Shown one piece after another: positions 1 through 38,625 of a stretch of 38,625 bases of DNA. Within the stretch, counting starts at the first letter, position 1, and each line of letters starts with the position of its first letter. Origin of the DNA: Pseudomonadota bacterium. GTDB taxonomy: Bacteria; Pseudomonadota; Gammaproteobacteria; Competibacterales; Competibacteraceae. Location: the NCBI GenBank assembly GCA_018240295.1, contig JAFEGB010000327.1, positions 1 through 38,625 of the forward strand, in the 5' to 3' direction. The notes under the pieces were generated by a model. It saw only the letters and a list, made by a program, of their open reading frames with translations, did not search any database and was not told where the DNA came from. A program made the position numbers and the translations under genes.

Positions 1-3
1 ATC

Positions 4-948
4 ATGACGCTGCCCGTGCATTCCGAAGCCGATTACCGGATCGCCGTCCTGATTCCCTGCTACAACGAGGCCGTCACGATCGGTGAGGTCGTGACTGACT
101 TTCGCCGCGCGCTGCCCGATGCCACGATCTACGTGTTCGACAACAACTCCGTCGACGACACGGCCGCCATCGCGCACTCGGTCGGCGCCGATGTGCGCAC
201 GGTGCGCCAGCAGGGCAAGGGCAACGTGGTGCGGCGCATGTTTGCAGACGTCGAAGCCGATCTCTACGTGATGGTCGACGGCGACGGCACCTACGACGCC
301 GACAGCGCCGCGGCGATGGTGCGCAAGCTCATCGGGGAGCACGCGGACATGGTGGTCGGTTGCCGGCACACCGAGGAACGCTCGGCCTACCGCGCCGGAC
401 ACCGCTTCGGCAACCGCCTGCTGACCGGCTGCGTCGCCATGCTGTTCGGGCGCAGCTTCACCGACATCCTGTCGGGCTACCGCGTGTTCTCGCGACGCTT
501 CGTCAAATCCTTCCCGGCGCTCGCCGCGGGTTTCGAGATCGAAACCGAACTGACCGTCCACGCGCTCGAACTGCGCATGCCGATCGGCGAGTTCGACACG
601 CCGTACCGCAGCCGGCCCGCCGGCTCGACGAGCAAGCTCAGCACCTACCGGGACGGCTGGCGCATCCTGATGACGATCCTGAAGCTCATGAAGTCGGAAC
701 GGCCGCTGAGCTTCTTCGGGGCGGTCTGCGCGCTGCTGCTGCTGCTGTCCGTGGCGCTCGCCGCCCCGATCGTGCAGACCTGGCTCACGACCGGCCTGGT
801 CCCGCGCTTCCCGACCGCGATCCTGGCGACCGGGCTCGCGCTGCTCGGCTTCCTGAGCCTCGCCTGCGGCCTCATCCTCGACACCGTCACGCGCGGGCGT
901 CAGGAGCTCAAGCGCCTCGCCTATCTGGCCTGCGCCGCGCCGCACTGA
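4..948 (+). CDS. Family 2 glycosyltransferase, polyprenyl-phosphate sugar transferase type
   Basis: This 314-residue protein resembles DPM1-like GT2 enzymes that move a sugar from a nucleotide donor to a polyprenyl phosphate at the inner membrane. The GT-A fold begins with the IAVLIPCYNE strand (residues 13-22). A DxD metal/donor motif lies at D92-G-D94, and the conserved YRSRPAGSTSKL acceptor-side segment is at 201-212. Two hydrophobic segments (about 237-257 and 270-293) anchor the C-terminus. The ATG is only 4 bases from the window edge, so its ribosome site and upstream neighbours are not visible. It converges on the dehydrogenase gene. The family is well supported; donor and acceptor cannot be told from sequence. 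A lipid-linked glycan or lipid A modification role is inference. Confidence 0.85.
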   Translation: MTLPVHSEADYRIAVLIPCYNEAVTIGEVVTDFRRALPDATIYVFDNNSVDDTAAIAHSVGADVRTVRQQGKGNVVRRMFADVEADLYVMVDGDGTYDADSAAAMVRKLIGEHADMVVGCRHTEERSAYRAGHRFGNRLLTGCVAMLFGRSFTDILSGYRVFSRRFVKSFPALAAGFEIETELTVHALELRMPIGEFDTPYRSRPAGSTSKLSTYRDGWRILMTILKLMKSERPLSFFGAVCALLLLLSVALAAPIVQTWLTTGLVPRFPTAILATGLALLGFLSLACGLILDTVTRGRQELKRLAYLACAAPH

Positions 949-967
949 GGCCGCGCCCGCTCAGGTG

Positions 968-996
968 CGGACCGGCCCCGGCGGGGGCCAGGTCCG
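968..996. terminator. GC-rich stem-loop between convergent genes
   Basis: CGGACC-GGCCCC (968-979) pairs with GGGGCC-A-GGTCCG (984-996), with one bulged A and a 4-base loop. It sits 20 bases after the glycosyltransferase stop and about 94 bases beyond the dehydrogenase stop. There is no T-run on either side, so it is a possible rather than typical intrinsic terminator. Confidence 0.4.
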
Positions 997-1089
997 ACGA
1001 GGGCCACACCGGTCGCCCGTCAGCCCGCCGCCACCGCCAAAGGCGCGCCGGGGCAGTGCGAAGCACGACACCGGTCCGCGGGAGCGGCA

Positions 1090-2142
1090 TCAGCCGTACA
1101 GCCGCCGCTCGGCCAGCCGGTCGGCGACGAGCTGCGTCGGCAGCCCTTCGCTTTCGGCCTGCTCGAAGATCGCCGTGAGCGTCGCACCGATGCGCTCGAC
1201 GCGCGCCCGCACGCCGGCGGCGTCCTCGCCGAGGCGCTCGGCGCAGACATCGATGATGCCGCCGGCGTTGATCGCGTAGTCCGGCGCGTACAGCACGCCG
1301 CGCGCGCGCAGCGCCTCGCCGTGGCGCGCCTGCGCGAGCTGGTTGTTGGCGGCGCCGGCGACGATCGCGGCGCGCAGCTGCGGGATCGTCACGTCATCGA
1401 GCACGGCCCCGAGCGCGCACGGCGCGTACACGTCGACCGGCGCGGCGTGGATGCGATCGGGTGCGACCGGTTCGGCGCCGAACTCCTGCACCGCGCGTTC
1501 GAGGTTCGGCGCCCAGACATCGCTGACGAACAGCGTCGCGCCGGCGGCATGCAGCAGCTGCGCGAGCCGGTGGCCGACGCTGCCGACGCCCTGGATCGCG
1601 ACGCGCAGCCCGGCGAGATCCTCGCGCCCGAAGCGATGGCGCACGGCGGCGCGGATGCCGGTGAACACGCCGAGCGCGGTCGCCGGAGAAGGATCGCCGG
1701 AGCGCACGCCGCCATCGAGGCCGGGCTTGTCCTGCAGGCCGGTCACGTGCGCGGTCGTCTGTGCCATGAGCTGCAGGTCGGCGACCGCGGTGCCGGAATC
1801 CTCGGCGCCGACGTAGCGCCCGCCGAGGCGCTCGATCGCCTCGCCCATCGCACGCAGCAGGGCCGGCGTCTTGTCGCGGCGCGGGTCGCCGAGGATCACG
1901 CTCTTGCCGCCGCCGCGCGGCAGGCCGGCGAGCGCGGACTTGTAGCTCATGCCGCGCGCCAGGCGCAGCGCATCGTTCAGCGCCCCGGCCTCGTCGGCAT
2001 ACGGATACATGCGGATGCCGCCGAGCGCCGGCCCGAGCCGGGTCGAGTGGATGGCGATGATCGCGTGCAGGCCGCTCGCGCGTTCGTGGCAGTGGACGAC
2101 CTGTTCGTGGCCGTCGAAATCGGGATCGGTGAACACGGACAT
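1090..2142 (-). CDS. Leucine dehydrogenase-type Glu/Leu/Phe/Val dehydrogenase
   Basis: This 350-residue enzyme belongs to the amino acid dehydrogenase family that uses NAD+ to deaminate branched-chain amino acids reversibly to 2-oxo acids. Starting at MSVFTDPDF, the catalytic residues fall at the numbering known for Bacillus leucine dehydrogenase: K68 (in MSYKSA), K80 (in LPRGGGKSV) and D115 (in GAEDSGTA). A Rossmann glycine motif follows (AIQGVGSVGHRLA). The frame is open further upstream, but this ATG has GGAGG about 9 bases before it and starts the family homology. It lies downstream of gpt on the same strand after a 211-base gap, so it probably has its own promoter. Leucine versus valine or phenylalanine preference is not settled. 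Confidence 0.88.
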   Translation of the reverse strand: MSVFTDPDFDGHEQVVHCHERASGLHAIIAIHSTRLGPALGGIRMYPYADEAGALNDALRLARGMSYKSALAGLPRGGGKSVILGDPRRDKTPALLRAMGEAIERLGGRYVGAEDSGTAVADLQLMAQTTAHVTGLQDKPGLDGGVRSGDPSPATALGVFTGIRAAVRHRFGREDLAGLRVAIQGVGSVGHRLAQLLHAAGATLFVSDVWAPNLERAVQEFGAEPVAPDRIHAAPVDVYAPCALGAVLDDVTIPQLRAAIVAGAANNQLAQARHGEALRARGVLYAPDYAINAGGIIDVCAERLGEDAAGVRARVERIGATLTAIFEQAESEGLPTQLVADRLAERRLYG

Positions 2143-2353
2143 CGGGGCAGCCCTCCATCGTGCGGGGGGTCGGAAGGACGCGCAGCCGCGGGGATCGCCC
2201 GCCGGATGCGCGTACGGCAGAAACCGTGCCGGCACCGCCTGCGGTGCGTGGCCCGGTCGAGGGGGCGCCATCAGAGCGCGGCAGCCGGCGAAAGTCACGC
2301 TGCCGTGCTGCGCGCTGGCAGCCGGGCTTGACGGCGGCCGGGCGGAACGGGGT

Positions 2354-2842
2354 TCAGCGCTCGACCAGCGGCTTCGCGTACTGGATCTCGGTATCCCACG
2401 GGAACTGGATCCAGGTGTCCTGCGAGACCTCGGTCACGTACAGGTCGACCTGCGGCCGGCCGAGCGGCTTGGCGTAGACCGCCGCGTACAGCGCCTCCGG
2501 AGCGTGGCGGCGCAGCAGCTGCATCGTGCGGCCGGTGTCGACCAGCTCGTCGATGACCAGCCAGCCGGCGCCGCCGGCCGCGGCCGTGAAGCCCTTCAGC
2601 AGCACCGCCTCGCCGGCCGCGGCATCGGGGCGGGCGTGGTCGTAGCTGGCGATGCAGAAGGTCTCGATCAGCCGGATGTCGAGCTCGCGGGCGATGATGC
2701 CGGCCGGGATCAGCCCGCCGCGCGTGATCGCGACGATGCCGGTGAACGGCCCGCGCTCCAGCAGCCGCCACGCGAGCTGGCGGGTGTTGCGATGCAGTTC
2801 GTCCCAGCTGACCGGGAACAGCATGCGGCGGGCTTCGGGCAT
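2354..2842 (-). CDS. gpt: Xanthine-guanine phosphoribosyltransferase
   Basis: This 162-residue phosphoribosyltransferase salvages guanine and xanthine with PRPP to give GMP and XMP. It aligns almost end to end with E. coli Gpt: WDELHRNTRQLAWRL near the start, ITRGGLIPAGIIARELDIR (about 39-57), IASYDH, the PRPP-binding segment VIDELVDTGRT (96-106), and the C-terminal QDTWIQFPWD signature typical of Gpt rather than Hpt. The chosen start MPEARRM is about 10 residues longer than E. coli; an internal ATG at 2824 is an alternative. It is the last purine gene of the purA cluster, after a hairpin that follows purA. Guanine salvage beside adenylosuccinate synthase makes metabolic sense. Confidence 0.9.
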   Translation of the reverse strand: MPEARRMLFPVSWDELHRNTRQLAWRLLERGPFTGIVAITRGGLIPAGIIARELDIRLIETFCIASYDHARPDAAAGEAVLLKGFTAAAGGAGWLVIDELVDTGRTMQLLRRHAPEALYAAVYAKPLGRPQVDLYVTEVSQDTWIQFPWDTEIQYAKPLVER

Positions 2843-2870
2843 GGGCGCGATCTCACGGCGCTGGAAACGA

Positions 2871-2899
2871 CGGAGCCCGGCAACGGCGGCCGGGCTCCG
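2871..2899 (-). terminator. Perfect hairpin after purA
   Basis: The arms CGGAGCCCGG (2871-2880) and CCGGGCTCCG (2890-2899) pair over 10 bp with a 9-base loop, in the 85-base gap between the purA stop and the gpt start. Reading the minus strand, the hairpin is followed by TCGTTTCC, a weak T-rich tail. It probably terminates or attenuates purA transcription before gpt. Confidence 0.6.
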
Positions 2900-2927
2900 C
2901 AAGACACGGCGGGCGGGCAGGCCCCGC

Positions 2928-4223
<1,296 letters not shown>

Positions 4224-4272
4224 TCAGGTCCGTCAAGCAGGTATGGGGGGAGGTGAGCGGACGCGACGGCCT

Positions 4273-5472
4273 TCAGCCGGCGACCGGTCCGATGTCTTCG
4301 ATGTGCCAGTCGCTGCCGCGGCGCACCAGCACGCGGTCGCAGCCGAGCGCGCGCGGACCGCCGTCCTCGGCTCCGGGCAGCGCGTGGATCACGCGCTCCC
4401 CGGCGTTTCGCAGTGCCGCGATGCGGGCTTCGAGTGCGGCATCGTCCTCGGCCGGCGCCCAGATCGCCGCAACGGCCGGCAGCTCGCCCTCGCCGAGTTC
4501 GAGCAGGGCCTTCAGGTCGGCCGAGAAACCGGTCGCCGGCCGGCTGCGGCCGAAGGCGCTGCCGATGCCGTCGTAGCGCCCGCCGCGCGCCACCTCCGAC
4601 CCGAACTGCGGCAGGTAGGCCGCAAACACCAGGCCGGTGTGGTAGTGGTAACCGCGCAGCTCGGCGAGATCGACGTGGATCGGCAGCCCCGGGTAGCGGC
4701 GGGCGATGACGGCGGCGGTGCGGCGCAGCGCATCGAGCGCGGCGCCGACTTCCGGGCCGAGGCCGGCGAGCGCGGTGCCGGCGGCATCGAGCACCTCGAT
4801 GCCGCCGTTGAGGCTCGCAAGCCGCAGGAAATGCTCGCCGTGCGCCGCATCGAGCCCGGTCTCGTCGAGCCAGGCCCGGATGTCCGGCACGGACTTGCGC
4901 TGCAGCATGTCGAACAGCTCGCCTTCGGCGCGCTCATCGAGCCCGGCGTGGCGCGCGAGCGCCCGGAACAGGCCGACGTGGCCGAGATCGAGGTGCACGC
5001 CCTCGACGCGCGCCAGCCGCAGGGTTTCGAGCATCAGCGCGATGATCTCGATGTCGCTCTCCGGCCCCGCATGGCCATAAAGCTCGGCACCGATCTGCAG
5101 CGGACTGCGCGAGCCGCCGAAGCCGTCGCCGCGCGTGCGCAGCACCGTGCCGAGATAGCAGAGGCGGTTCGGCTGCGCGCGCGCGAGCTGGTGCGCGTCG
5201 ATGCGCGCGACCTGCGGCGTCATGTCGGCGCGCACGCCGAGCAGCCGCCCGGAGAGCTGGTCGGTCAGCTTGAAGGTTTCGAGTTCGAGGTCACGGCCGA
5301 AGCCGGTCAGCAGCGCATCGAGGAACTCGATGAACGGCGGCATCACGAGTTCGTAGCCCCAGCGTCCGTACAGGTCGAGCAGGTCGCGGCGCAGGCGCTC
5401 CACGCGGCGCGCACCGGCGGGCAGGATTTCCTCGATGCCCTCCGGCAGCAGCCAGCGGTATTTGACGGTCAT
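4273..5472 (-). CDS. hisZ: ATP phosphoribosyltransferase regulatory subunit HisZ
   Basis: This 399-residue protein has a class II aminoacyl-tRNA-synthetase fold related to HisRS but works as the regulatory partner of the short form of HisG at the first step of histidine synthesis. Visible family segments are PEGIEEILPAGARRVERLRR near the start, MTPQVARIDA, RLCYLGTVLRTR, and the late RGGRYDGIGSAFGR block. The HisRS anticodon domain is absent and the length suits HisZ. The ATG is preceded by GGAAG about 9 bases upstream. Its place between DUF2065 and purA is a known arrangement in pseudomonads and relatives, and implies that a short-form hisG lies elsewhere in the genome. Confidence 0.93.
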   Translation of the reverse strand: MTVKYRWLLPEGIEEILPAGARRVERLRRDLLDLYGRWGYELVMPPFIEFLDALLTGFGRDLELETFKLTDQLSGRLLGVRADMTPQVARIDAHQLARAQPNRLCYLGTVLRTRGDGFGGSRSPLQIGAELYGHAGPESDIEIIALMLETLRLARVEGVHLDLGHVGLFRALARHAGLDERAEGELFDMLQRKSVPDIRAWLDETGLDAAHGEHFLRLASLNGGIEVLDAAGTALAGLGPEVGAALDALRRTAAVIARRYPGLPIHVDLAELRGYHYHTGLVFAAYLPQFGSEVARGGRYDGIGSAFGRSRPATGFSADLKALLELGEGELPAVAAIWAPAEDDAALEARIAALRNAGERVIHALPGAEDGGPRALGCDRVLVRRGSDWHIEDIGPVAG

Positions 5473-5510
5473 GCATGAAACTTCCGGTCGGGCCGGGCGC
5501 GCTCGCGCGC

Positions 5511-5699
5511 TCAGCGGATCCAGTACAGCACGGCGACGCCGAGCGCCATGCTCAGTGCGGCGCCGACGCGCAGCTCGCGGTCACTGAGGCTCGCGAGCCG
5601 CACCAGCGCCGTGCGCAGCGCCTGCGGACTCAGGAAGGGCACGACGCCCTCCATCACCAGCATCAGGCCGAAGGCAGACAGCAGATCATGCCACATCAT
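5511..5699 (-). CDS. DUF2065 (YjeT family) small membrane protein
   Basis: This 62-residue protein starts at one of two adjacent ATGs (5699 or 5696). It has two hydrophobic helices, LLSAFGLMLVMEGVVPFL and VGAALSMALGVAVLYWI, joined by a short charged linker, with the EGVVPFLSPQALR segment typical of YjeT/DUF2065. Family function is unknown. It sits in its expected place just downstream of hflC and upstream of hisZ-purA. The ribosome site is weak, which suggests translation linked to the surrounding operon. Confidence 0.85.
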   Translation of the reverse strand: MMWHDLLSAFGLMLVMEGVVPFLSPQALRTALVRLASLSDRELRVGAALSMALGVAVLYWIR

Positions 5700-5745
5700 G
5701 CACACCGCTGGCGCGCGGCCCCTGCGCGCGGACGGCCGCAACGCA

Positions 5746-5777
5746 ACGGGCGGGCCTCCTTGCGAGGGCCCGCCCGT
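5746..5777. repeat. Long GC inverted repeat between hflC and DUF2065
   Basis: ACGGGCGGGCC (5746-5756) pairs perfectly with GGCCCGCCCGT (5767-5777); four inner bases can extend the stem past a one-base bulge. It lies just after the hflC stop on the minus strand and has no T-tract downstream. It may stabilise the hfl mRNA, attenuate transcription, or act as a weak terminator before the DUF2065-hisZ-purA part of the cluster. Confidence 0.55.
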
Positions 5778-5800
5778 GGCGACGCGACGCGCCCGCAGCC

Positions 5801-6664
5801 TCAGGGCTGCGGCTTCTTGAAGTAGCGGAAGAACTCGCTGTCGGGCGACAGCACGATCACGTCGTCCTTGCTGGCGAAGCTCGCGCGGTAGGCACCGAGA
5901 CTGCGGTAGAACGCGAAGAAGTCCGGGTCCTGGCCGTAGGCGTTCGCGTACAGCCCGGCGGCACGCGCATCGCCCTCGCCGCGCACGCGCTCGGCGTCGC
6001 GGTAGGCCTCGGCGAGCAGCACCGTGCTCTGGCGATCGGCATCGGCGCGGATGCGCTCGGCGGCCTCGGCGCCGCGCGAGCGGAAGTCACGCGCGACGCG
6101 CTCGCGCTCGGCGCGCATGCGCCGGAACACCGAGCTCGACACGTCCGGCGGCAGGTCGATGCGCTTGATGCGCACGTCGACGACCTCGACGCCGAGATTG
6201 GCCGCCTCGCGCCGGAGCGTCGTCGACAGGATGTCCATGATCTGGCGGCGATCGCCGGCGACCACGTCCTGCACCGTGCGCTTCGAGAACTCGCTGCGCA
6301 TGCTGTCCTTGGTGATCTGGTCGAGGCGCAGGTTGGCCTGCAGCGGATCGCCGGCGACCGCGGTGTAGAAGCGGGCGGTATCGGCGATGCGCCACTTCAC
6401 GAACGAATCGACGATGACGTTCTTCTTCTCGGCGGTCAGGAAGCGCTCGGGTTCGGTGTCGAGCGTCTGCACGCGACCGTCGAACTTGCGCACGTTGTTG
6501 ATCAGCGGCCACTTGAAGTGCAGGCCCGGCGGATAGTCGGTGTCGACGATCTCGCCGAGGCGGAAGCGGATGGCCTTCTGGGCCTCGCCGACCGTGAACA
6601 GCGATGCCGACAGCAGCATCGCCACGAGCACGCCGGCGACGGCGATCAGGATGCGGGGATTCAT
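5801..6664 (-). CDS. hflC: HflC, SPFH-domain modulator of FtsH
   Basis: This 287-residue membrane protein partners HflK in the periplasmic-side HflKC complex that cages and modulates the FtsH (HflB) protease. It has one N-terminal transmembrane helix (about 5-24), then a band-7/SPFH domain beginning VGEAQKAIRFRLGEIV, and a long coiled-coil-prone Arg/Glu/Ala helix (RRMRAERERVARDFRSRGAEAAERIRAD, written here in part) characteristic of HflC. The C-terminus SPDSEFFRYFK matches the family. Its ATG overlaps the hflK stop by one base (TGATG), so translation is coupled and the two subunits are likely made in fixed ratio. Confidence 0.96.
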   Translation of the reverse strand: MNPRILIAVAGVLVAMLLSASLFTVGEAQKAIRFRLGEIVDTDYPPGLHFKWPLINNVRKFDGRVQTLDTEPERFLTAEKKNVIVDSFVKWRIADTARFYTAVAGDPLQANLRLDQITKDSMRSEFSKRTVQDVVAGDRRQIMDILSTTLRREAANLGVEVVDVRIKRIDLPPDVSSSVFRRMRAERERVARDFRSRGAEAAERIRADADRQSTVLLAEAYRDAERVRGEGDARAAGLYANAYGQDPDFFAFYRSLGAYRASFASKDDVIVLSPDSEFFRYFKKPQP

Positions 6665-7914
6665 CAGCGGACCTCCCGGGTACGGCCGGTATCGCGAAGG
6701 CGTGCCGGATCGCTGCCGGCTGCCGCGCCGCCCGGATTGCCGTTGCCGGTATCGTGACCCGGGGCCGGCAGCAGCGTGCCGGTGGCGCCGGGCTGGCCGG
6801 AGCGCTGGAGCAGGCGATCGAGCGGCAGGTACAGCAGCGGGCTGCCGCCGTTGTCGAGGTCGATGAACACCTTGCTGCTCGCGTCGAGCACGGTTTCCAT
6901 GGTTTCGAGGTACAGGCGCTGGCGCGTGAGTTGCGGCGCCTTCGAGTACTGCACGAGCAGCTGCGTGAAGCGCGCTGCCTCGCCCTCGGCCTGTGCGATC
7001 ACCTGCGCCTTGTAGGCGTCGGCCTCCTGCAGCCGGCGCGCCGCCTGGCCGCGGGCCTTCGGGATGATCTCGTTGGCGTAGGCCTCGGCCTCGTTCTTCT
7101 GGCGCTGCTCGTCCTCGCGCGCCTTGATCGCGTCGCCGAAGGCCTCCTGGACTTCCTCGGGCGGCTGCGCATCCTGCAGCGCGACGCTGTTGATGCGCAG
7201 GCCCGTGTGGTACTGATCGAGCACGGCCTGCGCGAGTTCGCGGATCTGCGCGACGATGTCGGCGCGGCCCTCGGTCAGCACGAAATCCATCGAGCTCCTG
7301 CCGATGACCTCGCGCGTCGCGCTCTCGACGGCCTGACGCAGCGTCGTGTCGGGATCGGCGACGCGGAACAGGTATGCGCGCGGGTCCTTGACCTGGTACT
7401 GCACGGCCAGCCGCACGTCGACGATGTTCTCGTCCTGGGTCAGCATCAGTGCTTCCTTCGGCACCGGGCGCGAGGCCGGCTGGCGGCCGCCGGAGCGGTA
7501 GCCGATCTCCTCGGAGCGCACCTGCTCGACATCGACGATGTCGACGCGCTCCAGCGGATACGGCAGGTGCCAGCGCAGGCCCGGCATCGTCGTCTCGACG
7601 TAGCGGCCGAAGCGCACGACCACGCCGCGCCGGCCTTCCTCGACGATGTAGAAACTGCCGGCCACCGCCCAGATCAGCAGCAGCGCCGCCGCGCCGGCAC
7701 CGAGCAGCAGCTTGCCGCGCCCGCCACCGAAACCGCCGCTGCCGTCGTCACCGCCGTCCGCGCCGCCGCCGCCGCCGCCGCGCCGCCCGGACAGCAGTCC
7801 GGACAGGCGATCGGTCAGCTTGCGCACCACTTCGTCAAGATCCGGCGGTCCCTGATCGCGGCCACCGCCGCCCCAGGGGTCCCGGTTGTTGCCACCCGGT
7901 TCGTTCCAGGCCAT
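6664..7914 (-). CDS. hflK: HflK, SPFH-domain modulator of FtsH
   Basis: This 416-residue protein is the HflC partner. The start MAWNEPGGNN is chosen because it begins the family homology and has GGAG about 9 bases upstream; the open frame extends further but that part looks non-coding. A Gly/Asp-rich cytoplasmic N-terminus (11-67) leads to one transmembrane helix (about 68-90), then the SPFH domain beginning VEEGRRGVVVRFG and the Ala/Glu/Arg helical region with QAEGEAARF. The glycine run is encoded by a GCC-type trinucleotide tract. It overlaps hflC and follows hflX after a 94-base gap with a large inverted repeat. Confidence 0.96.
   Translation of the reverse strand: MAWNEPGGNNRDPWGGGGRDQGPPDLDEVVRKLTDRLSGLLSGRRGGGGGGADGGDDGSGGFGGGRGKLLLGAGAAALLLIWAVAGSFYIVEEGRRGVVVRFGRYVETTMPGLRWHLPYPLERVDIVDVEQVRSEEIGYRSGGRQPASRPVPKEALMLTQDENIVDVRLAVQYQVKDPRAYLFRVADPDTTLRQAVESATREVIGRSSMDFVLTEGRADIVAQIRELAQAVLDQYHTGLRINSVALQDAQPPEEVQEAFGDAIKAREDEQRQKNEAEAYANEIIPKARGQAARRLQEADAYKAQVIAQAEGEAARFTQLLVQYSKAPQLTRQRLYLETMETVLDASSKVFIDLDNGGSPLLYLPLDRLLQRSGQPGATGTLLPAPGHDTGNGNPGGAAAGSDPARLRDTGRTREVR
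7761..7788. repeat. Trinucleotide tract encoding the HflK glycine run
   Basis: A run of about eight near-perfect CGC/CCG trinucleotide units encodes the consecutive glycines at HflK residues 46-51. Such tracts can expand or shrink in frame. The HflK N-terminus is poorly conserved in length, so change here is probably tolerated. Confidence 0.6.
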
Positions 7915-7941
7915 GTACTCGCTCCAGCCAATGGGGACCTT

Positions 7942-7992
7942 GCACGGAGCAGCGCTCGCGGCCGCCGCAGCGGCCCGGCAGGCGCTCCGTGC
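7942..7992. repeat. Inverted repeat between hflX and hflK
   Basis: GCACGGAGC (7942-7950) pairs with GCTCCGTGC (7984-7992) around a GC-rich interior that holds a further small GGCCG/CGGCC hairpin. It fills much of the 94-base gap between the hflX stop and the hflK start. No T-tract follows on the minus strand. Likely roles are transcript processing or partial attenuation, which would set HflX and HflKC levels apart. Confidence 0.5.
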
Positions 7993-8008
7993 GCATGGGG
8001 TTGTGCGT

Positions 8009-9301
8009 CTAGTGCACGGCCGCTTCCAGCCAGCCCTCGACCAGACCTTCCTGGCGGCAGAGCTGGCGCAGGTGCTTGCGCGAGGCACTGACCTGCAGCC
8101 GGCAGCCGCCATCGGCGCCGGCTTCCTCGCTCAGCACCGCCCCGAGGGCGAACAGCCGGGCGCGCAGCCGCGCCTGACCGGCACCGAGTTCGAGCGTGCC
8201 GCGCAGCGTGTCGGCCCGCAGCAGCTCGGCAATCGCCTGGCGCAGCTCCTGCAGCCCGCCACCGCCGGCCGCCGACAGCCAGACCGCCACCGGCAGGCCG
8301 GCATCATCACGCTCGATGCGCGGCTCGCCGTGATCGAGCAGGTCGATCTTGTTGTAGACCGGCAGCCGCGCCACGCCGGCGGCACCGATCTCGTCGAGCA
8401 CCTCGATCACGGCCTTTTCCAGCTCGGCGCGCTCGGGATCGGCGGCATCGATGACGTGCAGCAGCAGGCTGGCCTCGCAGGTCTCGACCAGCGTCGAGCG
8501 GAAGGCCGCGACCAGCTCGTGCGGCAGGCGCGAGATGAAGCCGACCGTATCGGCGAGCACGACCGGCTCGACGTTCGGCAGGTCGAGCCGGCGCAGCGTC
8601 GGATCGAGCGTGGCGAACAGCTGGTCGGCCGCGTAGACGCCGGCCCCGGTCAGCGCGTTGAACAGCGTCGACTTGCCGGCATTGGTGTAGCCGACCAGCG
8701 ACACGGTCGGCATGTCGGCCTTGCGCCGCGCCGCCCGCCCCTGCTCGCGCGTGCGATCGACGCGCGCAAGCCGCGACCTGATCTGGCGGATGCGCCCGGC
8801 CAGCAGCCGGCGGTCGGTTTCGAGCTGCGTCTCGCCGGGACCGCGCAGGCCGATGCCGCCGCGCTGGCGTTCGAGGTGGGTCCAGCCGCGCACCAGGCGC
8901 GTGGCCAGGTGTTCGAGCTGCGCGAGCTCGACCTGCAGCTTGCCCTCGAAGCTGCGCGCACGGGTCGCGAAGATGTCGAGGATCAGCCCGGTGCGGTCGA
9001 TGACCCGGCACTGCAGCAGCGCTTCGAGGTTGCGCTCCTGCGACGGCGACAGTTCGTGATCGAAGATCGCGAGTTCGGCGCCGCTTGCCGCGACCCGGTC
9101 GCGGATTTCCTCGGCCTTGCCGCTGCCGACGAAATAGCGCGCGTCCGGCGCACGGCGTGTGCCGCTCACCTGGCCGACGATGTCGGCGCCTGCCGACTTC
9201 GCCAGCTCCTCGAACTCCGCCTGCTCCCGGGGATCGATCTGCGCGTTCAGCGCGAGGTGCACCAGCACCGCGCGCTCACCCGCGCGGGGTCGTTCGAACA
9301 A
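8009..9301 (-). CDS. hflX: Ribosome-associated GTPase HflX
   Basis: This 430-residue GTPase splits stalled or heat-damaged 70S ribosomes and binds the 50S subunit. The N-terminal HflX domain (about 10-130) is followed by a helical linker with the conserved GGIGLRGPGETQLETDRR (148-165) and a TRAFAC GTPase domain with Walker A GYTNAGKS (204-211), the G3 motif DTVGF, and G4 NKID. The start is TTG at 9301, supported by GAGGA eight bases upstream and by homology beginning MFERPRAGERA; no ATG fits. It is 41 bases after hfq, in standard operon order. Confidence 0.95.
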   Translation of the reverse strand: MFERPRAGERAVLVHLALNAQIDPREQAEFEELAKSAGADIVGQVSGTRRAPDARYFVGSGKAEEIRDRVAASGAELAIFDHELSPSQERNLEALLQCRVIDRTGLILDIFATRARSFEGKLQVELAQLEHLATRLVRGWTHLERQRGGIGLRGPGETQLETDRRLLAGRIRQIRSRLARVDRTREQGRAARRKADMPTVSLVGYTNAGKSTLFNALTGAGVYAADQLFATLDPTLRRLDLPNVEPVVLADTVGFISRLPHELVAAFRSTLVETCEASLLLHVIDAADPERAELEKAVIEVLDEIGAAGVARLPVYNKIDLLDHGEPRIERDDAGLPVAVWLSAAGGGGLQELRQAIAELLRADTLRGTLELGAGQARLRARLFALGAVLSEEAGADGGCRLQVSASRKHLRQLCRQEGLVEGWLEAAVH

Positions 9302-9342
9302 AGGCAGGGTCCTCGGTCACGCAGGGGTGCGGGGCGACGGGT

Positions 9343-9597
9343 TCAGGCGTCGTCGTGGCCATCGGCGCCGGCGTCCTCGGCGAGGTGCAGGCGCACGTTG
9401 CGCGCCGGCACGACGGTCGAGATCGCGTGCTTGTAGATCATCTGGCTGACGGAATTCTTCAGCAGCACGACGAACTGGTCGAAGGATTCGATCTGGCCCT
9501 GCAGCTTGATGCCGTTGACCAGATAGATCGAGACGGGGATGCGCTCCTTGCGCAAGGCGTTCAAGAACGGTTCCTGAAGCGAATGGCCCTTAGCCAT
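9343..9597 (-). CDS. hfq: RNA chaperone Hfq
   Basis: This 84-residue Sm-like protein forms the hexameric ring that pairs small RNAs with mRNAs. The start [13 protein letters not shown] is the universal Hfq N-terminus. The Sm1 motif ([23 protein letters not shown], in part) and the Sm2 motif [10 protein letters not shown] are complete. A short acidic tail [11 protein letters not shown] replaces the long tail of E. coli Hfq. AAGGAG lies 8 bases before the ATG. The open frame upstream overlaps the end of miaA and is not coding. The gene is 79 bases after miaA, where hfq promoters often lie within or after miaA. Confidence 0.98.
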
Positions 9598-9676
9598 GTG
9601 ATGGCTCCTTGTTGTTATCGAAGTCTGGCTGTCTGTTGCCCGGGCAGGACGCAGGCTGACCGGTGATTCTTCCTGC

Positions 9677-10627
9677 TCAACCCGGGTGGTCCCGCAACGC
9701 ACCCAAAGTGCGGAGCACCGTGTTCACGGCCGTGGCCGGCGCCAGGGGAACGGCGCCGGTCTCTCCGCGCAACCACGTCAGCTGCCTTCGGGCGTACTGG
9801 CGGGTTGCCTGGATTCCACGCTGCCGCAACTCGGTACGGTCCGTCAAGCCATCCAGATGTTCCCAGACCTGACGATAGCCGACCGCACGCATGGCCGGCA
9901 GGCCGGGGTGCAGGTCGGCGCGCGCCCGCAGCCGCGCCACCTCCTCGATGAAACCGCAGGCCAGCATGCGATCGAAGCGCTGTTCGATGCGCGCATGCAG
10001 CAGGCCCCGATCCGCGGGCAGCAGCACGAAGTTCAGGAGCCGGTACGGACAGCCGGCGAGGTGCTGGCAGGCGTGCCAGTCGCTGAGCGTGCGTCCGCTC
10101 AGCCGCCAGACCTCGAGCGCACGCTGCACGCGCTGCGGATCGTTCGGGTGGATGCGCGCCGCCGCCACCGGATCGATCGCCGCGAGCTGCGCGTGCAGCG
10201 CCGCGGCGCCGTGCGCTGCCAGCTCGGCATCGAGCGCGGCACGCACGCCGGCGTCGGCCTCGGGCAGTTCGGCGAGCCCCTGCGCCAGCGCCCGGAAATA
10301 GAACATCGTGCCGCCGACCAGCAGCGGCACGCGCCCGGCGGCGCGGATCTCGTCCATCGCCGCCAGCGCATCGCGCCGGAAGCGGCCGGCCGAGTAGCTT
10401 TCGGCCGGATCGACGAGATCGATCAGCCGGTGCGGCGCGCGGGCGAGGGTTCCGGCATCGGGCTTGGCGGTGCCGATGTCCATGCCGCGGTAGATCATCG
10501 CCGAATCGACGCTGACGATCTCGAACCCGCCCGGCGCCCGTTCGAGCAGCTCGATCGCGAGATCGGTCTTGCCGGAGGCGGTCGGCCCCATCAGGCAGAC
10601 GGCGAGCGGACGCGGGTCGGCCGTCAT
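9677..10627 (-). CDS. miaA: tRNA dimethylallyltransferase MiaA
   Basis: This 316-residue enzyme adds a dimethylallyl group to A37 of tRNAs that read UNN codons. The P-loop GPTASGKT is at residues 14-21, followed by the substrate-binding [19 protein letters not shown] and the [12 protein letters not shown] block. [14 protein letters not shown] is the start that fits the family; it lies only 2 bases after the mutL stop, so translation is probably coupled. It is followed by hfq. Confidence 0.96.
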
Positions 10628-10629
10628 GC

Positions 10630-12468
10630 TCAGCGCCCGCGCAGGAACAGCCGGTCGAGCTCGCCGAGACCGAGCTGCACCCAGGTCGGCCGGCCGTGGT
10701 TGCACTGGTCGCTGCGCTCGGTGGCCTCCATCGCGCGCAGCAGCGCGTTCATCTCGGCCAGCGTGAGGCGCCGCCGGGCGCGCACCGAACCGTGGCAGGC
10801 CATGGTCGCCAGCAGCTCGTTGTGGCGCTCGCCGACGCGCGAACTGCTGCCGTGTTCGGCCAGATCGGCGAGCACGCCGCGCACCAGCGCCTCGATGTCG
10901 CCATCGGCAAGCAGCGCTGGCAGCTCGCGCAGCAGCGCGCGGTCCGGGCCGGCCAGCACGATGCCGAGGCCGAGGCCGGCGAGCACTTCGGCGTGAGCCT
11001 CGATCGCCGCCGCTTCGCGCGCGCCGACAGCGAAGCCGAGCGGCACCAGCAGCGGCTGCGTGCGCAGGCCTTCGGCCGCGTGCGCGCGCTTCAGGCGCTC
11101 GTAGGTGATGCGCTCGTGCGCGGCATGCATGTCGACCAGCACCAGCCCGGCGGCATTCTCGGCGAGGATCCAGATGCCGTGCAGCTGCGCGAGCGCATAG
11201 CCGAGCGGCGGCACCGCAGGCGGCGGCGCGGCTGTCGCGTCCGGCTCCACCGCGGCAAGCCCGGCTTGCGCCGGTGCCGGTGCAAGCCCGTCGAGCAGGC
11301 GCGCATAGACCGCGAACGACTCGTGCGCACCGAGGGCGAGGCGGTTCTGCTGCGGCGCGGGCGCGGCCGGCGGCGGCCAGCGACCCGCATCAGGCGGGAC
11401 CGGCATTTCAGGATCCGGCAGAGCGCCGGTCGCAACATCCACAGCAGCCGGAGCGCCCGCGCCGGCGCGCGTGTCGGCCAGCACCTCGTGCAGCGTGCGA
11501 AACAGGAAGTCATGCACCAGCCGCGCCTCGCGGAAGCGCACCTCGAACTTCTGCGGATGGGCGTTGACATCGACCAGCTGCGGGTCGAGTTCGAGCTGCA
11601 GCACGAAGGCCGGATGCCGGCCGTGGAACAGCACGTCGGCGTAGGCCTGGCGCAGCGCGTGCGCGACCAGCCGGTCGCGGACCATGCGGCCGTTGACATA
11701 GAAGAACTGCCGGTCGGCCTGCGCGCGCGCCGCCGTCGGCAGCCCGACCCAGCCGTGCAGGCGCAGGCCGGCGGCCGTGTGATCGACGTGCAGCGCCGCG
11801 CCGAGGAAATCGCTGCCGGCCAGCTCGGCGATGCGCCGCTCCTCGCCGGCGCGATCCGCCGCCGCCGGCAGGCGCAGCAGCGCCCGGCCGTTGTGGCTCA
11901 GCGTGAACGCGACCGCGGGCCGCGAGGCGGCGAGCCGGCGCACCAGCTCGTCGATATGACCGAACTCGGTGCGCTCGGCCTTCAGGAACTTGCGCCGCGC
12001 CGGCACGTTGTGGAACAGGTCGCGCACCTCGATCGCCGTGCCGCGCGCCGCCAGCGCCGCCGGCAGCGGTTCGCCGGGCTGCTCGCGGCCGTCGCCGGCG
12101 AGCTGCCAGCCGCTGGCGGCACCGTCGGTGCGCGAGGCGAGCGTCAGCCTCGATACCGCGGCGATGCTCGGCAGCGCCTCGCCGCGAAAGCCGAGGCTCG
12201 CGATCGCGTCGAGATCGGCCGCCGTGCTGATCTTGCTGGTCGAGTGGCTCGCCAGCGCCGCGGCGAGCTCCTCGCGGGTGATGCCGCAGCCGTCGTCGCG
12301 CACGCGGATCAGCCGCACGCCGCCCTGCTCGATGTCGATGTCGATGCGCGTGGCGCCGGCATCGAGGCTGTTCTCCAGCAGCTCCTTGACCACCGAGGCC
12401 GGGCGCTCGACGACCTCGCCGGCGGCGATCTGGTTGACGAGTTCGGGCGGCAGGCGACGGATCGGCAT
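10630..12468 (-). CDS. mutL: DNA mismatch repair protein MutL
   Basis: This 612-residue GHKL ATPase links MutS mismatch recognition to strand removal. The N-terminus [19 protein letters not shown] and the ATP-site motifs [19 protein letters not shown] and GFRGEAL are intact. The C-terminal dimerisation domain carries [12 protein letters not shown] (446-457), which fits the DQHA(x)2E(x)4E endonuclease motif with one substitution, plus ACHGSVRA- and CNHGRP-type motifs. This suggests a MutL with its own nicking activity, as in bacteria without MutH. A Pro/Ala-rich linker joins the halves. Unlike E. coli, the upstream neighbour is bamC, not amiB. Confidence 0.96.
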
Positions 12469-12496
12469 GGCGGTCTCCGGGCAGCTCCGGAAATGC

Positions 12497-12523
12497 CACG
12501 GGCCGGCGGATGGCCGGCCCGTG
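12497..12523 (-). terminator. Hairpin between bamC and mutL
   Basis: CACGGGCCGGC (12497-12507) pairs perfectly with GCCGGCCCGTG (12513-12523) across a 5-base loop, 11 bp in all. It lies in the 82-base gap after the bamC stop on the minus strand and is followed by GCATTTCC. It probably ends the dapA-bamC transcript, at least in part, and marks the start of the mutL operon. Confidence 0.6.
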
Positions 12524-12550
12524 CAGGGGACGATGCGGGCAGGCGGCGGC

Positions 12551-13750
12551 TCAGCGCACACCCCTGGCGATGGTTTCGAGCAGCGTGCGGGCCCCGGCGG
12601 AGTTGTCCGGCGTGCCGCTGGCGTTCTGCACGATGACGAAGGTCTCGCCACCCTGATCGGCGAGGCGCACCTGATAGCGCGTGCCGCGCGGCTGCGGCGC
12701 CGACTTCGAGCCGAACCAGCCCGAGAACCAGCCCTTGTTGTCGTCGGCCTTGCGGTTCTCGCCGGCGCGATCGACGTACTCGACGATGTACAGGCCGCGG
12801 GCGCGATCCTGCTCCTCGATGCCGTAGTCACCGCCGTCGAGCGCCGCACCGACGCTGCGCCAGGCGCGCGAGTAGTCCTGCGTGACGAACAGGCCCGGCA
12901 CGCCGCCGAGCTCGCCCGGACGGGTCAGCGCCTTCTGCACCGGCGCGGCCTTCTGGCCGACGCCGGCCTGGGCGCGGGCGCGCTCCTCGGAAGCCCCGAG
13001 GAACACCATCAGCCGCGACAGCAGTTCGGCTTCGAGTTCCGGGTCTTCCGGGCGCGGTTCCCAGACCGTCGATTCGTTGTCGCGACCGCGGCTGACTTCC
13101 TTGGCACCGTAGTGGGTCAGGTAGACGGCCGTGCCGCTGCCGTCGCCGGTGCGTTCGAGGCGCACGCGGAACTTGTCGCGGGTCGGAGCCGAGTACGCGA
13201 AGTCGAGCGCCTTCGAGATCAGCGCGCGGATGGCATCCTGCGGGATGTCGGCGCGGTTCTCGGCCCAGTCGGTCTCCAGCAGGCCGATGCGCGGATCGTC
13301 ACGCTTGAGCAGGAAGCCGTTGCTGGTCCAGAACTCGCGCACCTTCGGCCAGACCTTGTCGGCCGGCGCGTCGACCACCAGCCAGCGCTGCTCGCCCTGA
13401 CGCTCGATGCGCATGCCCTCGGGCTGCAGCAGCACCGATTCGGTCTTGACCAGCCGCGGCGCCGTGCCGGCGGCAGTGCTCGCAACGGCTCCGCCGGCCA
13501 CGCCGCGTTCGCGGTTGTAGTCGGAGAGGTTCGCCTGCCGGCCCGGGTTCAGCTCCGGCACCTTCAGCGTGTCGTCGATCGTCGAGCTGGTCAGGTCCGG
13601 CGGCAGTTCCAGCGTCGGCGCCTCGCGGGCCTGGCGGTAATCGGGGCGACGGTCGGGAATCAGGCTGCCGCTCGGGGAGGAGCAGGCGGCGAGCAGGGCC
13701 AGCGTCGTGCCGGCGGCAGCGACGCGCAGCGGGGTATGGAGCTTGGGCAT
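12551..13750 (-). CDS. bamC: Outer membrane assembly lipoprotein BamC
   Basis: This 399-residue lipoprotein belongs to the NlpB/BamC family, an accessory part of the BAM complex that inserts beta-barrel proteins into the outer membrane. A signal peptide ends in the lipobox LLAAC (C about residue 23). The unstructured stretch that follows ([17 protein letters not shown] ... LELPPDL) is the BamC lasso-like N-terminus, and two helix-grip domains fill the rest. It lies 33 bases after dapA, the same order as E. coli dapA-nlpB, so it is almost certainly co-transcribed with dapA. It is somewhat longer than the E. coli protein. Confidence 0.9.
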
Positions 13751-13783
13751 GGGGCGAGGGTTCGTCGGCGGCGGACGGGATGT

Positions 13784-14659
13784 TCAGAGCACGTGGGCCT
13801 GACGCATCGCGTCGAGCACGGCTTCGTGACAGGACTCCGACAGCGGCGTCAGCGGCAGGCGGATGCCGGACGGGATCAGCCCCAGGCGCTGCAGCGCCCA
13901 CTTGGCCGGAATCGGATTGGATTCGATGAACAACTGCTTGTGCAGGCCGGTCAGGTCGGCGTTGATCGCCTCGGCGCTGGCGGCGTCGCCGGCGAGCGCA
14001 GCCTTGCACATCTCGTGCATCGCGCGCGGTGCGACGTTGGCGGTCACCGAGATCACGCCGCGGAAACCGGCGAGGATGCTCGCGCAGCCGAGGTCATCGT
14101 CACCGCTGTAGAGGTCGATGCGCCCGGCGCAGCGCGCGATCAGCTCGCGGTTGCGCTCCAGCGAGCCGCTCGCCTCCTTGAGGCCGACGATGTTCGGGAT
14201 GTCGGCCAGACGCGCGACGGTCTCGGGCTTCATGTCGCAGGCGGTGCGCCCGGGCACGTTGTAGAGGATCTGCGGGATCGGCACGGCCTCGGCGATCGCG
14301 CGGTAGTGCCGGTACAGGCCTTCCTGGGTCGGCTTGTTGTAGTACGGAGTCACCAGCAGGCAGGCGTCGGCACCAGCCTCCATGGCCAGCCGGGTCAGCT
14401 CGATCGCCTCGCGCGTCGAGTTGGCGCCGGTGCCGGCGATCACCGGCACGCGCCCGGCCACCTGCTTCACGACGCGGCGCACGACCTCGATGTGCTCGGG
14501 CACGTCGAGCGTCGCCGATTCACCGGTGGTGCCGACCGCGACCAGCGCGTCGGTGCCGTTCTCGATGTGGAACTCGACGAGGCGTGCGAGCGCATCGAAG
14601 TCGAGGGCGCCGTCCGCCGACATCGGCGTGACCAGCGCGACCATGCTGCCGTGGAACAT
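13784..14659 (-). CDS. dapA: 4-hydroxy-tetrahydrodipicolinate synthase
   Basis: This 291-residue class I aldolase condenses pyruvate with aspartate semialdehyde, the first committed step of lysine and diaminopimelate synthesis. The Schiff-base lysine is K161 (GLKEASGS). The proton-relay residues T44-T45 (GTTGES), Y107 and Y133 (YNVPGRT) and the substrate-binding R138 are all in place at E. coli numbering. [13 protein letters not shown] is the family start; an 11-residue longer reading has no support. It diverges from gcvR across 150 bases, the same arrangement as in E. coli, and leads into bamC. Confidence 0.97.
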
Positions 14660-14738
14660 GTCCGGGAACCCCGCAAGGAAAATGTGCGGCATGGTACGTG
14701 CCGCCGGTGCCGGTCACAAGCGCCGGCCGGAACGCGGC

Positions 14739-14766
14739 TTGCACACCCCCGGCGAGCCGCTACACT
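14739..14766 (+). promoter_or_regulatory. Sigma-70 type promoter for gcvR-bcp
   Basis: TTGCAC (14739-14744) and TACACT (14761-14766) are separated by 16 bases, within the dapA/gcvR divergent region. Transcription would start near 14773, leaving about 37 bases of leader before the gcvR ATG at 14810. Confidence 0.55.
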
Positions 14767-14809
14767 GCCCCGTCCGCCTCATCGCACCCCAGTCCACTGC
14801 CCCCGACGC

Positions 14810-15352
14810 ATGCGCGCCCCCGTGAAGAACTATCTCGTCATCAACGTGCTCGGTGAGGATCGCCCGGGTCTGCTGCTCGACCTGTCGCGCATCATCCTCG
14901 ACTGCGGCTGCAGCATCCAGGACAGCTACATCACGGTGTTCGGCCTCGAATGCGTGGCGATGCTGCTGGTGCACGGCAACTGGAACACGCTCGCGAAGCT
15001 CGAAACCCAGCTCAAGCGCGCCGAGGAGGAACATGGCCTGACGATCACGATCAAGCGCACCGGCCCGCGCAAGATCTCGCAGGACGCCCTGCCGTACAGC
15101 GTCGAGGTCATCGCGCTGGAGGCGCCGGGCATCGTCAATCACCTCGCGGCCTTCTTCGCCTCGCGCAGCATCAACATCGAGGAGCTCTCGACGCGCAGCT
15201 ACTCGGCCCCGCACACCGGCAGCCCGATGTACTCGGTGAACATGGCGATCGGCATCCCGGCCAGCCTGCACGTGGCGCTGCTGCGCGAGGAATTCCTCGA
15301 CTACTGCGACGAGCTGAACCTCGACGCGGTCATGGAACCGGTCAAGGGCTGA
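14810..15352 (+). CDS. gcvR: GcvR-like double-ACT regulator
   Basis: This 180-residue protein is two ACT domains in tandem: NYLVINVLGEDRPGLLLDLS (about 6-25) and YSVEVIALEAPGIVNHLAAFF (about 97-117). In E. coli GcvR binds glycine and restrains the activator GcvA of the glycine cleavage operon. The identification rests on the domain layout and on synteny with dapA and bcp. The start is ATG at 14810; a GTG four codons later is an alternative. The stop is 5 bases before bcp, so the two form an operon. Whether it acts on a GcvA homologue here is unknown. Confidence 0.85.
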   Translation: MRAPVKNYLVINVLGEDRPGLLLDLSRIILDCGCSIQDSYITVFGLECVAMLLVHGNWNTLAKLETQLKRAEEEHGLTITIKRTGPRKISQDALPYSVEVIALEAPGIVNHLAAFFASRSINIEELSTRSYSAPHTGSPMYSVNMAIGIPASLHVALLREEFLDYCDELNLDAVMEPVKG

Positions 15353-15357
15353 AGGCG

Positions 15358-15840
15358 ATGGAACGCACCGGCATCGGCCAGACCGTGGCACCGTTCACCG
15401 CCGCCGCGACCGGCGGCGAAACCGTCGACTCGGCGGCGCTGCGCGGACGCTGGCTGCTGCTGTACTTCTATCCGAAGGACGCGACCCCCGGCTGCACCAG
15501 CGAGGGCCGCGACTTCCGCGAGCTGCACCCGGAATTCCTCGCCGCCGGCGCCGTCCTCTATGGCGTCTCGCGCGATTCGCTGGCGAGTCACGAGAAATTC
15601 CGCGCGAAGGAAGGCTTCCCGTTTGCGCTGATCTCGGACCCCGACGAAACCCTCTGCCGGCTGTTCGACGTGATCCGGCCGAAGAAGCTCTACGGCAAGG
15701 ACGTGATCGGCATCGAGCGCAGCAGCTTCCTGATCGATCCCGACGGCGTGCTGCGCCGCGAATGGCGCAAGCTCAGGGTCGAGGGCCACGCCCGCGCCGT
15801 GCTCGCTGCGCTGCGCGAAGAACTCGCCGCCACCGGCTGA
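15358..15840 (+). CDS. bcp: Thiol peroxidase of the Bcp/PrxQ family
   Basis: This 160-residue thioredoxin-fold peroxidase reduces hydrogen and organic peroxides. The active-site block YPKDATPGCT gives the peroxidatic cysteine C46, with the conserved late segment YGKDVIGIERSSFLI. The resolving cysteine that E. coli Bcp has five residues later is an arginine here (TSEGR). The other resolving position I recall for the Xanthomonas protein (in the FCAKQGF-type segment) is also arginine. The only other cysteine is C100 (ETLCRLFD). The enzyme may work as a 1-Cys type or use C100. It directly follows gcvR. Confidence 0.93.
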   Translation: MERTGIGQTVAPFTAAATGGETVDSAALRGRWLLLYFYPKDATPGCTSEGRDFRELHPEFLAAGAVLYGVSRDSLASHEKFRAKEGFPFALISDPDETLCRLFDVIRPKKLYGKDVIGIERSSFLIDPDGVLRREWRKLRVEGHARAVLAALREELAATG

Positions 15841-15883
15841 GGTCTGCCCGCGCGATCCTTCATCCGGTCGCGGAGTCCTGCCC

Positions 15884-18205
15884 ATGCTGACGCACGAGCG
15901 CGAGCACGTGCTGGCCGGTCATCGCTGGCGTTTCCAGCGGGCCGGCGGTTACGACCATGTCTGTCTCGATACCGGCGCCGACCTCGTCGCGCTGCCGACG
16001 CTGGACCAGAAGCTCTGGGCCGCGCTCGCCTGCCCGACGCGCGGCGTCGAGTTCGACGCGCGCACGCTCGACCTGATCGACACCGACGCCGACGGCCGCA
16101 TCCGCGCGCCGGAAGTGCTCGCCGCCGTCGACTGGGCGCTCGCACGGCTGCGCGACCCCGACACCCTGCTCGCCGGCGGCGAGGCACTGGCGCTGGGCGC
16201 GATCGACACGCGCCACGAGGACGGCCCCGACAGCGGCCGGCTGATCCACGCCTGCGCGTGCGAGGTGCTGCGCCAGCTCGGGCGCGCCGAAGCCGGCACG
16301 ATCGAGCTCGACGATGTCGCCGACACGCACCGGCTGTACGCGACGATCCCGTTCAACGGCGACGGCGTGATCACCGCGGCCGCCGCCGGCGATGACGAAG
16401 CCCTGCGCGCCGCGCTGCTCGACGTGCTGCAGGTCTGCGGCGGCGTCCCGGATCGCAGCGGCGTCGACGGCATCGACCGCGAGCGCCTGCAGGGCTGCTT
16501 CGCCGCCCTCGATGCGCTCGCCGCCTGGCGCGACGACGGCGGCAGCGGACCGGTACGCCCGCTCGGGGCCGACACCGCCGCCGCGGCCGAGGCGCTCGCC
16601 GCCGTGCAGGCCAAGATCGATGACTACTTCCTGCGCTGCCGGCTCGCCGCCTGGGATGCCGCGCTGCTCGACGCGCTGCAGCAGGATGCCGGCGAGCGCA
16701 CGCTCGCCGAGGCGCTGAAGCCGGTGCGTGATGCCGAGGCGCTCGCGGCGCTGCCGCTCGATCGCGCCGCCCCCGGACGCCCGCTCGATTTCGGGGCGGC
16801 GCTGAACCCGGCCTGGCTCGGACGGCTGCAGGCGCTGCGCGCGCAGGTGCTGCAGCCGCTGCTCGGCGACGACCGCTCGCTCGACGAGAGCCACTGGGAA
16901 GCCCTGAAGGCGCGCTTCGCGCCGTGGTTCGCGTGGCAGGCCGCGCAGCCGCATGACGGCCCCGCCACCCGGCTGGCGGCGCTGCCGGCCGAGGCGCTCG
17001 CGCGGCTGCGCGATCCGGACCTCCGCGCGCGCCTGCAGGCGCTGGTCGAGCGCGACGAGGCGCTGTCCGGCCAGTTCGCGGCGCTCGCGGCGCTGGAGCG
17101 GCTGATCCGCTACCGGCGCGACCTGCACCGGCTGCTCGACAACTTCGTGTCCCTGCGCGAGTTCTACCTGCGCCGCCACCGCGCGATCTTCCAGATCGGC
17201 ACGCTGTATCTCGACGGGCGCAGCTGCGAGCTCTGCATCCGCGTCGGCGACATCGCCCGCCATGCGCTGCTCGCCGCCGCCGGCAACGTCTGCCTCGTCT
17301 ATTGCGACTGCCGCCGGCAAGAGCCCGGCAGCGGCGAAACCCGCCAGCAGGCCATCGCCGCAGCGCTGACCGACGGCGAGGTCGACGAGCTGGCCGAGGG
17401 GCGCAACGGCGTGTTCTACGACCGCGCCGGGCTCGACTGGGATGCGAGCGTCGTCAAGATCGTGCGCAACCCGGTCAGCCTGCGGCAGGCGTTCTGGTCG
17501 CCGTACCGGCGCTTCGGGCAGTTCCTGAGCACGCAGATCGAGAAGTTCGCGAACGCCCGCGCGCAGGACATCGACCGGCAGCTGGCCGGCAGCATCGGGC
17601 CGGCTGCGGCCCCGGCAGCGGCGAATGCGGCTGCGCCCGCCCCCGCAGCGCCCGCACCGGCCCGCATCGGCGGCTTCGACATCGCGCGCTTCGCCGGCAT
17701 CTTCGCCGCGCTCGGCCTGGCGCTCGGCGCGATCGGCACGGCGATCGCGTCGGTGGTCACCGGCCTGCTGGCGCTCAGCCCCTGGCAGCTGCCACTGGTG
17801 TTCGCCGGCGTCGTGCTGGCGATCTCCGGGCCGTCGCTGCTGATGGCCTGGCTGAAGCTGCGCCAGCGCAGCCTCGGACCGCTGCTCGATGCCACCGGCT
17901 GGGCGATCAATGCCCGCGCCCGGCTCGGGCCGCGCTTCGGCCGCTCGCTGACCGCGCTGCCGAAGCTGCCGGCGCACGCCGAGCGCCTGCGCAGCGATCC
18001 GTTCGCCGAGCGCACCCCGGTGCTGCGCCTCGGGCTGCTGCTCCTGCTGCTCGGGGTGCTCGCCGTCGGCGGCTGGCGCGCCGGCTGGTACGACGCAGCG
18101 CTGCTCGACCTGCGCCGCTGGGTGCTCGCGCACACGCCGAAACCGGCCGCCGCAACCGTGCCCGCGCCTGCGCCCCCGGCCGCCCCTGCCCCGGCGCCAC
18201 GCTGA
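15884..18205 (+). CDS. Large membrane protein with EF-hand loop, function unknown
   Basis: I do not recognise a characterised family. The 773-residue protein has a complete calcium-type EF-hand loop at 66-77 (D66-T-D68-A-D70-G-R-I-R-A-P-E77) and a degenerate second one near 156-167 (FNGDGVI). A long Ala/Leu/Arg-rich, probably helical, soluble region runs to about 570 and includes a conserved-looking block with Cys and aromatic residues (FQIGTLYLDGRSCELCIRVG, 436-455). An Ala/Pro linker (571-594) leads to transmembrane helices at about 602-625, 635-657 and 714-732, and a Pro/Ala tail. GGAG precedes the ATG. It lies 43 bases after bcp and may be co-transcribed. No signal peptide is seen, so the EF-hand is probably cytoplasmic. 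Confidence 0.85.
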   Translation: MLTHEREHVLAGHRWRFQRAGGYDHVCLDTGADLVALPTLDQKLWAALACPTRGVEFDARTLDLIDTDADGRIRAPEVLAAVDWALARLRDPDTLLAGGEALALGAIDTRHEDGPDSGRLIHACACEVLRQLGRAEAGTIELDDVADTHRLYATIPFNGDGVITAAAAGDDEALRAALLDVLQVCGGVPDRSGVDGIDRERLQGCFAALDALAAWRDDGGSGPVRPLGADTAAAAEALAAVQAKIDDYFLRCRLAAWDAALLDALQQDAGERTLAEALKPVRDAEALAALPLDRAAPGRPLDFGAALNPAWLGRLQALRAQVLQPLLGDDRSLDESHWEALKARFAPWFAWQAAQPHDGPATRLAALPAEALARLRDPDLRARLQALVERDEALSGQFAALAALERLIRYRRDLHRLLDNFVSLREFYLRRHRAIFQIGTLYLDGRSCELCIRVGDIARHALLAAAGNVCLVYCDCRRQEPGSGETRQQAIAAALTDGEVDELAEGRNGVFYDRAGLDWDASVVKIVRNPVSLRQAFWSPYRRFGQFLSTQIEKFANARAQDIDRQLAGSIGPAAAPAAANAAAPAPAAPAPARIGGFDIARFAGIFAALGLALGAIGTAIASVVTGLLALSPWQLPLVFAGVVLAISGPSLLMAWLKLRQRSLGPLLDATGWAINARARLGPRFGRSLTALPKLPAHAERLRSDPFAERTPVLRLGLLLLLLGVLAVGGWRAGWYDAALLDLRRWVLAHTPKPAAATVPAPAPPAAPAPAPR

Positions 18206-18288
18206 TCCGGCCCGCCCCGCGGTCCCGGCTCGCGCGCCGCGGCGGCGGCGGATACAGTCGGGGCAACCATCACCGCCCGGGGTCCGTC

Positions 18289-19716
18289 ATGGCCAGATCG
18301 AAGAAAGCCGAGTCCTCGAAGCGTCTGTTCGTGCTCGACACCAACGTCCTGATGCACGACCCGACCGCGCTGTTCCGCTTCAAGGAGCACGACATCCACC
18401 TGCCGATGGTGGTGCTCGAAGAACTCGACCGCGCCAAGAAGGGCATGTCCGAGGTTGCGCACAACGTGCGGCAGGTCAGCCGCTTCCTCGACGAGCTGAT
18501 CGCCGGGGCCAACCGCGAGGAGATCGACCGCGGCCTGTCCCTGCCCTCGCCGGTCAACCTCGGGCGCACCTGCGCGCCGAGCGGCCAGCTGTACTTCCAG
18601 ACCCGCCCGACCGGCCAGCACCTGCCGGCGACGCTGCCCGGCAACGTGCCGGACAACGACATCCTGAGCTTCGCGATCGCGCTGTCGCACGAGCATCCGA
18701 GCCGGCCGGTGACGCTGGTGTCCAAGGACATCAACCTGCGCATCAAGGCGACGATCCTCGGCATCCACAGCGAGGACTACCGCAACGACCAGGCGCTCGA
18801 TGACATCGACCTGCTGTACTCCGGCAGCCGCGAGCTGCCGGCGGATTTCTGGGACACGCACAGCAAGGCGATGGACTCGTGGAAGGAGGCCGGGCGCACG
18901 TTCTACCGCGTGCAGGGGCCGGAACTCGACGAGTGGCACGCGAACCAGCTGCTGTACCTGCCGGGCGAGCTGCAGCCGAGCTTCCTCGTGCGCCGCCTCG
19001 ATGCGCAGGGCGCGATCATCGAGCTGACGCGCGACTTCACGACCGCCAACCATGCGGTCTGGGGCGTGACGGCGCGCAACCGCGAGCAGAACTTCGCGCT
19101 GAACCTGCTGATGGACCCCGAGATCGACTTCGTGACGCTGCTCGGCGCCGCCGGCACCGGCAAGACGCTGCTGGCGCTCGCCGCGGGCCTCGCGCAGACG
19201 CTCGACCAGAACCGCTTCCGCGAGATCATCATGACGCGCGTGACGGTGCCGGTCGGCGAGGACATCGGCTTCCTGCCCGGCACCGAGGAGGAAAAGATGA
19301 CGCCGTGGATGGGCGCGCTGATGGACAACCTCGAAGTGCTGGCCGCGACCCGCGATGCGCCGGGTGGCAGTGAATGGGGCCGGCAGGCGACCGCCGACCT
19401 GCTGTCCTCGCGCATCAAGATCCGCTCGCTGAACTTCATGCGCGGGCGCACCTTCCAGCAGAAGTACCTGATCATCGACGAGGCGCAGAACCTGACCTCG
19501 AAGCAGATGAAGACGCTGATCACGCGCGCCGGCCCCGGCACCAAGGTCGTCTGCCTCGGCAACATCGCGCAGATCGACACGCCCTACCTGACCGAGACCA
19601 CCTCGGGCCTGACCTACGTCGTCGACCGCTTCAAGGGCTGGGCGCACGGCGGCCACGTGACGCTGCTGCGCGGCGAGCGCTCGCGGCTCGCGGATTTCGC
19701 GTCCGAGTCGCTCTGA
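18289..19716 (+). CDS. PIN domain-PhoH family ATPase/ribonuclease (PhoH2 type)
   Basis: This 475-residue protein joins an N-terminal PIN ribonuclease domain (LDTNVLMHD with D17; LEELD with E45 and D47) to a C-terminal PhoH ATPase domain with Walker A GAAGTGKT (about 286-293) and a Walker B-like LIIDEAQNLT (about 394). Fusions of this kind, called PhoH2 or YlaK, have been described as ATP-dependent RNA-unwinding ribonucleases. The start MARSKKAESSKR is preferred over the longer open frame, which runs into the upstream gene. It converges on lgt across a hairpin. The RNA target is unknown. Confidence 0.93.
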   Translation: MARSKKAESSKRLFVLDTNVLMHDPTALFRFKEHDIHLPMVVLEELDRAKKGMSEVAHNVRQVSRFLDELIAGANREEIDRGLSLPSPVNLGRTCAPSGQLYFQTRPTGQHLPATLPGNVPDNDILSFAIALSHEHPSRPVTLVSKDINLRIKATILGIHSEDYRNDQALDDIDLLYSGSRELPADFWDTHSKAMDSWKEAGRTFYRVQGPELDEWHANQLLYLPGELQPSFLVRRLDAQGAIIELTRDFTTANHAVWGVTARNREQNFALNLLMDPEIDFVTLLGAAGTGKTLLALAAGLAQTLDQNRFREIIMTRVTVPVGEDIGFLPGTEEEKMTPWMGALMDNLEVLAATRDAPGGSEWGRQATADLLSSRIKIRSLNFMRGRTFQQKYLIIDEAQNLTSKQMKTLITRAGPGTKVVCLGNIAQIDTPYLTETTSGLTYVVDRFKGWAHGGHVTLLRGERSRLADFASESL

Positions 19717-19725
19717 GCCGGACGC

Positions 19726-19753
19726 GGCAGCGGCGGCTCAGGCCGCCGCTGCC
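19726..19753. terminator. Shared hairpin between phoH-type gene and lgt
   Basis: GGCAGCGGCGG (19726-19736) pairs perfectly with CCGCCGCTGCC (19743-19753), 11 bp with a 6-base loop. It begins 9 bases after the PhoH stop. The lgt stop codon (19738-19740) lies in its loop. There is no clear T-run, but the position fits a bidirectional terminator for convergent genes. Confidence 0.55.
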
Positions 19754-20523
19754 CGCCGCGAGCGCAGCAGCAGCCAGACGCCGACCGCGATCAGCGGCAG
19801 GCTCAGCCACTGCCCGACCGTGATCGCGAAACCGCTCTCGTAGGCGGCCTGCGGCGTCTTCAGGAATTCGAGCAGGAAGCGCACGCCGAACACCGCGACC
19901 AGGAAGCTGCCGAGCAGCCGGCCTTCGGGCGTGGCGCGGCGCGTGCGCCGGTACAGCGCATACAGCCCGAGGAAGATCACGAGATACGCGAGCGCCTCGT
20001 AGACTTGCACCGGGTGGCGCGGGATCACGTCGACGCGCGCGAACACCACCGCCCACGGCAGCTCGCTCGGGTTGCCGAGGATCTCGGAGTTGAACAGGTT
20101 GCCGGTGCGGATGCAGGCACCGCCGAACGCGGTCGGGATGCTCAGGCGATCGAGCAGCCACAGATACGGCTGGTCGGGCCGCCGGCGCGTGTACAGCCAC
20201 AGCGCCAGGAAGATGCCGATCGCGCCGCCGTGGCTCGCGAGCCCGCCCTCCCAGACCGCGAGGATGCGCAGCGGATGCGCGAGGTAATAGGCCGGGTCGT
20301 AGAACAGCACGTGCCCGAGCCGGGCGCCGAGCACGGTGCCGAGCATCATGTAGATCAGCAGCGTGTCGAGTTCGTCCTCGGGCTTGCCCTCGGCGTGATA
20401 GATGCGGCGCATGATCTCGTAACCGGCCAGGAAGGCCGTCGCGAACAGCACGCCATACCAGCGCAGCGTGAAGCCACCGAACCGGACAATCTCGGGGTCG
20501 ACGCTCCAGATCAGCACGTCCAT
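19738..20523 (-). CDS. lgt: Prolipoprotein diacylglyceryl transferase
   Basis: This 261-residue inner-membrane enzyme attaches diacylglycerol from phosphatidylglycerol to the lipobox cysteine of prolipoproteins, the first lipoprotein maturation step. Typical features are the FTLRWYGVLFA N-terminal helix, ARLGHVLFYDP, the catalytic block EGGLASHGGAIG and the Lgt signature RTGNLFNSEILG, followed by HPVQVYEAL and the last transmembrane helix. It has seven predicted helices. Its ATG is 5 bases after the stop of the AI-2E-type permease gene, so the two are co-transcribed. It serves BamC, YajG and the other lipoproteins in this window. Confidence 0.95.
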   Translation of the reverse strand: MDVLIWSVDPEIVRFGGFTLRWYGVLFATAFLAGYEIMRRIYHAEGKPEDELDTLLIYMMLGTVLGARLGHVLFYDPAYYLAHPLRILAVWEGGLASHGGAIGIFLALWLYTRRRPDQPYLWLLDRLSIPTAFGGACIRTGNLFNSEILGNPSELPWAVVFARVDVIPRHPVQVYEALAYLVIFLGLYALYRRTRRATPEGRLLGSFLVAVFGVRFLLEFLKTPQAAYESGFAITVGQWLSLPLIAVGVWLLLRSRRAAAA

Positions 20524-20528
20524 CGGAA

Positions 20529-21608
20529 TCAGCTCACTCCGCCGTGCCCGGGCACGGCCACGACAACCGCCTTCGGCCAGATCTTCAGCACCGCCTGCAC
20601 GACGGTCGCCAGCGGGATCGCGAAGAACACGCCCCAGAACCCCCACAGGCCGCCGAAGGTCAGCACCGCGACGATGATCGCCACCGGGTGCAGGTCGACG
20701 ACCTCGCTGAACAGCCACGGCACCAGCACGTTGCCGTCGAGCACCATCAGGATCGCGTAGGCCCCGATCAGCCACATGAAGTCCGGCCCCCAGCCCCACT
20801 GGAACAGCCCGACCAGCGCCACCGGCACGGTCACGACCGCCGCGCCGATGTAGGGCACGATCACCGACAGCCCGACCATGAAGCCGAGCAGCATCGCGTA
20901 CTGCAGGCCGAGCCAGGCGAACACCAGGTAGCAGATCACCCAGTTGACCAGCACCTCCCAGACCTTGCCGCGCACGTAGTTGCCGATCTGGCGGTCGACA
21001 TCGTCCCAGACCCGGCCGGCGAGGCGGGTGTCGGCCGGCAGGAACTGCCGGCACCAGCGCACGATCGGCACCTTGTCCTTCAGGAAGAAGAACACCAGCA
21101 CCGGCACCAGGATCAGGTAGACGATGACGGTGATGACGCTGAGCACCGAGGCCAGCGACCAGGTCAGCAGGTTCTGGCCGACGCCGGCGATCTCGCGCTT
21201 GACCATCGCGATCGCATCGGCGATCTGCTGCTCGCTGACCACGCGCGGGTACTGCTCGGGCAGGCTCAGCAGGTACTTCTGCGCCTTCAGCAGCATGTCC
21301 GGCAGCTGGCGCGCGAGCTGCGTGGCCTGCTCCGAGAGCAGCGGCAGCGGCCCGGTCAGCGCGAACACCACGAGCCCCATGAAGCCGAAGAACACGATCA
21401 GCACTGCCGGCCAGCGCTGCAGCCCGGCGCGTTCGAGCTTGGCGACCAGGCCTTCGAGCAGGTACGCGATGACGATGCCGGCGAGCACCGGTGCCAGCAT
21501 CCGCCCGAGCAACAGCACGATCGCGACCAGCGTGACGATGACGATGATCAGCGACACGGCCTGAGCATCGCTGAACACGCGCCTGAACCAGGCGAGGACG
21601 AAATTCAT
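20529..21608 (-). CDS. AI-2E transporter family (PerM-like) permease
   Basis: This 359-residue protein has the family layout: two helices near the N-terminus (AVSLIIVIVTLVAIVLLLG and an adjacent one), a soluble segment rich in Leu/Gln (about 100-145), a further helix pair with VYLILVPVLVFFFL, and the C-terminal conserved VIVPYIGAAVVTVPVALVG and LTFGGLWGFWGVFFAIPLA blocks. Family members export AI-2 or act as sodium/proton antiporters, but most are unassigned, so the substrate is unknown. GGAG lies 6 bases before the ATG. A 12-bp palindrome sits in its leader. It leads directly into lgt. Confidence 0.9.
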   Translation of the reverse strand: MNFVLAWFRRVFSDAQAVSLIIVIVTLVAIVLLLGRMLAPVLAGIVIAYLLEGLVAKLERAGLQRWPAVLIVFFGFMGLVVFALTGPLPLLSEQATQLARQLPDMLLKAQKYLLSLPEQYPRVVSEQQIADAIAMVKREIAGVGQNLLTWSLASVLSVITVIVYLILVPVLVFFFLKDKVPIVRWCRQFLPADTRLAGRVWDDVDRQIGNYVRGKVWEVLVNWVICYLVFAWLGLQYAMLLGFMVGLSVIVPYIGAAVVTVPVALVGLFQWGWGPDFMWLIGAYAILMVLDGNVLVPWLFSEVVDLHPVAIIVAVLTFGGLWGFWGVFFAIPLATVVQAVLKIWPKAVVVAVPGHGGVS

Positions 21609-21615
21609 GCAGGCT

Positions 21616-21627
21616 CCGGTCGACCGG
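21616..21627. promoter_or_regulatory. 12-bp palindrome in the permease leader
   Basis: CCGGTCGACCGG is perfectly self-complementary and lies 8 bases upstream of the permease ATG, overlapping the area of its ribosome site. It could be an operator or a small RNA hairpin that hides the site, or it may be chance in GC-rich DNA. Confidence 0.3.
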
Positions 21628-21822
21628 TCCTTCGCCGGCGGATGATTTGAAGAATCTGAAAAAGGACGGGGGCAGGACAGAAAACCGGGCGGACCGCGCA
21701 GCCGGGGTGGACGATGCAGGGGCCGCTACGGCTGCAGCCGCATCGGCGCGATGCGGGCCGACACTCTACCATCCAACGCCATCGAGCCGCTTTCACGACG
21801 ATCCCCACGGAGGTCCGTGCCG

Positions 21823-22596
21823 ATGAACCGCCCCCCCGAAACGCCGCTGCCCGCCCATGCCCACGCCGAGCTGCTGCAGCGCCTGCAGGCCCTGATCGCC
21901 TACGTCAGCCGCCGCCGGCAGGTCGAGGGTGACCTGACGCAGATCGCCGCCGACACCGCCTCGATGTTCGGCGCCGAGGCCTGCTCGATCATGCTGTTCA
22001 AGGACGGCGGCAGCGAGCTGCGCCTGCACCTGACCGCGCGCTCGCGACCGCTGCCGAAGGAACTGCGCGGCCAGGGGCTCAGCGAGGCGGTCGGCGAGGG
22101 GCTGGCCGGCCGGGTCGCGGCCAGCGGCCGGGCGCTGCTGGTGGCGGATCTCGCCACGTCCGAATTCGCCGGCATCAGCCGCCACCACACCGGCAGCTGC
22201 ATCTGTGCCCCGATCCCGGTCGCCGGACGCGTGCGCGGCGTGCTGAACCTGAGCCGCCCGCAGCCGTTCACGCACGACGACCTGGCGCTCGCCTGCATCG
22301 CCGGCCTGCTGCTCGGCCTGGCGCTGGAGCTCGCCCGCATCCAGGGCCTGCTGCGCTCGCGCTTCGCGCACCGGGCGATGGCCGAGGAACTGCGCGAGCA
22401 TCCGGAGATGGACGCCGGCAGCCTCGGCGCCGACGCCGGACGCATGGCGCGCGTGCTCGGGCGGACCTTCTTCCGCGAGCTGCGCTCGGCCGGCTACGGC
22501 TCGGATCACATCCTGACCGCGGCGACCGAGGTGATCGGCGAACTCGGTCGCGACATCGGCAACAGCCGGAAAGCCGGAACGGTCGCCGACGACTAG
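21823..22596 (+). CDS. GAF-domain protein
   Basis: This 257-residue soluble protein has one GAF domain (about 15-165), with ASMFGAEACSIMLFKDGGSELRL-type strands (quoted in part) and the typical late block GSCICAPIPVAGRVRGVLNLSR. GAF domains bind cyclic nucleotides or other small molecules, or haem. No output domain (HTH, kinase, GGDEF) follows, only a helical tail. It is probably a partner-binding sensor. GGAGG lies about 9 bases before the ATG, and codons 3-5 contain a C7 run. It ends tail to tail with srkA, sharing the CTAG that encodes both stops. Confidence 0.85.
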   Translation: MNRPPETPLPAHAHAELLQRLQALIAYVSRRRQVEGDLTQIAADTASMFGAEACSIMLFKDGGSELRLHLTARSRPLPKELRGQGLSEAVGEGLAGRVAASGRALLVADLATSEFAGISRHHTGSCICAPIPVAGRVRGVLNLSRPQPFTHDDLALACIAGLLLGLALELARIQGLLRSRFAHRAMAEELREHPEMDAGSLGADAGRMARVLGRTFFRELRSAGYGSDHILTAATEVIGELGRDIGNSRKAGTVADD

Positions 22597-23576
22597 TCCC
22601 ACAGCGACAGGGGCGGCTCGCCGAGCGCGGCGAGGCATTCGCGCAGCGCCAGCACGTGCTCCTCCCAGTAGCGCGGGCCTGCGAACCACGGAAAGGCCGC
22701 CGGGAAGGCCGGATCGTCCCAGCGCCGGGCGATCCAGGCGGCGTAGTGCAGCTGGCGCAGCGCGCGCAGCGGCTCGATCAGCGCCAGCTCGCGCGCATCG
22801 AAGTCGTGGAACTCGCGATAGCCCTCGATCAGTTCGGCGAGCTGCAGCTGACGCTCGTCGCGCTCGCCGGACAGCAGCATCCAGAGATCCTGCACGGCCG
22901 GGCCGCTGACGGCGTCATCGAGATCGACGAAGTGGCAGCCTCCGTCGGTCCAGAGCAGGTTGCCGGGGTGGCAGTCGCCGTGCAGCCGGATCGACCGCCA
23001 GCGCAAGCCCGCGAAAGCGGCCTCGATCGCGGCGAGCAGGTCGCGGCTGAGCGTGGCATAGGCCTCGCGCAGATACGCCGGCAGCCAGGACCCGGCGAGC
23101 ACCGTCGCGCGCGGCTCGTGACCGAAGCGTTCCACGTCGAGCGCCGGTCGCTCGCGAAACGGCGCCTGCGCGCCATGCGCGTGGATGCGCCCGAGCAGGC
23201 GGCCGAGCCGGTACAGCGTCTCCGGATCATCGAGCGGCGGCCAGCGGCCGCCGTGGCGCGGATACAGCGCATAACGGAAGCCCCGGTGACGGAACAGCGT
23301 CGTGCCATCGGCCGCCGCGAGCGGCGCGACCACCGGCAGCTCGGCCGCGGCGAGATCGGCGCTCCAGGCGTGTTCTTCGAGGATCTGCGCATCGCGCCAG
23401 CGCCCGGCCCGGTAGAACTTCGCGACCAGCGGCGTGTCGTCCTCCCGACCCACCTGCCAGACCCGGTTCTCGTAGCTGTTCAGCGCCAGCAGCCGGCCGT
23501 CGCAGCGATGGCCGGCGGCTTCGACGGCGTCGAGGATGCAGTCCGGATCGAGACCGGCAAACGGCAGACGGTTCAC
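22593..23576 (-). CDS. srkA: Stress response kinase A (YihE/RdoA family)
   Basis: This 327-residue Ser/Thr kinase has the aminoglycoside-phosphotransferase-like fold. In E. coli SrkA protects cells from stress-induced death. Matches to the E. coli protein are strong: NSYENRVWQVG near the N-terminus, the catalytic loop RLHGDCHPGNLLW, and the metal/DFG-equivalent segment FVDLDDAVSGPAVQDLWML. The start is GTG at 23576, overlapping the stop of the upstream lipoprotein gene as GTGA; it begins the homology (NRLPFAGLDPD), and translational coupling explains the weak ribosome site. The length equals the family norm. Confidence 0.94.
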   Translation of the reverse strand: MNRLPFAGLDPDCILDAVEAAGHRCDGRLLALNSYENRVWQVGREDDTPLVAKFYRAGRWRDAQILEEHAWSADLAAAELPVVAPLAAADGTTLFRHRGFRYALYPRHGGRWPPLDDPETLYRLGRLLGRIHAHGAQAPFRERPALDVERFGHEPRATVLAGSWLPAYLREAYATLSRDLLAAIEAAFAGLRWRSIRLHGDCHPGNLLWTDGGCHFVDLDDAVSGPAVQDLWMLLSGERDERQLQLAELIEGYREFHDFDARELALIEPLRALRQLHYAAWIARRWDDPAFPAAFPWFAGPRYWEEHVLALRECLAALGEPPLSLWD

Positions 23577-24157
23577 CGGGCGAGTGTTTCGAGCAGGCCG
23601 CGATCGGCGAGCATGCGCTGCAGGGCCTGGCTGATGATCTCGTTGACGATCTGCTCGTTGTCCTCGACTCCGGGCGATCCGACCACCTGGCGCACGCTGT
23701 TCGCGCGGTAGTTGCCGCTGTAGCTGCTGGCGGCATTGCCGGCGATGGCGCGCACCTCGCAACTGGTGCGGACCTCGCCGACCGCCGGCTCGCCGCTGGC
23801 GTGATAGTCGATGCGCAGCAGCTCGACGCGCAGCGTGCGGCTGCCGGGCTGCGGCGCCGACAGCACGAAGCCCGCTGCCGTCAGCCGTTCGGCGAGCGCC
23901 TGGCGCACGGCCGCCGCCACGTCGTTGCGCGGCCCGACCGTGGCGGTCTGATAAACCCCGCCGCGGGTGCCGAACACCGCCGGCTGTGTGCGCGCATCGA
24001 TGACTTCGAGCATGAGCGGCCGGCCGCGACCGAGCGGCGGCGCGGCCACGTCGAGCGAGGGATGGATGTTCAGGGTCTGCGGACTCAGTGCGCAGCCGCC
24101 CGCCACGGCGAGGACGGCACACAGCAGGCTACGACGCAGAACGGCGGACAGGCGCAT
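23573..24157 (-). CDS. YajG family lipoprotein
   Basis: This 194-residue protein has a signal peptide ending in VAGGC (C about residue 22), a somewhat loose lipobox, followed by the YajG-type domain: beta strands near LMLEVIDART, a helix RNDVAAAVRQALAERLTAAGF, RTLRVELLRIDY, and the NYRANS-VEDNEQIVNEIISQALQRML tail. It is predicted to be outer-membrane attached; the family's function is not established. GGAG lies 9 bases before the ATG. Its last codons overlap the GTG start of srkA (GTGA), so the two proteins are co-translated. Confidence 0.85.
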   Translation of the reverse strand: MRLSAVLRRSLLCAVLAVAGGCALSPQTLNIHPSLDVAAPPLGRGRPLMLEVIDARTQPAVFGTRGGVYQTATVGPRNDVAAAVRQALAERLTAAGFVLSAPQPGSRTLRVELLRIDYHASGEPAVGEVRTSCEVRAIAGNAASSYSGNYRANSVRQVVGSPGVEDNEQIVNEIISQALQRMLADRGLLETLAR

Positions 24158-24313
24158 GCGACCGACTCCGGAGCGTGTTGACCGCGTGCAGCATACCGCA
24201 GAGCACCGCCGCTGCCGGACGCCGTGTTCACCGCTGCTGACACGGCCGGGGCTGCGCCGCACAGCACAGTCTGCAAGAATATCGTCCATCACCAGCACAG
24301 ACGATGCTTGATC

Positions 24314-25783
24314 ATGGCCGACGACTGCGCCATCGCCCTCGGGCAATCCCATCTGAACCTGTACCAGCGCATCGCCGAGGATCTGGCCACCGCGATCGCC
24401 AATGGCGAGCACGTCCCCGGCGAGCGCGTGCCCTCGGTGCGCGAGCTGGCGCGCCGGCTCGGCGTCAGCATCTCGACGGTCACCCAGGCCTACGGCCTGC
24501 TGGTCGATCGCGGCGTGCTCGAAGCCCGGCCGCAGTCCGGCTACTACGTCGGCCTGCGCGCACGCGCCAGCGCACCGGAACCGTCCAAGTCCCGCCCGGC
24601 CGTGCAGCCGATGCCGGTGTCCACCAGTGCGCTGACGCTCGAAGTGCTGGCCGGGGCCGGCGATCCGGGACTCATCAACCTCGGCAACGCGGTCGCCGCG
24701 CCCGACCTGCTGCCGACTGCGTCGATCAACCGCTGCCTGATGTCGGTGATCCGCGAGATGCCGGAGCTGTCGGCGGTCTACGACGCGCCCTTCGGCCGCC
24801 CGGAGCTGCGTGCGCAGGTCGTGCGCCTCGCGCACGGCGCCGGCGTGCGCGCAGCCCCCGAGGAAGTCCTGATCACCGGCGGCTGTCAGGAAGGCGTGAC
24901 GCTCTGCCTGCGCGCGCTCGCCCGCCCCGGCGACACGATCGCGGTCGAATCGCCGACCTTCTTCGGCACGCTGCAGGCGATCGAATCGCTCGGCATGCAC
25001 GCCCTGGAGATCCCGACCCATCCGCGCACCGGCATCTGTCTCGATGCCCTCGAACAGGCGCTCACGCAGTGGCCGATCCGCGCCTGCGTCGTGATGCCGA
25101 CCAACGCCAATCCGGTCGGCTCGTGCATGGAGCTGGCGGAACGCCAGAAGCTCGTCGAACTGCTCGCGCGTCACGAGATACCGCTGATCGAGGACGATGC
25201 CTGCGGCGACCTCGGCTTCGCACCCGGCCCGCGGCCACCGGCCTGCAAGGCCTGGGACCGCGACGGCGGCGTGCTGATGTGCTCGTCCTTCAGCAAGACG
25301 CTCGGCCCCGGCTACCGGCTCGGCTGGATCGCCGCCGGCCGTTTCGCCGAACGCGTGCGGCATCTGAAGCAGATGTCGAGCTTCGCCCCGGCGCCGCTGC
25401 AGCAGGTGGCGATCGCACGCTTCCTCGCCCGCGGCAGCTACGATCGCCACCTCGCCCGCGCCCGCGCCGGCTATGCGCAGCGCTCGGCGCGCGTGGCGGC
25501 GGCGGTCGCCCAGCATTTTCCGGCCGGCACCCGCGTCGCGCAGCCGGCCGGCGGCACCGTGCTCTGGGTCGAACTGCCGGAGGGGCTCGACACGCTGACG
25601 CTGTACCGGCGCGCGCACGAGGCACGCATCAGCTTTGCCCCCGGGGCGCTGTTCACGGCACAGAAGCGCTACCGCAATGCGCTGCGCCTGTACACGGCGC
25701 CGCGCTTCGATGAGCGCATGGACACGGCGCTGCGCACGCTCGGCCTGCTCGCGCAGCAGATGCAGGACGAGGCCGTCGCCTGA
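24314..25783 (+). CDS. MocR-type GntR/aminotransferase regulator
   Basis: This 489-residue protein joins an N-terminal GntR winged helix-turn-helix (LYQRIAEDLATAIANGE ... SVRELARRLGVSISTVTQAY) to a fold-type I aminotransferase domain with the PLP lysine K328 in SSFSKTLGPGYRLGW. MocR/PdxR regulators bind PLP-amino acid adducts to control nearby metabolic or transport genes. The start MADDCAIALGQ is preferred to a longer frame. It diverges from the YajG-like gene, which is not an obvious target. It could also act as a LysN-like transaminase. Its transcript ends in a strong terminator. Confidence 0.9.
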   Translation: MADDCAIALGQSHLNLYQRIAEDLATAIANGEHVPGERVPSVRELARRLGVSISTVTQAYGLLVDRGVLEARPQSGYYVGLRARASAPEPSKSRPAVQPMPVSTSALTLEVLAGAGDPGLINLGNAVAAPDLLPTASINRCLMSVIREMPELSAVYDAPFGRPELRAQVVRLAHGAGVRAAPEEVLITGGCQEGVTLCLRALARPGDTIAVESPTFFGTLQAIESLGMHALEIPTHPRTGICLDALEQALTQWPIRACVVMPTNANPVGSCMELAERQKLVELLARHEIPLIEDDACGDLGFAPGPRPPACKAWDRDGGVLMCSSFSKTLGPGYRLGWIAAGRFAERVRHLKQMSSFAPAPLQQVAIARFLARGSYDRHLARARAGYAQRSARVAAAVAQHFPAGTRVAQPAGGTVLWVELPEGLDTLTLYRRAHEARISFAPGALFTAQKRYRNALRLYTAPRFDERMDTALRTLGLLAQQMQDEAVA

Positions 25784-25840
25784 ACCCGGTGCCCTGCCTG
25801 CGCCAGGCCCCGCAGAGCAGCGCAAAAACGCACAAAACAG

Positions 25841-25866
25841 AAAGCCCCGGTCACCCGGGGCTTTTC
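25841..25866. terminator. Bidirectional intrinsic terminator
   Basis: AAAGCCCCGG (25841-25850) and CCGGGGCTTT (25855-25864) pair perfectly across a 4-base loop. On the plus strand the stem runs into TTTTCG; on the minus strand it is followed by CTTTCTGTTTTG. It separates the MocR-type gene (+) from bfd (-) and serves both. Confidence 0.85.
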
Positions 25867-25887
25867 GTTGCTGCTGCGCCGGCCGGC

Positions 25888-26127
25888 TCAGGCCATCGCC
25901 GGCATCGCCTCGGTGGCAGCGCCGAAACCCAGCGTCGCCGCGACCACCGCCGCCGGCTGCACGCACTCCCGCACGGCATCGAGCACCTCGCGCGCATGCC
26001 ACGCACACTTGCCGCACTGTCCGCAGCAACCGGTCTCGCGCTTGAGCGCCGACACCGTGCTGACGCCGCGTGCGGCAGCATTGCGGATGTCACGATCGGT
26101 GATTCCCTTGCAGATGCAGACGTACAT
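25888..26127 (-). CDS. bfd: Bacterioferritin-associated ferredoxin
   Basis: This 79-residue protein carries a [2Fe-2S] cluster and, in known systems, docks on bacterioferritin to pass electrons that reduce and release stored iron. The cluster motif is C4-x-C6 (MYVCICKGITDRDI) with CGQCGKC later. The helix-turn-helix Fer2_BFD fold is complete, followed by a short Ala-rich tail that is longer than E. coli Bfd. It lies downstream of bfr on the same strand but has its own sigma-70 promoter overlapped by a Fur-like box, so iron starvation should raise it independently of bfr. Confidence 0.95.
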   Translation of the reverse strand: MYVCICKGITDRDIRNAAARGVSTVSALKRETGCCGQCGKCAWHAREVLDAVRECVQPAAVVAATLGFGAATEAMPAMA

Positions 26128-26165
26128 GAACGGCGCTCCCGGCAGGCGTGGACGGTATGGCAGGC

Positions 26166-26194
26166 ATCATTTCGCAAATGAGAATGCCTGTCAA
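26166..26194 (-). promoter_or_regulatory. Sigma-70 promoter of bfd
   Basis: On the minus strand, a perfect TTGACA (26194-26189) and AATGAT (26171-26166) are spaced by 17 bases, 39 bases upstream of the bfd ATG. The -35 element is covered by the Fur-like box. Confidence 0.65.
26179..26193. promoter_or_regulatory. Fur-like box over the bfd promoter
   Basis: TGAGAATGCCTGTCA matches the 7-1-7 Fur consensus TGATAATGATTATCA at 11 of 15 positions and overlaps the -35 element and spacer of the bfd promoter. Fur repression of bfd is known in other Gammaproteobacteria; the site here is inferred from sequence. Confidence 0.6.
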
Positions 26195-26217
26195 CAGCGA
26201 GCCGGAAACCGCTGCGA

Positions 26218-26697
26218 TCAGGAGCCGCCCTCGCCCATCGCCGACTGCAGGTAGTTCGGCTCGCCGACCATGCCGACCAGTCCGAGCTGCGTCTCCAGCC
26301 AGTCGATGTGCTCCTCCTCGCTTTCGAGGATGTCCTCGAACAGCTCGCGCGAGACGTAGTCCTGGATCGTCTCGCAGTGGGCGATGGCTTCCTTCAGCAC
26401 CGGGTGCGCCTTCAGCTCCATGTCGAGATCGGCCTTCAGCGCCTCGACGACGTTCTCGCCGATGCAGAGCTTGCCGAGGTCCTGCAGGTTCGGCAGGCCT
26501 TCGAGGAACAGGATGCGCTCGATCAGCTTGTCGGCATGCTTCATCTCGTCGATCGATTCCTCGTACTCGTGCCCGGCGAGCTTGTGGAAGCCCCAGTTCT
26601 TGAACATCTTCGCGTGCAGGAAGTACTGGTTGATCGCGGTCAGCTCGTTCTTGAGCACCTTGTTCAGAAACTCGATGACCTTGGCGTCGCCTTTCAT
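26218..26697 (-). CDS. bfr: Bacterioferritin
   Basis: This 159-residue subunit belongs to the 24-mer haem-containing iron store. All ferroxidase ligands are in place at standard positions: E18, E51, H54, E94, E127 and H130. M52, the axial haem ligand between subunits, is also present. The length is normal. AGGAG lies about 10 bases before the ATG. It is 83 bases downstream of an Lrp-like gene and 90 bases upstream of bfd. Both partners of the iron store/release pair are therefore together, but bfd has its own iron-regulated promoter. Confidence 0.97.
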
Positions 26698-26780
26698 GGA
26701 CGGTTACTCCTGCTGGGGGTTTGCGGTGGGTGAAAGCGTATAGCCGCCGGCGGGCGTCCTCGCGAGCCTGAGCGTTCAGG

Positions 26781-27218
26781 TCAGCGCCGTTCGAAGCGCG
26801 TCTTCAGCACCGGCAGCGTCTGCACGCGGCGCACGCCGGCCAGTGCCCCGATGCGGGCCCGCACGGCGTCGAGACCGGCCAGATCGCCGGCGGCGACTTC
26901 GAGCAACATGTCGATGTCGCCGGCGATCGAGTGACAGGCCACGACCTCCGCCAGGCCGGCGAGCTGCGGGGCGATGCGCTCGCACAGCGGTCCGTCGAGC
27001 TGCACGAGGAAAAACGCCCGCGTCGCCGGCTGCGCCGCCGCACCGAGGCGCACCCCGTAGCCGCGGATCACGCCCGAGCGTTCGAGCCGGCCGATGCGCT
27101 CCTGCAGGCTGCTGCGTGCAACGCCGAGCTTGCGCGCGAGGCTCGCGAGCGGTTCGCGGGCATTCGCACTGAGCAGCGCCAGCAGCTGGCGATCCTTGTC
27201 GGCATCGGGGACGTTCAT
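26781..27218 (-). CDS. Lrp/AsnC family transcriptional regulator
   Basis: This 145-residue protein has an N-terminal helix-turn-helix (DKDRQLLALLSANAREPLA ... LGVARSSLQERIGRLERSGVI) and a C-terminal RAM/ACT-like effector domain (about 65-140) with CHSIAGDIDMLLEV, the family's ligand-interface block. MNVPDADKD is the start that fits the family; an ATG seven codons upstream is less likely. It diverges from the DUF1272 gene and precedes bfr. Its target and ligand are unknown; a nearby aminotransferase gene hints at amino acid metabolism, but that is inference. Confidence 0.9.
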   Translation of the reverse strand: MNVPDADKDRQLLALLSANAREPLASLARKLGVARSSLQERIGRLERSGVIRGYGVRLGAAAQPATRAFFLVQLDGPLCERIAPQLAGLAEVVACHSIAGDIDMLLEVAAGDLAGLDAVRARIGALAGVRRVQTLPVLKTRFERR

Positions 27219-27359
27219 CGGCGGCGACCTGGGCGGCACGGGGGGCTTGCGCCGGCAGCGGCCGGCGGATGTCGGGGGCGGCCGGTCGATGCGCCGGGTC
27301 GAAATCCGGCCGTCCCGGCAGCGAGCATGCCAGCACCTGCCCTGCCCGAGGAACCATCG

Positions 27360-27554
27360 ATGTCACTCGAGATGAAACCCGCCTGCGAACGCTGCCGGCA
27401 GCCGCTGCCGCCGGACTCCCCCGACGCCCGCATCTGTTCGTACGAATGCACGTACTGCCGCGACTGCAGCGAGCACCGGCTGCACGGCCGCTGCCCGAAC
27501 TGCGGCGGCGAGCTGCTGGCGCGGCCGCGCCGGCTGCCTACAGCCGGCGGATGA
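27360..27554 (+). CDS. DUF1272 cysteine-rich small protein
   Basis: This 64-residue protein has many cysteines in zinc-ribbon-like spacing: CERC (9-12), C27, C31-x2-C34-x2-C37 and CPNC (46-49). The segment PPDSPDARICSYECTYC is the hallmark of DUF1272. Function is unknown; it is probably a small zinc-binding protein. GAGGA precedes the ATG. Its last 17 bases overlap the end of the convergent aminotransferase gene, so the two transcripts can pair. Confidence 0.85.
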   Translation: MSLEMKPACERCRQPLPPDSPDARICSYECTYCRDCSEHRLHGRCPNCGGELLARPRRLPTAGG

Positions 27555-28692
27555 TCGCCGCCGCCTGTTCGAGCGTCGCGTCGTCCTTGGCGAAGCAGAA
27601 GCGCAGCAGCCGCTGCGCCGGATCGGGCGCGACGCTGAACACCGATACCGGAATCGACGCGAGCCGCGCCTCGCGCGTCAGCCGCCGCGCCAGATCGACA
27701 TCCCGCTCGTCGCTGATCGCCGAATAGTCGAGCAGCTGGAAGTAGGTGCCGGCCGAGGGTGTGCAGCCGAAGCGCGAACCCTCGATCAGCCGGCAGAACA
27801 GATCGCGCTTGCGCTGGTAGAAGGCCGGCAGCTGCTGCCAGTGCTGCGCCTCGGCTTCCAGGTAATCGGCCAGCGCGTGCTGCATCGGCGTCGAGGTCGA
27901 GAAGGTCACGAACTGGTGGATCTTGCGGAACTCCGCCGACAGCGCCGCCGGTGCGATGCAGTAGCCGATCTTCCAGCCGGTGGCATGGAAGGTCTTGCCG
28001 AACGAGGACACGACGAAGGCCCGCGCCGCCAGCTCCGGATGAAGCAGCACGCTCTCGTGCCGGCGGCCGTCGAAGACGATGTGCTCGTAGACCTCGTCGG
28101 ACAGCAGCCATATCCCGCGCCCGCGCAGCAGCGTCGCGAGCTGCTGCATGTCCTCGGCCGACCAGACGCTGCCGGTCGGGTTGTGCGGCGTGTTGAGGAT
28201 GACGAGCCGCGTGCGCGGACTCAGCGCCCCGGCAAAGCGCTGCCAGTCCGGCCGGAAATCCGGCCCCGCCAGCGGCACGTGCACGGCCCGGCCGCCGGCG
28301 AGCTCGATGCCGGGCTCGTAGCTGTCGTAGCAGGGGTCGAACACGATCGCCTCGTCGCCGGCGCGCAGCACCGCCTGGATCGCGCAGAACAGCGCCTCGG
28401 TCGCGCCCGAGGTCACGGTGACCTCGTGCACCGGATCGGGCGCAACCCCGTAGGCCGCGAGCGTCTTCGCGGCGATCGCCTCGCGCAGGCGCGGCACGCC
28501 GGTCATCGGCGCGTACTGGTTGTGACCGGCCTGCAGGTGCTGCACGACCGCCTGCAGCAGGGCCGGCGGCACGGCGAAATCCGGAAAGCCCTGCGACAGG
28601 TTCAGGGCCCCGCACTCCTGTGCGAGCGCACTCATGACCGTGAAGATCGTCGTGCCGACGCGCGGCAGACGCGAAACGAGCGGCGCCGTCAT
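27538..28692 (-). CDS. Class I/II PLP aminotransferase (YbdL/methionine aminotransferase-like)
   Basis: This 384-residue fold-type I transaminase starts MTAPLVSRLPRVGTTIF. Family landmarks are LNLSQGFPDFAVPP, YAPMTGVPRLREAI, NTPHNPTGSVW, and the PLP lysine in SSFGKTFHATGWKIGYC. This set closely follows E. coli YbdL, which prefers methionine with 2-oxo acids, and the related kynurenine aminotransferases. GAGGAG lies about 9 bases before the ATG. A possible -10 (TACACT, 28754-28749) is seen without a good -35. It diverges from the prkA operon and overlaps the DUF1272 gene tail to tail. Confidence 0.92.
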   Translation of the reverse strand: MTAPLVSRLPRVGTTIFTVMSALAQECGALNLSQGFPDFAVPPALLQAVVQHLQAGHNQYAPMTGVPRLREAIAAKTLAAYGVAPDPVHEVTVTSGATEALFCAIQAVLRAGDEAIVFDPCYDSYEPGIELAGGRAVHVPLAGPDFRPDWQRFAGALSPRTRLVILNTPHNPTGSVWSAEDMQQLATLLRGRGIWLLSDEVYEHIVFDGRRHESVLLHPELAARAFVVSSFGKTFHATGWKIGYCIAPAALSAEFRKIHQFVTFSTSTPMQHALADYLEAEAQHWQQLPAFYQRKRDLFCRLIEGSRFGCTPSAGTYFQLLDYSAISDERDVDLARRLTREARLASIPVSVFSVAPDPAQRLLRFCFAKDDATLEQAAAIIRRL

Positions 28693-28864
28693 GACGCGGT
28701 CTCCTCGGGATTTCAGCTCGGGGTCGGAGGGAAGCATGCGGACCCGCCAGTGTACGGGATTCGCGCCTGTACGAGTCCGGCATTGTCGACAGGCATCGAT
28801 GCACCAGGAAGGACGGCGGCTGCAGCGCCTTGCGCCACTGCAACGCACATTCGGGACCGCTCGC

Positions 28865-28930
28865 GCACCATTGCGTAGCACTCTGCACCATGGCATGAAC
28901 CAGATTGATGCAGTACGCCATTGCATGGCG
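28865..28930. repeat. Repeated GCACCAT / GCCAT elements
   Basis: GCACCAT occurs at 28865-28871 and again exactly 20 bp later at 28885-28891 (two helical turns). It is followed by the inverted repeat CGCCAT-TGC-ATGGCG (28916-28930). They lie about 330-395 bases upstream of the sigma-54 start, a normal distance for activator sites, and share the GCACCA core of NtrC half-sites. The activator assignment is inference. Confidence 0.4.
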
Positions 28931-29232
28931 GCTCGATTGCGGCGATGCAGCAGAACGCGCCGGGCTTGCTACAGTCGTTCACGACTGCCCCCCGACGCCG
29001 GGCGGGAGCGGCGGCATACGCTCGGCAGCATGTCGTCGCCGGCAGCGACCATGCTGCGGACGGATGACAAAACGGCTACAAGCGCTCCGAACCGCCACCC
29101 GCCGTCACGGTCCTCCCTGAGGCAGGCCCGGGACCGGAGGCAGCAGATCCGGCGCCAGGCAGCGCCAGAACCCCACACCGTCGACGGCGACCTGCACCGG
29201 TCGGCGGTCCCCCCTGCAGGAATCCCCGAAAT

Positions 29233-29248
29233 TGGTCCGGCTATTGCT
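29233..29248 (+). promoter_or_regulatory. Sigma-54 (-24/-12) promoter of the prkA operon
   Basis: TGGTCCGG-CTA-TTGCT matches the RpoN consensus TGGCACG-N4-TTGCW at all but two positions. The GG (29234-29235) and GC (29246-29247) are spaced exactly 12 bases apart, start to start. Transcription would begin near 29259, about 40 bases before the prkA ATG. Confidence 0.75.
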
Positions 29249-29298
29249 AGTTTCGGGACAGATCATCGTGCATTCCGGCGCCAGAAGAGGGTTAGGCC

Positions 29299-31221
29299 AT
29301 GAGCATCTTCGAACGATACGCCACGCGATACGAGGAAAGCCGGGAAGAGGTGCTGAGCCTCCAGGAATACCTGGAACTCTGCCGCAGCGACCCCAGTGCC
29401 TACGCCTCCCCTGCCGAACGCCTGCTGATGGCGATCGGCGAGCCGGAACTGATCGATACGCGCCTCGACCCGCGCCTGTCGCGCATCTTCCAGAACAAGG
29501 TCATCAAGGTGTACCCGGCCTTCCGGGAGTTCTACGGCATGGAGGATTCGATCGACCAGATCGTCTCCTATCTGCGCCACTCCGCGCAGGGTCTGGAAGA
29601 ACGCAAGCAGATCCTCTATCTGCTCGGCCCGGTCGGTGGCGGCAAATCCTCGCTGGCCGAGAAACTCAAGCACCTGATGGAAAAGGTGCCGTTCTATGCC
29701 ATCCAGGGTTCGCCGGTCAACGAATCCCCGCTGAACCTGTTCGATCCGGATGAGGACGGCCGGATTCTCGAGGACGATTTCGGCATTCCACGCCGTTACC
29801 TGAAAGGCCTGATGAGCCCGTGGGCCGTCAAGCGCCTGAAGGAATTCAACGGCGACATCACCCGCTTCAAGGTCGTGCGCCTGCATCCGTCGATCCTGAA
29901 ACAGGTCGCGGTGGCCAAGACCGAACCCGGTGACGAGAACAACCAGGACATTTCCTCGCTGGTCGGCAAGGTCGACATCCGCAAGCTCGAACATTACGCG
30001 CAGAACGATCCGGATGCGTATGCATTCTCGGGCGGCCTGTGCCTCGCGAACCAGGGCCTGCTGGAATTCGTCGAGATGTTCAAGGCACCGATCAAGGTGC
30101 TGCACCCGCTGCTGACCGCCACGCAGGAAGGCAACTACAACGGTACGGAAGGCCTGTCGGCGATTCCGTTCGACGGCATCATCCTCGCACACTCGAACGA
30201 ATCCGAATGGATGGCGTTTCGCAACAACCGCAACAACGAGGCCTTCCTCGATCGCGTCTACATCGTCAAGGTCCCGTACTGCCTGCGCGTTTCCGATGAA
30301 GTGCACATCTACGAGAAACTGCTGATCAGTTCCTCGCTGTCCGAAGCCCCGTGCGCGCCCGGCACGCTGCAGATGCTGGCGCAGTTCTCGGTGCTGTCAC
30401 GCCTGAAGGAACCGGAAAACTCCAGCATCTTCTCGAAGATGCGCGTCTATGACGGCGAAAACCTCAAGGACACCGACCCGAAGGCCAAGTCGATCCAGGA
30501 ATACCGCGACTACGCCGGCGTCGACGAGGGCATGGCCGGCATCTCGACGCGCTTCGCGTTCAAGATCCTGTCGCAGGTGTTCAATTTCGACCACACCGAG
30601 GTTGCCGCCAATCCGGTACATCTGCTGTACGTGCTGGAGCGCCAGATCGAACGCGAGCAGTTCCCGGCCGAGGTCGAGGAGAAATACCTGTCCTACCTGA
30701 AGGGCTGGCTGGCGCCGCGCTATGCCGAGTTCATCGGCAAGGAACTGCAGCAGGCCTATCTGGAATCGTATTCGGAATACGGCCAGAACATCTTCGACCG
30801 TTACGTGACCTACGCGGACTTCTGGATTCAGGATCAGGAATACCGCGATCCGGATACCGGCGAATCCTTCGACCGCGCCTCGCTGAACAGCGAACTCGAA
30901 AAGATCGAGAAGCCGGCCGGCATCTCCAACCCGAAGGACTTCCGCAACGAGATCGTCAACTTCGTGCTGCGTGCCCGTGCCGCCAACAACGGCCGCAACC
31001 CGGTCTGGACCAGTTATGAAAAACTGCGCGCCGTGATCGAGAAGAAGATGTTCTCGAACACCGAGGACCTGCTGCCGGTCATCAGCTTCAACGCCAAGTC
31101 GTCCGCCGACGAGCAGAAGAAGCATGAGGACTTCGTCAACCGCATGACCCAGAAGGGCTACACCGCCAAGCAGGTGCGTCTGCTTTCCGAGTGGTACCTG
31201 CGCGTGCGAAAGTCGTCCTGA
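29299..31221 (+). CDS. prkA: Serine protein kinase PrkA (YeaG)
   Basis: This 640-residue protein has the PrkA AAA domain with Walker A GPVGGGKS (110-117) and a C-terminal PrkA kinase-like region. It begins [25 protein letters not shown], the family start, with AGAGG upstream. In E. coli YeaG is induced by nitrogen starvation and stationary phase and affects stress survival; the family has been described both as a kinase and as a AAA+ protease. More A/T-ending codons (gaa, gat, tat, aaa) appear here than in neighbouring genes, suggesting a different expression class or history. It heads the operon with yeaH and ycgB, behind a sigma-54 promoter. Confidence 0.97.
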
Positions 31222-31255
31222 CGCCTGTCGCCCCTGCCCCGCGAGGAATGCTTCC

Positions 31256-32524
31256 ATGTCCCATCTCGTCGATCGGCGGCTCAACGGCAAGAATCGCAGC
31301 GCCGTCAACCGGCAGCGCTTCCTGCGCCGCTTCAAGGATCAGCTCAAGCGCGCCGTGGCCGACGCCATGGCGGGTCGCTCGATCAAGGACGTGGACAGCG
31401 GCGAGAAGGTCAGCATCCCGACCCGCGACCTGTCGGAGCCGGTGTTCAGCCACGGCTCCGGCGGTCGCCGGGAGACGATCCACCCCGGCAACAAGGAGTT
31501 CTCGACCGGCGACCGCGTCAAGCGGCCGCAGGGCGGGGGCGGGGCCGGCGGTGGTGGCAAGCAGGCCAGCAAGGACGGCGAGGGCGAGGATGACTTCGTC
31601 TTCGAACTGTCGCGTGACGAGTTCCTCGACCTGTTCTTCGAGGATCTCGCGCTGCCGGAGCTGATCAAGACCCAGCTCGCGAAGATTCCGGAATGGAAGA
31701 ACATCCGCGCCGGCTACACGACCGCCGGCGTGCCGAGCAACATCAACGTCGTGCGCTCGCTCAAGGGTGCACTGGCGCGGCGCACCGCGATCGGCGCGCC
31801 GCACCGCACGCGGCTGCGCGAACTCGAACAGGAGCTCGAAGAAATCCTCGCCAGCGAGGGCGAGGGTTCGCCGGAGGCCGAACGCCTGCGCGAGGAAATC
31901 CGTCACCTGCGCTTCCGCATCGAAGCCATTCCGTTCATCGACACCTTTGACCTGCGTTACAACAACCGCATCCGCCAGCCGAAACCGACGACGCAGGCGG
32001 TGATGTTCTGCATCATGGACGTGTCCGGCTCGATGGATCAGGAACGCAAGGATCTGGCCAAGCGTTTCTTCACGCTGCTGTATCTGTTCCTGACCCGCAA
32101 TTACGAACGCATCGAGGTGGTGTTCATCCGCCACCATACGGTCGCCAAGGAAGTCGACGAGCAGGAGTTCTTCTATTCCCGTGAAACCGGCGGCACCGTG
32201 GTGTCCTCGGCGCTGTCGCTGATGGCGGACATCGTTTCGGAGCGTTATTCGCCGGGCGCGTGGAACATCTACGCGGCCCAGGCTTCGGACGGCGACAACT
32301 GGCAGGATGACTCGCCGCAGTGCCGGGAAATCCTCAGCGCGCGGATCATGCCGTTCGTGCAGTATTTTGCCTACGTCGAGATCACACCCGACCGGCATCA
32401 GAGCCTGTGGGAGGAGTACCAGAAGCTCCAGACCACCCACAAGCAGTTCGCGATGCAGGAAATCGGCGGAGCCGAAGACATCTATCCGGTATTCCGGGAA
32501 CTGTTCAAGAGGCGCATGGCATGA
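31256..32524 (+). CDS. yeaH: YeaH/DUF444 von Willebrand-like protein
   Basis: This 422-residue protein starts [20 protein letters not shown], the typical DUF444 opening. A Gly-rich linker (about 93-102) leads to a von Willebrand A-like domain with the metal site MDVSGSMDQ (D255, S257, S259). A coiled helix of Glu/Arg residues precedes it. VWA proteins paired with AAA ATPases often serve as adaptors for complex remodelling, and yeaH is always near prkA; a PrkA partner role is inference. GAGGA lies 8 bases before the ATG. Its stop overlaps the ycgB start (ATGA). Confidence 0.95.
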
Positions 32525-34026
32525 GTGGCAAACGGCTGATTTCCGAAGGCTCGGAGTGGACATTTCCACTGCTCGAAACCTATGACCGCGAAATCGCGCG
32601 CATCGCCAGCGAGCAGTTCCGGCTCGACACCTTCCGCAACCAGATCGAGGTGATCACCGCCGAGCAGATGATGGATGCCTATTCCTCGGTCGGCATGCCG
32701 ATCGGCTACCATCACTGGTCGTTCGGCAAGCAGTTCGTCGCCACCGAAAAGCATTACCGGCGCGGTCAGATGGGCCTGGCCTACGAGATCGTCATCAACT
32801 CCGATCCGTGCATTGCCTACCTGATGGAAGAGAACACGATGACCATGCAGGCGCTGGTCATCGCGCATGCCTGCTATGGTCACAACTCCTTCTTCAAGGG
32901 CAATTACCTGTTCCGGGCCTGGACCAGCGCCGATTCGATCATCGATTACCTGGTGTTCGCGCGCAATTACATCACCCGCTGCGAGGAACGCTACGGCATC
33001 GAGACGGTCGAGGAACTGCTCGATTCCTGCCACGCGCTGATGAACCACGGCGTCGACCGCTACAAGCGTCCGGCACCGCTGTCGATGGCCAAGGAACAGC
33101 AGCGCCAGCGCGAGCGCGAGGAATACCTGCAGCTGCAGGTCAACGACCTCTGGCGCACGGTGCCGGTGCGCGCCGGTGCGGCGGTGGTCGAGGAAAGCGC
33201 GCGCTTCCCCGAGGAACCGCAGGAGAACCTGCTGTATTTCATCGAGAAACACGCGCCGCTGCTCGAACCCTGGCAGCGCGAGATCGTGCGCATCGTGCGC
33301 AAGATCGGCCAGTATTTCTATCCGCAGCGCCAGACCCAGGTCATGAACGAGGGCTGGGCGACCTTCTGGCATTACACGCTGCTGAACCGGCTGTATGAAG
33401 AAGGCCGGGTCAGTGACGGCTTCATGATCGAATTCCTGCAGTCGCACACGAATGTCGTGTTCCAGCCGGAATTCGATTCGCCGTATTACAGCGGCATCAA
33501 TCCGTACGCGCTCGGCTTCGCGATGATGAGTGACCTGCGCCGCATCTGCGAAAACCCGACGCCCGAGGACCGGCGCTGGTTCCCGGAAATCGCCGGCGGC
33601 GACTGGCTGAAGGTGCTCGACTTCGCGATGCGCAACTTCAAGGACGAGAGCTTCATCGCCCAGTACCTGTCGCCGAAGCTGATCCGTGACTTCAAGCTGT
33701 TCGCGGTGCTCGACGACGACAAGGCCGACACGCTGGAGATCACCGCGATCCACGACGATGACGGCTACCGCAAGGTGCGCCAGTCGCTGTCGGACCAGTA
33801 CAACCTCGGCTCGCGCGAGCCGAACATCCAGGTCTGGAACGTCGACCGCCGCGGCGACCGTTCGCTGACGCTGCGCCACAGCGTCTACAACCGCCGGCCG
33901 CTGAACGCCGGGACCACGTACGAGGTGCTCAAGCACATGTTCCGGCTGTGGGGCTTCACGGTGCGGCTCGAAGCGGTCGACGAGAACGGCAAGGTCAGCC
34001 TCGTCAACGAGGTGCGCAAGCACTGA
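32521..34026 (+). CDS. ycgB: SpoVR family protein (YcgB)
   Basis: This 501-residue soluble protein belongs to the SpoVR/YcgB family, named for a Bacillus protein needed for spore cortex formation but common in non-sporulating bacteria. Recognisable blocks are [48 protein letters not shown] and [11 protein letters not shown]. The repeated His/Glu-containing motifs ([17 protein letters not shown]) look metal-binding. The start ATG at 32521 overlaps the yeaH stop. PrkA, YeaH and SpoVR form a conserved triad, and joint work in stationary-phase physiology is supported by synteny. A hairpin ends the operon. Confidence 0.96.
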
Positions 34027-34055
34027 GCCGGACGCACGCCCTCCCGCCCTGCCGC

Positions 34056-34082
34056 CGACGCCGCGCCGAGTGCGCGGCGTCG
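34056..34082 (+). terminator. Terminator of the prkA-yeaH-ycgB operon
   Basis: CGACGCCGCG (34056-34065) and CGCGGCGTCG (34073-34082) pair perfectly over 10 bp with a 7-base loop, 29 bases after the ycgB stop, followed by CCTTGTTG. The T-tail is weak and overlaps the mepA -35. Confidence 0.65.
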
Positions 34083-34087
34083 CCTTG

Positions 34088-34115
34088 TTGCACCGGCGCC
34101 GATCTTCCGTAGACT
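34088..34115 (+). promoter_or_regulatory. Sigma-70 type promoter for mepA
   Basis: TTGCAC (34088-34093) and TAGACT (34110-34115) are spaced by 16 bases, with the mepA ATG 34 bases further on. The layout is nearly the same as the gcvR promoter in this window. Confidence 0.55.
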
Positions 34116-34149
34116 CGCGCCCCGCCCCGCCGAGGACTGTCCGCCCCTC

Positions 34150-34992
34150 ATGCTGCGTCCGCTGCTGTCGTCCCTGTTGCTCGTCCCTGCCCTCGCCGCT
34201 GCCGGCCCCTGGGGCGAAGTCCGCCTGCCGAGTGCCGAGCTGCCGCAGGTCTACGGCGGTTATGCCGCCGGCTGCATCGCCGGCGCGCAGACGCTGCCGC
34301 TGTCCGGCCCCGGCTACCAGGCGATGCGCCCGTCGCGCAACCGCTACTACGGGCATCCGGAGCTGCTGCGCTTCATCGAACAGCTCGGCTACACGGCCGA
34401 GGCCCGCCGCTTCGCGCCGGTGCTGATCGGTGATCTCGGCCAGCCGCGCGGCGGGCCGATGCTCTCGGGTCACCGCAGCCACCAGATCGGCCTCGATGTC
34501 GATGTCTGGTTCCTCGATGCGCCCGGTGGCCGCGCTCCGTCCGGAGCAGCCCTCGAAAGCCTGAGCGCGCAGACGATGATCGACCCGTACGCCGGGCGCG
34601 TGCTCGCGCGCTTCGGCGCCCGCCAGCGCGCACTGCTGCGCGCGGCGGCCGACGATCCGGCGGTCGAGCGCATCTTCGTCAACCCGGTGATCAAGCAGAG
34701 CCTCTGCCGCAGCGAGGCCGATCGCGGCTGGCTGCACAAGATCCGGCCGTGGTGGGGACACGATGCGCACTTCCACGTGCGCCTGTACTGCCCGCCGGAC
34801 AGCCCGCAATGCTCGGCGCAGAAGCCGATCGAACCCGGTGACGGCTGCGATGCCGGGCTCGATGCCTGGGTCGAGGAAATCCGTCAGGCCGCGCGCCGCC
34901 CGCCGCTGCCGACGCCGCCGGCACCCGAACCGGTGCTGCCGGAGGCTTGCACGGCGGTGCTGCAGGCACCGTCGGCAAGCGCGAGGCGCTGA
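34150..34992 (+). CDS. mepA: Penicillin-insensitive murein endopeptidase MepA
   Basis: This 280-residue periplasmic LAS-type metalloprotease cuts D-Ala-meso-DAP cross-links in peptidoglycan. A signal peptide (1-18, cleavage after ALAAA) is followed by the zinc motif H108-x2-H111-x3-GLDVD (SGHRSHQIGLDVDVW) and the late WWGHDAHFHVRL motif. Several cysteines, as in E. coli MepA with its three disulfides, are kept. A Pro-rich C-terminal extension ends in an Ala/Ser tail. Its stop overlaps the start of a TPR lipoprotein gene (TGATG). Confidence 0.95.
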   Translation: MLRPLLSSLLLVPALAAAGPWGEVRLPSAELPQVYGGYAAGCIAGAQTLPLSGPGYQAMRPSRNRYYGHPELLRFIEQLGYTAEARRFAPVLIGDLGQPRGGPMLSGHRSHQIGLDVDVWFLDAPGGRAPSGAALESLSAQTMIDPYAGRVLARFGARQRALLRAAADDPAVERIFVNPVIKQSLCRSEADRGWLHKIRPWWGHDAHFHVRLYCPPDSPQCSAQKPIEPGDGCDAGLDAWVEEIRQAARRPPLPTPPAPEPVLPEACTAVLQAPSASARR

Positions 34993-35369
34993 TGCGAGGC
35001 CGGCTGAAGCTCGTGCTGCTCGCCGGCTTCGCCGCTGGCGGCTGCGCGTCGCTGCCGGCGGGTCTGACGCCGACCTCGGCCGAGCATGCATGCCGGGCCG
35101 TGCTGGACCCGCCCGCCGACGGCAGCGACCCGTGGTTCCGGCTCGGCAACGCGCTCGCCGAAGCCGGCGACTACGATGCCGCCGAACGCGCCTACCGCGA
35201 ATCCCTGCGCCGCCGGCCTGATCCGCGCACCCGGCACAACCTGGCCCTGGTGCAGTTGCAGCTCGGCCTCACCGGCCTGCAGGCCGCTGCCGCCGCGCTG
35301 CCGGCCGACGACCCGGCCCGGGTCGCCAGCCGCGCCTATCTGCACGAGCTGCGGCAGACCCTGCCCTGA
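34992..35369 (+). CDS. Small TPR lipoprotein
   Basis: This 125-residue protein starts MRGRLKLVLLAGFAAGGC, a lipoprotein signal ending at C18, though the box AAGGC lacks the usual leucine. A single clear tetratricopeptide unit (DPWFRLGNALAEAGDYDAAERAYRES, in part) with a partial second follows. The ATG overlaps the mepA stop by one base, so the start is chosen for coupling rather than the longer open frame. Such TPR lipoproteins often act as adaptors for peptidoglycan hydrolases (NlpI does so for E. coli endopeptidases). A similar job with MepA is inference. Confidence 0.8.
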   Translation: MRGRLKLVLLAGFAAGGCASLPAGLTPTSAEHACRAVLDPPADGSDPWFRLGNALAEAGDYDAAERAYRESLRRRPDPRTRHNLALVQLQLGLTGLQAAAAALPADDPARVASRAYLHELRQTLP

Positions 35370-35409
35370 TCCGGCCCCGGGCGCGCCCGGCGGCAATCGA
35401 GGATTTGCC

Positions 35410-35540
35410 TGACGCCCGTCAATGCACGGTCACGCATCAGCGGCATGCTGCCGCCGTGCGCTGCCCATGGCGCACCCACCACCAGAGCACGATGTCCCGG
35501 TTCAGGGACACGCCATAACAAGCGGTCGAGGATCGACCGC
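35410..35540. repeat. Cluster of small inverted repeats before the ArsC-like gene
   Basis: Four inverted repeats lie in 130 bases: TGACG-CC-CGTCA (35410-35421), GCGGCA-TGC-TGCCGC (35440-35454), TGTCCC-GGTTCA-GGGACA (35493-35510) and GCGGTCGA-GGA-TCGACCGC (35522-35540). The last ends 22 bases before the ATG. The first may be an operator or end the TPR gene; the last two could fold in the mRNA leader. Confidence 0.45.
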
Positions 35541-35562
35541 AACAAGATCGAGGCAAGGATCC

Positions 35563-36021
35563 ATGCGTCCCGTCACCGTCCTGTTCCTGGGCCGGCACAA
35601 TGCTGCTCGCTCGCAGATCGCCGAGGCGCTGCTGCGCCGCTGCGGCCGTCCGCTGTTCTTCGCCTGCAGTGCCGGCACCGAAACCGGCGCGCTCGACCCG
35701 CTCGCGCAGTCGGTGCTGGCCGAGATCGGCGTCGACATTTCCGGCCAGCTCGCCAAGCCGGTCGAGAACTTCCACGGCCGGCCCTTCGACTGCGTGATCA
35801 CGCTCTGCCCGGAGGCCCTGGCCTATCTGCCGGAACTCCCGGGCGAGTACCGTCACATACACTGGGATTTTCCCGATCCGTCCGAAGTCACCGGCGGCGA
35901 GGTCGCGCGGCGGCGATGCATGAAGCGCATCGTCGTGCAGCTCGGCGAGCACATCCGCGAGTGGGTCGGCCAGGAACGCCGGCGCCTGGTGGCGAACGGC
36001 CACGTCGCGGCCGTCGCCTGA
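35563..36021 (+). CDS. Cysteine-less LMW phosphatase/ArsC-like protein
   Basis: This 152-residue protein has the low-molecular-weight tyrosine phosphatase fold of thioredoxin-linked arsenate reductases. The P-loop normally reads C-x5-R; here it is G10-R-H-N-A-A-R16 (VLFLGRHNAARSQ), so the nucleophilic cysteine is glycine while R16, the SAGTET block, C82 and the acid D105 (WDFPDPS) remain. C89 of S. aureus ArsC is a leucine. The codon is GGC, not a one-base change from TGC in a damaged frame, and the rest is intact. It cannot work as a standard phosphatase or reductase. It lies 51 bases upstream of a universal stress gene and is probably a sensor or binding protein. Confidence 0.85.
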   Translation: MRPVTVLFLGRHNAARSQIAEALLRRCGRPLFFACSAGTETGALDPLAQSVLAEIGVDISGQLAKPVENFHGRPFDCVITLCPEALAYLPELPGEYRHIHWDFPDPSEVTGGEVARRRCMKRIVVQLGEHIREWVGQERRRLVANGHVAAVA

Positions 36022-36072
36022 GGCCCGCGGACGGATCGGAAACCCCCGCCGATCTGCCCGGAGGACCGTGCC

Positions 36073-36513
36073 ATGCAGGAGTACCGCCACGTACTGTTCG
36101 CCACCGACCTGTCGCCGAAGGCCGCCGAAGTCGGCCGGCACGCGCAAGGTCTGGCCGCCCGCTACGGCGCGCGCCTGTCGTTCGTGCACGTCATCGAGGA
36201 AGTCAACGTCAGTGCCGGCTACGAGCTGATGCCGCTGCTGCCGGAGATGCCCGACGAGGCGCTGACCCGCGAATCAAAGGCCGCACTCGCCCGGCTGGCT
36301 GCCGAACTCGGCCTGCCGGAGGCCGTGCAGACGGTGCTGACCTCGGTCAGCACCAAGGCCGGCATCCTCGACACCGCCGCCGAACTCGGCGTGGACCTGA
36401 TCGTGGTCGGCAGCCACGGTCGCCACGGGCTCGCGCTGCTGCTCGGCTCGACCGCCGATGCCGTGCTGCACGGCGCCCGCTGCGACGTGCTCGCCGTGCG
36501 CCTGCCGGACTGA
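36073..36513 (+). CDS. Universal stress protein A family
   Basis: This 146-residue protein has the Usp fold: YRHVLFATDLSPKAAEVGRHA at the start and VVGSHGRHGLALLLGSTADAVL near the end. The last motif resembles the ATP-binding G-x2-G-x9-G(S/T) signature but has eight residues in the middle spacer, as in the UspA class where ATP binding is uncertain. GGAGG lies 8 bases before the ATG. It follows the ArsC-like gene by 51 bases on the same strand and may share its transcript. Confidence 0.94.
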   Translation: MQEYRHVLFATDLSPKAAEVGRHAQGLAARYGARLSFVHVIEEVNVSAGYELMPLLPEMPDEALTRESKAALARLAAELGLPEAVQTVLTSVSTKAGILDTAAELGVDLIVVGSHGRHGLALLLGSTADAVLHGARCDVLAVRLPD

Positions 36514-36541
36514 ATCACGCGGCGGGCATGGGTGCAGGCAT

Positions 36542-37573
36542 TCAAAGCTCGCCGAACACGTCGGCGAGATCGATGCCGCGCCCGCGTCCAAGGGCGGCGC
36601 CGTCCGCGGCGAGCCAGGCCTCGGCCCGGCTGCGACCGGCCTCGAACAGCCGGTCGAGGAAGGCGCGATCGGCGTTGAGCTTGCTCGGCTGCGGCAGCTC
36701 GGTCAGTTCAGGGCCGGCGGCGAGCAGGTGATAGCGCCGGCGGGCCGCCGGATCGCTGTAACGCTGCCAGATCGGCGCGGCCGCGCGTTCGGCGAGGCCC
36801 TGCATTTCCTGGATGAACGTGGCGTGGAAGGCGATCTCGCTGGCGCGACCGAGGATCTCGGGCGCGGTGTGGAACGGCCCTTCGCGTTCGAGCGGCGCCA
36901 GCAGCACCAGCAGCAGGTCGTTGGCCGCGCCGCTCTCGGCCGGCACGCGCACCGGCGGATTGGCGCTGTAGCCGCCATCCCAGTACAGCTCGCCGTCGAT
37001 CACGACGGCCTGATGCAGCGACGGCAGGCAGGCCGAGGCCAGCACCGCGTCGATCGACAGTTCGGCATTGGTGAACAGCCGCACGGTGCCGGTACGCACG
37101 CGCGTCGCCGCCACCCACAGCCGCGGTGCGGCCGGGGCGCGCAGCCGCTCGAAGTCGATCTGCGCTTCGAGGATGTCGCGCAGCGGATTCACGTTCAGCG
37201 GATTGAACTGGTACGGCGACAGCACGCGGGTCAGCGCGATGAAGGAGCGGAAGCCCGGCGACCAGTGCAGGCTGTCGTCGCCGAGCAGCCGGTCGAGCGG
37301 ACCGGGCTGGGCCGGCGTCAGGCGCGAGGCATCGGCGACCGCCGACCAGAACCGCGCCAGCGCCGCCTGTGCGCCCTGGCGCCCGCCGAGCGCCAGGCCG
37401 TGCGCGCAGACCACGGCGTTCATCGCGCCGGCGCTGGTGCCCGAGAACCCCGTGAAGCGGATCGCCGGTTCATCGAGCAGGCGATCCAGCACCCCCCAGG
37501 TGTACGCACCGTGCGCTCCGCCGCCCTGCAGGGCGGCCACGAGTTTGATGCCGACGCTGTCAAGCATGCCCAT
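36542..37573 (-). CDS. Patatin-like phospholipase
   Basis: This 343-residue Ser-Asp dyad hydrolase has the oxyanion loop GGGAHGAYTWG (17-27), the nucleophile elbow GTSAG with S47, and the catalytic D199 in WDGGYSANPPV. Bacterial patatins act on phospholipids, and some act on stored polyhydroxyalkanoate or sit near its genes. The start MGMLDSVGIKLV has GGAG nearby; the longer frame crosses a palindromic element and is not favoured. It is convergent with the usp gene (28-base gap). No signal peptide is seen, so it is likely cytosolic. Confidence 0.92.
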   Translation of the reverse strand: MGMLDSVGIKLVAALQGGGAHGAYTWGVLDRLLDEPAIRFTGFSGTSAGAMNAVVCAHGLALGGRQGAQAALARFWSAVADASRLTPAQPGPLDRLLGDDSLHWSPGFRSFIALTRVLSPYQFNPLNVNPLRDILEAQIDFERLRAPAAPRLWVAATRVRTGTVRLFTNAELSIDAVLASACLPSLHQAVVIDGELYWDGGYSANPPVRVPAESGAANDLLLVLLAPLEREGPFHTAPEILGRASEIAFHATFIQEMQGLAERAAAPIWQRYSDPAARRRYHLLAAGPELTELPQPSKLNADRAFLDRLFEAGRSRAEAWLAADGAALGRGRGIDLADVFGEL

Positions 37574-37640
37574 CGACTGATCTCCGCAATTCCGACCGCC
37601 TGTTGCGGCCACGATCACACTGACCGTGTCCGCGCCACGA

Positions 37641-37655
37641 TGTTGCATCGCAACA
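37641..37655. promoter_or_regulatory. Palindrome TGTTGC-ATC-GCAACA before the patatin gene
   Basis: The 6-bp arms are perfect around a 3-base spacer, 68 bases upstream of the patatin ATG. A TATGCT -10-like sequence (37662-37657, minus strand) lies just upstream. The core resembles the TGC-N3-GCAA motif reported for PHB-related regulators such as PhbF; that link is inference. Confidence 0.4.
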
Positions 37656-37682
37656 AGCATAGACGGGGCAGCGCGGGGTATC

Positions 37683-37696
37683 GCGTTTACAAACGC
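37683..37696. repeat. Palindrome at the end of the methyltransferase gene
   Basis: GCGTTT-AC-AAACGC is a perfect 14-bp inverted repeat spanning the methyltransferase stop codon (37687-37689). The 2-base centre makes it a poor RNA hairpin and suggests a protein-binding site or chance. Confidence 0.3.
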
Positions 37697-38445
37697 CAGA
37701 GATACAGCGTGCGTCCGCCCGGCAACTGCAGCTGCTCATCGGCGGGCAGGTCCGGGACCGGGAATTCGAGGCTCGCGAACAGGCTGCCGGCACGCATCTC
37801 GGCACGCGCCTTCAGCCACAGCGTCAGCATCGGCTGCGGCGACAGGAAGCAGAACACCAGATCGTAGGCACCGAGATCGAGCGCCCCGAAATCGCCGTAG
37901 CGCACGAGGATGCGCGGCTCGCGCAGGCAGCGCAGCCAGGCGCAGAGCCACGGCAGCGGCGCCGATTCGATGCCCTCGATGCGCGCCTGCGGGCACTGGC
38001 GCGCCAGCCCGAGCAGCGGGCCGCCGAGTCCGCAGCCGAGATCGATGACGCGCGCATCGGTCCGCGGCAGACGCTGCGCCAGCGCCGCCCAGGCATCCGG
38101 GCCGGAAAGATACAAGGGCACGCGCTGCAGCGCGCTGTTGCGAAAGATCAGGAATACCACAGCCGCGAGTGCCAGCCACAGCAGCGGCGGCAGCGCCAGC
38201 GTCAGCGCCCCCCAGGCCAGCGGCAGGAACACGATCTGGATCGGAATCCACCAGCGCGGCAGCCCGAAGCGCAGGCCGAGGGCAGCGGCCAGCAGGCCCT
38301 GCACGAACAGCAATACCCCGGCATCGACCGGCGGACGACCGAACAGCCGGATCAGGCCGACCTGCAGCGCCCAGACCGCAAACAGCGCCAGCAGCTGGGC
38401 AAGCGCGGCGAGCAGGACCGGCGGTCGCGAGGTGCTGCGACTCAC
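37687..38445 (-). CDS. Membrane-anchored class I methyltransferase
   Basis: This 252-residue protein has three or four N-terminal hydrophobic helices (about 9-35, 41-60, 68-84 and 86-101), then a Rossmann-like SAM domain with motif I VIDLGCGLGG (133-142), an acidic loop (EGIESAPLPW) and the motif IV-like YDLVFCFLSPQPM. The substrate is unknown; membrane-tethered forms often act on lipids or quinones. The start is GTG, overlapping the stop of the upstream proline-rich gene (GTGA), so translation depends on that gene. The methyltransferase frame also stays open upstream of the GTG to the window edge. Confidence 0.85.
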   Translation of the reverse strand: MSRSTSRPPVLLAALAQLLALFAVWALQVGLIRLFGRPPVDAGVLLFVQGLLAAALGLRFGLPRWWIPIQIVFLPLAWGALTLALPPLLWLALAAVVFLIFRNSALQRVPLYLSGPDAWAALAQRLPRTDARVIDLGCGLGGPLLGLARQCPQARIEGIESAPLPWLCAWLRCLREPRILVRYGDFGALDLGAYDLVFCFLSPQPMLTLWLKARAEMRAGSLFASLEFPVPDLPADEQLQLPGGRTLYLWRL

Positions 38446-38625
38446 GGCGTCGCCGGGCGCGCCGGCACCAGACCCGGCGGCAGCGGCGGCACGATCGAAG
38501 GCTGGCCGGCGGGGGGGGCGGCCGGCCGCGGCGCCGGGGCGGCCGCAGGCGGTGCGGCCGGTGCGGGCGGCGGTGGTGTGGTGGCAGGCGGTGTGGCCGG
38601 TGTGGCGGGCGCAGGTGACGCGGGC
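38442..38625 (-). CDS. Proline/alanine-rich C-terminus of a truncated gene
   Basis: Only the last 60 codons are inside the window; the 5' part lies beyond the right edge. They read as a Pro/Ala/Thr-rich tail (PASPAPATPATPPATTPPPA, then Pro/Ala-rich residues) ending QPSIVPPLPPGLVPARPATP and a TGA that overlaps the methyltransferase GTG. Such tails occur in envelope-linked or TonB-like proteins, but the domain that would identify it is missing. The sense strand contains a C8 run (38518-38511). Confidence 0.65.
   Translation of the reverse strand, partial: PASPAPATPATPPATTPPPPAPAAPPAAAPAPRPAAPPAGQPSIVPPLPPGLVPARPATP
38511..38518. repeat. G8/C8 homopolymer tract
   Basis: Eight G on the plus strand, C8 on the coding strand of the proline-rich gene, 22 codons before its stop. 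It is the longest homopolymer I noticed in the window and is the kind of tract prone to slippage. Confidence 0.9.

Follow-up and report, generated by a model that had tools for sequence, protein, structure and literature searches.

The window analysed here is a stretch of 38,625 nucleotides from the 4.06 Mb genome (G000) of a member of the Competibacteraceae, the family to which Candidatus Competibacter and Contendobacter belong, and it carries three closely spaced genes on the forward strand. The first, prkA (yeaG; 29299-31221), encodes a 640-aa PrkA family serine protein kinase (PF08298, PF06798; NF011999, 1282 bits) and is followed by yeaH (31256-32524), encoding a 422-aa DUF444 protein (PF04285; NF003708, 717 bits), and by spoVR/ycgB (32521-34026), encoding a 501-aa SpoVR family protein (NF008737, 926 bits). 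The 34 nt between prkA and yeaH hold neither a stable fold nor a terminator, the start of spoVR overlaps the stop of yeaH as ATGA, and spoVR is followed on the same strand at 34057-34081 by a terminator-like hairpin with a 10-bp GC stem and then GCCTTGTT (fold -26.5 kcal/mol, z -2.05). This hairpin has a weak U-tract and was missed by an automatic terminator scan. Because of the short gap, the overlapping junction and the hairpin after spoVR, the arrangement fits expression as one putative transcript, and the three-gene operon proposed in an earlier sequence-only reading of this DNA is supported by the shared strand, the tight spacing and the lack of a terminator between the genes. On its other side prkA faces a 606-bp intergenic region (28693-29298), whose far end is bounded by a divergent methionine aminotransferase gene on the reverse strand (27538-28692; NF006569, 622 bits). 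An Rfam search of the prkA leader gave no match in the window or in three relatives.

The relatives and the outgroup loci whose sequence extends far enough have the same three-gene order. In E. coli, yeaG lies at 1.867 Mb and ycgB at 1.236 Mb, so ycgB does stand apart from yeaGH there, as had been remarked; this contrast does not make the window special, however, since prkA-yeaH-spoVR is the usual arrangement in beta- and gammaproteobacteria and E. coli is the exception. Beyond the terminator-like hairpin, on the same strand, a gene at 34150-34992 encodes the penicillin-insensitive murein endopeptidase MepA, and at locus L063 mepA is found about 2 kb beyond spoVR. Homologues of prkA/yeaG also occur in 16 phage-collection records (including MN688132, LR756502 and LR745206); 11 of these belong to Thermus phages, and two are uncultured, about 640 kb long and show 65-66% identity.

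Upstream of prkA, at 29233-29248 on the forward strand, lies the -24/-12 (sigma-54, RpoN) promoter element TGGTCCGGCTATTGCT, identified by family conservation and by the best matrix score in the window. Its GG-N10-GC spacing, read directly from the sequence, is exact; it departs from TGGCACRNNNNTTGCW at positions 4 and 5 and has two mismatches to TGGCACGNNNNTTGCW, with a -24 part, TGGTCC, that differs from TGGCAC at two positions. The ATG of prkA at 29299 follows after 50 bases (29249-29298), and transcription is predicted to start near 29259. The element, its spacing, its two deviations and its distance to prkA are thus as first described. Consensus matching alone is nevertheless weak evidence for this site, and we dropped it as proof because such matches occur at chance level in both window and genome. 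Allowing up to three mismatches, we counted 41 matches in the window where shuffles predict 68, and a genome-wide pattern search with the reversed pattern as control returned 44 matches at up to one mismatch against 43. The genome scan for -24/-12 sites that had been proposed as a check, run in this way, does not distinguish the site. Within the window, a weighted matrix places 29233-29248 first among about 77,000 positions on both strands, with weights that were set by hand from the known consensus and are good for ranking only.

Comparison across the family provides the decisive evidence. Searching the Competibacteraceae for prkA yielded 29 loci, the window locus among them, whose upstream DNA could be used, and a -24/-12 site is present in all of them, mostly as TGGTCCRTTAATTGCT and at 66 to 241 bases from the prkA start codon, whereas shuffled upstream regions at equal threshold gave a mean of 0.95 of 29. 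The site was also found in four of four held-out relatives, whose genomes were kept apart from the 29-locus analysis, so that it is present wherever the prkA 5' region of a family member could be read, in 33 of 33 cases. G020 has the one remaining prkA match, just a C-terminal fragment, and was left out of this count. Looking for sister families at the order level brought in one genome, which lacked prkA. The GG and TTGC are unchanged in all 29 aligned family sites, and mean column information is 1.59 bits within the site versus about 0.2 in the flanks. Between the window and its closest relatives the site is 69-81% identical and the flanks 17-34%, about random, and the DNA around the family sites is otherwise unalignable. 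Divergence in the window clade affects the four spacer bases and spares GG and TTGC, the pattern expected of sigma-54 recognition. Across 19 genomes the family form of the motif, TGGTCCRNNNATTGCT, has 15 occurrences, of which 12 are at prkA; the reversed control has three. On this comparative evidence, conservation puts the site at 29233-29248 clearly beyond chance. The gene upstream of prkA is the methionine aminotransferase gene in the window clade and encodes an AI-2E-type transporter, so labelled from sequence only, in two other members read; since the upstream gene differs between clades, the promoter elements go with prkA.

Several further sequence features were observed at these loci. 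In 22 relatives among the prkA leaders L005-L031, a GGAAGC...GCTTCC stem immediately precedes the ribosome-binding site, roughly 20-50 nt from the ATG. Some of its pairs are G-U and one shows a double change, which amounts to weak covariation (one pair changed on both sides); the stem is not evident in the window. At many of the loci L005-L026, TTCAG-N6-TTCAGG forms a direct repeat between the NtrC boxes and the -24 element, some 130-140 bp before the promoter; this repeat resembles an OmpR-type response-regulator site and is absent from the window. Away from prkA, the same genome holds a repeated palindrome array at G000:C330:1014-1156 (L179-L181), with three copies of TGCAC[CT]TGACCCGTGCA spaced 84 and 42 bp apart.

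The DNA upstream of the family promoters holds candidate enhancers. NtrC-like palindromes, for example TGCACTAAAATAGTGCA, are found upstream in 10, 20 and 27 of the 29 loci at zero, up to one and up to two mismatches, where shuffles predict 0.01, 0.6 and 5.7, and in the relatives their usual distance from the promoter is 170-240 bp, pairs of boxes with an 18-bp separation being common. The closest relatives of the window have such boxes at different positions, L003 with a score of 23.0 and L004 as a perfect palindrome. The window itself has only degenerate boxes, with at least two mismatches and at 337-402 bp upstream. The better candidate, TGAACCAGATTGATGCA (28896-28912, forward strand), stands 337 bp upstream of the -24 element and ranks second in the window by a matrix derived solely from relatives; when the intergenic region was shuffled 1000 times, its score was reached in 4. 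A weaker candidate second enhancer, TGCGCCACTGCAACGCA (28831-28847, forward strand), ranks fifth, and both scores were jointly reached in 1 of 1000 intergenic shuffles. Assignment of the boxes to the divergent gene was considered and rejected as the main reading, since the upstream gene changes between clades while the elements stay with prkA. An IHF-type bend site between enhancer and promoter is frequent at NtrC-controlled promoters and is not required. A perfect IHF-like site is present in 9 of the 29 family loci, against 0.2 expected, between the NtrC box and the promoter and mostly about 100-105 bp upstream; in the window none is recognisable, the best candidate having four mismatches. 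Given these degenerate boxes and the lack of a recognisable IHF site, NtrC control in the window is drawn mainly from the relatives, and NtrC is a likely activator in this species, less certainly so than in them. For the window, the nitrogen control through RpoN and NtrC put forward in the sequence-only reading therefore rests mainly on the relatives and their near-perfect boxes.

The host genome encodes the regulators that such control would use. It has one rpoN (PF04552 match, 235 bits) and an NtrC (the L145 protein) that scores 752 bits against the TIGR01818 equivalog, above the cut-off of 558.6, and it contains about 19 strong sigma-54 activator domains. The host glnA promoter (L169) offers an internal comparison, with box TGCACTGTTATCGTGCA placed 80 bp before TGGCATGTATCGTGCT. 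As at prkA, a box of the NtrC type precedes a -24/-12 element; unlike at prkA, the glnA box is intact and close, at 80 bp, to a -24 element that shows one departure (TGGCAT) where that of prkA shows two. Family-wide conservation, the presence of RpoN and NtrC, and the NtrC boxes upstream in relatives together lend support to the original interpretation as a sigma-54 promoter.

We consider it probable that a functional sigma-54 promoter drives a prkA-yeaH-spoVR transcript and is opened by NtrC-phosphate in nitrogen shortage; transcription itself, activation by NtrC in this organism and the nitrogen signal are all inferred. RpoN holoenzyme would wait at 29233-29248 in a closed, inactive complex until nitrogen ran short. 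NtrC-phosphate would then occupy the upstream boxes, which are near-perfect in relatives and degenerate in the window, reach the promoter by DNA looping, with IHF helping in many relatives, and open the closed complex so that transcription starts near 29259. The prkA, yeaH and spoVR products would then be made together as a starvation-response module. That the -24/-12 resemblance is instead an accident might be argued from how common equally good consensus matches are at chance level in window and genome, but with the site in every readable family member, GG and TTGC invariant and the flanks unalignable, we regard this as extremely improbable.

Two further alternatives accept the sigma-54 promoter and differ in how the operon would be controlled. 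Most expression could come from a second promoter of the sigma-70/sigma-S type, as in Salmonella, where yeaG has a sigma-54-independent promoter alongside its mapped sigma-54 site, loss of rpoN leaves the activity of yeaG promoter fusions unchanged, and there is a known sigma-S promoter (PMC3844500). A scan of 28000-35500 for sigma-70-like promoters passed none, although such a scan is crude in GC-rich DNA, and we judge a dominant second promoter unlikely. Somewhat less probable again is that an enhancer-binding protein other than NtrC acts here and that the NtrC boxes have decayed. The many activator domains in the genome would supply candidates, the window boxes are indeed degenerate, and R. 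etli prkA needs RpoN1, not NtrC, for activation (PMC3188799). Against this, the closest relatives L003 and L004 retain their boxes and the best window box outscores all but a few shuffled versions of the region. E. coli yeaG likewise has no canonical NtrC box by the family matrix and is still bound by NtrC in vivo (PMC4066584), so a poor box does not exclude control. Returning to NtrC-dependent control from the sigma-54 site, the fixed non-consensus TGGTCC is its only unusual feature. It is nearly unique per genome. As a tentative suggestion that we hold to be rather doubtful, it might give this one starvation operon a sigma-54 promoter that is weak or specialised; in the window clade the enhancer boxes would have shifted and degenerated, with the core unchanged.

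These results add a new family, on strong comparative grounds, to those in which this type of control is known. RpoN-dependent prkA in a three-gene operon has already been published for R. etli (PMC3188799), as has NtrC-dependent expression of the trio for B. cenocepacia (PMC5491218). We found no paper on sigma-54 in Competibacter or Contendobacter in the literature searched. The function of the PrkA-YeaH-SpoVR module is poorly understood, and the family-wide layout of NtrC, IHF and sigma-54 sites at prkA predicts that it serves as a nitrogen-starvation output, which agrees with published data from alpha-, beta- and gammaproteobacteria.

Of 75 prkA loci from beta- and gammaproteobacteria outside the family, 9 reach a score of 12 or more where 0.7 would be expected, which indicates that RpoN control of prkA is patchy and not universal; most outgroup prkA genes lack a site of the Competibacteraceae type, as do most of the Burkholderiales loci examined. 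The yeaGH operon of E. coli and Salmonella shares with the window a sigma-54 site upstream of yeaG, and NtrC is bound there in nitrogen starvation, as at the yeaGH promoter of N-starved E. coli (PMC4066584, PMC4664914, PMC3844500); our analysis also recovered the E. coli site, TGGCATGAGAGTTGCT. The -24 element there is TGGCAT, in contrast to TGGTCC in the window, and the operon has two genes, with ycgB elsewhere. Links to nitrogen metabolism are further seen in diazotrophic Azoarcus, where prkA and yeaH are raised (PMC8467165), and in P. stutzeri, whose list of nitrogen-fixation-inducible genes includes prkA (PMC2820453). The operon prkA-CH02816-CH02815 of Rhizobium etli has the same three genes in the same order as the window, forms one transcript by RT-PCR and is strongly RpoN1-dependent at prkA; R. 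etli differs in being an alphaproteobacterium in which NtrC is not a positive activator of prkA, and the comparison drawn here covers genes and expression (PMC3188799). In Burkholderia cenocepacia, expression of the adjacent genes BCAL1663-1664-1665, given as prkA, a hypothetical protein and a SpoVR-like protein, is reduced in an ntrC mutant (-4.0, -3.4 and -3.0), a case in which expression shows all three genes to be NtrC-dependent and the passage concerned defines no promoter site (PMC5491218).
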